Origin: Bradyrhizobium erythrophlei
GTDB taxonomy: Bacteria > Pseudomonadota > Alphaproteobacteria > Rhizobiales > Xanthobacteraceae
Reading direction: 5' to 3'
Length of the DNA stretch: 64,000 nucleotides
Assembly (NCBI RefSeq): GCF_900129505.1
Contig: NZ_LT670818.1
Location: forward strand, 6,481,001-6,545,000
Below the pieces are notes generated by a model. It did no database searches, was not told where the DNA came from, and was given only the letters and a program-made list of their open reading frames with translations. Made by a program: the position numbers and the translations under genes. This document shows positions 1 through 64,000 of the stretch, piece by piece (the stretch's first letter is position 1; the number at the start of each line of letters is the position of its first letter).

Positions 1-1
1 C

Positions 2-640
2 GTCATCATTGCCCATGCCGCGCAGGCCACCGGCATCGGGCAATTTTCATTTCGCGGCCGGATTGCCGATCCCTTTGCCGAGCCGGAGCTGTTGACGGTG
101 GCAAGCGCCTTCGAGCGTTTTGCCGGCATTGAGCTGCTAAGCACGGTTGCGGACGGCAAAGGCGATCGCGCGCGGCTTGCCGCGGCCGCGGGGCAAATCG
201 TGCGGATCAGCGATGACGACACCTGGTCGGACATTTTCAGCAAGGTGCTGGTCGAGCATGTCGAACCAAGGCTGGGGCAGGGGCGCTTGACCATCCTGTT
301 CGAATATCCGGTTCCCGAAGCGGCGCTGGCGCGCGCGAAACCGTCCGACCCTCGCGTGGCCGAACGCTTCGAGGTCTATGCCTGCGGCGTCGAGCTCGCC
401 AACGGGTTTGGCGAACTGACCGACGCGCGCGAACAGCGGCTTCGCTTCGTGAAGGCGATGGACGAAAAACAGCGGCGCTATCACGAGCGCTACCCGCTCG
501 ACGAGGAATTTCTCGCCGCGGTTGCGGCAATGCCGCAGGCCAGCGGCGTCGCGCTAGGCTTCGACCGGCTGGTGATGCTGGCCAGCGGCGCAATCAGGAT
601 CGATCAGGTGGTGTGGACGCCGCCCGCAGGTGATGCATGA
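2..640 (+). CDS. epmA: EF-P--lysine lysyltransferase EpmA, C-terminal part
   Basis: EpmA (GenX/PoxA/YjeA) is a shortened class II lysyl-tRNA synthetase that attaches (R)-beta-lysine to a conserved lysine of elongation factor P. The frame is open from base 2, so the 5' end lies outside the window; about 212 residues are visible. They include the class IIb core segment VELANGFGELTD and the motif-3 region GVALGFDRLVML close to the C-terminus, as in EpmA. The stop overlaps the start of epmB by 4 bases (ATGA), so the two steps of EF-P modification are translationally coupled. A full lysyl-tRNA synthetase is the alternative, but the epmB neighbour decides for EpmA. Confidence 0.92.
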   Translation, partial: VIIAHAAQATGIGQFSFRGRIADPFAEPELLTVASAFERFAGIELLSTVADGKGDRARLAAAAGQIVRISDDDTWSDIFSKVLVEHVEPRLGQGRLTILFEYPVPEAALARAKPSDPRVAERFEVYACGVELANGFGELTDAREQRLRFVKAMDEKQRRYHERYPLDEEFLAAVAAMPQASGVALGFDRLVMLASGAIRIDQVVWTPPAGDA

Positions 641-1755
641 GCAATATCGATTTCAACAAGAGCCCCGTCAATTTCAAGCCGACCGCGGCGTTGCGTGATC
701 CCACCGAACTGGTCGCCCACGGTCTCGCATCCGTCGCGGATCTTCCCGATCTCGAAAAGGTCGCGGCGCGCTACGCGATCGCGGTGACGCCGGCCATCGC
801 CGCGCTGATCGACCCCGATGATCCCAACGATCCGATCGCGCGGCAGTTCATTCCGAGCGGCGAGGAATTGGTGACCGGGGAGGGCGAGACCGCCGATCCG
901 ATCGGCGATTACCCGCATTCGCCGGTCTCCGGCATCGTGCACCGCTATCCCGATCGGGTGCTGTTCAAGCTGGTGCACGTCTGCGCGGTCTACTGCCGGT
1001 TCTGCTTCCGCCGAGAGATGGTCGGTCCGGGCAAGGGGACCGCGCTCTCGCAGGGCGCATACGATAACGCCCTGGCTTACATCCGCGCGCATCCGGAGAT
1101 CTGGGAAGTCATCCTGACCGGCGGCGATCCCCTGATGCTGTCGCCGCGTCGGCTCGCCGAGATCATGGCCGACCTCGCCGGCATCGATCACGTCAGGATC
1201 ATCCGGATTCACACCCGTGTGCCGGTCGCCGAGCCCCAGCGTATCAGCGCCGAGATGATCGCCGCATTGAAGGTCGAGGGCGCAACCACCTGGGTTGCGC
1301 TGCACGCCAACCATGCCCGGGAATTGACCGGCAAGGCCCGCGCCGCCTGCGCCGACATCATCGACGCCGGCATCCCGATGGTCAGCCAGTCGGTGCTTTT
1401 GCGCGGTGTCAATGACAATGCGGTGGCGCTGGAAGCGTTGATGCGGGCCTTTGTCGAATGCCGTATCAAGCCCTATTATCTGCATCATGGCGATCTGGCG
1501 CCCGGAACAGCCCATTTGCGGACCACGCTCGAGCAAGGCCAGGAGCTGATGCGAGACTTGCGGGGGCGGGTCTCCGGATTATGCCAGCCGGATTACGTCC
1601 TCGACATTCCCGGCGGCCACGGCAAGTCGCCGGTCGGTCCGGTCTATGTGTCGCCGGCAAATTCTTTTTCGGGAGAACGTGAACGGGAAGCGGAAACGCG
1701 CTATCGTATTACCGACTACTGCGGTGACGTTCATCTCTATCCTCCGAAGTCATGA
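637..1755 (+). CDS. epmB: EF-P beta-lysylation protein EpmB (lysine 2,3-aminomutase)
   Basis: This 372-residue radical-SAM, PLP-dependent aminomutase converts L-alpha-lysine to (R)-beta-lysine, the substrate of EpmA. The 4Fe-4S cysteine triad is in HVCAVYCRFC (Cys116, Cys120, Cys123). The SAM-binding glycine motif is ILTGGDPL near residue 160. The C-terminal GGHGKSPVGP near residue 330 holds the likely PLP lysine. Length matches the EpmB/KamA family. It overlaps epmA by 4 bases, so the pair is an operon. A catabolic KamA is possible from the family alone but is unlikely next to epmA. Confidence 0.93.
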   Translation: MSNIDFNKSPVNFKPTAALRDPTELVAHGLASVADLPDLEKVAARYAIAVTPAIAALIDPDDPNDPIARQFIPSGEELVTGEGETADPIGDYPHSPVSGIVHRYPDRVLFKLVHVCAVYCRFCFRREMVGPGKGTALSQGAYDNALAYIRAHPEIWEVILTGGDPLMLSPRRLAEIMADLAGIDHVRIIRIHTRVPVAEPQRISAEMIAALKVEGATTWVALHANHARELTGKARAACADIIDAGIPMVSQSVLLRGVNDNAVALEALMRAFVECRIKPYYLHHGDLAPGTAHLRTTLEQGQELMRDLRGRVSGLCQPDYVLDIPGGHGKSPVGPVYVSPANSFSGEREREAETRYRITDYCGDVHLYPPKS

Positions 1756-1762
1756 TCGAGTG

Positions 1763-1975
1763 ATGCCGGAGGGTGAGGTCGCGCCAGAGCCGCCGGAGGA
1801 GGATGGCAACCGAAACCTCGAGAACGTGACGATGCTTGGTTTCCTTGTCGTACTGGTGGCCGCCGGAATCTGGTGGCTTGGCACGATGGCGGACGTTCGA
1901 AAGGCTCAGGACTGCGCGGCAGCGCATGATCCGCCGAAGTGCAAGCGGTCTGGCCAAAAGATCGTGCGCTCTTGA
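1763..1975 (+). CDS. small single-span membrane protein
   Basis: A 70-residue protein just downstream of epmB on the same strand. I chose the ATG 8 bases after the epmB stop; an earlier in-frame start would lie inside epmB. An acidic N-terminus (about 27 residues) is followed by one hydrophobic span (LGFLVVLVAAGIWWLG) and a short tail with two cysteines and basic residues. No family was recognised. It may be read through from epmB, but nothing ties it to EF-P modification. Confidence 0.55.
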   Translation: MPEGEVAPEPPEEDGNRNLENVTMLGFLVVLVAAGIWWLGTMADVRKAQDCAAAHDPPKCKRSGQKIVRS

Positions 1976-2114
1976 TATAATATATTTAGAGCGCGATCGG
2001 ACGCAAAACCGGATACCATTTTTGCTCATCGCGCTCTGGACGCCGCAACTGGGCGACGATCGAAATGCCCGACCGGGCGCGATAGACGCATTTCTCTGAA
2101 ATGGGAGAAACAAG

Positions 2115-2420
2115 ATGAAGAAAATACCCAAGAAAAAGATGCAAAAAATGCAGAACAAGATCGCGACAAACCTGATCGCGGCGACAGCTTTCATGGTCCT
2201 GCTCGGCGGCCCGGCGGCCATTGCGCAGACCGGTGGAGGCGCCGGATCGCAGGGAGCGGCAGGTCAGAGCCCGGTCGGCCGCGAAGCCCCGGTCGGCCAC
2301 CGTCAGCCGCGGGCCGACCAGGTGCCGTCGGAAAAAAACCTCAGCGATCCGAACAATCCCGCCAACAAGGAGGACCTGGCCCTCGACCGCAAGATCAAGA
2401 GCATTTGCCGCGGTTGCTAG
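2115..2420 (+). CDS. small secreted hypothetical protein
   Basis: A 101-residue protein with a strongly basic start (MKKIPKKKMQK), a hydrophobic stretch and a likely signal-peptidase site after AAIAQ near residue 38, so probably periplasmic. The mature part is Gly/Pro-rich, then charged, and ends in a two-cysteine tail (SICRGC). The start is preceded by a purine-rich GGGAGAAACAAG. No known domain was recognised. It converges with the DAHP synthase gene on the other strand. Confidence 0.6.
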   Translation: MKKIPKKKMQKMQNKIATNLIAATAFMVLLGGPAAIAQTGGGAGSQGAAGQSPVGREAPVGHRQPRADQVPSEKNLSDPNNPANKEDLALDRKIKSICRGC

Positions 2421-2481
2421 CAGCACCGCGGGCGGCGAGGCGCGAACACGATACGCCTGCCGCGCGGTCGGTATGGCGAGC

Positions 2482-3567
2482 CTAGGCCGAACGCTCCCGG
2501 AATGCGCGGCGTTGCCCGTCCCGTCTTGCCGCAACGGCGTCGGCGAGCAGGGTCAGTGCCGGCACCGTGGTTTCCCAGTCGATGCAGCCATCGGTAATGC
2601 TCTGCCCGTAGGTCAGCGGCGTGCCCGGCACCACATCCTGGCGGCCCGCGACCAGATTGCTCTCGATCATGACGCCCATGATGCGCTGCTCGCCGGCCGA
2701 TATCTGGCGGGCGATATCGGCCACCACCAGCGGTTGGTTCTCGGGCTTCTTGCCGCTGTTGGCGTGACTGGCATCGATCATGAGCCGCTGGATCACGCCT
2801 GAACGGGCGAGTTCGGCCGCGGCGGCATCAACGCTCGAATGGTCATAGTTCGGCTGGCCGCCGCCGCGCAGAATGATGTGGCAATCCGCGTTGCCGGTCG
2901 TCGCCGCGATCGCCGAGCGTCCGCCCTTGGTCACCGCCATGAAATGGTGGGCATGCGATGCCGACTTCACTGCATCGGCGGCGATGCGCACGTTGCCGTC
3001 GGTCCCGTTCTTGAAGCCGACCGGGCTGGACAGTCCGGAAGCGAGCTCACGATGAATCTGGCTCTCGGTCGTGCGCGCGCCGATCGCCGCCCATGTCACC
3101 AGATCGGCGATGTATTGCGGCGTCGTGAGATCGAGAAACTCGGTGCCGGCCGGCAGACCGAGATTGTTCACGGCCGACAGAACGTTCCGGGCGAGCCGCA
3201 GTCCCTTGTTGATGTTGAAGCTGCCGTCGAGGTCTGGATCGTTGATCAGGCCCTTCCATCCCACCGTGGTGCGCGGTTTCTCGAAATAGACGCGCATGAC
3301 GATCTCGAGCCGGTCGGCCAGCCGTTCACGCATGGTGGCGAGGCGTTCGGCGTACGCCACCGCCGCGACGGGATCGTGGACCGAACAGGGACCGACGATG
3401 ACGAGGAGGCGATCATCGGTTCCGTTGAGGATGGATTTGATGGCGTTACGCGCCGCCAAGACGACGCGCGTTGCGGTCAGGGTACGCGGGATCTCGCGCA
3501 TCACCTCTTCCGGAGTATTGAGTTCTTTTATTTCCTGGATTCGAAGGTCGTCGGTCGTACTCAACAC
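2482..3567 (-). CDS. aroG: 3-deoxy-7-phosphoheptulonate (DAHP) synthase, class I
   Basis: Condenses phosphoenolpyruvate and erythrose 4-phosphate to DAHP, the first step of the shikimate route to Phe, Tyr and Trp. The 361-residue length fits class I (AroF/G/H). Motifs in order: GPCSVHD, KPRTTVGWKG, GTEFLD, IGARTTESQ, SSPVGFKNGTDG and the C-terminal IDASHANSGK metal/phosphate region. I chose the GTG at 3567 because CAGGAG sits 8 bases upstream; a longer in-frame ORF runs back through the terminator and has no such site. A terminator hairpin and an aromatic-rich leader ORF lie just upstream, pointing to transcription attenuation. Which feedback isozyme this is cannot be told here; the symbol is a family-level choice. 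Confidence 0.93.
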   Translation of the reverse strand: MLSTTDDLRIQEIKELNTPEEVMREIPRTLTATRVVLAARNAIKSILNGTDDRLLVIVGPCSVHDPVAAVAYAERLATMRERLADRLEIVMRVYFEKPRTTVGWKGLINDPDLDGSFNINKGLRLARNVLSAVNNLGLPAGTEFLDLTTPQYIADLVTWAAIGARTTESQIHRELASGLSSPVGFKNGTDGNVRIAADAVKSASHAHHFMAVTKGGRSAIAATTGNADCHIILRGGGQPNYDHSSVDAAAAELARSGVIQRLMIDASHANSGKKPENQPLVVADIARQISAGEQRIMGVMIESNLVAGRQDVVPGTPLTYGQSITDGCIDWETTVPALTLLADAVAARRDGQRRAFRERSA

Positions 3568-3602
3568 GGCTGTGGCTCCTGTTTTTGAGAAACCCGCCGG
3601 CC

Positions 3603-3631
3603 AAATAAAAAAGCCGCCAGGTCTGACGGCT
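3603..3631 (-). terminator. intrinsic terminator (attenuator) before DAHP synthase
   Basis: On the minus strand an 8-bp stem (AGCCGTCA pairing with TGGCGGCT, one G-U pair) with a GACC loop is followed by TTTTTTATTT. It lies between the leader ORF stop (3656) and the structural start (3567). A terminator inside the 5' leader of a biosynthetic gene is the hallmark of attenuation. Confidence 0.8.
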
Positions 3632-3655
3632 GTTCGGACTTCCTGCTGCAATTTT

Positions 3656-3736
3656 TCAGATTGAGCGCGATCCTCCCACCGCCAGCGAGCTGTCGAAGCT
3701 AAAATACCAAAAATAGCTGGTGGCGATGGTGATCAT
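3656..3736 (-). CDS. aromatic-rich leader peptide of DAHP synthase
   Basis: A 26-codon ORF whose residues 7-14 read SYFWYFSF: two Tyr, three Phe and one Trp in eight codons, the three end products of the pathway controlled by the next gene. Its stop lies 25 bases before the attenuator stem. The upstream promoter places the start point on the A of the ATG, so the ORF would be leaderless. This is the expected layout for ribosome-mediated attenuation: stalling on scarce Phe/Tyr/Trp-tRNA would favour an antiterminator. The short length means it is absent from most annotations. Confidence 0.75.
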   Translation of the reverse strand: MITIATSYFWYFSFDSSLAVGGSRSI

Positions 3737-3771
3737 GGCGGCTCTATAGCCCGATCATTCGGGCTTGTCAT
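3736..3771 (-). promoter_or_regulatory. sigma70-type promoter of the leader-DAHP synthase unit
   Basis: Minus strand: -35 ATGACA (3771-3766), 17-base spacer, -10 TATAGA (3748-3743). The expected start point, 7 bases downstream, is 3736, the first base of the leader ORF. The spacer contains the palindrome GCCCGAATGATCGGGC, which could be an operator or chance. Confidence 0.65.
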
Positions 3772-3797
3772 CCCCCAAATTGAACCATCCGGCTGGT

Positions 3798-4370
3798 TCA
3801 GGTTTTGCGTGCCGCGAGCGCCACGCCGATCAGCGAGGCGCCGCCGAACAAGAGATTGATGCCTACCAAAAGGCCGATCGCCCATTCCGCCGAGCCGGGC
3901 AGCCCGGTGATGATCATCGCCGAGATCAGGATGTCCAGGACGCCGGAGAACAGCATCCAGGTCCAGCGCTCGGACAATTCGCGGCGGTGCTCGAGCGCAT
4001 ACATGATGGTCGCGACGCCTTCGGCGAGAAAATAGGCGCCGATCACGATCGTGAGCGTCAGGACGCCCTGCGCCGGCCTGGTCAGCAGGATGAGGCCAGC
4101 GCCGATGGCGAGCACGGCCGAGAGCAGCGACCACCAGAAGCCCGGCATTTGCCGCGCCCAGAACGTCATGGCCAGTCCAGCCGCGCCCGAGATCAGAAAC
4201 ATCCAACCAAGGAAGATCGTGAAGGCTAGGCTCGCGATCAGCGGCGCAATCATCGCCGCGAGGCCGAGGACGGCGAGCAGAATGCCTTCGATCAAGAACG
4301 CCTTCCAGTGCTCGTGCACCGCGGAGCGCATTTCGGATTGCAGCCTGGTGATGTCCTGGGGAAGGGTCAT
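3798..4370 (-). CDS. HdeD family membrane protein (DUF308)
   Basis: A 190-residue inner-membrane protein with about six hydrophobic spans in pairs, typical of HdeD/DUF308 acid-resistance proteins (segments such as LAMTFWARQMPGFWW and the C-terminal NLLFGGASLIGVALAAR). I chose the ATG at 4370, which has AGGAG 7 bases upstream, over an upstream ATG. In Escherichia coli HdeD helps acid resistance at high cell density; the role here is inferred from the family only. Its stop lies inside a hairpin (3781-3800) that may end the transcript. Confidence 0.85.
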   Translation of the reverse strand: MTLPQDITRLQSEMRSAVHEHWKAFLIEGILLAVLGLAAMIAPLIASLAFTIFLGWMFLISGAAGLAMTFWARQMPGFWWSLLSAVLAIGAGLILLTRPAQGVLTLTIVIGAYFLAEGVATIMYALEHRRELSERWTWMLFSGVLDILISAMIITGLPGSAEWAIGLLVGINLLFGGASLIGVALAARKT

Positions 4371-4469
4371 AGCAAGTCTCCTGATCTGGCTACGCAGCAA
4401 CATGACGCCCGAATGTGACGCCGCAATATAGCCTGGGCCAACTCCGCCGGGGCAACTTTGTTCGAAGCC

Positions 4470-5507
4470 CTAGCCCCGACTCGACGTGGACGAAAAACCC
4501 GTGGCCGCGGTGCGGATCCGGTTGCGGCCGAGGATGTAGATCGCCGTGGTCACCACCAACAGCGCGCTGCCGACCAGGATGGAGGTCAGGCCGATCGGAA
4601 CGAGGACGAGCGCGACATTGCGCTCGGGATTGACCAGCCAATGGTGGATGGAGGTCAGTACGAATGTGAGCCCGATAAATCCGGCGCCGCCGCCGGCCAC
4701 AAGGAGGGCCCACATCCGCCGCAGCTGGCTCAGCCGCTCACGGGCGATTTCGGTGCGCGGGGCCTGATGGCGGCCGACGCGCCGCACCAGGCGAAAGGCG
4801 AAGCCGATCGATGAGAATCCGATCAGCACGCTGGCCATTCCCAGCATCAGCCTCATGGTTGGACTGATATCGGCATTCTGCTGCAGCGTCAGCAGCGGGA
4901 AATCAAAAGCGGAATGCAGCGCTACCGGTGCAAACAGCATCAGAACGCGGCTCGAGATCCGCGCCCAGTCGCGGTGATGGCGGTGCGCGCCGAGCGCGGT
5001 CCCGGATCGGCCGAGCGCGAGATAGGCGCCGGCGATGATGCCGAGCGCGCCGTGGAAAGGTACTGTCAGGACGCTGCGCAACGCGGCCAGCGATCGCCAC
5101 ATCTCCGCGTGCTGCACGAGATAGGCGAGGTTTTCGTAGGCTGCGAAGCCGAGCCCCGCTGCTGCACCATAAACCACCGTGTCCATCGGGTCGGCGAACG
5201 CCCGCCGCCGTGCCGAGACCGCGACGATGACGAGAATCTTGACCGCTTCCTCGGGCAGGGCGACCCCGAACACGGAATGCAGGACCTGCGCAACCCAGGG
5301 GTTTTCGGGAGCAGCGAGGATTTTCGCGAACGGCGCACGCGCCAGCCCGAGCAGCGAAATGCTGGCGGCGCCGAGAAAAAACGCGGTCCAGACCTTGGCC
5401 GGCGGACCGGGGCGTTCGCCCGCCGCGATCACGAGCCACAGGATCAGCAGCGCGGGCGCCACCGCGGCCGTTCCGATAGCGGTCGGAAGGGATGCAAGCA
5501 TGTTCAT
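4470..5507 (-). CDS. PrsW-like intramembrane metalloprotease
   Basis: A roughly 345-residue polytopic membrane protein with the PrsW/CPBP-like signature motifs: PEEAVK (Glu-Glu of the active site), GFAAYEN about 35 residues later, then VPFHGALGIIAGAYLA and HSAFDFPL, which supply the metal-binding histidines. PrsW in Bacillus cleaves an anti-sigma factor; the substrate here is unknown. About eight spans are visible. The start is uncertain: 5507 (MNMLASLP) begins with a hydrophobic segment, while an in-frame ATG at 5603 would add an atypical N-terminus. Confidence 0.8.
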   Translation of the reverse strand: MNMLASLPTAIGTAAVAPALLILWLVIAAGERPGPPAKVWTAFFLGAASISLLGLARAPFAKILAAPENPWVAQVLHSVFGVALPEEAVKILVIVAVSARRRAFADPMDTVVYGAAAGLGFAAYENLAYLVQHAEMWRSLAALRSVLTVPFHGALGIIAGAYLALGRSGTALGAHRHHRDWARISSRVLMLFAPVALHSAFDFPLLTLQQNADISPTMRLMLGMASVLIGFSSIGFAFRLVRRVGRHQAPRTEIARERLSQLRRMWALLVAGGGAGFIGLTFVLTSIHHWLVNPERNVALVLVPIGLTSILVGSALLVVTTAIYILGRNRIRTAATGFSSTSSRG

Positions 5508-6047
5508 CGGGACCCCAGATATGCCATTTTTCTCGGTAGTCCACCGCTCGAAAAGCGCAACGTGCGGCTGCAAGTCACGGGCCAGCCCAGTGTCTGGCCG
5601 CATGCGCCGGTCAGCAACCCCAGCAGATATATTTCGACCACGCGCGCGCGTCCTCGGCGTCGATCGAACCCCATACGTTTTGTGCCGTCGCCCGCGGCCT
5701 TGGATACCGGGACGGCGCGCTATGGCCGCGGCGCGGCAGTCGCGGGCGTAGCGGCCGGTGGCGCGGCCTTGTCATACGAGCCTCGCGTCCGGGTTCGAGA
5801 TGGGCTTGCAGTCCGGCGTCTGCGCGGTGGCGCTCTGGCACAGCGTGCAAATCGCAGTGGAAAGGAATTCGTTCCGGCCCCTTAATGCGTTGGTGGAGCC
5901 GGACGGGCAACGTGGATATTCTGGATTACCAAGTCAAATCAACGAGATTGCTAGATTTATTGAGGCAAACTGCACGCAATCGCAGGGCATGTCTATCGCT
6001 CGTTCCGTAGCCGGCCGCATGCAGCGGAGGCGGGCACCGGTGGCCAC
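5508..6047. other. intergenic region, no convincing gene
   Basis: About 540 bases between the PrsW-like gene and the DUF2061 gene. The only protein-like stretch is a minus-strand open frame around 5766-5930 that ends in CTLCQSATAQTPDCKP..., but it has no start codon. It may be the degraded end of a secreted-protein gene. Nothing else stands out. Confidence 0.4.
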
Positions 6048-6311
6048 GTGATAGTTTGTGGTATCGACGAGGTGGAGGCGCGCCGGGTGGTTCTATTTCG
6101 TGGAGCAGAGACGCACGCACGGTCGGTTCTCAAGGCCATCAGTTGGCGCGCCCTCGGGACGCTCGATACCTTCGCGATCAGCTGGCTCTTGACGGGCAGG
6201 GTCGAGATCGCCGGCTCGATTGCTGGCCTCGAGATCGTCACCAAGATCGCCTGGTATTATCTGCACGAGCGTGTCTGGGCGGCAATCCATTGGGGTCGGC
6301 GTCAAAATTGA
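6048..6311 (+). CDS. DUF2061 family membrane protein
   Basis: An 87-residue protein starting at a GTG. From residue 25 it matches the DUF2061 pattern: RSVLKAISWRALGTLDTF, a first membrane span, a Gly-rich turn, then a second span and KIAWYYLHERVW. DUF2061 proteins are small two-span membrane proteins, sometimes fused to sulfate-assimilation or kinase proteins; their function is unknown. It stands alone here, converging with the M20 hydrolase. Confidence 0.8.
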   Translation: MIVCGIDEVEARRVVLFRGAETHARSVLKAISWRALGTLDTFAISWLLTGRVEIAGSIAGLEIVTKIAWYYLHERVWAAIHWGRRQN

Positions 6312-6329
6312 GACGAAGTCGCGCGTCCT

Positions 6330-7562
6330 TCATCCCGCCAGCAGCCGCCGGCAGGCCTCGACAAAGACCCGAGCACCCGTGACGATATCGGCGTCGTCGG
6401 TGTTCTCATGCCAGTGATGACTGATGCCGCCGATCGACGGCACGAACAGCATGCCGGCGGGCATGATGGAGGCGAGAACCTGGGCGTCGTGACCGGCGCC
6501 GCTGGGCATGCGGATCGAGCTGCCGTCGGCAAAGATGGCGCCCGCCGCTTCGATGGCCCGCTGGAACCCGGCGTCCATGATGGCCGGCGCGCCGGTGCGA
6601 AGACACTCGAGCGCGACACTGCAGCGGCCATGTGCGGTGACTTCGGCGGCCATGCTCCGCAGCAGCCCTTCCAGGCGCTCGATCACGGCGGGGTCATCGT
6701 CGCGAATCTGGAACAGCATTTCCGCGGCTCCCGGAATGATGCTCGGCGCACCCGGATCGAGCGTGATCCGGCCGGTGGTCCAGACCGTGCGCGGCCCGCA
6801 TTGTGCCGGGAAGTTGTCGTCGATGGCGACGCAAAACCTCGCCAGCGCCAAGCCGGCGTCCTTGCGAACGTCCATGCGGGTCGTGCCGGCGTGATTCTGT
6901 TCGCCGCTGAATGTGATCCGGTATTGCCAGATGCCGACGATGGAGGTGACGACGCCGATCTTCAGGCCGCCGCTTTCGAGCGTCTCGCCTTGCTCGATAT
7001 GTGCCTCGATATATCCGGCATGCCGCCCGGGTTCGGCCCGCGCCCGCGGCCGTCCCGCCAGACCCACATCTCGCAGCGCATCCCGCATGCTGCGGCCGCT
7101 GCTGCGGTCGCGCGCGGCGTCAATGTCCGCTTCAGTCACGCCGCCGACGTAAGACCGGCTGCCAAGGAAACTTCCAAAATGCCCTTCCTCGTCGCACCAT
7201 GCCGCGACTTCAACGGCCCCTTTCGCGTTCGGGTCGGAGTTGATCACGCGCGCGGCCTCGAGCGCATAGACGACGCCGAGCGGCCCATCGAGCCAACCCG
7301 CAAAATTCTGGCTCTCCAGATGCGAGCCGGCCAAGAGCTTTGGTCCGGGTTTTGCGCTGGTGCCCAGCACGTTGCCGATGCCGTCGATATCGGCAACGAG
7401 GCCCGCCTCGGGGAGCCGCTGCGCCAGCCACTGCAGCGAGCGCATATGTGGTTCGGAGAAAGTCGGCTTGTGAACCCCGGTCTTGTAGGCGCCAATGGCA
7501 CGCAGCGCATTGAGATCCGCAAGGACGCGGGCGCCGTCGACGTCGGAGCGATGGTTGGGCAT
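6330..7562 (-). CDS. M20-family Zn hydrolase (N-carbamoyl amino acid / allantoate amidohydrolase type)
   Basis: A 410-residue dinuclear zinc amidohydrolase of the HyuC/AllC/beta-ureidopropionase group, which cleave carbamoyl or ureido amides. Visible metal and catalytic segments: GSHLES (usual form GSHLD), WLDGPLGV, CDEEG, EAHIEQG, NHAGTTRMD in the lid domain, GAGHDAQ, and GISHHWHENTD near the end. The first motif has Glu where most relatives have Asp; that residue usually orients the first metal ligand. Substrate cannot be told from sequence. It stands alone, and the start at 7562 fits family length. Confidence 0.85.
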   Translation of the reverse strand: MPNHRSDVDGARVLADLNALRAIGAYKTGVHKPTFSEPHMRSLQWLAQRLPEAGLVADIDGIGNVLGTSAKPGPKLLAGSHLESQNFAGWLDGPLGVVYALEAARVINSDPNAKGAVEVAAWCDEEGHFGSFLGSRSYVGGVTEADIDAARDRSSGRSMRDALRDVGLAGRPRARAEPGRHAGYIEAHIEQGETLESGGLKIGVVTSIVGIWQYRITFSGEQNHAGTTRMDVRKDAGLALARFCVAIDDNFPAQCGPRTVWTTGRITLDPGAPSIIPGAAEMLFQIRDDDPAVIERLEGLLRSMAAEVTAHGRCSVALECLRTGAPAIMDAGFQRAIEAAGAIFADGSSIRMPSGAGHDAQVLASIMPAGMLFVPSIGGISHHWHENTDDADIVTGARVFVEACRRLLAG

Positions 7563-7818
7563 GGAGCGTCCCTCAGAATGAGGCTTGTGATCATTGTCGA
7601 AGCCAGGGCGTTGGTTGTGATTTCAATCCCGACCATCGTTAGCAGTTTTCTTATGACCGCCGGCCGAGATAATCTTTGACAAGATCGGCGCTGCTCTGGC
7701 GGGCCGTTCAATCGGTGACCCATCGGGTCGCTTTATTGACCCGGGCACACCTCAAAATCACCACAGATGTACTGGAACAACTTTCGTCAAGTTTTATTGA
7801 GTACGGATTTCCTGAGGC

Positions 7819-8364
7819 GTGGAGTTTGTCATGGGTAGGTCCAGCCGGGCGCCCGCTTTGTCCGTGGTGAAAGACGCGCCCCGGCACATGCAATCTCCTG
7901 CAGCCGCCAGCACACCACCTTCTCCCGAGCCTCTCGAGCGAAAGCCAGAATTATCCGGCCTGCTCGAGCGTGCCGCGATCGCTGCAAAGCAAATGAGGTA
8001 CTTTGGGTTGGTCGCTCAGAGGTCGTCTTTCGATGAACTGGTGCCATCTGCGGAGCGTGCGGGGTTCGCTTTGTTCAATGAGGTTACCAACCGGAAACAA
8101 GCCAAGTTTCGGTGGGCCGCAGGCGAACCCGATTTTATCTTTGACGTTTCGTTCGAGCATCCGGACAGAGCTTCGGTCATCGCAGAGTCGTGCCGAGATA
8201 TTTTCGGTATTGTTTTAGTGAGCGACTCGCGCAGTCCTAATATTTCGGTCGAAACGAAGCCTTGGCTGGGAAACGAAGAGCTGGGCCGTAACGCACTGCT
8301 TTTTCGGGATGTATTGCTGATGTTCCCGGACTTCGATGGAACGCCGGCGTGGGCAAAATATTGA
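7819..8364 (+). CDS. hypothetical protein
   Basis: A 181-residue protein with a low-complexity Pro/Ala/Ser-rich N-terminus (about 45 residues) and an ordered part from about residue 50 (ERAAIAAKQMRYFGLV, FDVSFEHPDRASVIAESCRDIFGIVLVSD). No signal peptide, membrane span or known family was recognised. Start may be 7819 or 7831. The composition is protein-like and no overlapping frame is better. Confidence 0.55.
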   Translation: MEFVMGRSSRAPALSVVKDAPRHMQSPAAASTPPSPEPLERKPELSGLLERAAIAAKQMRYFGLVAQRSSFDELVPSAERAGFALFNEVTNRKQAKFRWAAGEPDFIFDVSFEHPDRASVIAESCRDIFGIVLVSDSRSPNISVETKPWLGNEELGRNALLFRDVLLMFPDFDGTPAWAKY

Positions 8365-8403
8365 GAAAAGTGCGGAATCCATGCGGCGGTTCGACGCTCG
8401 CCT

Positions 8404-8589
8404 GAGGCTGATCCGCACTAACATCGTCGGGCCGCCGGACGCGTCGGAAATCAGCGCCTCCATCGCCGGTCGCCATTCCGTGGCTTCGTGCTCGGTCTTC
8501 GAAAGCTTCAAGATGTAGTTTGGCGCGTCCTCCGGCACGACAGGCTGGCGGCCGGGGGGCAACGGGGAGCTTCGAAGGCGCGGACCCAC
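8404..8589 (-). pseudogene. truncated copy of a small HWGKRKL-tail protein
   Basis: The minus-strand frame aligns with the two intact paralogues at 15,611 and 29,018 in this window (LPPGRQPVVPEDAPNYILKL against LPKGRQLLTLDEAAAYIMKL; later RISLRRASNRR against RVGMLRALNRH). The family tail that should follow (HVEREFxPxRKDxHWGKRKL) is missing and the frame runs on into unrelated residues, so this copy looks truncated or frameshifted. The function of the family is unknown to me. Confidence 0.5.
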
Positions 8590-8877
8590 GACACTCGCTC
8601 ATTCACCTTCGCTGCATGCACGCGATCACGAATTGACGCAGCCCGCCGCCGTGTCCCTCGGTTGATCCCATTTGCCGACCGTCCGCCGCGCGCGCTTCGC
8701 GATCGGCCCTGGATGCCGCGCACGAGGAAAGGCAAACCTTTTTCGGAATCGCACGCGGCGCGGCTATTGGTGCGGTGCACAACCTTCAATTGGCCCGAAT
8801 CGTTTGCTGGAACCTAGGTTCCTTGCGGAGCGTTAGTTGCTTCGAGTCCTCGAGAATCAGATAAGAGGAGATGCGCG

Positions 8878-8961
8878 ATGACCGTCGCGTTGGAAGTAAA
8901 CTTTGCGCTCTGGATCATGATCGGCTGCGCGACCGTGAAAGCCATTCAATACCTGATTTAG
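8878..8961 (+). CDS. 27-residue membrane micro-protein
   Basis: A 27-codon ORF with a good ribosome site (AGAGGAG, 7 bases before the ATG). It encodes an N-terminal stub and one hydrophobic helix (FALWIMIGCATV). The out-of-frame ATG 7 bases earlier opens a longer frame of low-complexity residues that I regard as a shadow. Function unknown. Confidence 0.5.
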   Translation: MTVALEVNFALWIMIGCATVKAIQYLI

Positions 8962-8990
8962 GCCAACCGCATTTAGGCCAACCGCCCGTT

Positions 8991-9164
8991 TTAGGCCAGC
9001 AGCCATTTTGCAACCGCGACGGTGATCCAACCGAACGCGCACAGCCAACCGACCATTGCGACGCCGGTTGCGGTCAAATAGCAGACCGTGAACAGCCGTT
9101 CCTTCACCGTGACCTTCGCGATGGCGCTCGCCTCCATGGGCATATTTTCCGTGAGGCTGTTCAT
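8991..9164 (-). CDS. 57-residue membrane micro-protein
   Basis: A 57-residue ORF with a strong ribosome site (GGGAGGGG) before its ATG at 9164. It has a polar N-terminus of about 23 residues, then two hydrophobic segments (LFTVCYLTATGVAMVGWL and CAFGWITVAVAKWLLA), so probably a membrane hairpin. It converges with the 27-residue ORF; short tandem copies of TTTAGGCCAACCG lie between them. No family recognised. Confidence 0.6.
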   Translation of the reverse strand: MNSLTENMPMEASAIAKVTVKERLFTVCYLTATGVAMVGWLCAFGWITVAVAKWLLA

Positions 9165-9359
9165 TGCACCCCTCCCGTAAAACTACGCACGTATGAGACG
9201 CTCATCATAACGAAATGGTTCAACACCGCCGTGACAAACCACGCCATCGTCAACTTAGGTCAGACTGCAGGCGCAGTCTGTGGGCAAGCGGACCCAGGAA
9301 ACGGCGCCAGCGGGGCTGGATCGTCGGAGGAGGAGGCGCCATCCTGAGTCGGAAAGGTT

Positions 9360-9446
9360 CTAGCCCGTGCGATATGCGTCGAATGCGTGGGCTACGAAAA
9401 CACCGATACTGAGGAAGGCCAGCAGCGCTGTTACCATATCGATCAC
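9360..9446 (-). CDS. 28-residue membrane micro-protein, coupled to upstream ORF
   Basis: A 28-codon ORF starting at a GTG with GGGAG 7 bases upstream. One hydrophobic helix (MVTALLAFLSIGVFVAHAF) is followed by DAYRTG. Its start overlaps the stop of the upstream 28-codon ORF by 4 bases (GTGA), so translation is probably coupled. Such peptides are common next to host genes in rhizobia; a type I toxin-like role is possible but unproved. Confidence 0.55.
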   Translation of the reverse strand: MIDMVTALLAFLSIGVFVAHAFDAYRTG

Positions 9447-9529
9447 AGGCACACTCCCTTGGTCGTTACCATGCCAAGGACGGCGGCCTTGAGGACTTCG
9501 CGGTAAATCGCATTAAGTAAGGTTGCCAT
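9443..9529 (-). CDS. 28-residue micro-protein, first of a coupled pair
   Basis: Begins at the ATG at 9529, preceded by a GGGGT element. It encodes an amphipathic helix (LLNAIYREVLKAAVLGMV) and ends in a cysteine-containing tail. It overlaps the next ORF by 4 bases. Not a classic signal peptide. It lies 136 bases outside the left attachment site, so it belongs to the host side. Confidence 0.5.
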   Translation of the reverse strand: MATLLNAIYREVLKAAVLGMVTTKGVCL

Positions 9530-9664
9530 AGTCGCACCCCGTTGTTTGACCGAAGGGAACGCTAGGCCGCCTCTGTTTCCGGAGTGCTTCGCGGGGCGCT
9601 TAAAATGGTTTCACGGAAAGTCGGCGGACACCGAAGGGAGAAGGAGAGCTAACCAATTGAAATC

Positions 9665-9712
9665 ATTGGCGCTCCCTAGCGGAATCGAACCGCTCTCTCC
9701 ACCGTGAAAGGG
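9665..9712 (-). repeat. left attachment site: 48-bp copy of the tRNA-Glu 3' end
   Basis: These 48 bases are identical to 51,544-51,591, the 3' part of the intact tRNA-Glu gene (CCA, acceptor, T-arm and half the anticodon arm). The sequences diverge at base 49 on the anticodon side. A 3' tRNA fragment without its 5' half, facing an intact copy 41.9 kb away, is the usual mark of integration by a tRNA-directed tyrosine recombinase. Confidence 0.93.
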
Positions 9713-9822
9713 GCCGCACTGCACCATGTGATACCTCATGACACTCCATTAGAGTCTTGATTTACAAACGTTTTCCCGCATCTACTATCAGCGGATATCA
9801 GGCGGTTTCAGCAGGCACAAAA

Positions 9823-9841
9823 CAACGAAACCGACAACGAA
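9823..9841 (+). promoter_or_regulatory. putative integrase arm-type site, left end
   Basis: CAACGAAACCGACAACGAA: two CAACGAA units 12 bases apart, 111 bases inside the left attachment site. The same 19-mer with one change is at the other end of the element (51,458-51,476). Paired copies near both ends suggest binding sites of the integrase N-terminal domain. Confidence 0.55.
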
Positions 9842-9859
9842 TCTCGAAAGTGGATTGCC

Positions 9860-11101
9860 ATGGCCCGCCGCCGAAGTGTCTTGTCTAGCCGAACCAGCCG
9901 CGCCGCGCTGCCGGCGTCTGACGCCCCTGAATGGGAGATTACCGGGCCGGGCGTCCGCCTTGGGTACCGCCGCGGACGAGGGACGCACGGTCGCGGTGGG
10001 ACATGGCTCGCAGCCACACGCTGCATCGATGGTGTCCGTGTCCAGACGCGTCTCGGCCGAGCCGACGATCTGGTGGCCACCGATGGCACGCTTACACACG
10101 AGCAAGCCAAAGATGCGGCCCGGGCCTGGGCTCGATCATTGAGAACAGGCGGCCCCGTGAGCCGGCAGCTCACCGTCGACGACGTCCTGAACAAATACCT
10201 TTCGATGAAAGAAAACGAGGGGGCCAGGAGCGACGTCCGGTCGGCCTTTAACGCTCATATCAGCCCTATGCTCGGAAAGTTGCGGGTTGCGGATCTCACC
10301 ACGGATCGGCTCCGCAATTGGCGAGATGTTCTTTCGAAAAAGCCGAAGAGATTCCGGACCGGCAAAAGTTCGGTGCAAAATAGGATCGTGGTCGTCGACC
10401 CGGCAGACGAAGAAGGCATGAGACGTCGGCGAGATTCGACAAATCGCATCCTGACGGTTCTGAAGGCGGCACTTAATTGGGCGTATCATCAACGCCTGGT
10501 GACGGACGACACGGCCTGGCGGCTCGTCAAGCCATTCAAAGGCACAACCGCCGCCCGCATTCGGTTTTTGGATACGGCCGAGCAGAACACGTTGCTCCTC
10601 GCGTCGAGCGGTGCTTTGCGGCGCTTGATTGCGGCCGGCCTCATGACTGGCGCCAGATTTGGGGAACTCGCACGGCTGCGGGTCAGCGATTTCGATCGCG
10701 TGAATGGCTCGATATTCATCGCAAAAAGTAAGAGCGGAAAGCCGCGGCATGTCCCACTCACCGACGGTGGCACCGAACTTTTTTCGACGCTTGCGGCCGA
10801 TCGCGGGACGAACGAATTTCTCCTAACCCGGGATAACGGCAAGCAGTGGAAGTCTGGCGAATATCGCGAGCAATATAAATCCGCGCTGGCGTTCGCGAAT
10901 CTTGAGCATATGACCTTCCATGAACTCCGGCATTCTTACGCCAGTACGATGGTACGAGCGGGCGCAGGGTTGATCGTCGTGGCCGAAGCTCTAGGTCATA
11001 GCGACGTTCGCATGGTGACAAAACATTACGCGCATCTCGCACCCTCGTTCGTCGCCGAAACAGTAAGGCGGACGGCGCCGAATTTGTCGGCGGTTTGGTG
11101 A
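9860..11101 (+). CDS. int: tyrosine-family site-specific integrase
   Basis: A 413-residue phage-type integrase that would recombine the element with tRNA-Glu. An N-terminal arm-binding region leads to a SAM-like core-binding domain (about 105-215) and a catalytic domain with the full set of residues: Arg266 (TGARFGEL), Lys294 (SGKPRHVPL), His354/Arg357 (HELRHSYAS), His380 (LGHSD) and the nucleophile Tyr390 (TKHYAHL). The gene starts 147 bases inside the left attachment site and reads inward. A near-identical C-terminal fragment of another copy is at 30.3-30.6 kb. Confidence 0.95.
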   Translation: MARRRSVLSSRTSRAALPASDAPEWEITGPGVRLGYRRGRGTHGRGGTWLAATRCIDGVRVQTRLGRADDLVATDGTLTHEQAKDAARAWARSLRTGGPVSRQLTVDDVLNKYLSMKENEGARSDVRSAFNAHISPMLGKLRVADLTTDRLRNWRDVLSKKPKRFRTGKSSVQNRIVVVDPADEEGMRRRRDSTNRILTVLKAALNWAYHQRLVTDDTAWRLVKPFKGTTAARIRFLDTAEQNTLLLASSGALRRLIAAGLMTGARFGELARLRVSDFDRVNGSIFIAKSKSGKPRHVPLTDGGTELFSTLAADRGTNEFLLTRDNGKQWKSGEYREQYKSALAFANLEHMTFHELRHSYASTMVRAGAGLIVVAEALGHSDVRMVTKHYAHLAPSFVAETVRRTAPNLSAVW

Positions 11102-11324
11102 TCGAACCCGTCAGGTGAACTGGCACTTCGTCAACAGTGAAAAAGGCGAGTGGTCGCGCGCGTTGACGGATTCAGGCTGGGCCGTGAACCATAAATGTGG
11201 CGGACGGACGGCCTGCCAGAGTCCGCTATTCCCCCGATAGCCGACGTATTGTTGCATAGCAGCGAAACGACGCTATGTGCCATGAAGCGACATTGCGCCG
11301 CTTCATTCGATAACCTCGTTCGCG

Positions 11325-11600
11325 CGTAGGGCGCCCTGGGGTGGCGGAGAGGTTCGTAGTACCGCTGAAGCCGGGTAATGCCGGTGGAGGGAAGGGACCT
11401 CAGTTCAAGACAGACGCAATACGTAGCGAAGGACCTGGAGATTGGGCAACCTATCAACTCCGAAGAGTGTTCAGAAACTGCAGACGGCGTTGCACGCGAA
11501 AGCGAAGGCGTGAAGTCTTGTCCGAGAGCCGGATGCGGGAGATCTGCCTGTCCGGTTCGATGAGCGTTGCGCCTTGCAAGCGCGTTGAAGTCTGCCGTCT
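11325..11600 (+). mobile_element. group II intron remnant A, reverse transcriptase deleted
   Basis: The segment starts with intron-like 5' sequence, then an in-frame VQKLQTALHAKAKA (11,469-11,510) that I recognise as the start of one class of group II intron reverse transcriptases. A stop follows at once. Next comes a domain-V-like hairpin (11,526-11,558, GAGCCGGAT ... GTCCGGTTC). So the intron ends seem to remain and the reading frame is gone. Ends are approximate; a structural alignment is needed. Confidence 0.5.
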
Positions 11601-12160
11601 GCGATGACGGCCGCGGCAAAGCCTAGCGAGCAGCCGCGAACCGAGTCTGGCGTGGCGTCCGGTAACGGCCGCTGCGAAGCGTAGACAGGGAGGTTGTAGG
11701 CCGGAATGAAGTGAACGGGAACATAGCCCCGAAATCGAACGTGATCGGAGTAGCCGACCCTGTCGCTCAAAGGGGAAGGCGGAATCGCAGGCCGCGACAA
11801 CGCGAGCGGTCTGAGGTGCTCCCGGGGTTCGGTACCGCCAGCATGCAACCAAAGGGAGCAACGTGAACAAGGGAGATCCATCCGGTTCAGGCGCAAGCCT
11901 GTAGGACCTGCCAAGCCGAAGTGGTGAGAAGGGTCTGATGACCGGGTGGAAGTCAGACTGACTGATAGTACTCTGCGGTCGGGAGAGCCGGCTACTTGGG
12001 GAAGCGGTCAGCGGTAGTTGAATTGTTCTTGGGCAACATGGGCTCCATTCAACGGGAGTTACGGCCTTCTACTCAGTGAGAAGATCAGCTGACCATGGAA
12101 ACGAAACTTGAACAGATAGCAGTGAAAGCTGTGAACCAACTGCCGAAGAGCGTGGTGCGG
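11601..12160 (+). mobile_element. group II intron remnant B (5' part and start of maturase)
   Basis: About 490 bases of sequence resembling the 5' ribozyme domains of rhizobial RmInt1-like introns lead to an ATG at 12,095. It encodes METKLEQIAVKA, the typical start of RmInt1-type maturases (usually METKLERIAVKA). The frame then leaves the family after about a dozen codons, so the maturase has been lost by deletion. Recognition is by memory of family sequence; ends are approximate. Confidence 0.5.
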
Positions 12161-13014
12161 GAAATCCGCACGCCACGTTCTGTGGGAGCGTGCAGCGAAG
12201 CTAGCTGCCATTGCAGCGGGTGGAAGTCCCGCCGACATAGGAGTCCAATCGATGTCGTAGTTATATCCAGCGACGGTAAGGGTGACCGCTCCGTCGAAAG
12301 CCTGGACGTAAAAGCCTCCTGTGGCTGGAAGCGTGTTCCGGTCAGATCCGTCCGGGGAGGCGAGCAACCTGTCAGGCTGTAGCAGTTGTGAACCGTGCAG
12401 CCCCGAAATGAACGCCTACGTGAAACGGATTGTGGAGATATCGGGAGTGTCGAGCCAGTGTTCCCATGGCGAAGACCATGTCGGCATCGTGAATTTGGAC
12501 GATACGATGTTCGAACTCCCCGGGGTCGGAGAGGGCGGCATGACAGGAAGCAATGTGCAGCGAAAGCTCGGAACCACTCGTGGGTCGCCTAGGCGCTCCC
12601 GCACAGCGAAGACATCGCGTATAAGCTGCCGTGCAGTGAAATCGCGATGTGCCCACAAGTGGGGCGGATGGGGTCGATTAAGTGATGACGGCTCGAGACA
12701 ACATAACTCGAGCAAGAGCGAGGACCCCTGGGGAAGTGGTAATCCCACTTCATGGCGGTGCACGATCGAGTCGACGACCCGACACTGTGCGGGATAACTG
12801 TTGGACCACGAGGTGTACGAAGGGTGGATGCAAACTGGCCAACGCGCCGCGGATGTCGGGAGCAGACTTAAGCTCGCGTGGAAGCCGGGAAGGCCCCATC
12901 TGAAAGCCAGCCTTCCAGCCGTATCGAGGAAAACCCGCCGTACGGAATGATAGGGGGGATCGAGGAAACGTCGGCATCATGCGAAGCCCGGTCCGCGCCT
13001 CGATCCTACCCGAC
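12161..13014 (+). mobile_element. group II intron remnant C with domains V and VI
   Basis: A further stretch of intron-like sequence without an intact ORF ends in a 34-base domain-V-like hairpin (12,916-12,949; AGC triad, GAAA loop). A domain-VI stem follows, in which GATCGAGG pairs with CCTCGATC, and the 3' end CCTACCCGAC is typical of bacterial group II introns. It may be the 3' end of remnant B or of a third intron. No reverse transcriptase domain is present between 11.3 and 13.0 kb, so the ribozyme could only move with help in trans. Confidence 0.5.
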
Positions 13015-13256
13015 CGGGGGCGGGCGACCGCCTCCGGCGACCCGGTGGGTGTGGAAACGGAGTCACGGCTGAACCACTAAGGCACCGCCAGACGAAACAG
13101 GCGGCAACAGATATGTTCTACCTAAAGCCACCGCGCCACATCTCGACTCTACCCAAACGCGAAATACTCGCCGCGAGCAGATGTCTTCCGCTTTACTCCC
13201 GGAAGCGGACGTCGCCCCGTTCGTTCGGCAGGTCCGGTTCGTGCCCAAAACCTGAC

Positions 13257-14147
13257 CTAGCGCACGGGCACCGGCGGCCGCGGCGCCGGTTCGGCCTGCG
13301 GCTGAGCCGTGGCTTGCGGTTGTGGTTCAGGTTGCTGAGGCACGAAAGCGGCTTGCGGCAACGTGGGAGTTGCTGCGGCTTGCGGGGGCGGAAATGGCGG
13401 CATCGGCTTGCGAGCCGGCGCTGCGGCCGACCGCGGCGGAGGCGCTGATGCCTTGGGCCGCAGGTTCTGCTCAGAAGCCTTGGCAATGTCGCGGGACATT
13501 TGTTCTTGGCTCGCCTTGAGCTGTTTGATGCTGGCTTTGAGCTGCTCGACCTCTTGCCCGACGGTTGCGAGATCGCCCGCCATCGACTGGAGCAGCTGCG
13601 GCTCTCCTGGAGTGGCGGCAGTAGTCGGCGCGACGCCTTCCGGGGCGGTCTGAGCCGGAGGCGCCGGTTGTGGAGGTGCTGTCTCCGCTTCGGCCGCCTG
13701 AACGGTATGTGGGCTCGGCTGAGCGGGGAGCCGCGGTTTATCCAGCGGCAGCAATGAAGTCAGCATGAACTGCGGCGCCCACTTCGCGATAATCTGTTTG
13801 GCCAGATTGCCGGAGGTCTGCCAGGCGATGGCAGCGACACCGATACACGCTGCCAGCAGGAAGCCGGTGAAGGCGCGTACCGCCGACTTGCCAATCGACG
13901 GTCGGTCGCCTGGCACTTGGACATTGTTGACGACAGCAGGGCGTAACGTCGTATCGACCGGTGGAACCGGTGGGAAGTCGGATCCCGTGCGGGTCTGCGG
14001 ATTCGAAGAACGGCGCGCGGCCTCTTGCAACAGCTTGGCCAGCTTGGAAAGCTCTTCATCCGCGGGCACGACCCGAACGACATTGGGCGCGACAACAACG
14101 AAATCGTCCGGATCATCAGTTGGTCTCGGGATCAGCGTGGAATGCAT
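13257..14147 (-). CDS. single-span membrane protein with coiled coil and Pro-rich tail
   Basis: A 296-residue protein: cytoplasmic N-terminus of about 85 residues, one membrane span (AFTGFLLAACIGVAAIAW), a Pro/Ala/Gln-rich linker, a coiled coil (VGQEVEQLKASIKQLKASQ) and a long Pro-rich C-terminus. A smaller protein with the same plan is at 23,964. No enzyme motif is visible; it may be a structural or tethering protein. I chose the ATG at 14,147; one 15 bases upstream is possible. Confidence 0.7.
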   Translation of the reverse strand: MHSTLIPRPTDDPDDFVVVAPNVVRVVPADEELSKLAKLLQEAARRSSNPQTRTGSDFPPVPPVDTTLRPAVVNNVQVPGDRPSIGKSAVRAFTGFLLAACIGVAAIAWQTSGNLAKQIIAKWAPQFMLTSLLPLDKPRLPAQPSPHTVQAAEAETAPPQPAPPAQTAPEGVAPTTAATPGEPQLLQSMAGDLATVGQEVEQLKASIKQLKASQEQMSRDIAKASEQNLRPKASAPPPRSAAAPARKPMPPFPPPQAAATPTLPQAAFVPQQPEPQPQATAQPQAEPAPRPPVPVR

Positions 14148-14162
14148 TGGCGCTCCGTACAT

Positions 14163-14561
14163 AGTCCAATGTTAACCCGCGCAAGGCGCTCGGCGGATTT
14201 ACATTGGGGTCGACGACCTCTGCCCCGCCCACACTCCAGTCCGGTTTGACCAAAGCAAGGCGATACGATGGAAAGCATAGGGCCGCCAATAGCGGCAGCC
14301 TTTCGGGAACTCGGCTCAGGGAGAGCGCCAACGGCCTAGAAGAAAAGTGCTCGGCGGCATTCGATAGCGGGAATAGGTCCGATCCTGTCGCGTGACGGAT
14401 TAGATCCTGTCCGCTCCGACAGTCCGCTTTGCCTCAATGAGCTGACATCGCCAGCAAGAAGCGCTTATGTCTAAAAAGTTCCAACCCAGACGCACGGCAC
14501 AGAGGTTTTGACTGGTTGGATGTGAGCTATCAAGACAGGCAAGTCTTCTATCGACGAGGCT
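14163..14561. other. intergenic region, no gene seen
   Basis: About 400 bases between the membrane coiled-coil gene and the small winged-helix-like ORF. Both strands hold only short frames with low-complexity residues. Fragments around 14,380-14,430 (repeated GATCCTGTC) look like worn repeats. No terminator or clear promoter was identified. Confidence 0.5.
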
Positions 14562-14822
14562 TTGACGGCCTCCGAGAACCGGGGAGGGGATGGCAGTCAG
14601 ACCACCGGCAAGGAAGACGTTGCCGAGTTCCTGACCGAAGTTTTGGCAGCCGGTCCGGTTGATGTCCTAGAGGTGGAACGCCAAGCCCGGCTGGCTGGGT
14701 TGCTCGGCGACAACAAGCGAATCCGTGAAAACAAATCCTTCCGTGCTGCTCGCAAGCACCTCGGTATTCTGTCCAAGCACGACGGTTTCGGGTCGCGCTA
14801 CGTCCTGAGCCCTCTTATCTGA
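14562..14822 (+). CDS. small winged-helix-like protein, possible C-terminal remnant of a RepA/primase
   Basis: An 86-residue ORF starting at a TTG. The part VDVLEVERQARLAGLLGD...FRAARKHLGI resembles the winged-helix tail found at the end of RepA-like or primase-associated ATPases in proteobacterial islands. With no ATPase part upstream, it may be a free DNA-binding module or a remnant. It is followed within 10 bases by another ORF on the same strand. Confidence 0.45.
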   Translation: MTASENRGGDGSQTTGKEDVAEFLTEVLAAGPVDVLEVERQARLAGLLGDNKRIRENKSFRAARKHLGILSKHDGFGSRYVLSPLI

Positions 14823-14831
14823 CCGGGCCCG

Positions 14832-15263
14832 GTGCGTCGCCCATCCGGTGCGCGCCGGCTGGGACCCGAGAAGATGTTCGATGCGATAAGGGCGGCCGGG
14901 CTCAAGCTGCGGCTTGAAGCGGATCCGGAACAGCTCGAAAAGATGCAAAAACAGATCGCGGAAAACTGTCGGCCGAGGCAGGCAAATCAGGCACGGATGA
15001 GTAATCAGGCCAACATTGATCAGCGGACTGTCGGTCGCGTGCTGATCTATCTGACGACGAAAAGAGGAGGCCTTGCCAGGCTCCGCGCTGCGGTGAAAGA
15101 AGCCCGATCAAATTGGGCGCGGCATGCGGCGAGGGCGCAACACGCCAAGGCCAAGCAGCATTTCGGAAACATATCATTCATCGGCGCCGTTCGCACGTTG
15201 CCGCCACCTGAAAACCGGACCGCGCTCGATTCCCGCGCCGAAGAAGAGGCCACCGCGGCATGA
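14832..15263 (+). CDS. hypothetical basic protein
   Basis: A 143-residue, Arg/Lys/Ala-rich, mostly helical protein starting at a GTG 10 bases after the preceding ORF. The middle part (IDQRTVGRVLIYLTTKRGGLARLRAAVKEAR) is the best ordered. No cysteine cluster, membrane span or recognised domain. It may form an operon with the winged-helix-like ORF. Confidence 0.45.
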   Translation: MRRPSGARRLGPEKMFDAIRAAGLKLRLEADPEQLEKMQKQIAENCRPRQANQARMSNQANIDQRTVGRVLIYLTTKRGGLARLRAAVKEARSNWARHAARAQHAKAKQHFGNISFIGAVRTLPPPENRTALDSRAEEEATAA

Positions 15264-15276
15264 CCGACCTTTCGGG

Positions 15277-15405
15277 TCACCAATGATGCAGGTGTGTCGC
15301 CACGTCGATCAACCCGATCATGATCAGCGTCAGCGCCACAAGCGGCCAAATAGGTCCGCGATAGCCGCTGTCGGCTTGCCGCGGCAAGCCAAAGTTTCTG
15401 GACAT
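15277..15405 (-). CDS. 42-residue single-span membrane protein
   Basis: The ATG at 15,405 has AAGGGA 7 bases upstream. A positively charged N-terminus (SRNFGLPRQ) leads to one span (PIWPLVALTLIMIGLIDV) and a His-rich end (ATHLHHW). A longer in-frame ORF starting at 15,582 has no such ribosome site. Function unknown. Confidence 0.6.
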   Translation of the reverse strand: MSRNFGLPRQADSGYRGPIWPLVALTLIMIGLIDVATHLHHW

Positions 15406-15610
15406 TGAAATTCCCTTCTGCACAACGGCCCCACTTTGCAGGTGGACCTGCCAAACATCCAGAGCATGTCCCAAAGCAAGTTGTGGAAATTGCGTTGGCA
15501 GCTTGGTTTCCGCGTGACGATAAATCGGCAGCTTTGGCTCAGTGCGTTGCGAGCGATTCCCCATCCCCGATGATCTCCGCATTGCCCGCCCGGAAAGCGC
15601 GGCGACGCGA

Positions 15611-15901
15611 TCACCTATCCCGCGTCAGCTTGCGCTTGCCCCAATGCGTGTCTTTCCGATCGGGATTGAACTCGCGCTCGACGTGGCGGTTCAACGCTCG
15701 CAGCATACCGACGCGCGCATGCAGCAACGGGCCGCGATCTTCCGCCGCCATGATTAGGGCCTCGGTTGCCGCCTGCCACTCAGGGAGGTTCTGCTCGGCC
15801 TTCGGCAGCTTCATGATGTAGGCGGCAGCCTCATCGAGGGTGAGAAGTTGCCTGCCTTTTGGCAGCGCGATTGGATCCTCGAACGCCCGCGACCATGGCA
15901 T
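15611..15901 (-). CDS. small HWGKRKL-tail hypothetical protein
   Basis: A 96-residue protein starting at the ATG of a TGATG overlap with an upstream micro-ORF. It shares with the paralogue at 29,018 a central LxALNRHVEREFxPxRKDxHWGKRKL block and an N-terminal GRxLxTLxxAxxYI segment. A broken copy is at 8,404. I believe the family is frequent in Bradyrhizobium islands, but its role is unknown. Confidence 0.65.
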   Translation of the reverse strand: MPWSRAFEDPIALPKGRQLLTLDEAAAYIMKLPKAEQNLPEWQAATEALIMAAEDRGPLLHARVGMLRALNRHVEREFNPDRKDTHWGKRKLTRDR

Positions 15902-15975
15902 CAGGCAAACAGCTCGGCGCCGGCGGGTGTGAACTTCACGTAGGTGCCACTCTCGTGCTTCCAGAGCCAGCCCAA
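15901..15975 (-). CDS. possible 24-residue coupled micro-ORF
   Basis: An open frame from a TTG encodes LGWLWKHESGTYVKFTPAGAELFA, which looks like the end of a small folded protein. Its stop overlaps the next gene's ATG (TGATG). No better start is visible, and it begins 25 bases after the upstream gene stop (16,001), so it may be translated by coupling or be a remnant. Confidence 0.3.
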   Translation of the reverse strand: MGWLWKHESGTYVKFTPAGAELFA

Positions 15976-16000
15976 GGCGATCGCGCTTTGCGAGCAAGTC

Positions 16001-16315
16001 TCAGTGCTTGTTGGCCGCCGCTTCCATGAAGGCGAGAACCGCCTCTGGCACCTCGTCGTATTCAACAAATCGGCGGCGTAGCTCATCGGCGATGTCCACA
16101 GTGACGTCACGGGACCAGCCCTCGGTGGTATTGAAGGCGACGATGCGGACCGGATTTTCATATTGCCCGTCGAGCAAGTTTCGGACAAGCGTCGCGCGAT
16201 GGGCTCCAGCTTCATCGGTCTCACGCCATGCCCTACCGAGAGAGCCAAAATCGTCCAATACAATGTAAGTATCTTGCTCAGGCCCATGGGGCGCAATCGA
16301 CGGCGAGGTACGCAT
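16001..16315 (-). CDS. conserved hypothetical protein (FN/WSRDV family)
   Basis: A 104-residue protein with GGGAG upstream of its ATG at 16,315. It is a paralogue of the protein at 25,134: shared blocks are SPSI, the VLDDFGSLGRAWRETD region, LLDGQY, VAFNTTEGWSRDV and a C-terminal EVPEAVLAFMEA helix. No catalytic residues or membrane span were recognised. I recall it as widespread in Bradyrhizobium. Two copies in one element suggest duplication or modular assembly. Confidence 0.7.
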   Translation of the reverse strand: MRTSPSIAPHGPEQDTYIVLDDFGSLGRAWRETDEAGAHRATLVRNLLDGQYENPVRIVAFNTTEGWSRDVTVDIADELRRRFVEYDEVPEAVLAFMEAAANKH

Positions 16316-16411
16316 AACACAAACTCCCGTTTGCAATAAATTCGTCCCCCTCTCGGCTGCTATCCTAGCACGGGCGGCCGGCTTTGTGAGATGGCTAACT
16401 GCTCCGCAGTC

Positions 16412-16609
16412 CTAATGACGCCAGCCCTTTTTGTCGAACTCCGTTTTGAAGCCGTCCGGCAGCCGCGGCTCTTCGTCCTTCTCGGGCAGATTGCACCACG
16501 GACATGGCATGCCGGCGCCCCCACAGGTGCAGGCATCCTTGCCTTCCCACGGTCGATCATGATGGCTTTCGCAGACCCAGCCGCAGTCCTCGCAAAGTGT
16601 GCATTTCAT
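16412..16609 (-). CDS. small zinc-ribbon protein
   Basis: A 65-residue protein with eight cysteines in CTLCEDCG, CTCGGAGMPCPWC and a further Cys-His pair (VCESHH), suggesting one or two zinc sites. It ends in an acidic PDGFKTEFDKKGW tail. The long upstream extension of this frame is Arg/Ser-rich and lies antisense to the next gene, so the ATG at 16,609 is the sensible start. Confidence 0.7.
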   Translation of the reverse strand: MKCTLCEDCGWVCESHHDRPWEGKDACTCGGAGMPCPWCNLPEKDEEPRLPDGFKTEFDKKGWRH

Positions 16610-16739
16610 GACCGCGTTCAGATAGGTGGCGCGGTAAAAAATGCGACCTGGCGGTCGCATCACGATATGGCGACCTGACCCGGGGCTTGTACGGGCAGAC
16701 CCGGGAGCGGGAGCGGATCCTCGAAGCGGCGCGACCAGC

Positions 16740-17171
16740 TCATGCGGCCATGTGGGCAGCGTAGACATGCTGATCCACGCCAGCGATATCGATCGGCTCA
16801 CCGCAGAAGCACCGTGACCGGCCGTCTGTCGATTGCGTCGGCATCCTGCAGCCTTTGCCCCACATGCGATATTTCCAAGCGGTCCGCGCTCGCTCGCGGC
16901 GGTATTCCTCGAAATCGGCCTCCGAGCACTTCGGGAGATATTCTCTCCAGGCAGCCTCGAAATCGGCCCGGGCCTGTTCGAAGGTTTCGGCCGTGCCGTC
17001 GACGTGGCGACCGTGGTGCGACGGCGGATAAAAGCCGCAGTCCCAACCCCACCGGTCGACATCGACCGGAACACCGGCGCGGATCGCGATTGTGCCCACA
17101 TGCACGTCGCCGTAATAGACGTGCCAGCAGTCCTGGCGTTCAGGATATCGGCGGCGGGTGAGAGCGGGCAT
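16740..17171 (-). CDS. conserved hypothetical protein (DCWHVYYGDVHVGTI family)
   Basis: A 143-residue protein beginning with a DCWHVYYGDVHVGTIA segment, then WDCGFYPPSHHG and a helical FEQARADFEAAWREYLPK part. The second half has TAWKYRMWGKGCRMP and a CFCGEP motif. I recognise it as a very common hypothetical protein of rhizobial accessory DNA. Possible zinc binding through the C-terminal cysteines and histidines (VDQHVYAAH). Confidence 0.7.
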   Translation of the reverse strand: MPALTRRRYPERQDCWHVYYGDVHVGTIAIRAGVPVDVDRWGWDCGFYPPSHHGRHVDGTAETFEQARADFEAAWREYLPKCSEADFEEYRRERARTAWKYRMWGKGCRMPTQSTDGRSRCFCGEPIDIAGVDQHVYAAHMAA

Positions 17172-17276
17172 GCGCCATTGAAGCGCGGCCGCGCGGTTAG
17201 AACAATCCGCTACTGGTTGGGGCTCGCGTGCCCCCGGTGCACATGATCAAGCTGAGTAAGGCGCGCGGATCTCAGG

Positions 17277-17804
17277 TTAGCACCCGCAAGACGAAACTAG
17301 GACCTGCAAATTGTTAGCTTTGGTAATCCGCAATTTAGTCTGCAGCCAATGCCGGACTACGTCGACATCATTATCCGATGACGTTCCATACGTCACTAAA
17401 TCGGAATGAGCTTGATCGTCGATGTTGGGGGTGAAAGCCGTATCACTTAGTATGTTACCAAAGTTGTAACGAACCTCACGCGCGGTTGCGCTTGCAACGG
17501 CGACGAATTTGATTTTGCTTGGAAGTCCTTTGCCGCGAAGCGCGAATTTCTTCTTAATGCTCTCAATTCGGGCGTTGCCATCAGCTTCTATTTTAGATGC
17601 ATCGCCCGCGAGGCAGAGTGCGCGACCGGATAATTCATGGTCCCATTTCATGCCCGGTTCAGCTGGGCCGAACTGTCCACCCTTCAGCGCCTGATAATGC
17701 AGTGTTCCGCCGCGCGTGAGATGATCTTCGTTGGTCAACACGCGAAACCAGCACGCATCGTCGTGCAGTGGCTGATCTTTGTGGAGGTTACTCCCATCGC
17801 ACAT
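17277..17804 (-). CDS. hypothetical protein, third gene of a three-gene cassette
   Basis: A 175-residue protein that starts 6 bases after the preceding gene's stop. Blocks such as WFRVLTNEDHLTRGGTLHYQALKGGQF early and a long variable second half resemble the last gene of a recurrent three-gene cassette I associate with proteobacterial islands (partner proteins with a WDGYGA motif). No catalytic motif is sure. A toxin or immunity function is possible but not shown. Confidence 0.6.
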   Translation of the reverse strand: MCDGSNLHKDQPLHDDACWFRVLTNEDHLTRGGTLHYQALKGGQFGPAEPGMKWDHELSGRALCLAGDASKIEADGNARIESIKKKFALRGKGLPSKIKFVAVASATAREVRYNFGNILSDTAFTPNIDDQAHSDLVTYGTSSDNDVDVVRHWLQTKLRITKANNLQVLVSSCGC

Positions 17805-17810
17805 GACTGA

Positions 17811-18275
17811 CTAAGACGCGAAAATTTCGTGCAGCAGTTGGCGAGCGGCAGTCTCGACACGCGTCGTGTCAAATTGCGTTGTCTTGCCATTCTCATCGAT
17901 CCGACGCGCAAAAACTCGGCCTCCCGGACCGACGTCGATCAAAATACGAACCGGCGCACCGGACACGCCAAGGCGCCACTCAAATCCGATTGTCCCATCC
18001 GCTCCTGGCGCGATGTCGGCTGGAGGAGTGTTCTGATCGAAGAGACGTTTAAAACTTCGCGCTGCTCTAACTGTGTCCGCGGTTATCGGTTGAGCGCCGT
18101 AGCCGTCCCAATCCTCGATGTCGTAGGATTCAAACGAGGTAAATTCGTCGCTCGCGGGCGCACCCGCAGTGTACCAGCCGCCGCCGACAGCTTTAATCGA
18201 AGAATCAAGAAGCATTCGTTTAGGGCCGGTCGTCGCGGAAACGGGCGCAGCTTGAAAGGCGAGGATTGATCTCAC
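17811..18275 (-). CDS. WDGYGA-motif hypothetical protein, second gene of cassette
   Basis: A 154-residue protein starting at a GTG that overlaps the upstream stop (GTGA). It has the motif IEDWDGYGAQPITADTV, then ADIAPGADGTIGFEWRL and a small beta-rich C-terminus. Proteins with this WDGxGA...pDG.i.lEW pattern are scattered through accessory regions of proteobacteria, often with the same neighbours. The role is unknown. Confidence 0.65.
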   Translation of the reverse strand: MRSILAFQAAPVSATTGPKRMLLDSSIKAVGGGWYTAGAPASDEFTSFESYDIEDWDGYGAQPITADTVRAARSFKRLFDQNTPPADIAPGADGTIGFEWRLGVSGAPVRILIDVGPGGRVFARRIDENGKTTQFDTTRVETAARQLLHEIFAS

Positions 18276-18634
18276 TTTATACCTTCCAGCAGGGTGATCT
18301 GCTCATCGAGCCATTTGTGAAGTCTTTTGGCCGTTACTAGGTCAAGGTAGGCAGACACCTCGACGTGACGGATCACGCCTGTGCGCGATTCGATGCGACT
18401 CGGCGTTGCCGCCGCTTCGTCGAACATCACTTCCTCCCCAGGCGTACCATTAATCGCATATTCGACCACGCGCGGTATTGGAAACCGCTCGGAGAACAGA
18501 GACATCCAAATTACTTTTTGCGGCGTCGGACCGCCTAACGCGCCATGACATGCTATCTCGCGGTAGTCAGGCGATTTGATGTAGTGAAATTGAATGTTGG
18601 TAGCGGTTTCCGCCGGGAGCACTTCTTCAGCCAT
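18272..18634 (-). CDS. hypothetical protein, first gene of three-gene cassette
   Basis: A 120-residue protein. An N-terminal strand-rich part (NIQFHYIKSPDYREIACHGA) leads to a GGPTPQKVIWMSLFSER segment and a C-terminal VEVSAYLDLVTAKRLHKWL helix. This plan reminds me of first genes of WDGYGA cassettes. Its stop overlaps the next start by 4 bases. No upstream regulator is visible; the 200 bases before it hold no gene. Confidence 0.6.
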   Translation of the reverse strand: MAEEVLPAETATNIQFHYIKSPDYREIACHGALGGPTPQKVIWMSLFSERFPIPRVVEYAINGTPGEEVMFDEAAATPSRIESRTGVIRHVEVSAYLDLVTAKRLHKWLDEQITLLEGIK

Positions 18635-18835
18635 GGTGGCCTCTTAGCACGCTTGCTTCCAGTTTGCGAAGGTATGAAGCCATTTGGCGTCCTGTAGGCT
18701 GCAATATCAGACCCGATTCTCGGTTAATATTCACCTACTAATCGCGGGTCCGATGGCAGCTTGGCACAATATAGGGTGAACTTCGGCCGAATTTCCACTA
18801 AAATGCGGGGCCGGCCGTACGTGTACCAGAGCAGA

Positions 18836-19127
18836 TCAGGTGCCCGGCGGCCGCGGTCCCTCAAACTGGATCCCGCATTTCTTGGCAATTGAAGCTTGCT
18901 CGACCGCAACCATCTGCCCCTTCATCTCGGCAAGTTCGGCCGCCGTTTGCTTGTGCGCCCGACAGTGTCGCCGCCCTGGTCGAGATGGCCTGAGCCTCCA
19001 TCGCCAGCTGCTGGCAGGTGTAGCTTTGATAAGCCACCGGCGAGACATAAGCCGGTGAAATGTCCGCCGCGGATGACGCGCAGCCGCCCAACGCAGCGCA
19101 CAGCGCCACGAATCCCAAAGTTCGCAT
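18836..19127 (-). pseudogene. small lipoprotein gene with frameshift and internal deletion
   Basis: The first frame from the ATG at 19,127 gives a lipoprotein signal with lipobox LGGC and a mature start (YTCQQLAMEAQAISTRAATLSG). It then shifts: the family's expected continuation (KQTAAELAEMKGQMVAVEQASIAKKCGIQF) is found in the next frame, ending at 18,836. From my memory of this Bradyrhizobium lipoprotein family, a hydrophobic middle part is also absent. The gene therefore looks dead. Confidence 0.6.
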
Positions 19128-19228
19128 GATGATTGCCCCCCAGACCCGGTGGCATACAAGCGCAACTTGCGGTGGAGGGCAAGGGTAGGCGCGCGAAGGC
19201 CGTCCGTGAGGGCTTGGCAAATCAGGCT

Positions 19229-19408
19229 TTAGGTGCTGACCGCTTCCGGGGCTTTTTTGAGAAGGAAAATTCGCGATTGGATGGCTCCCATGGAGCGTTT
19301 CATTTTTTGGGCGATCAGCCGCGGCTTCATTCCCGAAGTTACTAGCTTGCGCAGCATATCGTCGTCCGTAAGCGTCCACGGTCGGCCTGCTGGACGAGGT
19401 CCCGTCAT
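19229..19408 (-). CDS. mini Myb/SANT-like DNA-binding protein
   Basis: A 59-residue protein: GRPWTLTDDDMLRKLVTSG, then an IAQKMKRSMGAIQSRIFLLKK recognition-helix-like segment, the three-helix SANT/Myb plan with a leading tryptophan. It overlaps the upstream mini-SANT gene by 4 bases (ATGA). Similar proteins are at 19,405, 25,759 and 25,955. Probably a DNA-binding regulator; target unknown. Confidence 0.6.
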   Translation of the reverse strand: MTGPRPAGRPWTLTDDDMLRKLVTSGMKPRLIAQKMKRSMGAIQSRIFLLKKAPEAVST

Positions 19409-19596
19409 TTTCCCTTCGCGTTTAGCCCGATCTCGACGAGCCGGCGTTTGTTCAAGATGGTCCTTCGCTTGCGTATGGCTGGCACCGTACGTTTTAATTC
19501 CCAGGCGATCACAGCTATTTCCATTTTCGAGTCGAGCAGCGCCAATTGCGCGTCCTCCGCGAGCGTCCATGCTCGGCCAGCTGGGCGCAGGTTCAT
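19405..19596 (-). CDS. mini Myb/SANT-like DNA-binding protein
   Basis: A 63-residue paralogue: GRAWTLAEDAQLALLDSKM, then IAWELKRTVPAIRKRRTILNK and a tail (RRLVEIGLNAKGK) that recurs in several small proteins here. It is translationally coupled to the next mini-SANT gene. The strong similarity of order (W, acidic helix, basic helix) supports a common origin, with diverged contact residues. Confidence 0.6.
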   Translation of the reverse strand: MNLRPAGRAWTLAEDAQLALLDSKMEIAVIAWELKRTVPAIRKRRTILNKRRLVEIGLNAKGK

Positions 19597-19610
19597 TTTG
19601 CTTTTACCCT

Positions 19611-19769
19611 TCAGCGCCAGCTCGACCAGGCGCCGGATGGACCCGTCGGCGCGATGAGCAATCCAGTGCTTTGTGGCTGTGCCTGGCGCTCATTCATGCC
19701 GTGCTTGGTACGGTCGCCCTCGCAGCCGGCCAGCGACAGTGCGAGAGCCAGGATTGCTAAAACGCGCAT
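19611..19769 (-). CDS. 52-residue lipoprotein
   Basis: The ATG at 19,769 has GGGAGG upstream. A short signal (MRVLAILALALSLAGC) carries a lipobox, so the mature peptide of about 37 residues would start at Cys16 and be lipid-anchored. The C-terminal half is Gly/Ser/Pro-rich and reads through sequence that in another frame resembles the RRLVELAL tail, so the 3' end may be recombined. Confidence 0.55.
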   Translation of the reverse strand: MRVLAILALALSLAGCEGDRTKHGMNERQAQPQSTGLLIAPTGPSGAWSSWR

Positions 19770-19798
19770 CTGAAACCTCCCTCAGTGTGTTCGGTCGA

Positions 19799-19918
19799 TC
19801 ATCTCTTCACCTTCAGCAGCCCGATCTCGACAAGCCGGCGACGTCGGCGGAGCCGGTCGCGCAACGGGAGGCGGCGGCGGCGATGTCTCGTGGCATGGAT
19901 CCGCTCGCGCAATCTCAT
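19799..19918 (-). CDS. 39-residue arginine-rich peptide
   Basis: An ORF from the ATG at 19,918 with GAAGGTGA upstream. It has runs of arginine (HRRRR, RRRRR) and ends in the tail LVEIGLLKVKR seen in neighbouring small proteins. It lies 19 bases after the preceding gene. A nucleic-acid-binding role is plausible from charge alone. Confidence 0.45.
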   Translation of the reverse strand: MRLRERIHATRHRRRRLPLRDRLRRRRRLVEIGLLKVKR

Positions 19919-19937
19919 TGCTATTTCACCTTCGCCT

Positions 19938-20165
19938 TCAGTCGCCAATCTCTGCCTTTTGTTCACCACGTATCACTGTTCCTTTTTTTGATTTCTTCTT
20001 GTCGCTGGCGATGAGACGATCGGGCTTGCTTTCGAGATTCGCCGTAAGCTTTTCCATTATGGCACCTCGAGTTTTTTTGCTTTTCAGGGAATATCGGTGA
20101 ATGATTATGGTCAGCTTGTCCTTGCCCGCATCATAGTCGTGCTCGATCTTTGGCTTTTTGGACAT
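19938..20165 (-). CDS. 75-residue lysine-rich hypothetical protein
   Basis: Ribosome site GGAGGAG precedes the ATG at 20,165. It has an N-terminal DYDAGKDKLTIIIHRYSLKSK segment that may form strands, and a Lys-rich second half. No domain recognised. It starts 1 base after the stop of a 34-residue ORF, so the two are probably co-translated. Confidence 0.55.
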   Translation of the reverse strand: MSKKPKIEHDYDAGKDKLTIIIHRYSLKSKKTRGAIMEKLTANLESKPDRLIASDKKKSKKGTVIRGEQKAEIGD

Positions 20166-20166
20166 T

Positions 20167-20271
20167 TCACTCTCCTCCCGGCGCTAGGTAGATCAGCGTT
20201 TCGGCTTCGGCAGATCTGACCCGATCCTCCCGAAATTCAGAAGGCCCCTTACTCAGTCGGTGCTTGCTCAC
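20167..20271 (-). CDS. 34-residue KGPSEFRED micro-protein
   Basis: Starts at a GTG and carries KHRLSKGPSEFREDRV, the same block as the 37-residue ORF at 26,802 (KHRLTKGPSEFREDRV). At the DNA level the two share about 45 nearly identical bases. The remaining C-terminus differs. This shows exchange of short coding blocks inside the element. Function unknown. Confidence 0.45.
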   Translation of the reverse strand: MSKHRLSKGPSEFREDRVRSAEAETLIYLAPGGE

Positions 20272-20280
20272 ACGTCGGCA

Positions 20281-20577
20281 TCACCAAAAACGTTTGATGG
20301 CATTCCGGCTCGTGACCATCTGGTAGCCGTCCGCAAATTCGACTAAGCAGCTATTCATCGTGCCGCGCGCCAGCACATTGCAGGGCTGGCCTTTGCGCCC
20401 TTGGCGGTCCCATCGGTAGATGTATTTCCGCTTCAGTTCGTTCTGTCGAACGAGACGCAATCGCTCAAGCTCCTCTGGGTTCATCTCTGGAGGACGGCGC
20501 AAGAAGTCTTCAAGAAAACCTTGCTGTCTCTTCTTCGCCTTCAGCCCGAGCTCGACCAGGTGGCGGATGGCATTCAT
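20281..20577 (-). CDS. 98-residue hypothetical protein (RWDRxGRKG/TSRNAI family)
   Basis: Starts at the ATG of a TGATG overlap with the upstream membrane protein. Begins with IRHLVELGLKAKK, then a charged helix and IYRWDRQGRKGQPCNVLARGTMNSCLVEFADGYQMVTSRNAIKR, a compact beta-rich module I recall from many rhizobial islands. Its size and strand pattern suggest an SH3-like fold, but no function is known. Confidence 0.65.
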   Translation of the reverse strand: MNAIRHLVELGLKAKKRQQGFLEDFLRRPPEMNPEELERLRLVRQNELKRKYIYRWDRQGRKGQPCNVLARGTMNSCLVEFADGYQMVTSRNAIKRFW

Positions 20578-20747
20578 CAATACGTCAGAGGTAGCACTCG
20601 TTGCAAAATGGCACCGAGGCAGATGAGGACCACGAGCAATTTGAGCAGATTCGATAGTCGGCGGTCGTTGGCAAACTTGTCGATGGCCCAAAAGCAGATT
20701 GCGCCGACGACGACAATAATCAAAACGCCGATCAAAACCGAAATCAT
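20577..20747 (-). CDS. 56-residue two-span membrane protein
   Basis: Ribosome-site-like AGGGGATG precedes the ATG at 20,747. Two hydrophobic spans (LIGVLIIVVVGAICFWAI and LLKLLVVLICLGAIL) flank a short basic loop. It resembles small phage-associated membrane proteins; a holin-like role is conceivable, but no lysis gene is nearby. Coupled to the next gene by TGATG. Confidence 0.6.
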   Translation of the reverse strand: MISVLIGVLIIVVVGAICFWAIDKFANDRRLSNLLKLLVVLICLGAILQRVLPLTY

Positions 20748-20874
20748 AATCATCCCCTTCGCCGTTGATTGTAGCGACCATCAACACCGTAGCGCAGCCG
20801 GCCGACGCGCGAAAGCCGCCCCGAAGGGGCTTGGCGATCGTCAACTCGGATTCCCTATAAGGCGCACGGTTGGG

Positions 20875-21027
20875 TTAGCCCGCTACTTCGGCCAGCTTCA
20901 GCCATTCCGCAGCCATCTCTCTGAGGATGGTGCGCGATTCGCGAACGGCCGGAACCTTCGCCAACTGTAGGCAATGTGTAGCAAAGGCTACGTACCGTTC
21001 TCGTTCGTCGATTGATTGGTCTGCCAT
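20875..21027 (-). CDS. 50-residue helical hypothetical protein
   Basis: Encodes an all-helical protein ending in ILREMAAEWLKLAEVAG. Small proteins with a similar ending occur here at 24,636 (LKIAVEWLKLAQS) and 53,297 (KLLEMAGEYSRYAE). Start ATG at 21,027. The family is common in Rhizobiales; function unknown. Confidence 0.6.
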   Translation of the reverse strand: MADQSIDERERYVAFATHCLQLAKVPAVRESRTILREMAAEWLKLAEVAG

Positions 21028-21468
21028 CGGTAAGATGCCACAAGGTTGATATCTGGTCCTAGCCCCTCTGGTGACCGACCGACCCCGATCGGTCCGTCAA
21101 GCGCATGCGAGCACGATTTCCCCCGAAGGGGAATTGGTAATTGAAAATTCAGCAAATCAGGTGCAGCTTGTTCACTGGGTTTGATCACCCGGACCAGTGA
21201 CTGCCCCGAAATCCATCTAAGGATCATGCACTCGATTGGCGTCGAGGGCCGCGGGACATGAAATGCCGCTATTGCGGTATTTCGACGGACGCGCTTGGCG
21301 GCGCGGCTCCGAACGGCCAGATAATGGCCGGGGGCGAGCGTGCTGTCCAGAGGGCTTCGGCCCTTAAAAGCGTCTCGACCAGTCTCACTGGCTGGTGATC
21401 AACCCCCGGCTGCTCGGTCTGACACCGAGCGACGGCTTTGATCAGCCGAAATCAGTGAGCAAACCACC
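21028..21468. other. intergenic region with many hairpins
   Basis: About 440 bases. A 46-codon plus-strand ORF at 21,258-21,398 starts MKCRYCG but soon becomes low-complexity, so it is at best a remnant. The stretch 21,336-21,460 is rich in hairpins (GGGCTTCGGCCC, CCAG...CTGG, GCTCGG...CCGAGC) and could be a structured transcript leader for the Tat-signal gene. Confidence 0.4.
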
Positions 21469-22089
21469 ATGACCCTCGAACGTCCCATGTTTCCGCCCGT
21501 CGACCCGACGCGGCGGCGGTTTTTATCAGTTGCGGCCGCCGGCGCAGTTGCCGCTTTGCCCTTCGCTTGCGCTGCGACGGCGGAGCCGGCCCCGGATCCA
21601 ATCTACGCGGCGATCGAAGCACATCGTCAGGCCCATGCGGCATCGTGCGCGGCTTCGGCCGAAGTCAGACGGCTCCGCGAGCTCGCGGACAAAATAGCTG
21701 GACCGCGCAAGATCGACGTTCCCAGCATGATCGAACCGGGCAAGATCATAAGCGCCGGCCTTTGGGGTGATATTGAGCAGGCCATTCCGCGCGCACAATT
21801 CCCCGAGCAATACGCGCATTATGCCGCGCTTCTCGACGAGCGCTGCGCCGCTCGTTTCGCCGTAACGGGCGATACAGACCCAATTGGCGACGACGCTTAC
21901 GGGGCCGAGTGGGACGCGCTTGATGAATTCGCTGAGACCGCGCCAACCACGCTTGCCGGCTTTTGAGCGATGATAATTTACGCCGCGGAGTGCCGCGAGA
22001 AAGAGCCCGACGCATTCGCCGATCGCGATTGCGTATTGATCGAAACCCTTGCGACCACGGCCAAGGCCCTGATCGGGGGGCAGGCATGA
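21469..22089 (+). pseudogene. Tat-signal protein gene interrupted by an in-frame TGA
   Basis: The first part (165 residues) has a twin-arginine-type signal (RRRFLSVAAAGAVAALP) and a helical mature region. It stops at the TGA at 21,964. The same frame continues without further stops as AMIIYAAECREKEPDAFAD... to 22,089, which by my recollection is the normal C-terminus of this rhizobial family. So a nonsense change splits the gene; re-initiation at the ATG at 21,970 is possible. The next gene overlaps the final stop by 4 bases, so the operon structure is kept. Confidence 0.55.
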
Positions 22090-22364
22090 GCAACATCGTC
22101 GACTTCCCGGCGGTCGAGCGCGACGTTAGTGAGCGCGAGGTCAACGACCGACATGCCGAAGCATTCCGCGATCTTGAGGGCAAAATCTCTGATTGCACGA
22201 TCATGGCGATTATCGCCGTGCAGATGGCCGAGCCCTTCATAAACACCCGGAACGATGAGGCCGAACGGGCACTGTTTGCGGTGTGCCACGTCTATGAAAT
22301 GTTGAAGAAGCTCAGTGCGGACTATCAAGCCGCTTTTTACGGCGAGCAGCGGGCTGGGTCATGA
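22086..22364 (+). CDS. 92-residue helical hypothetical protein
   Basis: Starts at the ATG of an ATGA overlap with the interrupted Tat-signal gene and ends in another ATGA overlap. Helical: HAEAFRDLEGKISDC, MAEPFINTRNDEAERALFAVCHVYEMLKKL. No domain recognised. Coupling on both sides puts it in one transcript with its neighbours. Confidence 0.6.
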   Translation: MSNIVDFPAVERDVSEREVNDRHAEAFRDLEGKISDCTIMAIIAVQMAEPFINTRNDEAERALFAVCHVYEMLKKLSADYQAAFYGEQRAGS

Positions 22365-22441
22365 AGCGGCGGCGCCGAGCGGCCAGGAAGCGAAACCGGC
22401 AGCGGCTCGCCGCTCACGCAAGGCGGTTGAGGCGAGCGTAA
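22361..22441 (+). CDS. 26-residue arginine-rich peptide
   Basis: A 26-codon ORF coupled by ATGA to the preceding gene; 15 of its 26 residues are Arg or Lys. It is the last gene of the unit and is followed by a terminator 60 bases on. A nucleic-acid- or membrane-active role can be guessed from charge only. Confidence 0.5.
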   Translation: MKRRRRAARKRNRQRLAAHARRLRRA

Positions 22442-22499
22442 CTCAATGTTAACCACCGAAGCTCAGGGTTATATTGACCTGCTGGTGGTCACGAGTAGA

Positions 22500-22534
22500 A
22501 GCCGTCGCTGACCTCAAGCCAGCGGCGGCTTTTT
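22500..22534 (+). terminator. intrinsic terminator
   Basis: An 11-bp stem (AGCCGTCGCTG with CAGCGGCGGCT, one T-G pair) and T-run follow the 21,469-22,441 operon. Confidence 0.7.
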
Positions 22535-22551
22535 CATAAGCGGAGGCCGGC

Positions 22552-22842
22552 GTGACGGGCTCTGAGCTAAAGCAGCTGCGTGAGGATCTTGGCAAAGCGA
22601 TCGGCCGGCCCCTGAGTGTTGGCGACATCGCTAAGCTTTGCGGCCTGCCTCCGGAAACCGGTCCGGACACGATCGCCGGATGGGAAGCAGGCGCGGGTCC
22701 GGATGGTCCGGTCGCGGCACTTTTGTCCTTCCTAGCGGTCGGCTGTGATCACTACCCACTCGGCGAGGAGATAATCAGCGCGGGCGATGCGGAGCTTTTT
22801 CGCGCAATGATGAGGTCTGGCGTTATTCGAAGGCTCGGCTGA
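22552..22842 (+). CDS. XRE-like helix-turn-helix protein
   Basis: A 96-residue protein starting at a GTG. It begins LKQLREDLGKAIGRPLSVGDIAKLCGLPPETGPDTIAGWEAG, a helix-turn-helix of the XRE type with a two-residue-longer turn. A C-terminal helical part follows (AALLSFLAVG). Likely a DNA-binding regulator; no palindromic operator was found next to it. Confidence 0.6.
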   Translation: MTGSELKQLREDLGKAIGRPLSVGDIAKLCGLPPETGPDTIAGWEAGAGPDGPVAALLSFLAVGCDHYPLGEEIISAGDAELFRAMMRSGVIRRLG

Positions 22843-22874
22843 TTGGCGCGGGCTCAGGTCCGCGCCTCTGACTT

Positions 22875-23087
22875 TTAGATCGGCTTGCCAAAGGCGGCCG
22901 GCCTCATCTTTTTGGCCTTCCAGTCGAAGAAATCATACATGCCCGCCCATGCGTGGACTTCGGCCTTGCAGTCCTCGCATTTGAAACTGCCGTAATGCTT
23001 GTCCGGATGTTGCTCCTGCGTAGCCTCATAGAAGGCGCCGCACTTCGGGCAGGAAAATATCACCGCGATCTGAGTTCCGCTGGCCAT
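22875..23087 (-). CDS. small zinc-ribbon protein
   Basis: A 70-residue protein with CPKCG and CEDCK separated by 21 residues, a standard zinc ribbon, followed by VHAWAGMYDFFDWKAKK. I chose the ATG at 23,087 over one 21 bases upstream. It may bind nucleic acid or act as a protein-interaction module. Confidence 0.65.
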   Translation of the reverse strand: MASGTQIAVIFSCPKCGAFYEATQEQHPDKHYGSFKCEDCKAEVHAWAGMYDFFDWKAKKMRPAAFGKPI

Positions 23088-23217
23088 ACCCGAAATATGC
23101 ACCCCCACTCACGAATTCGCCAGCAGGGAAATGTGCCCTGGTCAATAGACCCACCGGCCGACAAGCACTGCTGACTAGACCCTCGCTGGCGCCGAGCCAA
23201 CTGAGGCGTCTGTCATT

Positions 23218-23379
23218 CTAAAACGCGCGCCTCTTTCTACGGGACTTCCGCCGCTCTCTTCGGGCCGACAGTCGTGCTTTCCTGACCAGGTCGCGAGCCT
23301 GGTCCAATTCGCGTATGTGAGCATTGAGGGCAGCTATCGCGTCGGTGACGCCTGAAAGGCACCGCTGAAGAGTACTCAT
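23218..23379 (-). CDS. 53-residue hypothetical protein with basic tail
   Basis: One long helix (VTDAIAALNAHIRELDQARDLVRKA) is followed by a strongly basic tail (RRERRKSRRKRRAF). Start ATG at 23,379; an upstream in-frame ATG is less likely. It could bind nucleic acid through the tail. No family recognised. Confidence 0.5.
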   Translation of the reverse strand: MSTLQRCLSGVTDAIAALNAHIRELDQARDLVRKARLSARRERRKSRRKRRAF

Positions 23380-23604
23380 TTGAGACCCCCCTACAGCTAC
23401 GGGCACAATTGCCCTAAACGTAGGTCATCGTGGCGCACTGGCCTCCACGGCTTTGCCGCCGTGCGGAGCAAGCAGCGCGGGCAGTCCCGTGGCGGGCGGG
23501 ACCTATCGGCACCAAAGACACCCCCCCCCAAATTCCGGACTTACCAGGTGGCTTCCTGGAGTCATGGCGGGGCATCGCACGCGCACCCTCTATATAGGCG
23601 CGCT

Positions 23605-23763
23605 TTACCGCTCAATTCCACGCGGCGAGGGTGGAAGTTCAAATTCCTGGAACGCGATGACCGCCACCGGTTCGCATTCGTCGCAAAGGAAAAATCCAGA
23701 GTCGGTCTCGATCGTCGCGCAAGCAATCTGGCAGGCGTCGCAAACCCTATATCGCATGATCAT
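23605..23763 (-). CDS. 52-residue zinc-ribbon protein
   Basis: Contains CDACQIAC and CDECE, four to five cysteines in a zinc-ribbon spacing, and an acidic Pro-rich end. The ATG at 23,763 or 23,757 can start it. The coding frame is on the minus strand; the long plus-strand frame over the same bases is low-complexity. Typical of the tiny Cys-rich proteins of this element. Confidence 0.5.
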   Translation of the reverse strand: MIMRYRVCDACQIACATIETDSGFFLCDECEPVAVIAFQEFELPPSPRGIER

Positions 23764-23963
23764 CAGCAAATCCGGTCACAGTGCTCTAAATGGCTAACGC
23801 ATTGCGCGTACGCAGGTTCAAACTCACGGCAATCGATTTGCAGACACGGCCGGTCTGGGGGATTTTAGGTTTATTCGCTAAGCGATTGATTTGGTTGGCT
23901 CCCCGGGCTGGACCCGCACCAGCGACTCTTCCTAGAGTCAGGGAGAGGCATCCCAATTGGGTC

Positions 23964-24395
23964 TCAGTGTGCTTTTGGCTGCGGACCGGATGGCGACCCG
24001 GCCGCGTGGGTCGTCGGCGGCATGTTGGCGACCGATCGCTGCAGGGCGTCGAGCCTCTCGGTTAGGGCGGCGATCTGCTCAGAGAGCTTTTTCATTTCCG
24101 CCTGCTGAGCGACAAGCTGATCTTGAACGACTTGCAATTGGTCGACAGCCTGCTGCTGGGTGACCTGGAGACCCTTGGTGGTCTCCAGAAGCTCGTCCGA
24201 AGGCCGCCGGCTACCTGCTGAAGCAGTGGGAGCGTGCGGCGCCGTTGCGACCGCGGAATTACCGCCTGCGGCCCACAAGGTTATCCAGCCGCCGCCAATG
24301 AGCACTACTGCGGCGACCAAAGTGATCACCATGCGCCGGCGCATAGCCTGCGCGGCTTGCTGCCGGCCCTGAGGAGAAAGCGCCTCGTCGGCCAT
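23964..24395 (-). CDS. single-span membrane protein with coiled coil
   Basis: About 143 residues: short basic N-terminus (RRRMV), one span (ITLVAAVVLIGGGWITLWAA), a Ser/Pro/Ala linker, then a heptad-rich coiled coil (QLQVVQDQLVAQQAEMKKL) and a Pro-rich end. Same layout as the protein at 13,257 but half its size. Possibly a membrane tether; partner unknown. Confidence 0.65.
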   Translation of the reverse strand: MADEALSPQGRQQAAQAMRRRMVITLVAAVVLIGGGWITLWAAGGNSAVATAPHAPTASAGSRRPSDELLETTKGLQVTQQQAVDQLQVVQDQLVAQQAEMKKLSEQIAALTERLDALQRSVANMPPTTHAAGSPSGPQPKAH

Positions 24396-24635
24396 CAAAA
24401 CGCTCCCGCTGGTTTCCCGCTCCCGAATAAGCCAGACCCGTTGATTCCCGTGGCCTCAAGCTTGGACCCAAACGGGAAAGAACGAAATAGAACAGACGAA
24501 CGGGCGAGGGGTCGGGAAGGCCCTTAAATCCTACACAACCGCACATCCCGATACTGGACGTAACGGCGCCCGTCGTCTTTCAAGACCGGTCCGCTACACT
24601 CGGCGATCCTCATGGTAGCGCATACTAAGGATGAA

Positions 24636-24797
24636 ATGTCAGAAGACGATGCCGACAGGTTCCGTAAGCAGGCTGAGGAAGCCCGCCGGCAAGCGGAACA
24701 GTCGATAAGCCAGCTCGACAAGGAAGCTTGGCTTAAGATTGCCGTGGAATGGCTCAAGCTGGCGCAATCGGTCGATGACCGGCGCGACAAGCGCTAA
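24636..24797 (+). CDS. 53-residue helical hypothetical protein
   Basis: Two helices (DADRFRKQAEEARRQAEQ and KEAWLKIAVEWLKLAQSV). The pattern matches small Rhizobiales proteins, including the ORFs at 20,875 and 54,663. The ATG at 24,636 is preferred; an in-frame ATG at 24,612 would add eight residues. Confidence 0.6.
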   Translation: MSEDDADRFRKQAEEARRQAEQSISQLDKEAWLKIAVEWLKLAQSVDDRRDKR

Positions 24798-24996
24798 ATT
24801 CCAAATCGGGGCGCGAGGCTGGGTAAGATTTCCCGTCCGAGCCGATGACGCGGTCAGGTGTGTCACCTGACACGCCTGCGTTTTGACGCGCGCGGTGGAC
24901 AGTCTTGTTTCCGACACCCAACGCCTCCGCTACTTGCCTGGTCGACTTGCCGGGATTGGCCGCGTCGTATGCGGCGATGCGTTGACTCTTCGACAC
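24754..24996 (-). pseudogene. helix-turn-helix domain fragment
   Basis: The frame reads SKSQRIAAYDAANPGKSTRQVAEALGVGNKTVHRARQN, then a DGKSYPA motif. This is a helix-turn-helix of the kind found in ParB-like or phage-associated regulators, usually inside a longer protein. It starts at a GTG and runs to a tail that overlaps the neighbouring gene on the other strand, so it seems to be a cut-down piece. Confidence 0.4.
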
Positions 24997-25133
24997 CACC
25001 GCCGCCCCGCAATTACAGCCGGCATCCACCCCCGCAGGCCGAGGACTTGTACTCGCTACGGCCCTGCTTCGGTGGAACGAACCGGCCTCATCGAGCTTGT
25101 TCATTCTTGAGTTCCGATGGTGAGTATTTCGTA

Positions 25134-25448
25134 GTGTGTAAATCCCCGTCGATCGTGCCGGGCAGCGAGCCGGCCGTCTATTTCGTTATGGACGATCTAG
25201 GCAAGTTCGGCCGCGTCTGGCGAGAGGCTGACGTGGATACTACGGATTATGAAACTGTCATCCGGGATCTGTTGAGCGGCCAATACAGTCCGTCCCAGGT
25301 CATCAGCTTCAATATTGAGGAAGACTGGTCGCGCGACGTCTCCAGCGAGGTGGCTGAGGACCTGATCCAGCGATGTTATCTTGAGAAGCGGGAACTTCCT
25401 ACGAGCCTGCAGGCATTCGTTGAAAGCCACGCTAAGAAGACGGCATAG
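25134..25448 (+). CDS. conserved hypothetical protein (FN/WSRDV family)
   Basis: A 104-residue paralogue of the protein at 16,001: SPSI, YFVMDDLGKFGRVWREADV, LLSGQY, ISFNIEEDWSRDV and a C-terminal helix align without gaps. The GTG at 25,134 gives an N-terminus matching the other copy. Divergence between the copies is large, so they are not a recent duplication. Confidence 0.65.
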   Translation: MCKSPSIVPGSEPAVYFVMDDLGKFGRVWREADVDTTDYETVIRDLLSGQYSPSQVISFNIEEDWSRDVSSEVAEDLIQRCYLEKRELPTSLQAFVESHAKKTA

Positions 25449-25758
25449 AGATTCGCAAAATCAGTGAGGTTAGGGCGAAGCGAAAAACAGGTGGGGCGTG
25501 CGCCCCACCTGATCGCGTCACGGCAAGTTCACTGCCAGGCATCGGGCCGGTCGGCCGCGGCGCAAAGTGAGGATGCTCTCGCACCATTGCAGAGAGCGCG
25601 ACGAAACCTGGCAGCCGCGACGAAAGACCGCGCAGTGGCGAGGCGCATCGCCGCCATGGTCGGGACCTCAATCGAAGGCTAACGAAATCGTTCCGCTTGC
25701 ACCTTCCAGCCCTCAGGGGCGCGACAGCCATCCGCAGCAAGACGAGCGCAGGGTCAAA
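25449..25758. other. intergenic region, possible remnant frame
   Basis: About 310 bases. A plus-strand frame near 25,570-25,680 (LQRARRNLAAATKDRAVARRIAAMVG) looks like the end of a helical protein but lacks a start. A dyad GGTGGGGCGTGCGCCCCACC at 25,489-25,508 could be a terminator core for 25,134. Nothing else is supported. Confidence 0.4.
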
Positions 25759-25941
25759 TCAGCGGCGACGCCTGGCAATTTTTCTCAATGGAAGCCCCAG
25801 TGCGCTTGCCCTGCGACGTACCGCAAAAGTGGTCCGGTTCAGGGCCTTGGCAATATTCTCAGCGCTGCTCGCACTGAAGACTAGCTCTCGGAGCTCTTTA
25901 TCCCTTTCGGGCGTCCAAGGCCGTCGAGGCGTCATTGTCAT
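25759..25941 (-). CDS. mini Myb/SANT-like DNA-binding protein
   Basis: A 60-residue protein: PRRPWTPERDKELRELVFSA, then ENIAKALNRTTFAVRRRASALGL and a basic tail. Same W-helix-helix plan as the copies at 19,229 and 19,405. It starts 13 bases after the stop of another mini-SANT gene, so the arrangement (tandem pair) is repeated in the element. Confidence 0.6.
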   Translation of the reverse strand: MTMTPRRPWTPERDKELRELVFSASSAENIAKALNRTTFAVRRRASALGLPLRKIARRRR

Positions 25942-25954
25942 GTTCCCGTCGTCT

Positions 25955-26152
25955 TCAGCCCATCTGCAATTGCCTCAGCCTGATTTTCCTCAAGATTACC
26001 TGCAGCCGTCTGGCACGTGAACGGACGGCAGTTTCGGTCCGGTTCATCCGGATACCGATCGCTCTTGAACTGAGTCCCGTGAGCGCCAACTTCCGCAACT
26101 TATCATCGTCGGCCTGCGTCCATGGTTGAGAGAGTAGCGCTGTCTCTGTCAT
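25955..26152 (-). CDS. mini Myb/SANT-like DNA-binding protein
   Basis: A 65-residue protein: SQPWTQADDDKLRKLALTG, then RAIGIRMNRTETAVRSRARRL and a basic end. The best match to the family consensus among the four. The ATG at 26,152 is chosen; an earlier ATG would add a Ser/Arg-rich stretch. Probably co-transcribed with 25,759. Confidence 0.6.
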   Translation of the reverse strand: MTETALLSQPWTQADDDKLRKLALTGLSSRAIGIRMNRTETAVRSRARRLQVILRKIRLRQLQMG

Positions 26153-26214
26153 TTCCACCCGAGTCTCCGATTGGCGTGAGGACGGTGCGAAGCGGATGCG
26201 CTTGGCGGCGCGGC

Positions 26215-26439
26215 TCACTTCGTATTGGAAAGCAGCAGGTGAACGCGCGAAAGCCGCCCATCAGGGTTTGGCAGCTCAGCAATTCCGCGGCTGCCGGCGA
26301 CAAAATGATGGGCTTCCGACTGATCGACCGGACCAAGGTATGGCCCCAAGTAGACCGCGCCGAACGCGAGAAGCATCCCCAGCACGACGGCTAACACCGT
26401 TGGAATTACAAAATTCAGCGTGATCACTATATGGGTCAT
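26215..26439 (-). CDS. 74-residue membrane protein
   Basis: One long hydrophobic region (IVITLNFVIPTVLAVVLGMLL, AFGAVYLGPYLGPV) is followed by a polar C-terminus. Start ATG at 26,439. Probably an inner-membrane protein with one long or two short spans. No homologue recalled with a function. Confidence 0.5.
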   Translation of the reverse strand: MTHIVITLNFVIPTVLAVVLGMLLAFGAVYLGPYLGPVDQSEAHHFVAGSRGIAELPNPDGRLSRVHLLLSNTK

Positions 26440-26601
26440 CGCGGAGCTCGCTTTGACCTACCCCACAGCAAAATGCCACCTTCTGCTGAGTCGGGGAATT
26501 GGAAAACTAAGCTAAGCGCAACGCCCAACTCATATTCGCGTAATGGCCGCTTAACGGTCTGTGCGGGGATTTCAACAAAACCGCTCTTCACCCCTTCGCC
26601 T

Positions 26602-26805
26602 TCAGCCCAGCGCATCTTGGGTTCGGCGGAATAGTCGCACACGCTCAATTCTGTCGCACCGCCCACATCGATATTGAATGATGTCTATACCGTCATCGTC
26701 GGGAGAGCTTTTCTCGATCTTCATTGCCTGACTACATACGATGCAGTTCAGCAGATCGATGAGCGGGCTTTTGTCGTCGTTGGAATAGTGATGGCGGTTT
26801 CTCAT
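26602..26805 (-). CDS. 67-residue zinc-ribbon protein
   Basis: Contains CIVC and CGRC separated by about 20 residues, in the frame IVCSQAMKIEKSSPDDDG...YRCGRCDRIERVRLFRR. I recognise the pattern as a common small protein of Bradyrhizobium. Its ATG overlaps the stop of a 37-residue ORF (ATGA), so the two are coupled. Confidence 0.65.
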   Translation of the reverse strand: MRNRHHYSNDDKSPLIDLLNCIVCSQAMKIEKSSPDDDGIDIIQYRCGRCDRIERVRLFRRTQDALG

Positions 26806-26915
26806 TTCTTCACCTTCGGCTGATCTACCCGATCCTCCCGAAATTCTGAAGGCCCCTTAGTCAGTCTGTGCTTCCGTTGAGCAGGTTCTTCGGGCGGCGC
26901 AGCGGGATCGATCAT
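26802..26915 (-). CDS. 37-residue KGPSEFRED micro-protein
   Basis: The ATG at 26,915 opens an acidic/Pro-rich start followed by KHRLTKGPSEFREDRVDQPKVKK. The frame is open further upstream (DQRLAERVWGGAIEKM) but without a start. Shares its core with the 34-residue ORF at 20,167. Confidence 0.45.
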   Translation of the reverse strand: MIDPAAPPEEPAQRKHRLTKGPSEFREDRVDQPKVKK

Positions 26916-26980
26916 CTTCTCGATCGCGCCACCCCAGACGCGTTCTGCGAGACGCTGGTCCGTATTGAACGCATCGGCTC

Positions 26981-27163
26981 ATGCCGACGGCTCGTTTTCG
27001 CCGTACCGACCACGGCATGCCCGGAAGGCCCGCGAGGGCAGTTGTAGCAAAGCTGGTGGTCTCGGCCGAACTCATGGCCGAACTCGCTCAGATGATCGCG
27101 GCCGATCGTCCCGAGCTTGGCGCCGCCTTCGCTCGCCTTCCCATCGACGCCGTTGCGCATTGA
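26981..27163 (+). CDS. 60-residue hypothetical protein
   Basis: A small basic N-terminus followed by a helical part (KLVVSAELMAELAQMIAADRPELGAAFARL). It precedes the 59-residue ORF by 14 bases on the same strand. Evidence is composition and position only; the overlapping longer frame is low-complexity. Confidence 0.4.
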   Translation: MPTARFRRTDHGMPGRPARAVVAKLVVSAELMAELAQMIAADRPELGAAFARLPIDAVAH

Positions 27164-27177
27164 GTAGGGATGGTGTG

Positions 27178-27357
27178 ATGAAAATTGAAACGTGGCACCG
27201 GCGACAGGGCCCTAATGCTCGCAAGCCAGCTAACGCCCTAGCCGTGCTGGATTGCGTTAGAGAGTTGGTCGCGACATTCCTGCAGTCGGACACGCCAGAG
27301 CCCGCCAAGGCGCCCGTGGTAACGCTCATTCGGCCACGGCCGGACCTGTGCGCGTAA
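27178..27357 (+). CDS. 59-residue hypothetical protein
   Basis: Starts at the ATG at 27,178 (MKIETWHRRQGPNARKP), then a helix (ALAVLDCVRELVATFLQS) and a short tail. I recall close relatives in other rhizobial islands. Followed by two terminator-like hairpins. Confidence 0.55.
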   Translation: MKIETWHRRQGPNARKPANALAVLDCVRELVATFLQSDTPEPAKAPVVTLIRPRPDLCA

Positions 27358-27366
27358 ACGAGACAG

Positions 27367-27447
27367 CCCGCCGGTTCACGCCGGCGGGTTAACCTTCCGC
27401 AGAGGCAGACTTCAGACCCGCCGACTCAACCCGGCGGGTTTTTCTTT
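27367..27447 (+). terminator. two consecutive GC-rich hairpins, second with T-run
   Basis: First hairpin 27,367-27,388: CCCGCCGG pairs with CCGGCGGG around TTCACG. Second 27,417-27,438: CCCGCCG pairs with CGGCGGG, followed by TTTTTCTTT, a good intrinsic terminator on the plus strand. Both belong to a hairpin family repeated through 27-30 kb. Confidence 0.65.
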
Positions 27448-27590
27448 GGCTTTGCTGCGCGCGGCGCAATGTTGACGGCGGGCCTTTCAATCCGACGTTT
27501 CTTTGGTAAGGCCGGGATTACCAGCGAACCATACCGAGCAGCCCATCGCTGCTCGAAGCGTCTTTGAAGGTGAAGAGGAATAGCACTCAT
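27426..27590 (-). CDS. 54-residue basic hypothetical protein
   Basis: MSAIPLHLQRRFEQRWAARYG followed by a Lys/Arg/Pro-rich tail. Start ATG at 27,590 preferred to one 33 bases upstream. Its 3' end overlaps the terminator hairpin read on the other strand. I recall this start in many Bradyrhizobium proteins of unknown function. Confidence 0.55.
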   Translation of the reverse strand: MSAIPLHLQRRFEQRWAARYGSLVIPALPKKRRIERPAVNIAPRAAKPKKNPPG

Positions 27591-27832
27591 GGCTGAGGCT
27601 CCCGTTCCGGATCGCCCCAACATTCATCCCCTTAAGTTGGAATCAATGCGGCCTCGCGCAAGGGTTGCCGATCATAAAATTACTGCTATTTCAATAGGTT
27701 AACCCAATGTAATTTCGGTTACAGAGCACCATCCGGACGAGGAGGTAAGGTCGCCCTTTCACGCCGGCGGGATTTATTTTCGGCGCCTGATCGCGCCATT
27801 GCGAATTCCGGCAGGATTGGTGAGGACAGCGT

Positions 27833-28078
27833 TTAATGTATCCGAGCCGGTCCGTCGTTGCCCATGAAAACGCATTTTACCTCGCCGGGCTTTAGATGGA
27901 GCTCGTCAAATATCTTCCGCGTCATCTCGCCATCGACTTCGACAACGCGCTCACCTGAAGCCTCTCTCGCGGCTGCCATCGCTTCGTCGCGATTTCGAAT
28001 TGCGACGGCGTATCCGCGGACGCTGTCCCTGTAGCCGTCGCCCGTGACGTCGACCTTAATCATCCAACCGATCGCCAT
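27833..28078 (-). CDS. 81-residue hypothetical protein
   Basis: A mixed alpha/beta small protein: WMIKVDVTGDGYRDSVRGYAVAIRNRDEAMAAARE, then VVEVDGEMTRKIFDEL and a short end. The strand-helix order resembles small DUF-type stand-alone domains; no ligand motif. Start ATG at 28,078 with an AGGAGG-like sequence upstream. Confidence 0.6.
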   Translation of the reverse strand: MAIGWMIKVDVTGDGYRDSVRGYAVAIRNRDEAMAAAREASGERVVEVDGEMTRKIFDELHLKPGEVKCVFMGNDGPARIH

Positions 28079-28304
28079 GGCGGCCTCCTCACCTGGGTGT
28101 CCGGCGCGTCGCCGACGAATTGTTAATTCGTAGGCTTCTTACGCCTTCGCCATGATCGAACCTACTTCGAACAACGTACAGCGTCACTCGGGCATCCGGA
28201 CGATGAGAGGTGAGGGCGCCGCAGTTGTCGGAAGAAACGGCGGCGCTCCACTTACGTCAGGATGCCTTTCGAGTTGGCGAGCACCATGTAGCGAACCTCA
28301 AACG

Positions 28305-28529
28305 TCAATCGTTGTATTTCGGTCCGCCATGATAGCGGTACGCATCGGGCTCGTCGGTTTGCGTTGCTGTCGTGGAATCGAAAGCATCAAAGGTGGAAGC
28401 CGCTTGCCGGTCCGAGGGCCCGGTCGTTTCGGACCAATCCCTCGCGTTCTGCGCGGCGGTTTTCGCAAACGCCTGTCCTGAGATTGCAACCAGCATCATG
28501 ACCGATGCGGCTAAAGCGAGATTTTTCAT
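28305..28529 (-). CDS. 74-residue secreted protein
   Basis: A clear signal peptide (MKNLALAASVMMLVAISGQAFAK) with cleavage after AFA, then about 50 polar residues rich in Thr, Asp and Ser. Probably periplasmic. No domain recognised. Confidence 0.6.
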   Translation of the reverse strand: MKNLALAASVMMLVAISGQAFAKTAAQNARDWSETTGPSDRQAASTFDAFDSTTATQTDEPDAYRYHGGPKYND

Positions 28530-28803
28530 AACTATGTTTCCTTACGGTCAGAAATGCCCCATCGCCCGGAAATGCGCATCGCGCCATATCGAACGCCGAG
28601 GCTGATGACGGTGATATAGGTTCGCAATCCGCCGATCCCATTAAATCCTGCTTTAGAAAGAGAACATCGGCGTGAGGGTGCGAAGCGTTCACGGCGATGA
28701 GAGGTGAGGGCGCCGGTTCACGCCAGGCCGGCTCTCTTTTGAACCTTTTCCGTCCCAGCGCATCATAGTTCTATCAGAAGCAGCGACACCCGGCGCGAAG
28801 TGC

Positions 28804-28947
28804 ATGGGACGAGCTTTAGAAATCGTAGCAACATTATTCGCCGTGATCGCCGTTGCATGGATAGTGATTGCACGGCGGATAGGCATCTGGCGCGGGCTGC
28901 GGGAAGCAAAGCGAAGGCCAGACCGCTCTAAGCACCGCCCGTTTTGA
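28804..28947 (+). CDS. 47-residue single-span membrane protein
   Basis: The ATG at 28,804 opens a frame with one hydrophobic helix (IVATLFAVIAVAWIVIA) and a strongly basic cytoplasmic-type tail (RRIGIWRGLREAKRRPDRSK). No ribosome site as strong as its neighbours. Function unknown. Confidence 0.45.
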   Translation: MGRALEIVATLFAVIAVAWIVIARRIGIWRGLREAKRRPDRSKHRPF

Positions 28948-29017
28948 TCGTTTGACCGTTCTCGCAGGGTGGCGGCTTCGGTTTCGGCGATGCCGTCAGG
29001 ATCGAAGCCGGGCTTGG

Positions 29018-29308
29018 TCACAGATCCCTTTTTAATTTCCGCTTTCCCCAATGCATGTCTTTGCGTGATGGATCGAAAACCCGCTCGACGTGGCGATTGA
29101 TCGCCTGCAGCGTGGCGATGCGCGCGAACTCGACCGTGCCGTGTTCGGCCGCTTGCGTCAGAAGGTCGGACGCCGCCAGGACCTCCAGCATGTCGCCTTC
29201 GGGTTTGGGGGTGATCTGGGCGAGGTGCCTGATTGCGTCGCGCAGCGTCGCGAGTTTGCTGCCATCCTCCAGCAAGATCGGCTCGGCAAAACGTATGGAC
29301 CAGGACAC
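29018..29308 (-). CDS. small HWGKRKL-tail hypothetical protein
   Basis: A 96-residue paralogue of the protein at 15,611, with the shared end LQAINRHVERVFDPSRKDMHWGKRKL and a helical N-terminal half. Intact from the ATG at 29,308. The family has two intact and one broken member in this window. Confidence 0.65.
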   Translation of the reverse strand: MSWSIRFAEPILLEDGSKLATLRDAIRHLAQITPKPEGDMLEVLAASDLLTQAAEHGTVEFARIATLQAINRHVERVFDPSRKDMHWGKRKLKRDL

Positions 29309-29497
29309 AACGCCGACTCCGCAACCGAACCGGGATTCAAGCGCATGCCGACCGATTCGTTCCGGATCCTACCTGACCGAACCATACATGAGCGGCCCTG
29401 TTTTGTTTTCGGCCGGGAACCTGGAAGGCCGTTGACGGTTTTAACGGGCGCAAATTTCACTGAACGCCCTGCCTTCAGGACATCAGGGAGCGACCCA

Positions 29498-29680
29498 ATG
29501 ACCGACAAAATCACGATTGAACAGAAGTGGCATCAGCAATCGGAAGCCGCCAAAAACGAGGCCGAACAACTTCCCCAGGGTAAGGAGCGCGATGCTCTTG
29601 TGAGAAAGGCACGGCAATTAAGGACCGCCTCGCAAATCAATGGATGGCTCTCATCGCCAGGGCTACAGCCGCCGAAGTAA
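29498..29680 (+). CDS. 60-residue helical hypothetical protein
   Basis: MTDKITIEQKWHQQSEAAKNE, then KERDALVRKARQLRTASQINGWLSSPG. The ATG at 29,498 follows an AGGGAG ribosome site. Common in rhizobia by my recollection, usually alone; two-helix fold likely. The longer upstream frame is antisense to another gene. Confidence 0.65.
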   Translation: MTDKITIEQKWHQQSEAAKNEAEQLPQGKERDALVRKARQLRTASQINGWLSSPGLQPPK

Positions 29681-30279
29681 CCCGCCGTTGCGGACTCGGC
29701 CACGATCCGGACGATGAGAGGTGAGGTACCCGGGTCAGGCTGGCGGGTTTTCTTTTGTGTGCGTCTGGGGCGCCTCCGGGTTACTACGACGACAAGGTCT
29801 AAGTAGCGAAGCTTGTGCTTTGAACCAGCCGGGGTCCACGCTGGCTAGCTTTTTGGTACTGGCCGAAATAGGACATTCGCCATTCAAGCTCGGCCACTCG
29901 CTTAGGGACAGTCGGGGCGACCTTGATGGTTTCGGAGACAGGATCCGATGGCCAGCCGGTCGAACAGGGCTTGCAGTTCGGGCCGTAGCCCGTCGCCGCA
30001 AAAGAGCCGCGATAGAGTGAAATTTGCGCATGTCACACGCCTGTGTGTTTTGGGCACGATAGGAGTTGGCGGGCTGCGAACCACCCGATTACCGACTTAG
30101 ACTACACAACGGCATTGGGCGCATCCGGACGAGGAGCGGTGAGGGCGGCCAGTTTTAGCAACCGCGGCAAATGCCCTTGGTCAAGCCTGCCACTACAGCA
30201 GACGAACTATCGAAGCTAAAGAAGGAGCTGTCCGCCACGCGCGACCGCCGGGCGCCCAAGGGCGAGGCTAGTGGAGGCG
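29681..30279. other. intergenic region without a confident gene
   Basis: About 600 bases before the integrase fragment. It holds two copies of the GGACGA repeat (29,704 and 30,121). A minus-strand frame at 29,902-30,084 has no convincing start or relatives. No attachment-site copy of the tRNA-Glu end was found here, although an integrase end follows. Confidence 0.4.
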
Positions 30280-30648
30280 CTGGACAGCCCGTCAAGCCGC
30301 GGCATGTCCCGCTCGCAGATGCCGGCGTCGATTTTTTCACCTGCCGACCGTGCCACGAACTCGCATCTTTTGACTCCCGACAACGGCAAGCAGTGGAAGT
30401 CGGGTGAGTACCTCGAGCAATATAAATCCGCTCTCGCGCTCGCAGGTACCGAGCACATGACGTTCCACGAGCTCAGGCATTCCTATGCAAGCACGATGGT
30501 TCGGGCAGGGGCGGGCCTGATCGTCGTGGCGGAGGCTCTCGGTCACAGTGACGTCCGGATGGTGACAAAGCACTACGCGCATCTCGCGCCATCGTTCGTC
30601 GCGGAAACGGTTGGACGAACGGTGCCGAATTTGTTGGCGACTTGGTGA
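30280..30648 (+). pseudogene. integrase C-terminal fragment, frameshifted
   Basis: From KPRHVPL onward the sequence is nearly identical in protein to residues 294-413 of the integrase at 9,860, including HELRHSYAS, LGHSDV and TKHYAHL. The first part (30,290-30,335) is in one frame and the rest (DNGKQWKSGEY to the end) in another, so there is a frameshift near 30,340. The N-terminal 290 residues are missing. It cannot be active. Confidence 0.85.
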
Positions 30649-30987
30649 CCGAGTCGGCCGCGTCTAGTTCGTCAGCCCTGAGTCGCCCGCGAAGCCCATG
30701 CGCCCAACCGCGCCCAAGGTGTTCGAGAGAAGCCTTTGTATATGGGGATTGCGCGAACATAGCGGATACTATCACAGCGTGCTCTCGCTTCTGTCCGAAA
30801 AATAAATATTCGGTGCCAAGCTGGCGCCGTGGCGATTGCAGAAAGCCGCGCTGCAAGCCTACCTTTTGAGTTCGCTTGTATGTCGCTTGTATGTCACGCA
30901 GTATCATGTAGTCGCTGCGAGGTCGCTTGACGCTGCCTGCGAGTTGCCTGTTCTCTACTCGAACGGCAACCGACGGAGCGCGTAGAA
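30649..30987. other. intergenic region upstream of excisionase-like gene
   Basis: About 340 bases without a gene. It contains two tandem CGCTTGTATGTC units (30,870-30,893) and the dyad GGTTGCC...GGCAACC-like arms around 30,945-30,972. These could be operator or integrase/excisionase sites for the following gene, but this is a guess. Confidence 0.4.
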
Positions 30988-31185
30988 ATGTCCAAACCAA
31001 GTTTTCCAATTCCCTCTGCAGCTCTGACTGTCGACGAGGCGGCCGATTATCTTCGGGTCTCCCGCGCTACCATTTGGCGGCTGTTAAGAAACAAGTCGTT
31101 GGCCCGCGCTCGCATTGGAGGAAGAACGGTCGTTCGCCGTGTCGATGCCGAAGCGTTTTTGGCGCGCGCAGTCGACGTCGCGTGA
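30988..31185 (+). CDS. excisionase-like helix-turn-helix protein
   Basis: A 65-residue protein: ALTVDEAADYLRVSRATIWRLLRNKSLARARIGGRTVVRRVDAEAFL, the winged-helix (HTH_17, AlpA/Xis-like) pattern used by recombination directionality factors and small phage regulators. First gene of the right-hand module. In satellites such proteins control excision or late genes; which applies is not shown. Confidence 0.75.
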   Translation: MSKPSFPIPSAALTVDEAADYLRVSRATIWRLLRNKSLARARIGGRTVVRRVDAEAFLARAVDVA

Positions 31186-31259
31186 GCGCCGCCGCAAACC
31201 CAGATCCAGCGTCGCCCGCTCGATCGCCAGCCGATCATACTCAGACGAGAGACACGAAC

Positions 31260-31889
31260 ATGCCAGCTATCGCAGATCAAGTTGCAACGCTAGAAGACGA
31301 TCACGCCACCGCCATGGCGTCGATCGACGCGCAAAACGCCACGATAGAGAAGTTGAAGTTGTCGCTCGCCGCGATGACGAAAGAGAAGCTGGCGCTCGAA
31401 GCGCGAGTTGCAGAGTATCAGAAGCACAAAGACGAGACGATCGCCGCCGTCGAAGCCTTGGCGAGCTCGACGCTCGACATGCTGCGAACCGTGCAGCGTC
31501 CCGCCGGCATGCCGGCCGCTGTCGTCCCGTTTGCACCAAAGGGGAAGACCGCTACGGGCCTGCCAATTGTGGCTTCTGCCGGCTTCGACGACGTTCTTAT
31601 CACAGAAGACATGCTGAAACCCGAGCCGCCTCAGCCGTCCGTCGCTGCAGTCGGGACGCATCTTGGCGACGAAATTGACACTCGCATTCTTGCCACGGAT
31701 AGGGCGCCCGTAGTCACCGCGCCGCGGCCCGGGCCGACATCCGCCGTCGACCGCATAAAGCGACACTTTCTGCCAGCACTGACGTCCACGCGGCGGCCCG
31801 GCGACTCGGCGATGCGCGTGGACCCCGGCGAACTGCCGATGTTCCTGCGACGCGACACGGTCTTTGCCCGTACGGCGGATGCAGCATGA
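31260..31889 (+). CDS. coiled-coil hypothetical protein
   Basis: A 209-residue protein: a long N-terminal coiled coil (ATIEKLKLSLAAMTKEKLALEARV), a helix and then a Pro-rich disordered second half ending in a basic region. Start ATG at 31,260; the longer upstream frame covers the HTH gene. It overlaps the next gene by 4 bases (ATGA). Function unknown. Confidence 0.65.
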   Translation: MPAIADQVATLEDDHATAMASIDAQNATIEKLKLSLAAMTKEKLALEARVAEYQKHKDETIAAVEALASSTLDMLRTVQRPAGMPAAVVPFAPKGKTATGLPIVASAGFDDVLITEDMLKPEPPQPSVAAVGTHLGDEIDTRILATDRAPVVTAPRPGPTSAVDRIKRHFLPALTSTRRPGDSAMRVDPGELPMFLRRDTVFARTADAA

Positions 31890-32638
31890 GCGCCGCCGGG
31901 ATGCCGACGCCGCGTACGATCGATCTCGATCTTCTGCTGAAGCGGCTCGGCGGGTTTCCGATCATAGGCCTGGCGCACGCTGGCTCCGCTGAAAAGCAAG
32001 CCCGGTGGGCGCGCGACGATCTCAAAGCAAGAAACATTCTGCTTCGCGGACACAGGTCAGCGATCGACGCCCTCGTCGCATTCGAAATCGCTCACAAGAA
32101 ATCGCAGCTTCAGATGTACGACGAGTTCGTCGATAATCTCCTGCTTTGCCGAACTGACGGCCGACCGAACAAACACTCCGCATTGCGCGACCTCCTGATT
32201 TTCACCCAACAGTTTTTTCTTCAGTCGGTCGGGCGGCTCGAGATACGGGACGCCCGCAAACGCACGGCGCAGATGCTCGGATTAACTTGCGACACTAAAT
32301 TCGTTCGCACGCGGCGGCTGTCAATCGATCAAGTAAAATGGGCCGAAGAGCGAACGATCGCCAGGTTTAGACTGCTGGAAAGGTGGCGGGGCGATCAGCT
32401 TCTAAGTTCGGCCTGGCTGAAAGCCGTTTATGTGCTCGGCTTTTACATCGCCGAAATGAACGGCGCGCCGCTCGACCCGGAGGCGTTCTGCACGGATGCG
32501 ACGTGTTTAGTCTCAGTCTGCCGCACGCTTGAGGCCGTCGAACGGCTGGACCGGATTGAGAAGAGCGCCGCCCGCAAAGCCGGAAAGCGCATGATGGGCC
32601 AACGCGGCAATGCTCGCCCGGAGCTGAGCGTGAACTAG
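31886..32638 (+). CDS. hypothetical protein, 250 residues
   Basis: Mostly helical, with LLKRLGGFPIIGLAHAG at the start, KSQLQMYDEFVDNLLLC in the middle and SSAWLKAVYVLGFYIAEMNG near residue 180. No nucleotide-binding, metal or membrane motif is visible. Coupled to the coiled-coil gene before it and 80 bases before the HerA-type ATPase, so it may serve the same process. Confidence 0.55.
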   Translation: MSAAGMPTPRTIDLDLLLKRLGGFPIIGLAHAGSAEKQARWARDDLKARNILLRGHRSAIDALVAFEIAHKKSQLQMYDEFVDNLLLCRTDGRPNKHSALRDLLIFTQQFFLQSVGRLEIRDARKRTAQMLGLTCDTKFVRTRRLSIDQVKWAEERTIARFRLLERWRGDQLLSSAWLKAVYVLGFYIAEMNGAPLDPEAFCTDATCLVSVCRTLEAVERLDRIEKSAARKAGKRMMGQRGNARPELSVN

Positions 32639-32718
32639 GTTGTTTTCAATCACTATTTCCGCTGTCGGCGCCACCGTAGTTTTAAAAATGCATGCTGAAC
32701 TGTGGCAGAGGATAGACC

Positions 32719-34392
32719 TTGGCACATCCCATCCCAAAAGCGGCCTTAGATGACCGGCTGGCGTTTGTCGGCACTGCCGGCAGCGGTAAGACCTACAATG
32801 CCGGCAGTTGCGTCGAGCGTTTGCTGAGCGCTAAGGCGCGCGCGGTAGTGATTGATCCTCTTGGGGTCTGGTGGGGCTTGCGCCTCATGGCTGATGGCGC
32901 GACGGAATCGTCGTTCAACATCCCGATCTTCGGAGGCGATCACGGCGATCTCGCCCTGACGGAGCATGCGGGCGCGCTAATCGGCGAAACGGTTGCCGGT
33001 ATGGCCGAGAGCTGCATCCTCGACTTGAGCCAAATCGGTACCAAGGCTGGCGAACGCCGGTTCATGTTTGCATTCCTCACCGCGCTTTATCGAGGCGTGA
33101 ACGGCTCGCCGGTACATCTGGTGATCGACGAGGCCGATATGTGGGCGCCGCAGCGCCTGCTCGATAAGGAAGGCGAAGCCGCGAAGCTCCTGGGTATGAT
33201 GGAGACTATTGTCCGGCGTGGCCGGGTGAAAGGCTTCATACCGTGGCTCATCACACAGCGCCCCGCCGTGCTGTCCAAGGACGTGCTTAGCCAAGCTGAC
33301 GGCATGATAGCGTTCAAGCTGACCGCCTCGCAGGACCGAGACGCGATCGGCGCGTGGATCGAGGGACAGGCCGACAAGCAGGAGGGCAAGAATATCTTGG
33401 CCGCCCTGCCCAGCCTGGAGCGCGGCAGGGGCTTCGTCTGGATCCCCACTCGCGGCATTCTCGAAACTGCCGCTTTCCCACTCAAGGTCACGTTCGATTC
33501 CTCCCGCGCCCCCAAGCGCGGCGAGAAGAAAAATGATGCCGTTCTGCGCCCGCTTGATCTCGGTAAGCTGATGGACCGGCTTTCCAAGGTTGAGGCCGAA
33601 ACCAAGGCGAACGATCCAAAGGCATTGAAAGCCGAGATTGCAGGTCTGAAACGGGAATTGGCGATCGCCGGGAAACCCCCGGCCAATGATCCAAAGGCGG
33701 TAGATGACGCCTATCAGAACGGGCTTGCCGCGGGACTGGCGCGTGGTGAGACCCGGGCTAGGGCAGCGCTGGCGGCGGTCGAGAGCCGCCTGAAGGACGC
33801 GCTGGCCGTGGCTGGCGCCTCGATAGAGTCGCTAGATAGCCCCATGCCGGCGCCGCTACCGCGGCGGCAAGTCGCTGCGCCGCCGGTTCGGGCCGCCCGA
33901 CCAGCCGCTCCGTTGGTCAAAGCGAACGGTCAATTCAATCGTTCCCAGCATCGCATCCTGCGGTCGCTGGCGATGTGGAAGGCGTTGGGCCATGACAGCC
34001 CGTCGCGGGAGATGGTCGCGGCTGCGTCCGGCTACAGCCCGTCGTCTGGCGGCTTCAATAACCTGCTGGGTGGCCTCGCAACGGCCGGCGCAATCGGCAA
34101 GCCGATGCCTGGACATCTTAACCTGTTGATGGCTGTCGATGACATGACCGCCGACGAAGGGCGGGACATGCTGCTGGGCTATTTGAGCAACCCGCAGCGT
34201 AAGTTGGTCGATGCCATGAATGGCGCTGGCGATCTCTCGCGCGACGACCTCGGAAACCGCACCGATTATTCGTCATCCAGCGGCGGCTTCAACAATCTGA
34301 TCGGTTCGCTGTCAACGCTCGGCCTGATTACAAAGCCGTCGGCTGGCTATGTTGCGCTCGCCGGTTGGGCGCAAGAACTGATCGCGGCCTGA
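32719..34392 (+). CDS. HerA/FtsK-type ATPase with two winged-helix repeats
   Basis: A 557-residue P-loop ATPase starting at a TTG. Walker A GTAGSGKT (18-25), Walker B LVIDEAD (134-140) and an ITQRP sensor place it with HerA-like DNA-translocating ATPases. A coiled coil near 290-370 is followed by two homologous C-terminal modules, each holding a SSGGFNNL motif, that look like winged helices. HerA relatives pump or translocate DNA in phages and defence systems. Here it sits in a replication/packaging-like gene string, so a role in element replication or DNA transfer is likely. Confidence 0.75.
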   Translation: MAHPIPKAALDDRLAFVGTAGSGKTYNAGSCVERLLSAKARAVVIDPLGVWWGLRLMADGATESSFNIPIFGGDHGDLALTEHAGALIGETVAGMAESCILDLSQIGTKAGERRFMFAFLTALYRGVNGSPVHLVIDEADMWAPQRLLDKEGEAAKLLGMMETIVRRGRVKGFIPWLITQRPAVLSKDVLSQADGMIAFKLTASQDRDAIGAWIEGQADKQEGKNILAALPSLERGRGFVWIPTRGILETAAFPLKVTFDSSRAPKRGEKKNDAVLRPLDLGKLMDRLSKVEAETKANDPKALKAEIAGLKRELAIAGKPPANDPKAVDDAYQNGLAAGLARGETRARAALAAVESRLKDALAVAGASIESLDSPMPAPLPRRQVAAPPVRAARPAAPLVKANGQFNRSQHRILRSLAMWKALGHDSPSREMVAAASGYSPSSGGFNNLLGGLATAGAIGKPMPGHLNLLMAVDDMTADEGRDMLLGYLSNPQRKLVDAMNGAGDLSRDDLGNRTDYSSSSGGFNNLIGSLSTLGLITKPSAGYVALAGWAQELIAA

Positions 34393-34418
34393 CGTTGCCG
34401 GAAGAGGAGAGAACAGCC

Positions 34419-34703
34419 ATGCGAACGGCAGACGAAAATAATTGGCGTGATGGCGTCTTCGTGACGCCCGCTAAGGCTGCATCGATTCTCGGCTATTCGA
34501 TCGGGACCGTCCGCAATCTGCTTTTCAACGAAGGGCTCAGGGCGGTTCGCCAGGCTCGGGGCGGTCCAATGTTTGTGACCGTCGAAAGCCTCATCGAATT
34601 GATCGACGGTGCTGAGCCGGTTTCAAAAGCCGAGCTGGCGCGCCTCGCGCGCGCTGCGAACCATTCTGCGCCGCTCGCTTTGATTCAGGGCGGTCGGAAA
34701 TAA
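34419..34703 (+). CDS. helix-turn-helix protein
   Basis: A 94-residue protein with GAGGAG upstream of the ATG at 34,419. The domain reads FVTPAKAASILGYSIGTVRNLLFNEGLRAVRQARGGPMFVTVESLIELID, HTH_17-like. It lies between the ATPase and the replication gene and could regulate replication. Confidence 0.65.
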   Translation: MRTADENNWRDGVFVTPAKAASILGYSIGTVRNLLFNEGLRAVRQARGGPMFVTVESLIELIDGAEPVSKAELARLARAANHSAPLALIQGGRK

Positions 34704-34842
34704 GAAACGGCGCCGCCGGTTGGAGCCGACAGCGCCGTGAACAGAAAGCTTTGTGCATGAACAATCTAGCATCTTGGACGCGCGTCATCAAGGCGCGAGT
34801 CTCTCCGCTGTCGGAAATCGACGCGTTCGGCGAGCCGCGCGG

Positions 34843-37110
34843 ATGAATGCTGCCCCAAATTTAAGCCCGACAACGTTCGCCGGCTTCTACGCGCTCGGAT
34901 ACCAGCGCTTGACCCCCGTGGTCCCCCACGACGCGGCGATCAGCGAAAAGTCATCGCTGGCGTTGCGCGTCGGGACCGATGCAGATAGTCGCGGCAAGGC
35001 CGTCGGCGTGCGCGGTGCCGACGGGAGATGGCATGGCTTCGATTGGGTGCCATACGAATCAGACGAACGCGACTGCCAGCGCTGGCAAGCGATGGGCGCC
35101 GGCATCGGCATCAAGACCGGGCAGGGCATAGTCGCGATCGACGCGGATACAACAAATCTGGAATGGGCGAGCCTGATCCAGCTGGAATTTTTCAAGCGTT
35201 TTGGCGCAACCCCATGTCGCATAGGCCGATTCCCCAAAGCGCTGTACTTGGTGGCGATCTCGTCACCGATGAAATACACGCGGGTTGAGTTCGGGGAGCT
35301 CGACGCCAAGGGTCGGCTCAAAGACCGTGTCGAGATCCTTAGCGACGGCCGTCAGTTTGTCGCGCACGGCATCCACCCCGACACCAAGGCGCCGTACACC
35401 TGGACGCGCCCGCTTGTTGCGCGTGACCAGCTTCCAACGTTCTCGCCCGCGGAAATCGTCGCGTTCCTTGAAGAGCTGCGCACGCTGTTGCCGGCTGCAA
35501 AGCCGCTGATAACGGAAGGTGCCACGACTGACATCAGCCAGGCCTCGCTAAGGGGCCCGATCGATATGGTGCGCAGAGCCGTGGCCGCTACGCCGAACAC
35601 GTCAGCGGCATTCGGGACGCGCGAAGCGTACCGGGACTATGGCTATGCGATCCGTGCCGCGCTGCCCGACAACGAGCCGGCCGCCTTTGAGATTTTCTCC
35701 GAATGGTGCGGGAGATGGGAAGACGGCGTTAATGCCGAGAAAATCGTGAGGTCTGATTGGTCGCGCTTCAAACCACCATTCAGGCGGGGCGCCTCGTGGC
35801 TGTATGAACTCGCCGAACAGCACGCGCCCGAGCAGTTCAGGAAGGTAGACGTGTTCTTCGACGTCATTCCCGAGCCGGAAGCGTCGGTGGGCCAAAGCCA
35901 AACACCCCACGCTCTCGAGCCCAGCCTTTACACTTTTCCTAGTCCTGCGAGCATCCCGCGTCGCCAATGGGTTTACGGGGACCATTATATCCGCGGTTTT
36001 GTTTCGGCCACCGTCGCGCCCGGGGGCCTCGGGAAATCATCGCTCACAATCGCTGAGGCGCTCGCCATGGCATCCGGCAAACCGCTGCTCGGGGTTAAAT
36101 CCCGCGGGCAGTTTCGGGTCTGGCTCTGGAACGGCGAAGATCCGCGCGACGAGCTCGACCGACGAATCTCTGCAGCGATGCAGCATTACGGCCTGACCTC
36201 AGGCGACGTTGGCGATCGGCTGCTCGTCGACAGCGGCATGGAGCAGGAAATCGTTCTGGCTCGGGAAACTCGCAATGGGGCCCTAATCGTCGAGCCCGTA
36301 GCCGGTGCTCTGATTTCGGCGCTCCAGCGTAAGAACATCGACGTGTTCGCCGCCGATCCTTTTGTGAGCTCGCATAAAGTCAGCGAGAATGACAATGGCG
36401 CGATCGACCTCGTCGTGAAGCGTTGGGCCAAGATCGCTTTTATCACCAACTCATCGATTGAGCTCGTGCATCACGTACGAAAGACGAATGGCGAAGAGGT
36501 GACGGTAGAAGACGCCCGCGGCGCATCCGCGCTGGTAAACGGAACTCGGGTCACCCGGGCCCTGACGCGCATGACCGCGAAGGAAGGCCAATCCATGGGG
36601 GTCGCCGAGCCCTGGCGGTATTTCCGCTCGGGCGGGGTCGCTAAGAACAATCTGGCGCCTTCGGCCGGCTCGCCTGCGGACAAGGCCGAGTGGTTCACTT
36701 TGAAATCTGAGATGCTCGGGAACGGCCCGGGCCACGGTGTGGAGGCATTAATGACAGGCGATGCAGTTGGCGTGGTCACCCGCGCGGAGCTAACGGCGAT
36801 GGCCGATACACACGACCCCGACCAGGCCGCGAGGGCCTTCCAGCTTATTCGCGCCGGCAACTGGCGTTCTGACGTGCGCGCTGGAGATGCATGGGTCGGT
36901 CATCCCATAGCGCAAGCTTTTGGGCTCGACGCTTCTGACGGCGGCGACAGGACGAGAATACAAGGTATGCTAAAACAGTGGCGGCGCGAACGGCGCATAT
37001 GCGACGAGGCCGGCAGGGACGGTGCACGCCACGTCAGGCAATTTGTCCGCGTGATCCCGGTATCCGACGCGCCGCCGACCTGTCCCGCCGACGAGGGTGT
37101 CTTCGCGTGA
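34843..37110 (+). CDS. replication protein: prim-pol domain fused to RepA-type ATPase
   Basis: About 755 residues. The N-terminal half has the bifunctional primase/polymerase pattern (FAGFYALGYQRLTPV, GIGIKTGQGIVAIDAD with catalytic acids at 100-102, then VEILSDGRQFVAHGIHP). The second part is a RepA/DnaB-like AAA ATPase: Walker A APGGLGKSS (392-400), Walker B VFAADPFVSSH, then VHHVRK. A C-terminal winged-helix-like region follows. It would prime and unwind DNA for autonomous replication after excision. The iteron cluster begins 33 bases after the stop. An in-frame GTG at 34,753 would give 785 residues. Confidence 0.85.
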   Translation: MNAAPNLSPTTFAGFYALGYQRLTPVVPHDAAISEKSSLALRVGTDADSRGKAVGVRGADGRWHGFDWVPYESDERDCQRWQAMGAGIGIKTGQGIVAIDADTTNLEWASLIQLEFFKRFGATPCRIGRFPKALYLVAISSPMKYTRVEFGELDAKGRLKDRVEILSDGRQFVAHGIHPDTKAPYTWTRPLVARDQLPTFSPAEIVAFLEELRTLLPAAKPLITEGATTDISQASLRGPIDMVRRAVAATPNTSAAFGTREAYRDYGYAIRAALPDNEPAAFEIFSEWCGRWEDGVNAEKIVRSDWSRFKPPFRRGASWLYELAEQHAPEQFRKVDVFFDVIPEPEASVGQSQTPHALEPSLYTFPSPASIPRRQWVYGDHYIRGFVSATVAPGGLGKSSLTIAEALAMASGKPLLGVKSRGQFRVWLWNGEDPRDELDRRISAAMQHYGLTSGDVGDRLLVDSGMEQEIVLARETRNGALIVEPVAGALISALQRKNIDVFAADPFVSSHKVSENDNGAIDLVVKRWAKIAFITNSSIELVHHVRKTNGEEVTVEDARGASALVNGTRVTRALTRMTAKEGQSMGVAEPWRYFRSGGVAKNNLAPSAGSPADKAEWFTLKSEMLGNGPGHGVEALMTGDAVGVVTRAELTAMADTHDPDQAARAFQLIRAGNWRSDVRAGDAWVGHPIAQAFGLDASDGGDRTRIQGMLKQWRRERRICDEAGRDGARHVRQFVRVIPVSDAPPTCPADEGVFA

Positions 37111-37142
37111 GAATCGCAGAAACCCTTGGTACCATTGCGTTT

Positions 37143-37370
37143 GCGACAGTGCGACAGTCGTTTTTTAACTGTCGCACGCGATTCATCTGCGACAGTCGCA
37201 TAAATGCCGGATCGAAGGTTTATCGACTGTCGCGCGAGAAACCCTTGGTACTACTGCGTTTGCGACAGTGCGACAGTTCGGAAATGACTGTCGCAAATCA
37301 ACTGTCGCATGTATGCCTGCGACAGTGCGACAGTCCCGTATTATATAGGGACTGTTGCGCTGACCGTCGC
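37143..37370. repeat. GCGACAGT iteron cluster, probable replication origin
   Basis: Eleven exact copies of GCGACAGT within 192 bases: seven forward (37,143; 37,151; 37,189; 37,262; 37,270; 37,319; 37,327) and four inverted (37,168; 37,226; 37,287; 37,301), plus two degenerate inverted copies to 37,370. Three forward copies are head-to-tail pairs. A 40-base block (about 37,119-37,158) is repeated at 37,238-37,277. An AT-rich TATTATATAGGG lies at 37,340-37,351. Position just after the prim-pol/ATPase gene suits an origin bound by that protein. Confidence 0.75.
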
Positions 37371-37438
37371 AGCGCCGCAGTGGCGCGGCGGGGAGTGACG
37401 CAACCAATCTGGGTACCTCATGATCGCTTTGCCCTAGG

Positions 37439-38044
37439 ATGGCGCGAATGAAGCGGGCGAGGCCGACACCCCGCCGGCTCGGGTGGTCGCAATCGGCGCA
37501 ATTCCGGCAGATCGGCCGGGACGCGATAAGGCAGTGGAACGCCAAGCGCGATCTGATGCCAAGATGCGACGCAGTTAGCAAAAGCTCTGGCGGGCGATGC
37601 CGGCAGTGGCCGATGCAAAACGGGCGGTGCCATTGGCACGGCGGCCGGACTGGCAGGGGGGCGCTTTGGCATCTGCCGCAATATGCCGATTGCAGCACGG
37701 TCGCGGGCGAGGCCAAATTCAATCGAAAACTGCGCGACCAGAAAAGGTATGCCGACAAGCGGGCGGCAAGACTGGCAACCATGACGCCCGAACAGCGGGC
37801 CAAGCATGACGCCTGGCATCGTGCCCACGCGCCTGGCGCCGCGGCCCCCAGGAGAGCCAATCGCGAGCGGACGCGCCAGAGTGCCGAAGGCAGGCTATTA
37901 CTCGCCCAGGCGCCTCGCCAGCGGCCCTCAGACCCCGAATCGACGCGGATCAAGAAGGCGCTTGCGGCCGCGAGCGCCGAGCTGGCGCGTTTAGAGGCCC
38001 GGTCCGCCGAACCGACCGAAGAGGACGAAGGGATTTTTGCATGA
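37439..38044 (+). CDS. HGG-motif protein
   Basis: A 201-residue basic protein with CDAVSKSSGGRCRQWPMQNGRCHWHGG, a Cys/His motif (C-x9-C-x8-C-x2-H) followed by GG.TG. This motif is common in short proteins encoded near phage terminase and packaging genes. The C-terminal half is a helical, charged coil. It overlaps the next gene by 4 bases. Likely zinc-binding and DNA-associated. Confidence 0.65.
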   Translation: MARMKRARPTPRRLGWSQSAQFRQIGRDAIRQWNAKRDLMPRCDAVSKSSGGRCRQWPMQNGRCHWHGGRTGRGALWHLPQYADCSTVAGEAKFNRKLRDQKRYADKRAARLATMTPEQRAKHDAWHRAHAPGAAAPRRANRERTRQSAEGRLLLAQAPRQRPSDPESTRIKKALAAASAELARLEARSAEPTEEDEGIFA

Positions 38045-38388
38045 ACGACATCAGCAGCGAAGACGACGGATTCGACGAGGATTTTGACGAAGCCGGAGTG
38101 CGCGACGAGCTCACCCACAAAATGCGGACCGAAGGGGCGTTGATCGCGTATCGAACCGCGGTCAAGATTTGTCGAGATCCGAAGGCAACCGCTGCCGCAA
38201 AGGCATCCGCCGTAAACTCGCTATTCCGCGCCGGCGGCTTTTTCGCCAACCAGGAGTCCGGCGATCGGGAGAAAGACCTTTCCGAAATGACGCCTGCCGA
38301 GCTCAAAGCCGCGTTGCGCAAAGCCGAGACGTCGCTGAAAAGCAGGAAGGATGAAATCAGCAAACCGAAAGGTGGCCTATTCGATTGA
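38041..38388 (+). CDS. terminase-small-subunit-like hypothetical protein
   Basis: A 115-residue acidic protein: AYRTAVKICRDPKATAAAKASAVNSLFRAGGFF, then EMTPAELKAALRKAE. This layout is often found for small proteins before terminase genes. No large terminase subunit follows here. If it is a terminase small subunit it might redirect a helper phage packaging motor; that is inference only. Confidence 0.5.
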   Translation: MNDISSEDDGFDEDFDEAGVRDELTHKMRTEGALIAYRTAVKICRDPKATAAAKASAVNSLFRAGGFFANQESGDREKDLSEMTPAELKAALRKAETSLKSRKDEISKPKGGLFD

Positions 38389-38410
38389 CCGCGGGACGCG
38401 GCGCGGGACC

Positions 38411-38545
38411 TTAGAGTTTGTAGAGCATTATCCCGGCAAGGACGATCAGCAACAAGCATTGGCAGATTTGAAAGACGAGGCCGAACCACTGCCGCTCGTC
38501 CATGATATTTAGGCGGTGTTCGAGGTTAAGATGTTTTAGGTCCAT
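38411..38545 (-). CDS. 44-residue single-span membrane protein
   Basis: The ATG at 38,545 opens a polar helix (LKHLNLEHRLNIMDERQWF), then a span (LLLIVLAGIMLYKL) at the C-terminus. It is convergent with 38,041. No homologue recognised. Its size and topology fit a small regulator or lysis-type peptide, without evidence. Confidence 0.45.
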   Translation of the reverse strand: MDLKHLNLEHRLNIMDERQWFGLVFQICQCLLLIVLAGIMLYKL

Positions 38546-38583
38546 GCGGTCCTCGAAAAGCAAGTGTGTCCGACAAGCGATGG

Positions 38584-39201
38584 TCAGCGGTTCGATCCGC
38601 GCGTTTTCAACGCTTCTAAGATGCGCGCAACCCTACGCTTAACAGCCTTGGCATGTAGTCGTCTGGCCATCTTCTCCTTAGCTCTTCGGGCCTGCAAGGC
38701 TTTAAATTCGATTGTACCTGGCGCCGGCGGAATCTTGGCGAGAGCGGCTAGGCGCTTTTGCTCGAAAAACTCGGTTAGGTCGGCCTCGTCGATCAGCGGT
38801 GGCCGGCCAACAATGTACGGAACACGTCCGCGCAAACAGAGGTATCGGATTTGCCGTGCGGAGCGTTCGAACTTGATCGCCGCTTCAGCGATAGTCAATA
38901 GAACGAAGGGCTTTGCCACTGCACCCGCGCTCACATATTCGAACGTTTCCGATTCTCCTTTTGCCCGAGCTTTCCGCCGCGCTTTGAGCTCTTGCTTTCG
39001 CAAAACCCGTCGTTGTTTTGCCCCCGCGACATAAATTTCCAAATCTTTTTCGTCTATCGTGGCCGGCCGGCCCAGGATGTATCCCAGCTTCCGTTCAAGT
39101 CGAAGTCGCTTAACGTGACCGCGCGAACGCCGCAGCAGCGCCGCGGCTTCGGCTTCAAGCAACAGTTTTGGCAAGCGAATATTAGCGGGCGCGTCGCTCA
39201 T
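38584..39201 (-). CDS. tandem helix-turn-helix protein
   Basis: About 205 residues with two related winged-helix-type modules: LLLEAEAAALLRRSRGHVKRL...YILGRPATIDEKDLEIYV and LLTIAEAAIKFERSARQIRYL...YIVGRPPLIDEADLTEFF. Shared GRPxxIDExDLxxxx endings point to an internal duplication. A basic linker and tail flank them. A dimer-like monomer that could read a palindromic or paired operator. Start ATG at 39,201; upstream ATG possible. Confidence 0.65.
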   Translation of the reverse strand: MSDAPANIRLPKLLLEAEAAALLRRSRGHVKRLRLERKLGYILGRPATIDEKDLEIYVAGAKQRRVLRKQELKARRKARAKGESETFEYVSAGAVAKPFVLLTIAEAAIKFERSARQIRYLCLRGRVPYIVGRPPLIDEADLTEFFEQKRLAALAKIPPAPGTIEFKALQARRAKEKMARRLHAKAVKRRVARILEALKTRGSNR

Positions 39202-39488
39202 TCGGCGATGAAGCCGCCGGCGCGGTGCGTATGTCAAATTGCGGATTTGTATCTCGGCGTAGTGAGGCAACAATTACGTTCCCTACACGCGTTTCGTTCC
39301 GTATTGTTTTTGCGAGGGACTAGAAACCCCATGTGCAACAGGAGTAAATCTTCAAAATCCGGGGTCTCCGCGTGCATGTCCAGGGCGAAAGCCTAAAGAC
39401 GCGCGAGGGCCATCTGTAGCTGGCGTTTCTAGCCCCGGAAGACAGCAACGCCACCGCCTTGAAACGCGGTCAGAAAAGGAAGCTACAG

Positions 39489-39698
39489 ATGACAAGCACC
39501 AACCTGAAAACTCGCGACACTGAAACGGTCACCAACATCGAAAAGGATTTGGTCGCCGCGCGGCGGGACGGCCGATTCGAGGATGCGCTGCACCACCTGG
39601 ACGAAATCTTCGTGTTTCACAAGCACACCGAAAGCGCGCTGATCAGAGCGCGTTGCGCGGTGTTGCTTGCAGCGCCAGAGCTACAGGAAGCCGCCTAA
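39489..39698 (+). CDS. 69-residue hypothetical protein (GRFEDAL family)
   Basis: Preceded by AGGAAGC before its ATG. The block KDLVAARRDGRFEDALHHLDEI is repeated in the next gene (KDLKAAVSEGRFEDALSQLGKI). The leader AAACGCGG...GGAAGCTAC is also repeated before the next gene, so gene and leader were duplicated together. Function unknown. Confidence 0.6.
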   Translation: MTSTNLKTRDTETVTNIEKDLVAARRDGRFEDALHHLDEIFVFHKHTESALIRARCAVLLAAPELQEAA

Positions 39699-39722
39699 AA
39701 CGCGGCTAGCAAGGAAGCTACG

Positions 39723-39896
39723 GTGAAAAACAGTGAATCAACGAAGGTCCTTGAGCTGCTCGCAGCAAACGTAAAGGATTTGAAGGCCGCAGTCAGCGAA
39801 GGCCGATTTGAGGATGCCCTATCCCAACTTGGCAAAATCGCGTCGGTCCGCGCGACTACTGAAAACGATGCGCTAACGGTGCGACGAGAGACATAG
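39723..39896 (+). CDS. 57-residue hypothetical protein (GRFEDAL family), tandem copy
   Basis: Starts at a GTG after an AAGGAAGCTACG leader and carries the GRFEDALSQLGKI block. Two-helix protein. A T-rich tail (CCCTTTTTCG) lies 30 bases downstream and may end transcription between this gene and the convergent recombinase. Confidence 0.55.
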   Translation: MKNSESTKVLELLAANVKDLKAAVSEGRFEDALSQLGKIASVRATTENDALTVRRET

Positions 39897-39953
39897 ACGT
39901 CTGCGAAGCGAAGCGAATGGGGCGCCGATGGCGCCCTTTTTCGTTTCGATCAA

Positions 39954-40646
39954 TTACGCCTGCAGGCGTTCCCGCAGACGCGAGACCGCCTTGGCGGTCC
40001 ATTCGCCGCGTCCGCTCGGCGTGGGCACGCCCTCAGCCGCGAGCAGGGCCGCAACGGTGCGCAGAGAGCCGGCGCCGGCGGGATCGATGCGCGCGAGAAT
40101 GGGTGCAAGCGCGTCGGCCTGTGCGTCAGCGGCCGATGATCGCGCCGCTCGCGCCTTGGCGAGATCCGCCGCCGTTCCCGCCCGTCCACGAAATCCACCT
40201 AGCTTCTTGCCGCGGGCTTTCGACGCTGCGAGCGCCGCCTTTGTGCGTGCTGAAATCATGCCGGCCTCGAGCTCGGCGACTGACATCATGCTCTGAAGCA
40301 GGAAGCGTCCTGTCGGCCCCTCGATCTGCGGAAGGTCGCAGAAGCGGACGTCGACGCCCGCCTCCAAAATTCGGGATAGGAAGCCCTGCGAACGAGCTAG
40401 GCGATCGACTTTGGCGACAACCAGCGCCGCGCGGTGTGCTTTGCACAGAGCGAGCGCCTTTGCCAGCTCTGGCCTGTTGTCTGAGCGCTTGCCTGATTCA
40501 ATCTCGACGAATTCCTTGATCAGCGTCCACTTGCCGCCGTTCAGATAGGTTTCGACGGCCAGGCGCTGCGCCTCGACGCCCAGTCCTGATCGACCTTGCC
40601 CCGCGGTCGAGACACGCAAATACGAAATGAAGCGGCCTTGTGCCAT
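39954..40646 (-). CDS. serine recombinase (resolvase/invertase type)
   Basis: About 230 residues. The N-terminal catalytic domain starts GRFISYLRVSTAGQGRSGLG, with the nucleophile Ser in the YxRVST motif. It has the core ALVVAKVDRLARS and FLLQSMMSVAELEAGMISARTKAAL, and ends in a short helix-turn-helix domain (LRTVAALLAAEGVPTPSGRGEWTAKAVSRL). It may resolve dimers or invert DNA; no obvious paired res site was found in the flanking 200 bases. Start ATG at 40,646; an upstream ATG would add 20 atypical residues. Confidence 0.85.
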   Translation of the reverse strand: MAQGRFISYLRVSTAGQGRSGLGVEAQRLAVETYLNGGKWTLIKEFVEIESGKRSDNRPELAKALALCKAHRAALVVAKVDRLARSQGFLSRILEAGVDVRFCDLPQIEGPTGRFLLQSMMSVAELEAGMISARTKAALAASKARGKKLGGFRGRAGTAADLAKARAARSSAADAQADALAPILARIDPAGAGSLRTVAALLAAEGVPTPSGRGEWTAKAVSRLRERLQA

Positions 40647-40723
40647 GGAATTTGTCCCTGTGTCATTCAATGCAACGACCGTTGCACACAGCGACACGGA
40701 GCACAATCGCCAATTCGGCTATT

Positions 40724-40969
40724 TCAAACGCGTCTGAACGCGAGCACGTTGCCTCGCGGTTGCGGCGCCGCGGGTTGATTTACCGAGCCAACCATTGCGC
40801 CGGCGCGCCGCAGGTCTTCGGCAAGCGTAGCGGCAGCTCGGGACGCGCTGGCGATGAGAGTGGACAGCGCTCGCCGGTTGGCGGGCGAGTCGGGATTTTG
40901 CAGTTCGTCTTTGATAACGCCAAGGGTCGCCGCGACGTAGCGGGCTTGCATGTCGGGTTCAGTGAGCAT
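40724..40969 (-). CDS. 81-residue helical hypothetical protein
   Basis: Helical: ARYVAATLGVIKDELQNP, ANRRALSTLIASASRAAATLAEDL, then a Pro-rich end. It lies upstream of the recombinase on the same strand (77 bases). No family recognised. Confidence 0.5.
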   Translation of the reverse strand: MLTEPDMQARYVAATLGVIKDELQNPDSPANRRALSTLIASASRAAATLAEDLRRAGAMVGSVNQPAAPQPRGNVLAFRRV

Positions 40970-41389
40970 GGTCAGTGCGTCCTGGTGGTCACAATGCGGG
41001 GATAGCGATCGATACCGCCGTGACGGTCAACAATCCTCTAACTTCCCGGGGTCGTCGCCCCAGGTCGACAGGCCGAACGCGCGGCGTCCGGCGCCAGCCC
41101 GGCGAAGATTGGCCTGACGCTAATGCAAGTGAGAAGCATTCGTAACTGAACGCCCTCGACGCCCTCGTGGCTTGTGGCATGCCAGCGGAACCCGGGCCCT
41201 GCCCCCTGGGGACGGTTTGGCGATCGTGTCCGCGGCCTCGTCGGGCGCCCATACAAAAATTTTCCCGCGCCGAACTTTTGACCGGCGCCACGCCGTCTCG
41301 CTCGCGCAAACCCTACCGGTTTCGAGCCCTGTAACCGCTCAGTTTCCGCACGTAGCCTTCAACCACTGTAACGGGATTGAGGGCGCGAA
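40970..41389. other. intergenic region, no gene seen
   Basis: About 420 bases separating minus-strand and plus-strand gene blocks, so divergent promoters should lie here. Only low-complexity frames are present. No strong -35/-10 pair or long dyad was picked out by eye. Confidence 0.45.
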
Positions 41390-41914
41390 ATGCGATCGGC
41401 GGCACAGGCATCGGACCCGGCGCAACAGACGCGTCCGGAAAACGCTCTCGACCTAACCGTCGGCGGCGTGCTGGCCAGTTTGGAGCAAGCCGCCCGCGGA
41501 GATCACACCGCCTGGGCGCTTTCAAACGCGATGGAAAGCGTAGAAGCCCATTATCGCGACGCGAAGACTGGGCCGATTTCGACCGCGCAATGCGACGAGT
41601 TGTTGTCGGCGGTGATCCGGGCGCAGCTAGGCGCCATCAAACATCTTCCGGAATCGTATCGCCGAGAGCAGATCGACGCCGGCATGCAGGCTTTAGCGGG
41701 TCAAGTGATGCTGTGGGCTGAAACCCGCGAAAGATCAAAGCAACGAACGTGGCACGCGCTTGCCGATCTCGGCGCCTATGCGCGCATGTTTCGAAACGAT
41801 CTGCACAACATTTCGCTTGTCGAAGAGGTCGAGCGCCGAGCTTGGCAGCGGCGCGACGCCGAAATTCAAAAGCTTATGAGGCCGGACGGCCGCAGCGAAG
41901 CAGCAGGGGCCTGA
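41390..41914 (+). CDS. hypothetical protein, first of a tandem paralogue pair
   Basis: A 174-residue helical protein. Shares with the next gene the segment LLSAVIRAQLGAIKHLPESYRREQIDAGMQALAGQVMLWAE (next: LLMASVRAQTGAATHLPTDYDRASLNIGMWAMAYQITMWAE). It precedes the fibre gene, so perhaps a phage-derived structural or regulatory protein. Gap to the next gene is one base. Confidence 0.55.
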   Translation: MRSAAQASDPAQQTRPENALDLTVGGVLASLEQAARGDHTAWALSNAMESVEAHYRDAKTGPISTAQCDELLSAVIRAQLGAIKHLPESYRREQIDAGMQALAGQVMLWAETRERSKQRTWHALADLGAYARMFRNDLHNISLVEEVERRAWQRRDAEIQKLMRPDGRSEAAGA

Positions 41915-41915
41915 A

Positions 41916-42413
41916 ATGTCACGGCTTGCAAAATCTGAAATCACGGTCCCCGCAATCGCGGCTAGCAGTAGCGTCGAACGATGCATCGCATTGCTGGATA
42001 CAGCGGCGCGAGGCGAGAACGTCGCAACCGCGATGTTCGAAGCTGTAGTGATGATCCAGCGCGGTCGCGAGGATCGAGTAACAGACGGTTCGATTGACCC
42101 TGAACAGCGGGGCATGCTGCTGATGGCCTCGGTCCGAGCGCAGACGGGCGCAGCGACGCATCTACCAACCGATTACGACCGAGCGTCCCTCAACATCGGA
42201 ATGTGGGCGATGGCCTATCAAATCACGATGTGGGCAGAGAGCCTCGATAAGACATCGCGTCGAAATTCCGACGATGTTCTGGATTTTCACGACGGTGCTC
42301 GCGTTTTGCAAAACGAGCTGGAAAATATCGTGTTGCGTGAAAAGATTGCAGAGCGGGCGCGTAGTCGCCTCGCTCGGAATCTGCCGTCACACGTGCCTGT
42401 TTACAGCGTTTAG
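41916..42413 (+). CDS. hypothetical protein, second of a tandem paralogue pair
   Basis: A 165-residue paralogue of the preceding gene, with the conserved VRAQ.GA..HLP..Y core and a C-terminal helix (RVLQNELENIVLREKIAERARSR). Fourteen bases before the fibre gene on the same strand. Function unknown. Confidence 0.55.
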   Translation: MSRLAKSEITVPAIAASSSVERCIALLDTAARGENVATAMFEAVVMIQRGREDRVTDGSIDPEQRGMLLMASVRAQTGAATHLPTDYDRASLNIGMWAMAYQITMWAESLDKTSRRNSDDVLDFHDGARVLQNELENIVLREKIAERARSRLARNLPSHVPVYSV

Positions 42414-42427
42414 ACCGGCGGGACCCA

Positions 42428-44347
42428 ATGCCGTATCCCTCTCTCTACAGCATCACTTACAGCTACATGGGCTTTCAGCAGTCGCAGGGCAACAACGCGT
42501 TCCCTGGCACGCAGATCGACGCCGATCTGGATGGGCTGGCGGCGAGCGTCACCAATCTTTCCGCGTTCATGAAGACGGCCATTCGGTCAGACGGCCAACT
42601 GAACAACGGCCTAGTCACATTCGATACCTTATCTCCGAGCGTGCAGACGGCTGGGCTTGCGCCGGCAAACGCGTGGATGACGGCGACGCTGTATCTCCTG
42701 AACGCGAGCACCATTCAAGCAGGCACCCTTTATCGCTCGACTGTCGACCACACGTCCGGCGTTTTCGCGACCGATCTGGCCGCAGGAAAGTGGGTTTTTG
42801 TCGCCGCGCTCACGGCCGCATTTACGCCTGGCGCGAATCTGCAACTTGTCGGTCCTGTATTTTCCGTCATCCCGTCGCCTGCTTTTACCGCGCCTACCGC
42901 GTCGACAGCGGCTCCCGGCACCAATTCTACGCAGCTCGCGACGACCGCGTACCTGGACTCGAAACTCGCTGCAGCGAATGGTGTCGCAACGCTAGATGGT
43001 GCCGGCAAGCTAACTGCGGCGCAGATCCCGGCCGCGCTCGTTGGAGCCGTTCAGTATCAGGGGACGTGGAACGCCAGCACGAACAGCCCGGCGCTTGCGT
43101 CAGGCGTTGGCACTAAGGGCTTTTACTACAAGGTCAGTGTGGCTGGCGCGACGACGATCGACACTATCAGCCAGTGGAACATTGGTGACACGATAATATT
43201 CGACGGCACGACGTGGGATAAGATCGACGGTATCGCGAGCGAAGTCGTCTCGGTCGCCGGTCGAACCGGCGTCGTAACGCTGGCATTCACCGATATTTCC
43301 AGTCAAGCGACGTTAGCACAACTGCCAACGCTGGCCGCGAATACAGTGCTCGGCAGCATCGCTGGCGGTGCGCCGATTGCGCTCACGACCGCGCAGCACA
43401 CGTCGCTTGTCAACGCGTTCACGACCACGCTTAACGGGTTGGTTCCGAATCCGGGCACTGTGGCAAGTAAATTTCTACGCGACGACGGGAGCTGGCAGGC
43501 TGTCGCGGGCGCCGGCACGGTCACTAACGTTGCGACTGGCGTCGGCCTTAAAGGTGGGCCGATCACAGCGGGGGGTACGCTTTCGATCGATGCGTCGTAT
43601 ATGCGCGGCCGCATTTCGGGCTTGACGCTTTCGACGGCGGGCGCGTCAACAGCGTTCGGGATTGCCGCTGGCGTTGCAACTGATGGCACCAATGCCGATA
43701 TGATGTTGTTCGCGTCGGCTTACACCAAGACGACCGCAGCGTGGGCGGTTGGCAGTGCTACCGGCTCGTTTGACGGTACGGGGTCGGCACCAAGCGCCAC
43801 GGCAGGATGGTATCACGTCCATCTAATCAAGCGCCCGGACACCGGCGTTGTTGACATTCTAACTTCACTCTCTGCCGCCGCACCGACGCTGCCGGCGAAT
43901 TACACGCTGTTCCGTCGTATCGGTTCGATGAAAACCAACGGGTCGTTCCAGTGGATTAAGTTTTTGCAACAGGGAGACAGATATATTTGGGACGCGCCTG
44001 TTGGGGACGTGAACGCCTTCGCCCTGTCGACCACTTCGACCTTGCTTCCTCTTACGGTGCCACCCGGAATTTCGGTGGAGGTCACATTCCTCGGGTTTTG
44101 GACTGCAGGCACTGCCACCGCTGAGATGACGTTTCAGTCGCCGTTGACTAGCACCCAGGCATCGAATAGCCCACTTGGCAACGTATCACTGATAAACAGC
44201 GCTGCTAGTTCCAATGCCTCTGGGCAATTTACCTTTCAAACTGACACTTCTCAAAACATAAGAGCAGTTGCGGCGGGGGCCTACACTGGCCCCGCCCTAT
44301 ATGTTGTAACGCAAAGCTGGCTGGATACGAGAGGGCGCTTCCTGTGA
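42428..44347 (+). CDS. phage tail-fibre-like protein
   Basis: A 639-residue Ala/Thr/Ser/Gly-rich protein without a signal peptide. Phage-fibre marks: TTAYLDSKLAAANGVATLDGAGKLTAAQIPAA near residue 170 (repeat typical of fibre stems), FLRDDGSWQAV, and a Gly/Thr-rich central region. The C-terminal third looks like a receptor-binding head. It overlaps the next gene by 4 bases. No other virion gene is in the element. Confidence 0.75.
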   Translation: MPYPSLYSITYSYMGFQQSQGNNAFPGTQIDADLDGLAASVTNLSAFMKTAIRSDGQLNNGLVTFDTLSPSVQTAGLAPANAWMTATLYLLNASTIQAGTLYRSTVDHTSGVFATDLAAGKWVFVAALTAAFTPGANLQLVGPVFSVIPSPAFTAPTASTAAPGTNSTQLATTAYLDSKLAAANGVATLDGAGKLTAAQIPAALVGAVQYQGTWNASTNSPALASGVGTKGFYYKVSVAGATTIDTISQWNIGDTIIFDGTTWDKIDGIASEVVSVAGRTGVVTLAFTDISSQATLAQLPTLAANTVLGSIAGGAPIALTTAQHTSLVNAFTTTLNGLVPNPGTVASKFLRDDGSWQAVAGAGTVTNVATGVGLKGGPITAGGTLSIDASYMRGRISGLTLSTAGASTAFGIAAGVATDGTNADMMLFASAYTKTTAAWAVGSATGSFDGTGSAPSATAGWYHVHLIKRPDTGVVDILTSLSAAAPTLPANYTLFRRIGSMKTNGSFQWIKFLQQGDRYIWDAPVGDVNAFALSTTSTLLPLTVPPGISVEVTFLGFWTAGTATAEMTFQSPLTSTQASNSPLGNVSLINSAASSNASGQFTFQTDTSQNIRAVAAGAYTGPALYVVTQSWLDTRGRFL

Positions 44348-44721
44348 CGATGGTTTTTGTCTCGCGTGATCCTGTCACCAAGGCGATCAATGGCGTTCTG
44401 GCGAACCGCGCTGACTGCGCGCCCGAAGCTCTCGACGACGCCACTCCCGAAGTGGTCGCCTTCCTCAATCCTCCGAAACCGCAAGAGGTTCTTTCGCAAG
44501 ACCTGATGGCGCAATTCACTGCGGCCGACGCGGCGGCAATTCAGTCGGCTATCGCTGGCAATGTGCAGTTCTGGCTACTGTGGTCCGCGATGGTGGCGCA
44601 GAAAGACCCGATGTTCGTTACCAACGCGCGCTTTCTCGCGGGCTGGGCTGCGCTGATTCAGGTGCTCGGCCAACCGCGCATGGATGCGATCGCAGCCGCG
44701 CTCGGCGTGACGGTGCATTAA
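44344..44721 (+). CDS. fibre-associated hypothetical protein
   Basis: A 125-residue protein starting at a GTG overlapping the fibre stop. It begins VFVSRDPVTKAINGVLANR and contains a NVQFWLLWSAMVAQKDPMFV segment. Position straight after a fibre gene suggests a fibre-assembly or capping protein, but no known chaperone domain was recognised. Confidence 0.5.
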   Translation: MTMVFVSRDPVTKAINGVLANRADCAPEALDDATPEVVAFLNPPKPQEVLSQDLMAQFTAADAAAIQSAIAGNVQFWLLWSAMVAQKDPMFVTNARFLAGWAALIQVLGQPRMDAIAAALGVTVH

Positions 44722-44731
44722 ACTGCGGGCG

Positions 44732-44917
44732 TCAATGCTTTCTGGAATCGATCAAGGTGACAAAGCAAGGGAGGTCAAATTCGGCGCGGGAGAGTATCAG
44801 TTCGCCGCGACCAACAACAATCGCAAAGGTGTCATTGTCGCGACGTTGAAGATCGGGAACGCCGCTGGCGGTGGGGCCTCCGAAAAATAGCTGCTGGTCG
44901 ATTGTGATAGTCGCCAT
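44732..44917 (-). CDS. 61-residue hypothetical protein
   Basis: Preceded by AGGAG before the ATG at 44,917. Beta-rich: MATITIDQQLFFGGP, then AIVVGRGELILSRAEFDLPCFVTLI. Convergent with the fibre module. No family recognised. Confidence 0.55.
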   Translation of the reverse strand: MATITIDQQLFFGGPTASGVPDLQRRDNDTFAIVVGRGELILSRAEFDLPCFVTLIDSRKH

Positions 44918-45032
44918 GATTTGCCTCTCCTGCCGGGGCGGCAAGCCACCCCACGGCGTAAAGCCCCGCCGGGGTAGCTTTCGCAGTCGAACAGAGGGCT
45001 GCGTAGCGATCTTCAACGGCAGATGGAGCGCT

Positions 45033-45278
45033 GTGGGGGAGTGGCGAATCGAGTTGCGCGAGGCCGAGCTCGGCGGGGTTGTTCTCAAAGCGTGCGCGGC
45101 GGTATCCGCCTCGATCAAGTCATACATTGAAGATCGAGAGGATCACGACAAGGTGCGGAGTGAGATAACGCGCCTGGCCGACGACGTGATCGACCAAGCC
45201 GCGGCGGGTGACAAGGCGGTGCAAGACGAGGTCAAATCCTTGGTGCGCACTTTGATCAACAGCAAAAGCGTGAACTGA
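45033..45278 (+). CDS. 81-residue helical hypothetical protein
   Basis: Starts at a GTG with GGAG 7 bases upstream; the frame is open further back but reads low-complexity. Helical with charged surface (SASIKSYIEDREDHDKVRSEITRLADDVIDQ). It could be phage-related. Function unknown. Confidence 0.5.
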   Translation: MGEWRIELREAELGGVVLKACAAVSASIKSYIEDREDHDKVRSEITRLADDVIDQAAAGDKAVQDEVKSLVRTLINSKSVN

Positions 45279-45339
45279 CCCCGGGTATCAGGTAATTTGA
45301 TTGGTTCCTCGAAGCGGCGAGCCCAGCCGCGCTCTGCGG

Positions 45340-46002
45340 TCACGCGGCTGCCTGATCTTCCTTGTCGACGCCCCGAGCGACAATCTTCAGCGCGTCGTCG
45401 GGCAACGGCCGTTGCAAGGCCTTGGCTTCGTCCCACGGCGCGCGCATCCAAACGTCGCGTTCCTCTTCCGTTGTCAGGATCACCGGCATAGCCTTGGGGT
45501 GTATGGGTTCAATGATCGCGTTCGGCGCCGTGGTCAGGAAGCCGTAGACGAGGTGAGGGCCGGGGATCGGCTTGGACTTCGTGCCCCGGTCGCCCTTGAA
45601 TTCGGTCCATATCCCGCCGAAGGCGAACAGAGGTCGATCGTCATTGAGCGCAAACCACACGACGTCTTTCTTTCCGGTCGCGGGGTTGGGCTCGGGCGCA
45701 TACTCTGCGAAGCTGTTCGCCGGCACTAGGCATCGGCTTTCCGCCTTCAGCCAGCCTCGCCAGTGCGGCGAAGTGGTGTTGCGGATATTAGTGACGGGAT
45801 AACCGCCGGCGCGCGGGGGAGGCGGCATTCCCCAACGCATCATGGTCAGTTCGCGCTCGGCGCCAGCGTTGCGCACGACCGGTGCCGGGTAGTCAGGAAA
45901 GACGCCTGGCATCGGCGGGAGATTGCCGACGTAGCGGTTCATCACTCGAAAAAGAGCAATGATGGCCGCCTGGTTCGTCGTGATGCTGTAAAGGTTGCAC
46001 AC
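45340..46002 (-). CDS. SRAP-domain protein (HMCES/YedK type)
   Basis: A 220-residue protein of the SOS-response-associated peptidase family. It starts MCNLYSI with the catalytic Cys2 exposed after Met removal. Other family blocks: [35 protein letters not shown] (the Glu of the active site) and [10 protein letters not shown] with the active His. SRAP proteins crosslink to abasic sites in single-stranded DNA. Phages and islands often carry them, perhaps to protect replicating DNA. Confidence 0.9.
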
Positions 46003-46130
46003 CGGTTCACCCTCTCGCTTTTCTCGGATCGAGCTTCGGCCAATTCTTGGCCGGCTTCATTCGTGCCCTTGACGGGATGTCGCGCTCCTGGCGCAAGTTG
46101 TGGTACGCTTAGCGGAAAGCAGGAGCTCCG

Positions 46131-46511
46131 ATGATGCTGCCGCCCAACGCTATATTCCGCGACCTAACCGCGCCGGTGAATAAACGGGTAGAGTACTTGC
46201 GTCGAGTTGTTCAAAATCTCGAAAGTTACGGGCCGCACCGCGAAATCATTTCTGTTCGAATGGGGGTCGCTGGTCGCGGAATCTCGCCTCACTATAAGTT
46301 CGAAACGCCTGTTGAATACTCGATAACAAATGTGGGGATCAAAGCGGCGTTCCCTGAGGCGTTTATCGTCTATCACGGCGCCAGCCATGAACAGATGACC
46401 GCCTTTGACCTAAGAGACATCAGAGATGAACACTGGAGTTCAAAAACGATGTCATATCAAGATGTCCGTAACATCCTTGGTGAAGTGCGCGCCGAACGAA
46501 AGGGTATCTGA
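46131..46511 (+). CDS. hypothetical protein, 126 residues
   Basis: An alpha/beta protein: VEYLRRVVQNLESYGPHREIISVRMGV near the start, then EYSITNVGIKAAFPEAFIVYHGA and a C-terminal helix. No domain recognised. Start ATG at 46,131 after a weak purine stretch. Confidence 0.5.
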   Translation: MMLPPNAIFRDLTAPVNKRVEYLRRVVQNLESYGPHREIISVRMGVAGRGISPHYKFETPVEYSITNVGIKAAFPEAFIVYHGASHEQMTAFDLRDIRDEHWSSKTMSYQDVRNILGEVRAERKGI

Positions 46512-46608
46512 TCCCGCTGAAGCAAAGCGCGCTGAACGCCCCAGCGCACTTGACTCCATAAGAACAAAATGAGAACATCCCGGGCGTCCAGTCAACTCGG
46601 AACACGTC

Positions 46609-46821
46609 ATGCCGCAGAGCGCCGCGCCAAATTCGCAGGGCGACGCCGACCGGCTTGAAGCCGCAACGGACCAGGCGATTGCGATCTGCGGTGGCGACGT
46701 GCGCGCCGCGCTTAAGGCGATGATCGTCGCGAACGAGTTTCTGGAATCGGAAGTGTGCGAGCTGATGCAGGCTGTTTCGCACGCCTACGCGCGTGGAAGA
46801 TTCAAAACCTATACGGGCTAA
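46609..46821 (+). CDS. 70-residue helical hypothetical protein
   Basis: Helical: ATDQAIAICGGDVRAALKAMIVANEFLESEVCELMQAVSHAYARG. I recall close relatives widely in Rhizobiales islands. It is followed 4 bases later by a small membrane protein. Confidence 0.65.
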   Translation: MPQSAAPNSQGDADRLEAATDQAIAICGGDVRAALKAMIVANEFLESEVCELMQAVSHAYARGRFKTYTG

Positions 46822-46825
46822 AGCG

Positions 46826-47011
46826 ATGGACAGCGGAAAGAACCAGGACGGTTCGAACGTGCATTACCTCAAGCGCACCAAGCGCATTCTGAGCCGCACG
46901 CGCTTGGTGATGGGCTTGCTATTGATCGTCGCCATTCCGATTTTCATCGGCCTCGCCAACAAGGCGGTACGCGAAAACGCGGAATCAATTCGACAGGGTT
47001 TCGGTCGGTAG
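46826..47011 (+). CDS. 61-residue single-span membrane protein
   Basis: The ATG at 46,826 follows the previous stop closely. A basic N-terminal half (YLKRTKRILSRTR) leads to one span (LVMGLLLIVAIPIFIGLA) and a polar end. An in-frame start at 46,793 is possible. Twelve bases before the next gene. Confidence 0.55.
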   Translation: MDSGKNQDGSNVHYLKRTKRILSRTRLVMGLLLIVAIPIFIGLANKAVRENAESIRQGFGR

Positions 47012-47022
47012 GGAGCGCGGAA

Positions 47023-47271
47023 ATGGCCGAAGTGACCTACTACGTTGCGTTGCCATTCGTCGCCAGCGATGAGGGCGTGGCGGCTGGCGAGCCTACGGAA
47101 TGCTTCAATCCAAACGCCGCGGTGATGCGCGCTGAAGCACTCTCGCGCAAAGAGGGACACGTCGGCGCGGTCGCCTTTAGCCGCACGGGTGATCCTGCCA
47201 CCGGGGATTTCAGCGACGCCAAGGTGATCAGGAAGTTCGGCGAGGTGCCGGACGATCTAAGCACGTTGTGA
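47023..47271 (+). CDS. 82-residue hypothetical protein
   Basis: A compact alpha/beta protein: MAEVTYYVALPFVASDEGV, then AAVMRAEALSRKEGHVGAVAFSRTGDP and AKVIRKFGEVPDDL. A common small protein of rhizobial accessory DNA by my recollection. Overlaps a possible start (GTGA) of the next gene. Confidence 0.65.
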   Translation: MAEVTYYVALPFVASDEGVAAGEPTECFNPNAAVMRAEALSRKEGHVGAVAFSRTGDPATGDFSDAKVIRKFGEVPDDLSTL

Positions 47272-47402
47272 CGAAGGCGTCCTCAGGCATCGAACCGATG
47301 CCCCGCGGATTAATAAGATCGGTGGATACTTTTCTGTCCGCAGCTCAGGCCCGCCCTGAGCCTGCTACGCTGAGTTTTTCACCTCAGCGAGACGTCGATC
47401 GG

Positions 47403-47942
47403 ATGACAAAGTGTCCTCGCCCGAAGGCCTTCAAAGATCAGATGTTCATGCCGAGCGATGCCGTGCTGAGGGCGGTAGGCCGCGTGGCCGCGGTGTCCGC
47501 TGGCATCGAAGATGAGCTCCACGCAATTTACTGGAAGTTGCTCTCGGTTACGGACGCTGTTGGTGTCGTGATTACGGGCGACATGCGCGTGAGCCGCCTT
47601 TGCGAGGATCTACTGAAACTTGCGAAGGCAACAAAGGTGCCGCCGCGGATTTACGACGATCTGGCGGATGTAATCGCTGATCTCAAAAGCAAGAACCAAA
47701 AGCGCAACGAGGTCATCCATTGGATATGGGATAAGGGCGGGGTCGCTCCTCCCGCCTACAAAGCCGGACGACAGAACGTCAAGTATACGGCAAAAATCGT
47801 GAATGAGCTTGCGGACGACCTCATCTGGATCGAGGCGAGACTTACGTCTCACGCGCTTACGGACAAGGGTCTACAAGACGCAAGAGCAAAGCTCGGTAGT
47901 AACGCAGACCTGTATGCACCGGCACCTTGGTTAGTGTCCTGA
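47403..47942 (+). CDS. hypothetical protein with HEPN-like RNxxxH motif
   Basis: About 179 residues from the ATG at 47,403; a GTG at 47,268 overlapping the preceding stop would add 45 residues. Helical throughout: VLRAVGRVAAVSAGIEDELHAIYWKLL, MRVSRLCEDLLKLAK, then LKSKNQKRNEVIHWIWDKGG. RNEVIH fits the RX4-6H active motif of HEPN ribonucleases, although many non-toxic relatives share such a pattern. No antitoxin-like gene is adjacent. Confidence 0.5.
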   Translation: MTKCPRPKAFKDQMFMPSDAVLRAVGRVAAVSAGIEDELHAIYWKLLSVTDAVGVVITGDMRVSRLCEDLLKLAKATKVPPRIYDDLADVIADLKSKNQKRNEVIHWIWDKGGVAPPAYKAGRQNVKYTAKIVNELADDLIWIEARLTSHALTDKGLQDARAKLGSNADLYAPAPWLVS

Positions 47943-48000
47943 CGCTCACGTCCGGGAGTGGCGCTTATCGGGCGCCAAAATCGCGCCCAGTCATTCTCGC

Positions 48001-48564
48001 CTAGGCGTACCGAGCGGGCGGCAGATCAGTCGCTATGTTTTTGGCGTTGAAGACGAAGTCCGTGCGGTACCGCGTTCGCTTCCGTAGGCGAGGCCATAGC
48101 ATCGGAAGCCAACTCCAAAAAGTACGCGGACCGTTGTACGCCGCCGACACCGTCAGGTCGATATCCTTCAGTTTGTCGTCATCAGAATGCAGATCATTCA
48201 GGCCCAGGCGGAAAAGATAGATCAGTTGCCCCGGCGCCATTTGATGGATCGGATGGCCGAATATCTCACCCCATTTTAAGAACCCGCGGCGGCTGAATTG
48301 GTCGCCGACCGTCAGCGTGATCGTCTCTGCTCGTCGGCTCCCGATATTCACCACAAAGAACGAAATGAAAATGTCCTGGTGCCGGTGCTCCGATGCCGAA
48401 ACCTTCACACCCTTCAAAAGTTGGCGCTCGGGAAGGTGCTGTACCGGGCCGAAATCGTTGTGGACTTCAAAATAAAATTCGAGTTCCGGCCGGCTCCTTT
48501 GAACAGCGACGTTTAGACCCACGCGCAGCGCGTTGGCCGCCGCTGATGCTGCAGCAAATTCCAC
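48001..48564 (-). CDS. hypothetical protein, 187 residues
   Basis: Has the beta-rich pattern of a cytoplasmic sensor-like domain: LEFYFEVHNDFGPV, ISFFVVNIGSRRAETITLTVGDQF, and IHQMAPGQLIYLFRLGLND. No membrane span. The N-terminal Ala-rich helix may continue a coiled coil. It converges with the 47,403 gene. Confidence 0.5.
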   Translation of the reverse strand: MEFAAASAAANALRVGLNVAVQRSRPELEFYFEVHNDFGPVQHLPERQLLKGVKVSASEHRHQDIFISFFVVNIGSRRAETITLTVGDQFSRRGFLKWGEIFGHPIHQMAPGQLIYLFRLGLNDLHSDDDKLKDIDLTVSAAYNGPRTFWSWLPMLWPRLRKRTRYRTDFVFNAKNIATDLPPARYA

Positions 48565-48717
48565 GGTTGGCCTCGAAATGCTCGAATCGGTGTCAGCATA
48601 GAGGCTCGGCTAGGGCTGAGATTCGAGCAACGTCCAAATGCTCACCTGGCCGGTTATTCACACGGCAACGGCGGGAATCGATCGGGACGGCCGCCTCCGC
48701 GAAGCAGATCAAATCCG

Positions 48718-49119
48718 CTACTCGCTGGCAAACAAAGAGCGTAAGCCTTGCAGCCGTTTTGACCTAAAGCACTCGGGGTCATCGACCGGTTCGTACAGAC
48801 ATCCCAACCTTAGAGGCGTCGCCAAGACGTAGCCGTTTCGCTTCATACAAGCTGTCAGTAAAGTGGATCGGCCAAGCCACGCGGATCGGCAGCCCAGTTG
48901 GTTGACACCCGTGGCGCACTCGTTGAATTTTACTCTTGTGACCCCGTCCATATTGAGTTGCCTCAAGAGCAGCGTCGGTTCGATATCGGCCGCACACGCT
49001 TCGAGTTGTTCATTCGCAGAACAACCCGCGAGCATCGCGGCTACGCTGACAAGAACGAGACTGCGTCGAAAGCGTCCAACAACGGCCGACGCCCAAGCTA
49101 CAAAATTAATCTTCTGCAT
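48718..49119 (-). CDS. putative lipoprotein
   Basis: A 133-residue protein with a basic N-terminus, one hydrophobic segment (SLVLVSVAAMLAGC) ending in a lipobox, and six more cysteines in the mature part (ACAADIE, ECATG, GCRS, ACMKR, GCLYE, ECFR) that could form three disulfides. Probably outer-membrane or periplasmic. No family recognised. Confidence 0.55.
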   Translation of the reverse strand: MQKINFVAWASAVVGRFRRSLVLVSVAAMLAGCSANEQLEACAADIEPTLLLRQLNMDGVTRVKFNECATGVNQLGCRSAWLGRSTLLTACMKRNGYVLATPLRLGCLYEPVDDPECFRSKRLQGLRSLFASE

Positions 49120-49244
49120 ATTTCCCCCTTTCCCGAAAACCCGCGAGCTTAAATCGAGTGCGGCCGTGAGGATAGCGGTCGAAAGGCTTGCGTGGTGCTG
49201 TGGCCCTCCACATCTGCAAATCCAGACAGAGTTAGGAGTCGCGC

Positions 49245-49484
49245 ATGCCCCGGAGAGACGGACCGACGACGATCAGCAACCGCAGTGCCCATGACCTCGG
49301 CTTCGATTACCGGCCGCGTTCAGGCAAGCAGATGAATGCTGACGTTCAGGACCGGCATGCCGCCGAAGAGCTTCGCCGGATGGTGCAGCAAAACCCCGAC
49401 TACGGCCCCAGAATCGGGCGGCTGCGAAAGCTGCCGGCTCGCGAAATTCTTCGGATCGTACGGGACGAAGAGCAGCAGAACTGA
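49245..49484 (+). CDS. 79-residue hypothetical protein
   Basis: A charged helical protein: AAEELRRMVQQNPDYGPRIGRLRKLPAREILRIVRDEEQ at the C-terminus. Basic N-terminal part. Start ATG at 49,245. Followed by the tRNA-Val fragment region. Confidence 0.5.
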   Translation: MPRRDGPTTISNRSAHDLGFDYRPRSGKQMNADVQDRHAAEELRRMVQQNPDYGPRIGRLRKLPAREILRIVRDEEQQN

Positions 49485-49593
49485 CGGTTTCTGATCATCA
49501 ATTTTCCGTGGGCTTACGTTCCCGCCACAGGTGCCCGTTGTGTGAGACGCCACTGTGGGAAAACCCGGGGAGGGCGCAGAAACCCTTTAAAAA

Positions 49594-49642
49594 TGGTGGA
49601 CGCACAAGGGATCGAACCTTGGACCTCTCCCGTGTGAAGGGC
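49594..49642 (-). repeat. 3' fragment of a tRNA-Val(CAC)-like gene, possible old attachment site
   Basis: Minus strand: anticodon-loop TTCACAC, variable AGAGGTC, T-arm CAAGGTTCGATCCCTTG, acceptor half TGCGTCC and ACCA. No 5' half is present upstream. This is the same kind of remnant as the left attachment site of this element, but from another tRNA. It lies 18 bases after the HIRAN gene stop. Confidence 0.65.
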
Positions 49643-49659
49643 GTCGCAAGGCCTCGCGG

Positions 49660-50382
49660 CTAAGCTGCTCGGTCAGCACGGTTTGCTGCGACGCTGACGA
49701 ACATAAAGAGCCGCGGCTTCACTGCGTTTCCATTCAGTCTTTCGACGAACCCTTCGACAACGCCCTGTTTGATCCATCGAAGAAACGCAACAGCTTGCAG
49801 ACGATTTACATAACCAACTAGTTTCGAGTCTGCTTCAACACGAACTGCGTCCGGATCCCATTTGTTCGATGGCTCAGCGACGAATTGAAGGCGCTGACCG
49901 ACGGACAAAGGCTCTTTGAGGACACCGGCATAATGTCGATATCCAGCGACCTCTAGCAAGAACTCGCAAGGGCCACACAGGTCTGTCAAAGGGTTAACAA
50001 TCGAAAAGCCGTCGCTCGGTAACTTTGCCTCGGTATAGGCCAGCAACGCGAAGTCCGACATGACCAAACCAGACTTCAGGCGAAATTGCGCTCGATACGC
50101 GTCGAAGTCTACGCGGGACCGAGGTGGCAACCGCCGCATGAATGCAGCGAGTACGCCTTTGCGATGTTCAGCTTGGCCAATATCGAAGGCCGGGTAGCCT
50201 GAAAATCCGAGCGCTCGCGCACGATCGACTTCGGCGCCAGCTAAATAGCGTAGCGTGCATTCGCCAGCTGAAAGTAGCAGCTCGCCGACCGCGAAGCGGG
50301 TCCTCTCTCCGTCAGGGTCGGAACCCTGCCACGCCAAGAGCAAACGCTGCGGTTCGCAAATTGTTTGTATCCAATGTTCCAC
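49660..50382 (-). CDS. HIRAN-domain protein, partner of HipA-like kinase
   Basis: A 240-residue protein. The C-terminal part (about 150-200) has the HIRAN pattern: YAGVLKEPLSVGQRLQFVAEP, NKWDPDAVRVEA, LVGYVNR. HIRAN domains bind 3' DNA ends or sit beside helicases and nucleases. The N-terminal 140 residues are unassigned (VGELLLSAGECTLRYLAG). It starts 3 bases after the kinase stop, so the two are one operon. Defence or DNA-damage response is a reasonable guess. Confidence 0.75.
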   Translation of the reverse strand: MEHWIQTICEPQRLLLAWQGSDPDGERTRFAVGELLLSAGECTLRYLAGAEVDRARALGFSGYPAFDIGQAEHRKGVLAAFMRRLPPRSRVDFDAYRAQFRLKSGLVMSDFALLAYTEAKLPSDGFSIVNPLTDLCGPCEFLLEVAGYRHYAGVLKEPLSVGQRLQFVAEPSNKWDPDAVRVEADSKLVGYVNRLQAVAFLRWIKQGVVEGFVERLNGNAVKPRLFMFVSVAANRADRAA

Positions 50383-50385
50383 TGC

Positions 50386-51330
50386 CTAAACCTTGATGAT
50401 CGCAGTTAAAGCTGTGCGCCGGGCTTCGATAAGCTTTATCAGATAGTCGGCGCGTTCTTGGGAACAAACACCTTCGGGTAACCGAAAAGCGCAACATTCG
50501 TTCAAAACATTCTTAACGCCGTCGATCGAGAGCGTAGTCATTCCCGCAACGGCCGCCTTCGCGGAAGCGCTCGTCTCAGCCACGATTTGGCACAGATCAA
50601 AATGGCCTCGAATTGCTTGCTGCCCGGAAAAACGAAGATGATGGGTCCCACGAGCGACATGCTTGCTTATACTAGCGGATGTCGATTCGCGCGCTAGATC
50701 ACTTTCTCTAACCTGATAGGCTAGGCTCGTTCCATGATCGAAGGCTGGCGCCATCGTGAAATTTAGGTCGTTCGTACCGGGAACTAGATGCGCGAGCACA
50801 CCCCAATTCTCCGAATGACGATCAGTGTTGCCGATCAATGCATCAAACGCCAGCAATCTGGCCCAGAAGGATACTGGATCCTGAATTTGAAAAGCGTCAC
50901 AGATCAGCTGAACATTCTGCCAAGTGTGCGTGCCGTCTGTGTCAGAATCGAAGTCCTCAAAAGCCCGTCGCATCAGATCGGCGCCCGCAAGAAAACGCGC
51001 AGGAACCCCAGATTGAGGATGGCCATAAAAAAATTCGACCACAACGCCCACCTCGTTGGACTTACTATCCCACGCAATAAAGCACGGTGCACAGGCCGGT
51101 CCACCAGTGATTTGCGAGATCTGGAACGAGATCACCTCGGACCAATGCTGAAATATGCGCCAACCCGTCGAGACCTTGAACATGTACCGGTGCCCCCCGA
51201 TCAGGAATGGATAGGGGCTTGGCGCCGGGCAGAATAGCGCTCGTTTTGGCTTTGAGCCGACCGGGAAGATCGCGAAATCCTCATCCCGGGTCCAATCCGC
51301 GACATCGATAAGCTCAGCCGACGTTTGCAT
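50386..51330 (-). CDS. HipA-like protein kinase
   Basis: A 314-residue protein with the HipA/PI3K-like kinase core: MFKV (candidate ATP lysine Lys52), catalytic loop ALIGNTDRHSENWGVL (Asp170, Asn175) and metal site PAFDHGTSL (Asp198). It lacks the N-terminal HipA_N subdomain and is shorter than E. coli HipA (about 440). No HipB-like HTH protein is adjacent; its partner is the HIRAN protein. HipA toxins phosphorylate translation factors such as glutamyl-tRNA synthetase; the target here is unknown. Confidence 0.8.
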   Translation of the reverse strand: MQTSAELIDVADWTRDEDFAIFPVGSKPKRALFCPAPSPYPFLIGGHRYMFKVSTGWRIFQHWSEVISFQISQITGGPACAPCFIAWDSKSNEVGVVVEFFYGHPQSGVPARFLAGADLMRRAFEDFDSDTDGTHTWQNVQLICDAFQIQDPVSFWARLLAFDALIGNTDRHSENWGVLAHLVPGTNDLNFTMAPAFDHGTSLAYQVRESDLARESTSASISKHVARGTHHLRFSGQQAIRGHFDLCQIVAETSASAKAAVAGMTTLSIDGVKNVLNECCAFRLPEGVCSQERADYLIKLIEARRTALTAIIKV

Positions 51331-51457
51331 CGTTTCTACTAACCGTTGCGACTGCAGGGAGGTGACTTGCCATTATGGGTTGCTTTGCGGAGTCGGGCGC
51401 TTTCCCGATTCAACCGATTCGGGGAGGAAATCATCAACAGATTTCGAAATGCGTGGG

Positions 51458-51476
51458 CAACGAAATCGACAACGAA
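51458..51476 (+). promoter_or_regulatory. putative integrase arm-type site, right end
   Basis: CAAC GAAATCGACAACGAA (51,458-51,476) matches the site at 9,823-9,841 in the same orientation with one change, and lies 67 bases before the right attachment site. It is part of a repeated-looking stretch of CAACGAAA units. Confidence 0.55.
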
Positions 51477-51543
51477 ACCCAAATCCAGGAAGAAGTTAAA
51501 ATTGGCTTCTCGCCGGTTTTTCGTTGATTTGTCAGGAGCTTAG

Positions 51544-51591
51544 ATTGGCGCTCCCTAGCGGAATCGAACCGCTCTCTCCACCGTGAAAGGG
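51544..51591 (-). repeat. right attachment site: 48-bp direct repeat inside tRNA-Glu
   Basis: Identical to 9,665-9,712. Here it forms the 3' half of a complete tRNA, so the tRNA was restored when the element inserted. It defines the right edge of the element. Confidence 0.93.
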
Positions 51592-51620
51592 TGGCGTCCT
51601 AACCGATAGACGAAGGGAGC
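51546..51620 (-). tRNA. tRNA-Glu (anticodon TTC), intact, element target
   Basis: 75 nucleotides with encoded CCA. Acceptor GCTCCCT pairs with AGGGAGC, anticodon loop CTTTCAC (anticodon TTC), T-loop TTCGATT. The 3' half is the 48-bp attachment core. Expression of the tRNA is kept since its promoter side (from 51,621) is host DNA. Confidence 0.95.
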
Positions 51621-51929
51621 GAAGACGCTGTCCCGCCACGACCCACCGGTCGCGGCATTGCCGTTTCGCTTTGGTCATAAACTGCCGGCAGATCAACGCC
51701 TTGAGGTAATCGTGGCGCCGTGCCGTACCCGGACCCCAGTGAAGCGGTCCGAAAGCCGGCGGGCGAACGTATAGTGGCGTTTGCGCGGCCGGGCAAGCCA
51801 CCGGGAAAGGCGTTTTTCGGGCCCGTTTTGCGCCCGTTTGCCCGGCGCAAACATCGTTGATTCCCAGGACTTATCAACGGTTTCTAAAGGCCTGTTGGGA
51901 TACCGCCGGGGGCTCAAGGAGCACCTCGA
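51621..51929. other. intergenic region between tRNA-Glu and PilZ gene
   Basis: About 310 bases of host DNA holding the tRNA promoter (minus strand) and the PilZ promoter (plus strand). Inverted GCCCG...CGGGC arms around 51,828-51,848 may form a hairpin. No coding frame is convincing. Confidence 0.45.
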
Positions 51930-52187
51930 ATGGTCGCCGCCCAAAAGAAGCGTGAAACGCGCAAATCGCTGCAGCAGCCCGGATGGATCACGCTGGAAGG
52001 CGGCTTTGCGGCGCGCCCCTGCGTGGTGCGGGATATGTCCACAACGGGCGCCAAGATCACGATCGACGATCCCAATTCGCTACCCGGCAAATTGCGGCTG
52101 GCATTATCGCGCGACGCCCGGACGGGGCGGAGTTGCGAAGTCGTCTGGCGCCGCGGCAAGGCGGTTGGCGTCAGGTTCGTCCGGTAG
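51930..52187 (+). CDS. PilZ-domain protein
   Basis: An 85-residue protein: RKSLQQPGWITLEGG, then CVVRDMSTTGAKITIDDPNSLPGKLRLAL and VVWRRGKAVGVRFVR. The strand order and the DxSxxGA motif are those of short PilZ domains. The usual RxxxR c-di-GMP motif is only partly present (RKSLQQ), so binding is uncertain. Common as a stand-alone protein in Bradyrhizobium. Confidence 0.75.
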   Translation: MVAAQKKRETRKSLQQPGWITLEGGFAARPCVVRDMSTTGAKITIDDPNSLPGKLRLALSRDARTGRSCEVVWRRGKAVGVRFVR

Positions 52188-52218
52188 CGCGAGCCGGTGG
52201 CACGCGTTAAAAGGCGGG

Positions 52219-52461
52219 ATGAGAACCGTCCTCCTAGCCATGCTGCTGCTCGCTCTGCCGGCCTCCGCGGCGCCGGCCCAGCAGTCCAGCCCCCATAAAC
52301 CCGACAAACCCGCGCCGCCAGACAAGTTGCTGCCGCTGAAACGAACGGCCAGCGGCAATTCCTGCGCCGCCTTCGGTCCCGGCTTCGTCAAGGTCGAGGG
52401 CTCGGGCACCTGCGTCAAGATCGGCGGCGCGACCAGCATCGGCGTCGCCGGCGGGCGTTGA
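52219..52461 (+). CDS. small secreted protein with porin-like N-terminal motif
   Basis: An 80-residue protein with a signal peptide (LLAMLLLALPASAAPAQ) and a Lys/Pro linker. The C-terminal CAAFGPGFVKVEGSGTCVKIGG resembles the conserved start of rhizobial porins (CAxYGxGFxxxxGTxTCxxIGG). It stops where a barrel would begin, so it is either a short relative or a cut-down porin. Confidence 0.6.
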   Translation: MRTVLLAMLLLALPASAAPAQQSSPHKPDKPAPPDKLLPLKRTASGNSCAAFGPGFVKVEGSGTCVKIGGATSIGVAGGR

Positions 52462-52463
52462 CC

Positions 52464-53111
52464 TCACGACATTGGCGGCGCGACGAATTGCGCAAATCCC
52501 GGCCGGTCCGCAAATTGCGCGAACCAGCGTTCGAGATGCGGCAGTTTCGGCTTTTCGATGCCTTCGACCCCGAACCAGCGCCGCGCATAGGCGCCGAGCG
52601 CGATATCGGCGATCGTGAAATCATCGCCCTCGATGAAGCGCCGCGACGAAAGCTGCGCTTCGGCGACTTGCCAGACCTCGGCTTCGGCCTCGGCGTCTTT
52701 CTGTATCCTCGCCATGTCGCGCTGCTCGACGGGCGTTCGCACCAAGGCCCAGAACACGGGTCGATCGACCGGCTGCATGGTCGAGAGCGTCCAGTCCAGC
52801 CAGCGGTCGACGCCGGCGCGCCGCTTCGGCGCCTCGGGATAGACCGGCGAACCCTTGCCATAGGCGAGCACGAGATAGCGCATGATCGAATTGGATTCCC
52901 ACAGCACGAAATCGCCGTCCACCAGCGTCGGCACCCGCGCATTGGGGTTCATTGCGAGATAATCGGCATCGTGGTTTCTGCCGAATGCCATGCCCGCGTC
53001 GATGCGCCGAAAGGCGAGATCGAGTTCGCGCAGGCACCAAAGCACTTTCTGGACATTGACCGAATTGGCCCGGCCCCAAACGGTCAGCCGTCCCTGATTG
53101 TCGTTGGCCAC
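52464..53111 (-). CDS. glutathione S-transferase family protein
   Basis: A 215-residue GST. The thioredoxin-like N-domain reads LTVWGRANSVNVQKVLWCLREL, with NPNARVPTLVDGDFVLWESNSIMRYL (cis-Pro and Glu-Ser glutathione site). The helical C-domain has FTIADIALGAYARRW. Start: GTG at 53,111 with GGGAG 9 bases upstream; the long ORF further upstream is a shadow. Conjugates or reduces electrophiles; the substrate cannot be told. Confidence 0.88.
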   Translation of the reverse strand: MANDNQGRLTVWGRANSVNVQKVLWCLRELDLAFRRIDAGMAFGRNHDADYLAMNPNARVPTLVDGDFVLWESNSIMRYLVLAYGKGSPVYPEAPKRRAGVDRWLDWTLSTMQPVDRPVFWALVRTPVEQRDMARIQKDAEAEAEVWQVAEAQLSSRRFIEGDDFTIADIALGAYARRWFGVEGIEKPKLPHLERWFAQFADRPGFAQFVAPPMS

Positions 53112-53296
53112 GCTGTTTCGCTCCCGATGATCCGCTCTGAGCGGGTCATATATCGGAAAACGCGTGAAAAAGCCCGCGCTGCGTTCCGATTTCAACAACG
53201 GCGCCCGCAAAAAAGCCCCGCCAAATGGCGGAGCCTGATTTTGCGCCGAGTGCGCAATCGCCGATATCAGCGGCCGAAGAGACCGGTGCCGAGAGA

Positions 53297-53467
53297 TCAG
53301 CCGAAGGCCGGCTCGCGTGGCTGTTCGCGCGCTTCCATCAACTCGGCATAGCGGCTGTATTCTCCGGCCATCTCCAGGAGCTTCTCGCGCACTTCCGAAT
53401 CCGTGACCTGGCGGGCCAGACGTTTGGCTTGCTCGGCCTGAAATTTGTAGTGCTGGCTTTGGCTCAT
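53297..53467 (-). CDS. 56-residue helical hypothetical protein
   Basis: Helical: HYKFQAEQAKRLARQVTDSEVREKLLEMAGEYSRYAELMEAREQ. A member of a very common rhizobial small-protein family with the pattern ..A..AR.....D...R..L..MA..Y..LA. Start ATG at 53,467. Confidence 0.65.
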   Translation of the reverse strand: MSQSQHYKFQAEQAKRLARQVTDSEVREKLLEMAGEYSRYAELMEAREQPREPAFG

Positions 53468-53508
53468 GGGGTGCCTCAGATTCTACGTCGAGTCTGAAGG
53501 CAAAAGGT

Positions 53509-53664
53509 TCACCGATCGTGAACGATAATCGTGCACGCCTCAGGCGCGCCGTCACGTTCGACGGTCTTGCGCATTTCGGCATTGAGGTCGAAGGCCCGGC
53601 GGCTGCGCGTGTTGGTCCACTCGTCCCCGGATGCGCCTGATGGAAACGGCGCATCCGCTGGCTG
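53509..53664 (-). pseudogene. start-less frame ending in a protein-like C-terminus
   Basis: Minus-strand frame reading GDEWTNTRSRRAFDLNAEMRK, then TVERDGAPEACTIIVHDR and a stop at 53,509. It looks like the end of a small protein but has no ATG, GTG or TTG after the upstream stop near 53,664. Possibly a remnant or a gene with an unusual start. Confidence 0.3.
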
Positions 53665-53730
53665 TTACCAGCCGGCAGGCGGGATGCCGGCGCTGCACGA
53701 AGAATTCGTATGTGCCGGGTTCGCGCGGCC

Positions 53731-54180
53731 TTACCAGTGGCCGGTATTCGGCATCGAGGTCCACGGCTCCGCCGGCGGCTTGGCGTCGCCCTTCTGCAAG
53801 AGCTCGATCGAATGCAGGTCCGGCGAGCGTACAAAGGCCATCTGGCCGTCGCGCGGCGGGCGGTTGATGGTGATGCCCATCTTCATCAGCCGGTCGCAGG
53901 TGGCGTAGATGTCGTCAACCTCATAGGCGAGGTGGCCGAAATAGCGGTCCTCGCCGTATTTCTCCTCGTCCCAATTATAGGTGAGCTCGACCAGCGGCGC
54001 ACCGCGGCCCTTGGACGCCTTCAGGATGCCTTCGTCCTCGGGCGCGCACAGGAACACCAGCGTGAACTTGGCCTTGTCATTGTCGACGCGGCGGACTTCC
54101 TTCAGTCCCAGCGCGTCCTGATAAAACTTCAGCGCGGCATCGAGATTGCGCACGCGCAGCATGGTGTGGAGGTAACGCAT
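53731..54180 (-). CDS. gloA: lactoylglutathione lyase (glyoxalase I)
   Basis: A 149-residue metalloenzyme turning the methylglyoxal-glutathione hemithioacetal into S-lactoylglutathione. Metal ligands visible: His5 (RYLHTMLRV), Glu in PLVELTYN, His in [10 protein letters not shown] and Glu in LHSIELLQ. Two betaalphabetabetabeta repeats as in E. coli GloA. Start ATG at 54,180 with AAGGGAG upstream; the ORF extends further without a site. Stands alone; detoxification role. Confidence 0.93.
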
Positions 54181-54335
54181 GTTTCCTGGCTCCCTTGAGG
54201 TATTGCAGAGATGGCGGTTGTTTTCCGCAGGTTCAATAGCAGCAAATTGGCGGTGGGGGCAGGGGCAAGCCGCAGGAACGCGAATCGGGCCAGGACCGAC
54301 AGACATATCTGGAAATCGTCATTGCCAGGTGCCGC

Positions 54336-54644
54336 ATGAACATTCGCAAGACCATCGCCATCGTCCTTCTCGCAAGCAGCCTTGCCGGCTGTGGCGTGGT
54401 GGACCTGATTTCGAAGGGGCTGTCGTACTCGAATGCGGTCGCGGCCGATCTCGAGCGCGACATCGGGTTGAAGCCGGAGGTCGGCTTCAACTGGCACAAT
54501 GGCAATCTGCAATCGGTGACTTTTCCGAAGGTCTATGTCGGCAAGCCGCTCGATGAACTGGCCAACTCCGTGCGCGAGGTCGTCGTCAAGGAGTTCAAGC
54601 AGACGCCCGATACGATCGTGCTGGCGTTCGCGTTGGCGAAATAG
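54336..54644 (+). CDS. small lipoprotein
   Basis: A 102-residue protein with a lipobox signal (IVLLASSLAGC, mature Cys19). The mature part is alpha/beta: DLISKGLSYSNAVAADLERDIGL, GFNWHNGNLQSVTFPKVYVGK and REVVVKEFKQTPDTIVLAF. Probably envelope-anchored, function unknown. Confidence 0.7.
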   Translation: MNIRKTIAIVLLASSLAGCGVVDLISKGLSYSNAVAADLERDIGLKPEVGFNWHNGNLQSVTFPKVYVGKPLDELANSVREVVVKEFKQTPDTIVLAFALAK

Positions 54645-54662
54645 CGCGGCGGCGAACTAGGT

Positions 54663-54839
54663 CTAGGTCTCCCCATTCCGCAGATTTCGCGTCGCCACGG
54701 AAGGCCTGGGCTCAAGCTGCGCGATCCTGGCGTCGTATTCGGCCGCGAGTTCCAATAGCCTTTTCTGGGTGAAGGGGTCGGCATGCCCGGCGAGACGACG
54801 GCAGCGTTCTGCTTGTTCTTTTAGGGTCGTGATATCCAT
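54663..54839 (-). CDS. 58-residue helical hypothetical protein
   Basis: Two helices (LKEQAERCRRLAGHADPFTQ and RLLELAAEYDARIAQLE). Same common rhizobial family pattern as 53,297. Start ATG at 54,839. Confidence 0.6.
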   Translation of the reverse strand: MDITTLKEQAERCRRLAGHADPFTQKRLLELAAEYDARIAQLEPRPSVATRNLRNGET

Positions 54840-55003
54840 CTTGTTTCATCGGCTCGCATTCAAGAAGAGATAATTCCTTAGTGTCTCAAAGATTTTGGTC
54901 CGTTTTTTGACATGGAAAATTGGGTTCCATTCGGCTGTCGCATGGCTGCCTGCCTGCACATTTCAAGTTCCGGCGCGTTGTCCTCCGCGGAAGGGAGAGC
55001 ACC

Positions 55004-55186
55004 ATGCCGACCTATCGGGCCTTTCTGATCAATGGAGACAACCGCGTTTCCTCGTACCGCGCGGTCGACGCTGAGACCGACGCGGAGGCCTTGAAGGCTG
55101 CGCGCCAGTTCGTCGATGGCTGCGATGTGGAAGTCTGGTATCTCGATCGCAAGATCGGGCGGATCGAGGGCGGGAAGAGATCGTGA
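55004..55186 (+). CDS. 60-residue conserved hypothetical protein
   Basis: GGGAGAG precedes the ATG. Alpha/beta: TYRAFLINGDNRVSSYRAVD, ETDAEALKAARQFVDGCDVEVWYLDRKIGRI. A compact domain seen as a stand-alone protein in many Bradyrhizobium. Function unknown. Confidence 0.75.
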   Translation: MPTYRAFLINGDNRVSSYRAVDAETDAEALKAARQFVDGCDVEVWYLDRKIGRIEGGKRS

Positions 55187-55386
55187 TGCAATTCACAGCA
55201 GCAGCCGTCTGCGGCGGAGTTTGAGCGGCCTTGCGTGTTCCGGCGCTGGAACGCACACGCGGCGGCGCGGTCAACGCGACCACATCACAAGTTTGAAATG
55301 ACACCGAGATACCGGAACGATGGGTCAATGGTGAGGTTCTGCTCAACGAGGTTCTGCTCAATATGCTCTATAATGGAGAAGTAGCC

Positions 55387-55986
55387 ATGTCGAAGCTTGG
55401 TATTTTGGGGGCGACAGCCCTGTCTCTCACGCTGGCAGTTGCAGCGCCCGCTTTCGCCGCAGGACGAGGCGGTGGCGGAGGAGGCGGCATGCACGGCGGC
55501 GGTGGGGGGATGCACGGCGGCGGCATGGGAGGCGGAATGCATGCTGGCGGCGGCGCTCCTGCGTTCCGCGGCGCCCAGGCGAGCATGGGTCCGGGCGCCG
55601 GCGCGGTGGATCGCGGTGCTTTCAATGGTGGTAATTTCGCCGGTCGTGGCGGCGCGCAGGTCGCGCAGGGCGAATATCGCGGCGGTTTCCGCGGGGATCG
55701 CGACCATGATCGCTTCGGCCGCGGCTTCGGCTTTGCCGCCGGCTTAGCGGCCGGCAGCGCGCTGGGTTACGGCTACGGCGGCTACTACGGCGATCCCTAC
55801 CATGACGATGACTACGCTTACAACGATAACTACGACAACGGCTATCCCGGCTATGTCGGAGACTCCGGCTACGTGGTGTCGGGCGGCGCAGATCCCTCTT
55901 ATTGCGCGCAGCGTTACAAGTCGTATGACCCGGCGACCGGCACCTATCTCGGCTACGATGGTCTCCGCCATCCCTGTGGACAGTAA
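55387..55986 (+). CDS. glycine-rich secreted BA14K-like protein
   Basis: A 199-residue protein. Signal peptide MSKLGILGATALSLTLAVAAPAFA, then Gly/His-rich repeats (GGGMHGGG), a membrane-like Gly/Ala segment and a Tyr/Asp-rich region. The BA14K-type end YCAQRYKSYDPATGTYLGYDG... has its paired cysteines. BA14K proteins are immunoreactive, lectin-like and envelope-associated. Start ATG at 55,387; the upstream in-frame ATG is weaker. Confidence 0.8.
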   Translation: MSKLGILGATALSLTLAVAAPAFAAGRGGGGGGGMHGGGGGMHGGGMGGGMHAGGGAPAFRGAQASMGPGAGAVDRGAFNGGNFAGRGGAQVAQGEYRGGFRGDRDHDRFGRGFGFAAGLAAGSALGYGYGGYYGDPYHDDDYAYNDNYDNGYPGYVGDSGYVVSGGADPSYCAQRYKSYDPATGTYLGYDGLRHPCGQ

Positions 55987-56185
55987 CCGTAGCGACCCGA
56001 CAACCAAAGAGCGCCTCCGACGAGCCGCTCTTTTTTTTGCGTCATGTTTTCCCCGCGGAATGGCCAAGTCTTCGCGTTTTGCGTGGAGAGCAAAACCCCT
56101 GACCGCGCGCAAGAAGTCAGGTTCCATCCGCAACCAATAAAGGTGCTCTGCGTTATTGCGGGGACACACGATGGAGGAGACCCTC

Positions 56186-56476
56186 ATGCAGAAAACCCTG
56201 GCTGTCCTCGCCACCGTTGGCGCGCTTGCCGCGACCACTGTGGCCGCGCCTGCACCGGCGGAAGCCCGCGGCATCGGCCCGGGCCTCGCGTTCGGCCTCG
56301 CCGTGGGGGCGCTTGCCGCAGGCGCATACGGCGCGTACGGACCTTACTATGGTTACGGATACGGTCCCGGCTACGGCTATTACGGTCCCCGTTACTACGG
56401 ACCGGCTTATTACGGCGGGCCTTACGCCTATTACGGCGGGCCGTATTATCGGCACCGCTACTACCGTTCCTGGTAA
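56186..56476 (+). CDS. small secreted Gly/Tyr-rich protein
   Basis: A 96-residue protein with GGAGGAG upstream of the ATG. Signal peptide (LAVLATVGALAATTVAAPAPAEA) then a Gly/Ala membrane-like segment and a Tyr/Gly/Pro-rich tail (YYGPRYYGPAYYGG). Likely surface- or periplasm-located structural protein. Closed by a strong terminator 16 bases downstream. Confidence 0.7.
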   Translation: MQKTLAVLATVGALAATTVAAPAPAEARGIGPGLAFGLAVGALAAGAYGAYGPYYGYGYGPGYGYYGPRYYGPAYYGGPYAYYGGPYYRHRYYRSW

Positions 56477-56491
56477 CTAGATCAACAAAAA

Positions 56492-56517
56492 AGCCCGGAG
56501 AGTGCTCCGGGCTTTTT
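56492..56517. terminator. bidirectional intrinsic terminator
   Basis: Stem AGCCCGGAG/CTCCGGGCT with AGTG loop, A-run before and T-run after, so it can end transcripts from both sides (the 56,186 gene and the minus-strand gene at 56,533). Confidence 0.85.
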
Positions 56518-56532
56518 CTCGATCGGTGCGCG

Positions 56533-56715
56533 TCACGACCAGAATGGCGGGCGCTCGAATGGGCGGCGGGCATGTTCGGAGTGCCGCGCATTTTCCAGCG
56601 TCGTAACGCAATACTCTTCGCGTTCGCGCCTAAACCTTTCCTGTGTCGCCTTGAAGCGCGCGACGTGGGCGGCGATTTCCTGCCGTTCGGAAGCGGCGTT
56701 GTCTTGGTCGGTCAT
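56533..56715 (-). CDS. 60-residue charged hypothetical protein
   Basis: Helical and charged: NAASERQEIAAHVARFKATQERFRREREEYC. Start ATG at 56,715. No domain recognised. Ends 16 bases before the shared terminator. Confidence 0.55.
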   Translation of the reverse strand: MTDQDNAASERQEIAAHVARFKATQERFRREREEYCVTTLENARHSEHARRPFERPPFWS

Positions 56716-56907
56716 GCCCATCTCTTGATTCTCGGCCCGTGCAGATTGGGCGGCGTGATTGGGGCGTGAATGCGGACATAGCGTTGCAGGATTGTGGAGG
56801 TTGCGCGCTCACGTTTTTCAACGTTCGACGTTCGCGGTGGATAAGCGCGCCGCTCTGCTTGTGGCTTTCGCGCCTTCCCGGTGGCCAAAAGCAAATGGGA
56901 GGCTGGC

Positions 56908-57150
56908 ATGGCAAAGAACGATCTGGATTCGCTGAGCATCGAGGAACTCGCCGCGTTGCGCGAGAATGCAACTGACAAGCTGCTGGAGAAAGTCTCCGCG
57001 CGTCGTGCCGAACTCGAGGCTGAGCTGGAAAAACTGGCACCGTACGACCGGCTCGCGAAGAAATCCCAGGCGGCTCCGGTCGCCAAGGCCAAAAAGAGCG
57101 GCGAGAAGAACAGCGACCAGGCCAGGGAGCCGGTCGCCAAGGCGGCTTGA
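56908..57150 (+). CDS. H-NS/HvrA-type N-terminal domain protein, lacks DNA-binding domain
   Basis: An 80-residue protein: DLDSLSIEELAALRENATDKLLEKVSARRAELEAELEKL is the coiled oligomerisation domain of alphaproteobacterial H-NS-like proteins (HvrA/MucR-neighbour type). The usual C-terminal DNA-binding motif (Y..P..TW.GRGR.P.W) is absent; it ends in a Lys/Ala-rich tail instead. It could poison full-length H-NS oligomers. GGGAGG precedes the ATG. Confidence 0.65.
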   Translation: MAKNDLDSLSIEELAALRENATDKLLEKVSARRAELEAELEKLAPYDRLAKKSQAAPVAKAKKSGEKNSDQAREPVAKAA

Positions 57151-57267
57151 GGGAGTGCATAAGATGGCGGCGCGAGAACGGCGCCGGCCACCCTACGCGG
57201 CATTGATGCCGCCATCCGACCGGCCATGCTATAACCGGCATGGCCAGATCCATCGGATGAAACGCAC

Positions 57268-58029
57268 GTGATTGCACAAGATCTTCGCAGCGGCGTGGAA
57301 CAGCTCGGCGACATGATCGCCGCGGCCTCCACGATCGTTCCCTTTACCGGCGCCGGCATTTCGACCGAATCCGGAATTCCCGATTTCCGCTCGCCCGGCG
57401 GATTGTGGACCCGCAACCGCCCGATCCCGTTCGACGAATTCGTCGCCAGTCCTGACGCGCGGACCGAAGCGTGGCGCCGGCGCTTTGCGATGGAGCCGAC
57501 CTTTGCCGCGGCGAAGCCCGGCCGAGGTCACCGCGCGCTCGCGTCACTCTACCGGGCGGGCAAGATTCCGGCGATCGTCACCCAGAACATCGACAATCTG
57601 CATCAGCTGTCGGGGTTCGCCGGCGAACACGTAGTCGAACTGCACGGCAATACCACCTACGCCCGCTGCATCGGCTGCGGCCGCCCCTATGATCTTGCAT
57701 GGGTGAAGCGGAGTTTCGAAACCATCGGCGGCGCGCCCGACTGCACCGTCTGCGAAGAGCCGGTCAAGACTGCGACCATCTCGTTCGGACAGGCGATGCC
57801 GGAAGACGCGATGCGCCGCGCCACAGAACTCGCCCAGCGTTGCGACCTGTTCCTTGCGATCGGATCGTCGCTGGTGGTCTGGCCGGCCGCCGGCTTTCCG
57901 CTGATGGCCAAGAACTGCGGGGCCAAACTGGTGATCATCAACAACGAGCCCACCGACCAGGACGAGATCGCCGATCTGGTGATCCGCCACGATATCGGGG
58001 AAACGCTCGGGCCGTTCGTAGGTAATTGA
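57268..58029 (+). CDS. cobB: Sir2 family NAD-dependent protein deacylase
   Basis: A 253-residue sirtuin. NAD-binding GAGISTESGIPDFRS, then TQNIDNLHQ, catalytic His in ELHGN, zinc cysteines CIGC and CTVC, and GSSLVVWPAA near the end. It removes acetyl or acyl groups from lysines, for example of acetyl-CoA synthetase. Starts at a GTG. Stands alone. Confidence 0.93.
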   Translation: MIAQDLRSGVEQLGDMIAAASTIVPFTGAGISTESGIPDFRSPGGLWTRNRPIPFDEFVASPDARTEAWRRRFAMEPTFAAAKPGRGHRALASLYRAGKIPAIVTQNIDNLHQLSGFAGEHVVELHGNTTYARCIGCGRPYDLAWVKRSFETIGGAPDCTVCEEPVKTATISFGQAMPEDAMRRATELAQRCDLFLAIGSSLVVWPAAGFPLMAKNCGAKLVIINNEPTDQDEIADLVIRHDIGETLGPFVGN

Positions 58030-58229
58030 CGCCGAATCGATTCGCGGCTGTGCAAGACTGTTCATAGGTTCCGGTTGATTTGTTTTTTATCTATGCGCGG
58101 CACGCGGGAGTGTTATCTTTTGATTCGAGAGATTCGCGTGGCGTCATGATCGAGAATCATGGATCGGCGCGTATTCCGGCGCCGTCGCGTGAAGTGGCGG
58201 GCCGCAATCGATGTGTGGGGTCCGGGGTC

Positions 58230-58907
58230 ATGGGGTCGGACGGATTTGAGTCCAAAAAGCTCGGGAGCCTTCCAGGCGGGGCGGGACCGAGCAGGCTTGC
58301 GCCGAGCGGGATTGGGCCTGGGGAATTCGCAGGTGGCGGCGGGCACGATCCTGCGATGGACGCGCTGTCGGGGCTTGGCGATAGCGCCGCCAATCTCGTC
58401 GAGATCTCCGGCGTCATCAAATGGTTCGACGCATCCAAGGGCTACGGTTTCATCGTTCCCGACAATGGTTGGCCCGATGTGCTTCTGCACGTTACTGTGC
58501 TTAGGCGTGACGGCTATCAAACCGCTTACGAAGGTGCGCGGCTGATCGTCGAATGTGTGCAGCGCGCCAAGGGGTATCAGGCGTTCCGCATCCTTTCGAT
58601 GGACGAGTCGACTGCGATCCACCCGGCGCAGATGTTGCCGGCGCGGACCCATGTCAGCGTCACCCCGACCTCCGGTCTGGAGCGGGCACAGGTCAAGTGG
58701 TTCAACCGGCTGCGCGGGTTCGGCTTCCTGACCTGCGGCGAGGGCACGCCCGACATCTTCGTGCATATGGAAACCCTGCGCCGCTTCGGGATGACCGAAC
58801 TGCGTCCCGGCCAGTATGTGCTGGTGCGGTTCGGGCCCGGTTCCAAGGGCATGATGGCTGCCGAAATCCAGCCGGAAAACGGTGCGCCCGGATTGTCGTC
58901 GCACTAA
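58230..58907 (+). CDS. double cold-shock-domain protein
   Basis: About 225 residues. Two cold-shock domains: GVIKWFDASKGYGFIVPDNG...DVLLHVTVLRRDG and AQVKWFNRLRGFGFLTCGEG...DIFVHMETLRRFG, each with RNP1 (KGYGFI, RGFGFL) and RNP2 (LLHV, FVHM). The linker is about 25 residues. Two-domain Csps occur in alphaproteobacteria and bind single-stranded nucleic acid. Start uncertain; upstream in-frame starts exist. The N-terminal 45 residues are Gly/Pro-rich. Confidence 0.88.
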   Translation: MGSDGFESKKLGSLPGGAGPSRLAPSGIGPGEFAGGGGHDPAMDALSGLGDSAANLVEISGVIKWFDASKGYGFIVPDNGWPDVLLHVTVLRRDGYQTAYEGARLIVECVQRAKGYQAFRILSMDESTAIHPAQMLPARTHVSVTPTSGLERAQVKWFNRLRGFGFLTCGEGTPDIFVHMETLRRFGMTELRPGQYVLVRFGPGSKGMMAAEIQPENGAPGLSSH

Positions 58908-59052
58908 GCGACACGGCCATCCGCGCGACCGGCCAGAATCCGCCATCCCATTACCAAAAATGACAAGCGCCGCGGTGCCTGGGTCTGGTATTTGCCACGA
59001 TCCTCGGGCTACGGTCGCGCGCAATCATGTTCGGCCAAGGTAAGCGTTAGTC

Positions 59053-59547
59053 ATGAATGTCCATCGAGATACGGTTTGGCGTCGCCTGCGTGCGCGGTTC
59101 TGGCTGCCCATCGCTGCTGCGATGGTCGCGTTTTTCGCGCTCGCGGCTCCAGCCGCGCAGGCGGCGACCTTCGAGCCGCTCGAGATCGTCACCAAGAGCG
59201 GTGTGCAGGTGTTCTCGGTCGAGATGGCGACGACCGAACAGGAGAAGGAAACCGGCCTGATGTACCGGAAGGAGGTACCTGACGGGAAGGGCATGCTGTT
59301 CGACTTCTCGCCGCCGCAGGAAGTGTCGATGTGGATGAAGAACACCTACGTTTCGCTCGACATGATCTTCATCCGCGCCGACGGCCGGATCCTGCGCATC
59401 GCCGAGAATACCGAGCCGATGTCGACCAAGATCATTTCTTCGCAGGGACCGGCGAAGGGGGTGCTGGAGGTGGTGGCGGGGACGGCCAAAAAATACGGCA
59501 TTGAACCCGGCGACCACGTCGGACATCCGCTCTTCAACGGCCGGTGA
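59053..59547 (+). CDS. DUF192 family exported protein
   Basis: A 164-residue protein with a signal peptide (LPIAAAMVAFFALAAPAAQA) and the DUF192 core: FSVEMATTEQEKETGLMYRKE, GMLFDF, SMWMKNTYVSLDMIFI and ILRIAENTEP. Family function unknown. It lies just before tRNA-Pro. Confidence 0.88.
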   Translation: MNVHRDTVWRRLRARFWLPIAAAMVAFFALAAPAAQAATFEPLEIVTKSGVQVFSVEMATTEQEKETGLMYRKEVPDGKGMLFDFSPPQEVSMWMKNTYVSLDMIFIRADGRILRIAENTEPMSTKIISSQGPAKGVLEVVAGTAKKYGIEPGDHVGHPLFNGR

Positions 59548-59610
59548 AGGCCCGCCAGCCTCCTTGCTGGTAGCCCATGAAGCGTGTATCGACGTCGTTT
59601 CCCAGTTGAT

Positions 59611-59687
59611 CGGGGTATAGCGCAGCCTGGTAGCGCGGCAGTTTTGGGTACTGCAGGTCGTTGGTTCGAATCCAGCTGCCCCGACCA
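59611..59687 (+). tRNA. tRNA-Pro (anticodon TGG)
   Basis: 77 nucleotides with encoded CCA. Acceptor CGGGGTA with TGCCCCG-type partner, anticodon stem GCAGT/ACTGC with loop TTTGGGT (anticodon TGG), T-loop TTCGAAT. A tRNA that in other strains may serve as integration site; no element is attached here. Confidence 0.93.
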
Positions 59688-60028
59688 AAAACGCCTTGAT
59701 TCCCTTACCCTTTTTCCTTCCTGATTCTGACGCGGGGTTCGTGCGCTGTTCCGTCATGCCCCCGCAAGGTCGCCCCCCGCGCGGTGCCGGTGAAGCGATG
59801 CTCACGCGGGCCTTTGGGACTCCAGGACTCCGCAGCCCATCGGTTTTCGCCGGCTTGAGCGTTCAGCCATATTGCTTCGATCAGTTCGCGCCCGCTGAGG
59901 AAACGCCCGGCATGGGCTACCGATAGCTGCAGCACGTCGAAGGATTTTGCCGCGAAGCGGACGTCGACTGCTACATGGTGACCAATTGAACCGGGGTTGT
60001 TAACAATGGGCCATTCGGGGCCCCTTCG
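59688..60028. other. intergenic region upstream of amiC-like gene
   Basis: About 340 bases after tRNA-Pro. No convincing gene: the frames present are antisense or low-complexity. It should hold the promoter of the amiC-amiR-like unit. No clear -35/-10 pair was fixed by eye. Confidence 0.4.
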
Positions 60029-61210
60029 ATGAAGGACGTGGCGATGGTCAGCAGTACGGCATCCGTGGCGGAACCATGGAGGGTAGGTGTCCTGTTCTCC
60101 CGCACAGGGCTGACGGCCATTACCGAAACCGAGCACTTTCTTGGTACGGCACTGGCGATCCAGGAAATCAATCAGGCCGGAGGCATCCTCGGGCGCGAGA
60201 TCGAAGTCGTCGCCTACGATCCGGAATCCGATCCCGAGACCTATCGCCGCCTGGCGGACCGGCTTCTGACAGAGGACGGTATTTCCGTGATCTTCGGTTG
60301 CAGTTCGTCGGCGCAACGCAAGGCGGTGCTGCCGGCGATCGAACGCCGCAACGGACTGTTGTGGTATCCGTCGCTCTATGAAGGCTTCGAATATTCACCC
60401 AACGTGATCTACACCGGCGCGTCGCCAAATCAGAACAGCTTTCCGCTCGCCGAATATCTCGTCCGCAACCATGGGCGCCGGGTACTTCTGGCAGGTTCCG
60501 ACTACATCTATCCGCGCGAATCGAACCGCATCATGCGCGATCTCGTCGAATCCTACGGCGGCAAGATCGTCGATGAAGTCTATGTTCCGATGGCGGCATC
60601 GGAGCAGCGCCTGCGCGAAATCGTGGCGCGGGCCAAGGAGTTGGCGCCGGATGTGGTGTTCTCGACCATTGTCGGACGCGCCGCGCAGATGTTTTACCGG
60701 CTCTACCGCGAGGCCGGTCTCGATCCGGCATCGATGCCGATCGCCAGCCTGACCATGGCCGAGGGCGAGGTGCGCGAGATCGGCGCGGCGCTGTGCGAGG
60801 GACATATCACGGCGGCGACCCATTTCGGGTCGCTGCGCAGCTCCAGCAATCGCCGGTTCGCCGAAAAGTTTCATCGCGCCTTCGGCGCCGACAAGCCCAT
60901 CAGCATGTGGAGCGCGGGCGCCTATGCGCAGGTGAATCTTTTTGCTCTGGCACTGGAGCGGGCCGGAACGCTCGACACCCAGCGGCTGGTCGAGGCGGCG
61001 CTCGGCCTTTCGTTCGAGGCGCCGGAGGGCACGGTCCAGATCGATCCCGACAACAATCATACCTGGTTGACGCCGCGGATCGGCCGGGTTCGGCGCGACG
61101 GCGGCTTCGATGTGGTCTGGCAAGCCAAGGCGGCGGTGAAGCCCGATCCCTATCTGGCGGTATCGCCGCTCGGCGGGCGCTGGATCGGGGAGGAGATATC
61201 GGTCGCATGA
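60029..61210 (+). CDS. amiC: AmiC-like amide-sensing regulator
   Basis: A 393-residue periplasmic-binding-protein fold without a signal peptide, so cytoplasmic like AmiC of Pseudomonas, which binds amides and holds AmiR inactive. Features: VGVLFSRTGLTAITETEHFLGTALAIQEINQAGGILGREIEVV, SVIFGCSSSAQRKAVLP, YPSLYEGFEYSPNVIYTG, and the hinge-type C-terminus. Overlaps the amiR-like gene by 4 bases. An ABC urea-binding protein is the alternative, but it would have a signal peptide. Confidence 0.85.
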   Translation: MKDVAMVSSTASVAEPWRVGVLFSRTGLTAITETEHFLGTALAIQEINQAGGILGREIEVVAYDPESDPETYRRLADRLLTEDGISVIFGCSSSAQRKAVLPAIERRNGLLWYPSLYEGFEYSPNVIYTGASPNQNSFPLAEYLVRNHGRRVLLAGSDYIYPRESNRIMRDLVESYGGKIVDEVYVPMAASEQRLREIVARAKELAPDVVFSTIVGRAAQMFYRLYREAGLDPASMPIASLTMAEGEVREIGAALCEGHITAATHFGSLRSSSNRRFAEKFHRAFGADKPISMWSAGAYAQVNLFALALERAGTLDTQRLVEAALGLSFEAPEGTVQIDPDNNHTWLTPRIGRVRRDGGFDVVWQAKAAVKPDPYLAVSPLGGRWIGEEISVA

Positions 61211-61821
61211 AGCCGGGCATCCGCCGTCTTATCGAGGAACTGCGCGGCGCGCGCGTCCTGGTCGTGCATCCGCGCGACGCAGAGGGCGACGCGCTGCTCG
61301 ATCAGTTGAAACGCATCGGCTGCAACGTGCGCGGCATATGGCCACCGCCGGTCGAATTGCCCAACGATATCGATACGGTGTTTCAACTGGTGGAGACCGC
61401 GGAGACGCCGGCCTTCGTCGCTTCTGCCTCCGACGACGGACCGACCTTCGTGGCAATCGTCGACTACGAGAATCCGACGGTGCTGCGGCGGCTGCTCGAC
61501 AGCAACGCCCACGGCGTCATCAACAAGCCGATCCGCCCGTTCGGCATCCTGTCTTCGCTCGTGCTTGCCCGCTCGCTGCGCGGCTATACAAGGCGCCTGG
61601 AGAGCAAGGTGCAGAAACTCGAAGAGACCCTGAAGGCGCGCCGCGATGTCGACAAGGCGGTGAAGATCCTGGTGACACTGAAGAAGATCGGCGAGGCCGA
61701 AGCCTATGAACTGCTCCGCGCGCAGGCGACGCAGAAGCGATTGTCGATGGCGCAGATCGCCACCACCATCATCGGAGCGCAGGATGTGATGGCAGGCCTG
61801 GGTCTGATCGACGAACTCTGA
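61207..61821 (+). CDS. amiR: AmiR-like ANTAR antitermination regulator
   Basis: A 204-residue protein. A receiver-like N-domain without the phospho-acceptor pattern (RVLVVHPRDAEGDALLDQLKRIGCNVRGIWPPP) leads to a coiled coil (RRLESKVQKLEETLKARRDVDKAVKIL) and the ANTAR domain (KIGEAEAYELLRAQATQKRLSMAQIATTII). AmiR binds RNA hairpins to prevent termination in amidase mRNA leaders. Coupled to amiC; the target is probably the leader before the nitrilase gene. Confidence 0.88.
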   Translation: MKPGIRRLIEELRGARVLVVHPRDAEGDALLDQLKRIGCNVRGIWPPPVELPNDIDTVFQLVETAETPAFVASASDDGPTFVAIVDYENPTVLRRLLDSNAHGVINKPIRPFGILSSLVLARSLRGYTRRLESKVQKLEETLKARRDVDKAVKILVTLKKIGEAEAYELLRAQATQKRLSMAQIATTIIGAQDVMAGLGLIDEL

Positions 61822-61900
61822 GAGGCCGCCCCGTTTGCGCAACCAGGTCGTTTGCACAATACGTCATCATCGCTGCCGATAATTCGATCCCGCGGCACGA

Positions 61901-62049
61901 TTGACATCGGGATCGCGTTACTGCTGTAATTCGAATGTTGGCGGTGTTCGACCCTTGCGGTCGAGATCGTCACGGCGGCCGGTCGGCCGCTTCAACATCT
62001 GGCTATGTAGCCCTCGATTGGTGCCTGACGGCGCTATCGGGGGTTTTTT
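61901..62049 (+). promoter_or_regulatory. promoter and terminator-bearing leader of the nitrilase gene (ANTAR target candidate)
   Basis: -35 TTGACA at 61,901-61,906, 18-base spacer, -10 TGTAAT at 61,925-61,930. The leader then has hairpin 1 (TCGACC/GGTCGA, 61,948-61,964), hairpin 2 (GCGGCC/GGCCGC, 61,975-61,990) and a long terminator stem (62,011-62,043) followed by TTTTTTGTTTT. Two hairpins before a terminator is the ANTAR-target layout, although the exact A/G loop consensus is not clear. Confidence 0.6.
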
Positions 62050-62078
62050 GTTTTATTCGCACCAGGGAGTTTGGCGCG

Positions 62079-62969
62079 ATGACCCCGCACGTCTCTACCT
62101 CACCAGTGGCCGGATCGATCAGGGTGGCCTGTATTCAGATGCAACCGGTGTTCGGCAACGTCGCCGCCAATGTCGCGCACAGCCTCGAACTGATCGATCG
62201 TGCGGCATCCCAAGGCGCCGACCTCGTCGTGCTGCCGGAATTGTCCAATACCGGTTACATGTTTGCCTCGCGCGAGGAAGCATTCGGCCTTGCCGAGCAG
62301 ATTCCGGGCGGCCCGTCGGTTGAAGCCTGGGCCGAGCGCGCAGCGCGGCACGGCATGCATATCGTGGCGGGGATTACCGAACGTTCCGGGCCTGACCTCT
62401 ACAACAGCGCCGTTGTGATTGGTCCCGAAGGCTACATCGGCACGTTCAGGAAAGTGCATCTCTGGAACGAGGAGAACCTGTTCTTTGAGCCAGGCAATCT
62501 CGGCTTTCCCGTGTTCCACACGCCGATCGGCCGCATCGGAGTTGCGATCTGTTACGACGGCTGGTTCCCGGAGACGTTCAGGCTTTGCGCCCTGCAGGGT
62601 GCAGATATCGTCTGCGTGCCGACCAACTGGGTTCCTATTCCCGGGCAAGCCGAAGGACGCGAAGCCATGGCGAACATTCTCGCCATGGCCGCGGCGCATT
62701 CGAATTCGATCTTCATCGCCTGCGCCGATCGCGTCGGCGTCGAGCGAGGGCAGCCCTTCGAGGGCCAGAGCCTGATCGTGAGTTACACCGGCTGGCCTGT
62801 CGTCGGGCCGGCCAGCCGGGAGACGGAAGATATCCTCATCGCCGAGGTCGATCTCGGCGAGGCCCGGCGCAAACGCAATTGGAATGCCTTCAACCAGGTT
62901 CTGCGTGATCGCCGCGCCGACGTCTATGACGAGATGCTCGGCTCCGGCGCGAAGCGCGGCTGGTACTGA
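62079..62969 (+). CDS. nitrilase-superfamily amidohydrolase
   Basis: A 296-residue C-N hydrolase. Catalytic triad visible: Glu in VVLPELSNTGY, Lys in RKVHLWNEENLF, Cys in AICYDGWFPE. Nitrilase-superfamily aliphatic amidase or N-carbamoyl amidase type, so an amide or nitrile hydrolase. It lies after the ANTAR leader and before an ABC binding protein; with amiC and amiR it forms an inducible amide-use locus. Substrate unproved. Confidence 0.85.
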   Translation: MTPHVSTSPVAGSIRVACIQMQPVFGNVAANVAHSLELIDRAASQGADLVVLPELSNTGYMFASREEAFGLAEQIPGGPSVEAWAERAARHGMHIVAGITERSGPDLYNSAVVIGPEGYIGTFRKVHLWNEENLFFEPGNLGFPVFHTPIGRIGVAICYDGWFPETFRLCALQGADIVCVPTNWVPIPGQAEGREAMANILAMAAAHSNSIFIACADRVGVERGQPFEGQSLIVSYTGWPVVGPASRETEDILIAEVDLGEARRKRNWNAFNQVLRDRRADVYDEMLGSGAKRGWY

Positions 62970-63022
62970 TCCCCTTGGTCTCACATCCCGTACGTTTCAC
63001 TAAACCCAGGAGTATTGATTCC

Positions 63023-64000
63023 ATGACACTCACTCGCTCATTCTCGAATTTGCTTGCCGCCGCGGCCTGCACCACGCTCCTTGCGGCTCCCTCGCTTGCC
63101 GCGGAACCGATCAAGATCGGCGTGCCGGTCGGCCTGTCCGGCGCCAACAGCGTCGTCGCGCCCTCGGTGGTGCAGTCGGCCCAACTCGCTGTCGAGGAGA
63201 TCAACGCCAAGGGCGGCGTGCTCGGCCGTCAACTGGCGCTGGAAGTCGCCGATGACGCCTCGGGCGCGGCCGGCGCCCAGAAGGCGTTCGACAGCCTCGT
63301 ATTTCAAAAGAAGGTCGACGTGCTGATCTCGATGGAGACGAGCGCGGCGCGCAACGCGGCGCTCCCGATCGTGACGCGCGGAAAGGTGCCTTACATCTAC
63401 ACCTCGTTCTACGAAGGCAAGTCCTGCAGCCCGTTCATGTATGTCAATGCCTGGGTGCCGGAGCAGCAGGTGCCGCCGATCGTCGACTATTTCAACAAGG
63501 AAAAGGGCGCCAAGAAGTTCTTCCTGATCGGCTCGGACTACGCGTTCGGCCGCGGCATGCTGGCTTTCACCAAGGCCTATATCGAAAAGACCGGCGGCAA
63601 GGTGGTCGGCGAGGAATATCTGCCGATGGACGGCAGCGACTGGACGTCGATCATCTCGAAACTGAAGAGCGCGGCGCCGGATGCCCTGATCACATCGACG
63701 GCCGGCGGAGCGCCGAATGTCACTCTGACCAAGCAACTTCGCGCCGCCGGCGTCGCGCTGCCCTATGGGAACCTCGCGGTCGACGAGGGCACCGCCAAGG
63801 GCATGGGAACCGACGCCGAAGGCATCTACCTCTCGGCCTCCTATGTGACGGGCATCGACAGCGCCGCCAACAAGAGCTTTATGGCCGCCATGCAGAAGAA
63901 ATTCGGGGCCGAACTGAAGACCCCGAACGACCTTTCGGTGCCCGAATATGAAGCGGTCTATGCCTACAAGGCCGCGGCGGAAAAGGCCGGCAGCACCGAA
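63023..64000 (+). CDS. ABC transporter substrate-binding protein (amide/branched-chain type), partial
   Basis: The first 326 residues, cut by the window end. Signal peptide NLLAAAACTTLLAAPSLAAE; then IKIGVPVGLSGANSVVAPSVVQSAQLAVEEINAKGGVLGRQ, the periplasmic Leu/Ile/Val-type binding fold, with FDSLVFQKKVDVLISMETSA and FLIGSDYAFGRGM. Ribosome site AGGAG 9 bases before the ATG. Downstream permease and ATPase genes are expected outside the window. Confidence 0.88.
   Translation, partial: MTLTRSFSNLLAAAACTTLLAAPSLAAEPIKIGVPVGLSGANSVVAPSVVQSAQLAVEEINAKGGVLGRQLALEVADDASGAAGAQKAFDSLVFQKKVDVLISMETSAARNAALPIVTRGKVPYIYTSFYEGKSCSPFMYVNAWVPEQQVPPIVDYFNKEKGAKKFFLIGSDYAFGRGMLAFTKAYIEKTGGKVVGEEYLPMDGSDWTSIISKLKSAAPDALITSTAGGAPNVTLTKQLRAAGVALPYGNLAVDEGTAKGMGTDAEGIYLSASYVTGIDSAANKSFMAAMQKKFGAELKTPNDLSVPEYEAVYAYKAAAEKAGSTE

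Follow-up and report, generated by a model that had tools for sequence, protein, structure and literature searches.

A probable aromatic leader-peptide attenuator upstream of class I DAHP synthase genes in Proteobacteria

In Bradyrhizobium erythrophlei, a class I DAHP synthase gene is preceded by a short open reading frame (ORF) with a run of aromatic codons, by an intrinsic terminator, and by an alternative pairing that competes with this terminator and shows covariation across related leaders, and this arrangement is conserved and linked to DAHP synthase genes in other Proteobacteria (Table 1; positions are those of the window, i.e., the whole 64-kb stretch of DNA analyzed). We consider it highly likely that this leader acts on the class I DAHP synthase gene by ribosome-mediated transcription attenuation, very probably turning the enzyme off when aromatic amino acids are plentiful. 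DAHP synthase gates the synthesis of aromatic amino acids, and its isoenzymes in Escherichia coli are described as repressed by the TyrR and TrpR proteins (PMC5343134, PMC11802643). Here, one short RNA could integrate all three aromatic products without a regulator protein, and editing a single hairpin could free aromatic producers from leader control.

Table 1. Elements of the DAHP synthase leader locus in the window.
Feature	Position	Strand	Support
-35 box ATGACA	3766..3771	minus	67/70 distinct alphaproteobacterial leaders have TGACA or TTGAC 30-40 nt ahead of their start; identity 0.89
-10 box TATAGA	3743..3748	minus	6 nt from the leader ATG at 3736; identity 0.80
Leader ORF, 26 codons, MITIATSYFWYFSFDSSLAVGGSRSI	3656..3736	minus	
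Control codons 8-14 (Tyr Phe Trp Tyr Phe Ser Phe)	3695..3715	minus	
Region 1 (codons 3-7), predicted to pair with region 2 if free of ribosome	3716..3730	minus	folds; duplex against shuffles p 0.01 in the window
Region 2, CTGGCGGTGG, within the ORF, with a core that recurs in the terminator 3' arm	3676..3685	minus	
Putative small hairpin round the stop codon (GCTCAAT / ATTG-AGC)	3645..3666	minus	fold; ORF tail 99% identical in relatives
Region 3, terminator 5' arm AGCCGTCA plus a G used in 2:3 pairing	3623..3631	minus	
Region 4, terminator 3' arm TGGCGGCT plus T-run	3607..3619	minus	
Shine-Dalgarno AGGAG of the DAHP synthase gene	3576..3580	minus	
Class I DAHP synthase (aroFGH family), GTG start, 361 aa	2482..3567	minus	TIGR00034, PF00793

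A sequence-only reading of this DNA had described a promoter, a leader ORF encoding SYFWYFSF, and a stem-loop terminator ahead of an aroG-type gene, and these elements were recovered on the minus strand. ATGACA and TATAGA are separated by a 17-nt spacer and followed by six bases and the ATG that opens the 26-codon ORF (3736-3656). Between this ORF and the DAHP synthase gene lies the terminator AGCCGTCA-GACC-TGGCGGCT, a stem-loop of eight pairs with a loop of four (3631-3612) followed by a T-run (3611-3607). The gene product scored 510 bits against the aroFGH family TIGR00034 (cut-off 173) and also matched PF00793, which makes it a class I DAHP synthase, but its score against the AroG-specific NF006723 (525) is below the cut-off of 568, so that the AroG label, like any AroF/G/H subtype, is tentative. 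The leader ORF was alone among the window's 897 ORFs of 10-60 codons in having six aromatic residues in nine. The locus thus combines features expected of a ribosome-mediated attenuator, namely a short ORF with a run of end-product codons and an intrinsic terminator placed between this ORF and a gene of the same pathway.

The sequence-only reading had suggested an alignment of upstream regions across relatives as a check, and in 35 Bradyrhizobium loci, some of which represent the same species present in two collections, the promoter boxes, leader, and terminator were all kept. Mean identity to the window was 0.89 and 0.80 for the two boxes vs 0.51 for the spacer between them, 0.87-1.00 for the segments of the leader ORF, 0.86 for the terminator 5' arm, and 0.99 for the 3' arm with its T-run. 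These leader and terminator values exceed the identity at third codon positions of the DAHP synthase gene (0.60 in 23 loci of equal length), for which first and second codon positions reached 0.88 and 0.91. The leader tail GGAGGATCGCGCTCAATC (leader nt 61-78, window 3659-3676) was 99% identical across the 35 loci, and the aromatic run on which the earlier proposal had been staked was itself conserved among relatives.

Beyond Bradyrhizobium, a scan of genome contigs carrying the enzyme provided at least 80 named DAHP synthase loci. An aromatic ORF followed by a perfect hairpin and a T-run, as the detection script demands, was found upstream of the enzyme gene at 56 of the 80 listed loci, with the wrong ORF picked in one of them (L017). 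These 56 belong to alpha-, beta-, and gammaproteobacteria and include Bradyrhizobium, Mesorhizobium, Devosia, Leisingera, relatives of Burkholderia, Massilia, Bordetella, Xanthomonas, Dyella, and Rhodanobacter. The 24 script misses among loci L001-L080 included three (L027, L028, and L044) for which a leader was recognized on reading or by a later script, L027 having an altered form, as well as loci from Vibrio, Methylotenera, Thauera, and Thiocapsa at which no such leader was seen. Separately, at a locus from a contig labelled Anaerolineae (L040), an aromatic ORF (MSRYFSFFSWYGYF...) and a long hairpin precede the DAHP synthase gene, with no T-run accepted by the script.

We aligned 44 non-redundant leaders, leaving out L017, and built a covariance model from them. 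In the source genome, the only full-length match was the leader itself (100 bits), and the next match was partial (23 bits). Across 385 class-level genomes, 14 reached at least 44 bits, with the next match at 37 bits, and a protein search for DAHP synthase (E 1e-60) returned the identical 14 genomes; the enzyme gene was directly downstream of the match in 13 of these, and the contig ended in the 14th. With the enzyme in 14 of the 385 genomes and a leader match in all 14, the leader-controlled DAHP synthase thus appears in this class as a patchy second isoenzyme. Across 398 phylum-level genomes, the model gave 47 matches of at least 43.9 bits, and for 46 of these, G661 and G780 among them, the coordinates place a class I DAHP synthase gene immediately downstream. 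The 47th (L220, G786:C1:3143100-3145300) precedes a chorismate mutase/prephenate dehydratase-DAHP synthase fusion. The DAHP synthase part of this fusion, in a stretch cut at the locus end, is of another type, with NF006421 and TIGR01361 as best matches. Among weaker matches, those in G623 and G769 also precede DAHP synthase by coordinates and others, at 37-41 bits, precede pheS and pheA; at some, such as the one in G536 (39 bits), no aromatic ORF was seen, and these weaker matches are not all real. A class I DAHP synthase was detected (E 1e-60) in 225 phylum-level genomes, roughly four fifths of which had no adjoining model match at E 1e-5, which indicates that the leader belongs to part of the DAHP synthase family, under filters that are strict in this and all searches over more than 40 genomes and with a model that missed an aromatic ORF beside the enzyme gene in G640.

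A DAHP synthase tree of 104 rows contains a clade with the Alphaproteobacteria and Xanthomonadales in which every one of the 46 rows carries a leader, and the leader label required 8 changes on the tree vs 23.4 in shuffles. This label was set by hand, from reading or from a model match, at L027, L044, L082, L126, L146, and L152, which amount to five loci in the tree (L126 and L152 are one locus), including L082, L126, and L146 in the 46-row clade. A leader was detected by script at 142 of a total of 174 DAHP synthase loci, a set which is not an unbiased sample because it is redundant and was partly picked by model matches.

In the mechanism that we propose, transcription would begin with the first base of the leader ATG, yielding a leaderless RNA whose 26-codon ORF would be translated during synthesis. 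When charged tRNA-Phe, tRNA-Tyr, and tRNA-Trp are present, the ribosome would pass region 2 and reach the stop codon, regions 3 and 4 would pair, and transcription would end after ~130 nt. When one of the three tRNAs is short, the ribosome would stall in the aromatic codons 8-12 and 14, the ends of which lie 11-29 nt before the region 2 core. Region 2 (CTGGCGG) would then capture region 3 (CCGYCAG) ahead of region 4 synthesis, preventing formation of the terminator, and DAHP synthase would be transcribed.

The alternative pairing at the center of this mechanism, between the leader codon region and the terminator stem, had also been suggested as a check by the sequence-only reading, and it was found here between regions 2 and 3, with covariation. 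Across the 44 leaders, each position of the GGCGG core of region 2 is invariant or at least 90% conserved. For the terminator (3:4) helix, 95.0% of alignment cells were paired and 25 were double-changed, vs 8.4 in shuffles, with none of 500 shuffles as high. For the 2:3 helix, 79.8% of cells were paired, vs at most 55.2% with the partner slid, and 17 were double-changed, vs 6.5 in shuffles, again with none of 500 as high; in two other measures the helix did not stand out, namely how many pairs have a double change (170 of 500 shuffles) and how many further pair types occur (68 of 500). Relatedness among sequences can also raise such scores above those of shuffles in the absence of structure. 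One example of the pairing is CCGGCGG with CCGCCGG (L060). The locus therefore also presents an antiterminator that competes for the terminator 5' arm and displays compensatory changes, as would be expected for an attenuator.

The 2:3 duplex outperformed shuffled strands at p 0.05 in 37 of the 44 leaders, and with a ribosome on the last of the aromatic codons at which region 2 stays free, and region 4 absent, its probability exceeded 0.5 in 41. With the RNA free or a ribosome at the stop codon, the 3:4 helix formed (probability >0.5) in all 44. When the whole RNA was present and the ribosome stalled, 2:3 prevailed over 3:4 in only four leaders, and the probabilities in the window leader were 0.01 and 0.98, respectively. 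Since the terminator wins in 40 of the 44 stalled leaders at full length, the switch would have to be kinetic, taking place during RNA synthesis; attenuators usually decide while the RNA is being made. The 1:2 duplex is less general: the window reaches p 0.01, but only 20 of the 44 leaders reach p 0.05, and foreign region 1 strands paired as well as the native one in a median of 42% of cases. In cross-pairing of own vs foreign strands, the own pairing exceeded the mean of the others in 32 of 44 leaders for 2:3 and in 29 for 1:2, a test of low power because the GGCGG core is common to the leaders.

Next, we considered how the leader would be transcribed and translated. An automatic scan returned no promoter at the leader locus, because it demands a T at position 6 which TATAGA does not provide, and the promoter assignment is based instead on the conservation of the two boxes. 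A TA-box was recognized 5-9 nt ahead of the start codon in 68 of 70 distinct alphaproteobacterial leaders, under a rule (TA plus any four bases) that is looser than the one used for the -35 element. A Shine-Dalgarno-like motif was detected for one of these 70 leaders and for one of 57 distinct beta- and gammaproteobacterial leaders (2/127 in all), while such a motif was found within 30 nt of 64 of 86 DAHP synthase genes at the same loci, used as a control. Promoter geometry predicts that the transcript starts at the leader's own ATG (3736), which is likely. The leaderless start proposed in the sequence-only reading is thus backed by geometry in 67-68 of the 70 alphaproteobacterial leaders and by the lack of a Shine-Dalgarno-like motif in 69, with the start itself being a prediction. 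A -10-like box is located ~6-10 nt from the leader start in Xanthomonadales, Bordetella, and some others, and 22-39 nt from it in many Burkholderia and Oxalobacteraceae, whose RNAs would thus begin with a short 5' stretch lacking a Shine-Dalgarno motif; in several beta- and gammaproteobacterial leaders no -10-like box was recognized upstream of the start. In Bradyrhizobium, a start-site study described 192 starts located exactly at annotated start codons, and its main text makes no mention of aroG, DAHP, attenuation, or a leader peptide (PMC4842269). The rarity of Shine-Dalgarno-like motifs lets one ask why attenuator leader peptides should be leaderless. An operator was also considered in the promoter spacer, where AGCCCGA-ATGA-TCGGGCT forms a perfect palindrome (3748-3765), and dropped given the low identity of this spacer among relatives. 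Further upstream, between a DUF308 gene and the leader promoter, a hairpin (3780-3801) has a terminator-like score on the plus strand only.

Leader peptides in front of DAHP synthase genes are known from Corynebacterium (PMC4046766, PMC11802643), and among the closest systems is aroR-aroF of C. glutamicum (Neshat et al. 2014; PMC11802643, PMC4046766), in which an aromatic leader likewise precedes the enzyme gene, with its effect ascribed to ribosome stalling. We liken the two by description, and aroR differs in being actinobacterial, with a Phe-Tyr-Phe run and expression that is reported to be enhanced by Phe limitation and unaffected by Tyr availability (PMC11802643). The uORFC-13-1 motif, described before aroF in Acholeplasma and environmental sequences, similarly combines an upstream ORF and a terminator, but has a ribosome-binding site, at least one Phe codon, and 24 representatives; the same source cites an attenuation hypothesis for E. 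coli aroF (PMC8632094). Among the weak matches of our covariance model, the leaders before pheA (L223, L225) and pheS (L222) resemble the DAHP synthase leader in being Phe/Tyr-rich and followed by a terminator, and differ from it in their target genes and in their shorter peptides with mainly Phe. These correspond to the pheL-pheA and pheM-pheST attenuators. A Phe leader sought before pheA in the source genome yielded a weak candidate only. The same genome has a leader before trpE(G), MNTVVRNPRLWWRTS (L239, G000:C1:314325-316424, minus strand), with two Trp codons and a different target; 7 nt separate the end of its promoter, identified by eye as TTGACG-17-TGTTTT with a poor -10, from the ATG, and this leader thus appears to be leaderless as well.

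At gathering score, Rfam 15 contained no leader family matching the window or loci L007, L010, L021, L031, and L061, and a permissive search of window positions 3300-4000 (E up to 5) gave four matches and no leader family. These four (AgvB, CRISPR-DR28, Rubella_3, and RNAI) were far below thresholds and judged to be chance. We found no report of this element in Proteobacteria in the openly accessible literature that was searched. While DAHP synthase leader peptides as such are known, a proteobacterial, three-amino-acid, Shine-Dalgarno-less family of them looks like a new form, and the attraction of the element is its breadth, its three-amino-acid run, and its consistent absence of a ribosome-binding site.

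Several other explanations were weighed against attenuation by all three aromatic amino acids. Intergenic regions often contain hairpins that resemble terminators, and a terminator scan found two in a 400-nt stretch of the locus vs 0.4 in shuffles, so that the hairpin might be merely a terminator or stabilizing stem next to an aromatic ORF that arose by chance. This is barely credible, however, as it is contradicted by the conservation of the aromatic run in three classes, by the 2:3 pairing, and by the co-occurrence with DAHP synthase, and it is on this same evidence that the attenuation postulated in the sequence-only reading is upheld. A more substantial alternative is that the leader does attenuate but responds in the cell to Phe alone, or to Phe and Tyr, the Trp codon being a passenger and Trp acting through its own trpE leader. 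Among 100 distinct peptides from the 174 DAHP synthase loci, selected for at least four aromatic residues in nine, the nine-residue run had a mean aromatic content of 5.95; Phe and Tyr were present in all 100, and Trp in 72, with about one Trp residue each on average where kept. In one relative (G336), the run is reduced to Phe-Tyr. The 28 runs that have lost Trp, the response of C. glutamicum aroR to Phe and not to Tyr, and the separate Trp leader of the source genome would all fit a Phe-centered control, while the retention of Trp in most of the peptides and in the run of every Bradyrhizobium leader listed argues against it, and we regard it as possible yet unlikely. A response to all three amino acids, as claimed in the sequence-only reading, is plausible from the codon content, with the missing Trp in some peptides and the Tyr-insensitivity of aroR as points against it.

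The remaining alternative concerns an additional function, in which the terminated ~130-nt leader RNA or its peptide would have a role in trans, as reported for rnTrpL/peTrpL of Sinorhizobium. The trpL leader of S. meliloti is described as leaderless, with a small ORF at the RNA 5' end and an attenuator, as predicted here, but it differs in being specific to Trp, in its target trpE(G), and in the trans activity reported for it (PMC7298713, PMC10117765). The resemblance in leaderless geometry would speak for a role in trans, as would the tail of the ORF after region 2, which is more conserved than first and second codon positions of the enzyme gene; this conservation may, however, be explained by RNA pairing alone, through a GAUC that would pair with the start region and through the hairpin round the stop codon. 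We consider such a role distinctly improbable, and action in trans, an analogy with rnTrpL, is unsupported. The broadest reading would be that a single attenuator senses all three aromatics at shikimate entry through an obligatory Shine-Dalgarno-less translation (leaderless in Alphaproteobacteria) across three proteobacterial classes, and so reads leaderless initiation capacity along with tRNA charging, with the ~130-nt RNA maybe a regulator itself; taken as a whole, this seems to us rather improbable.

A class II DAHP synthase is also encoded in the source genome, as in 45 of the 46 genomes searched (source genome included). Its upstream stretch in the source genome contained no ORF with four aromatic residues in nine, and the two DAHP synthases of this one genome, the class I with a leader and the class II without an aromatic ORF seen, form a natural contrast. 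At the class II locus (L189, G000:C1:5851216-5853400), a terminator-like hairpin with a T-run was noticed by eye within ~10 bases of the predicted mRNA start, and three other Bradyrhizobium (L186-L188) have a hairpin of different sequence at that position. Elsewhere in the window, the group II intron family RF02005 gave two matches on the plus strand (11602-12535).
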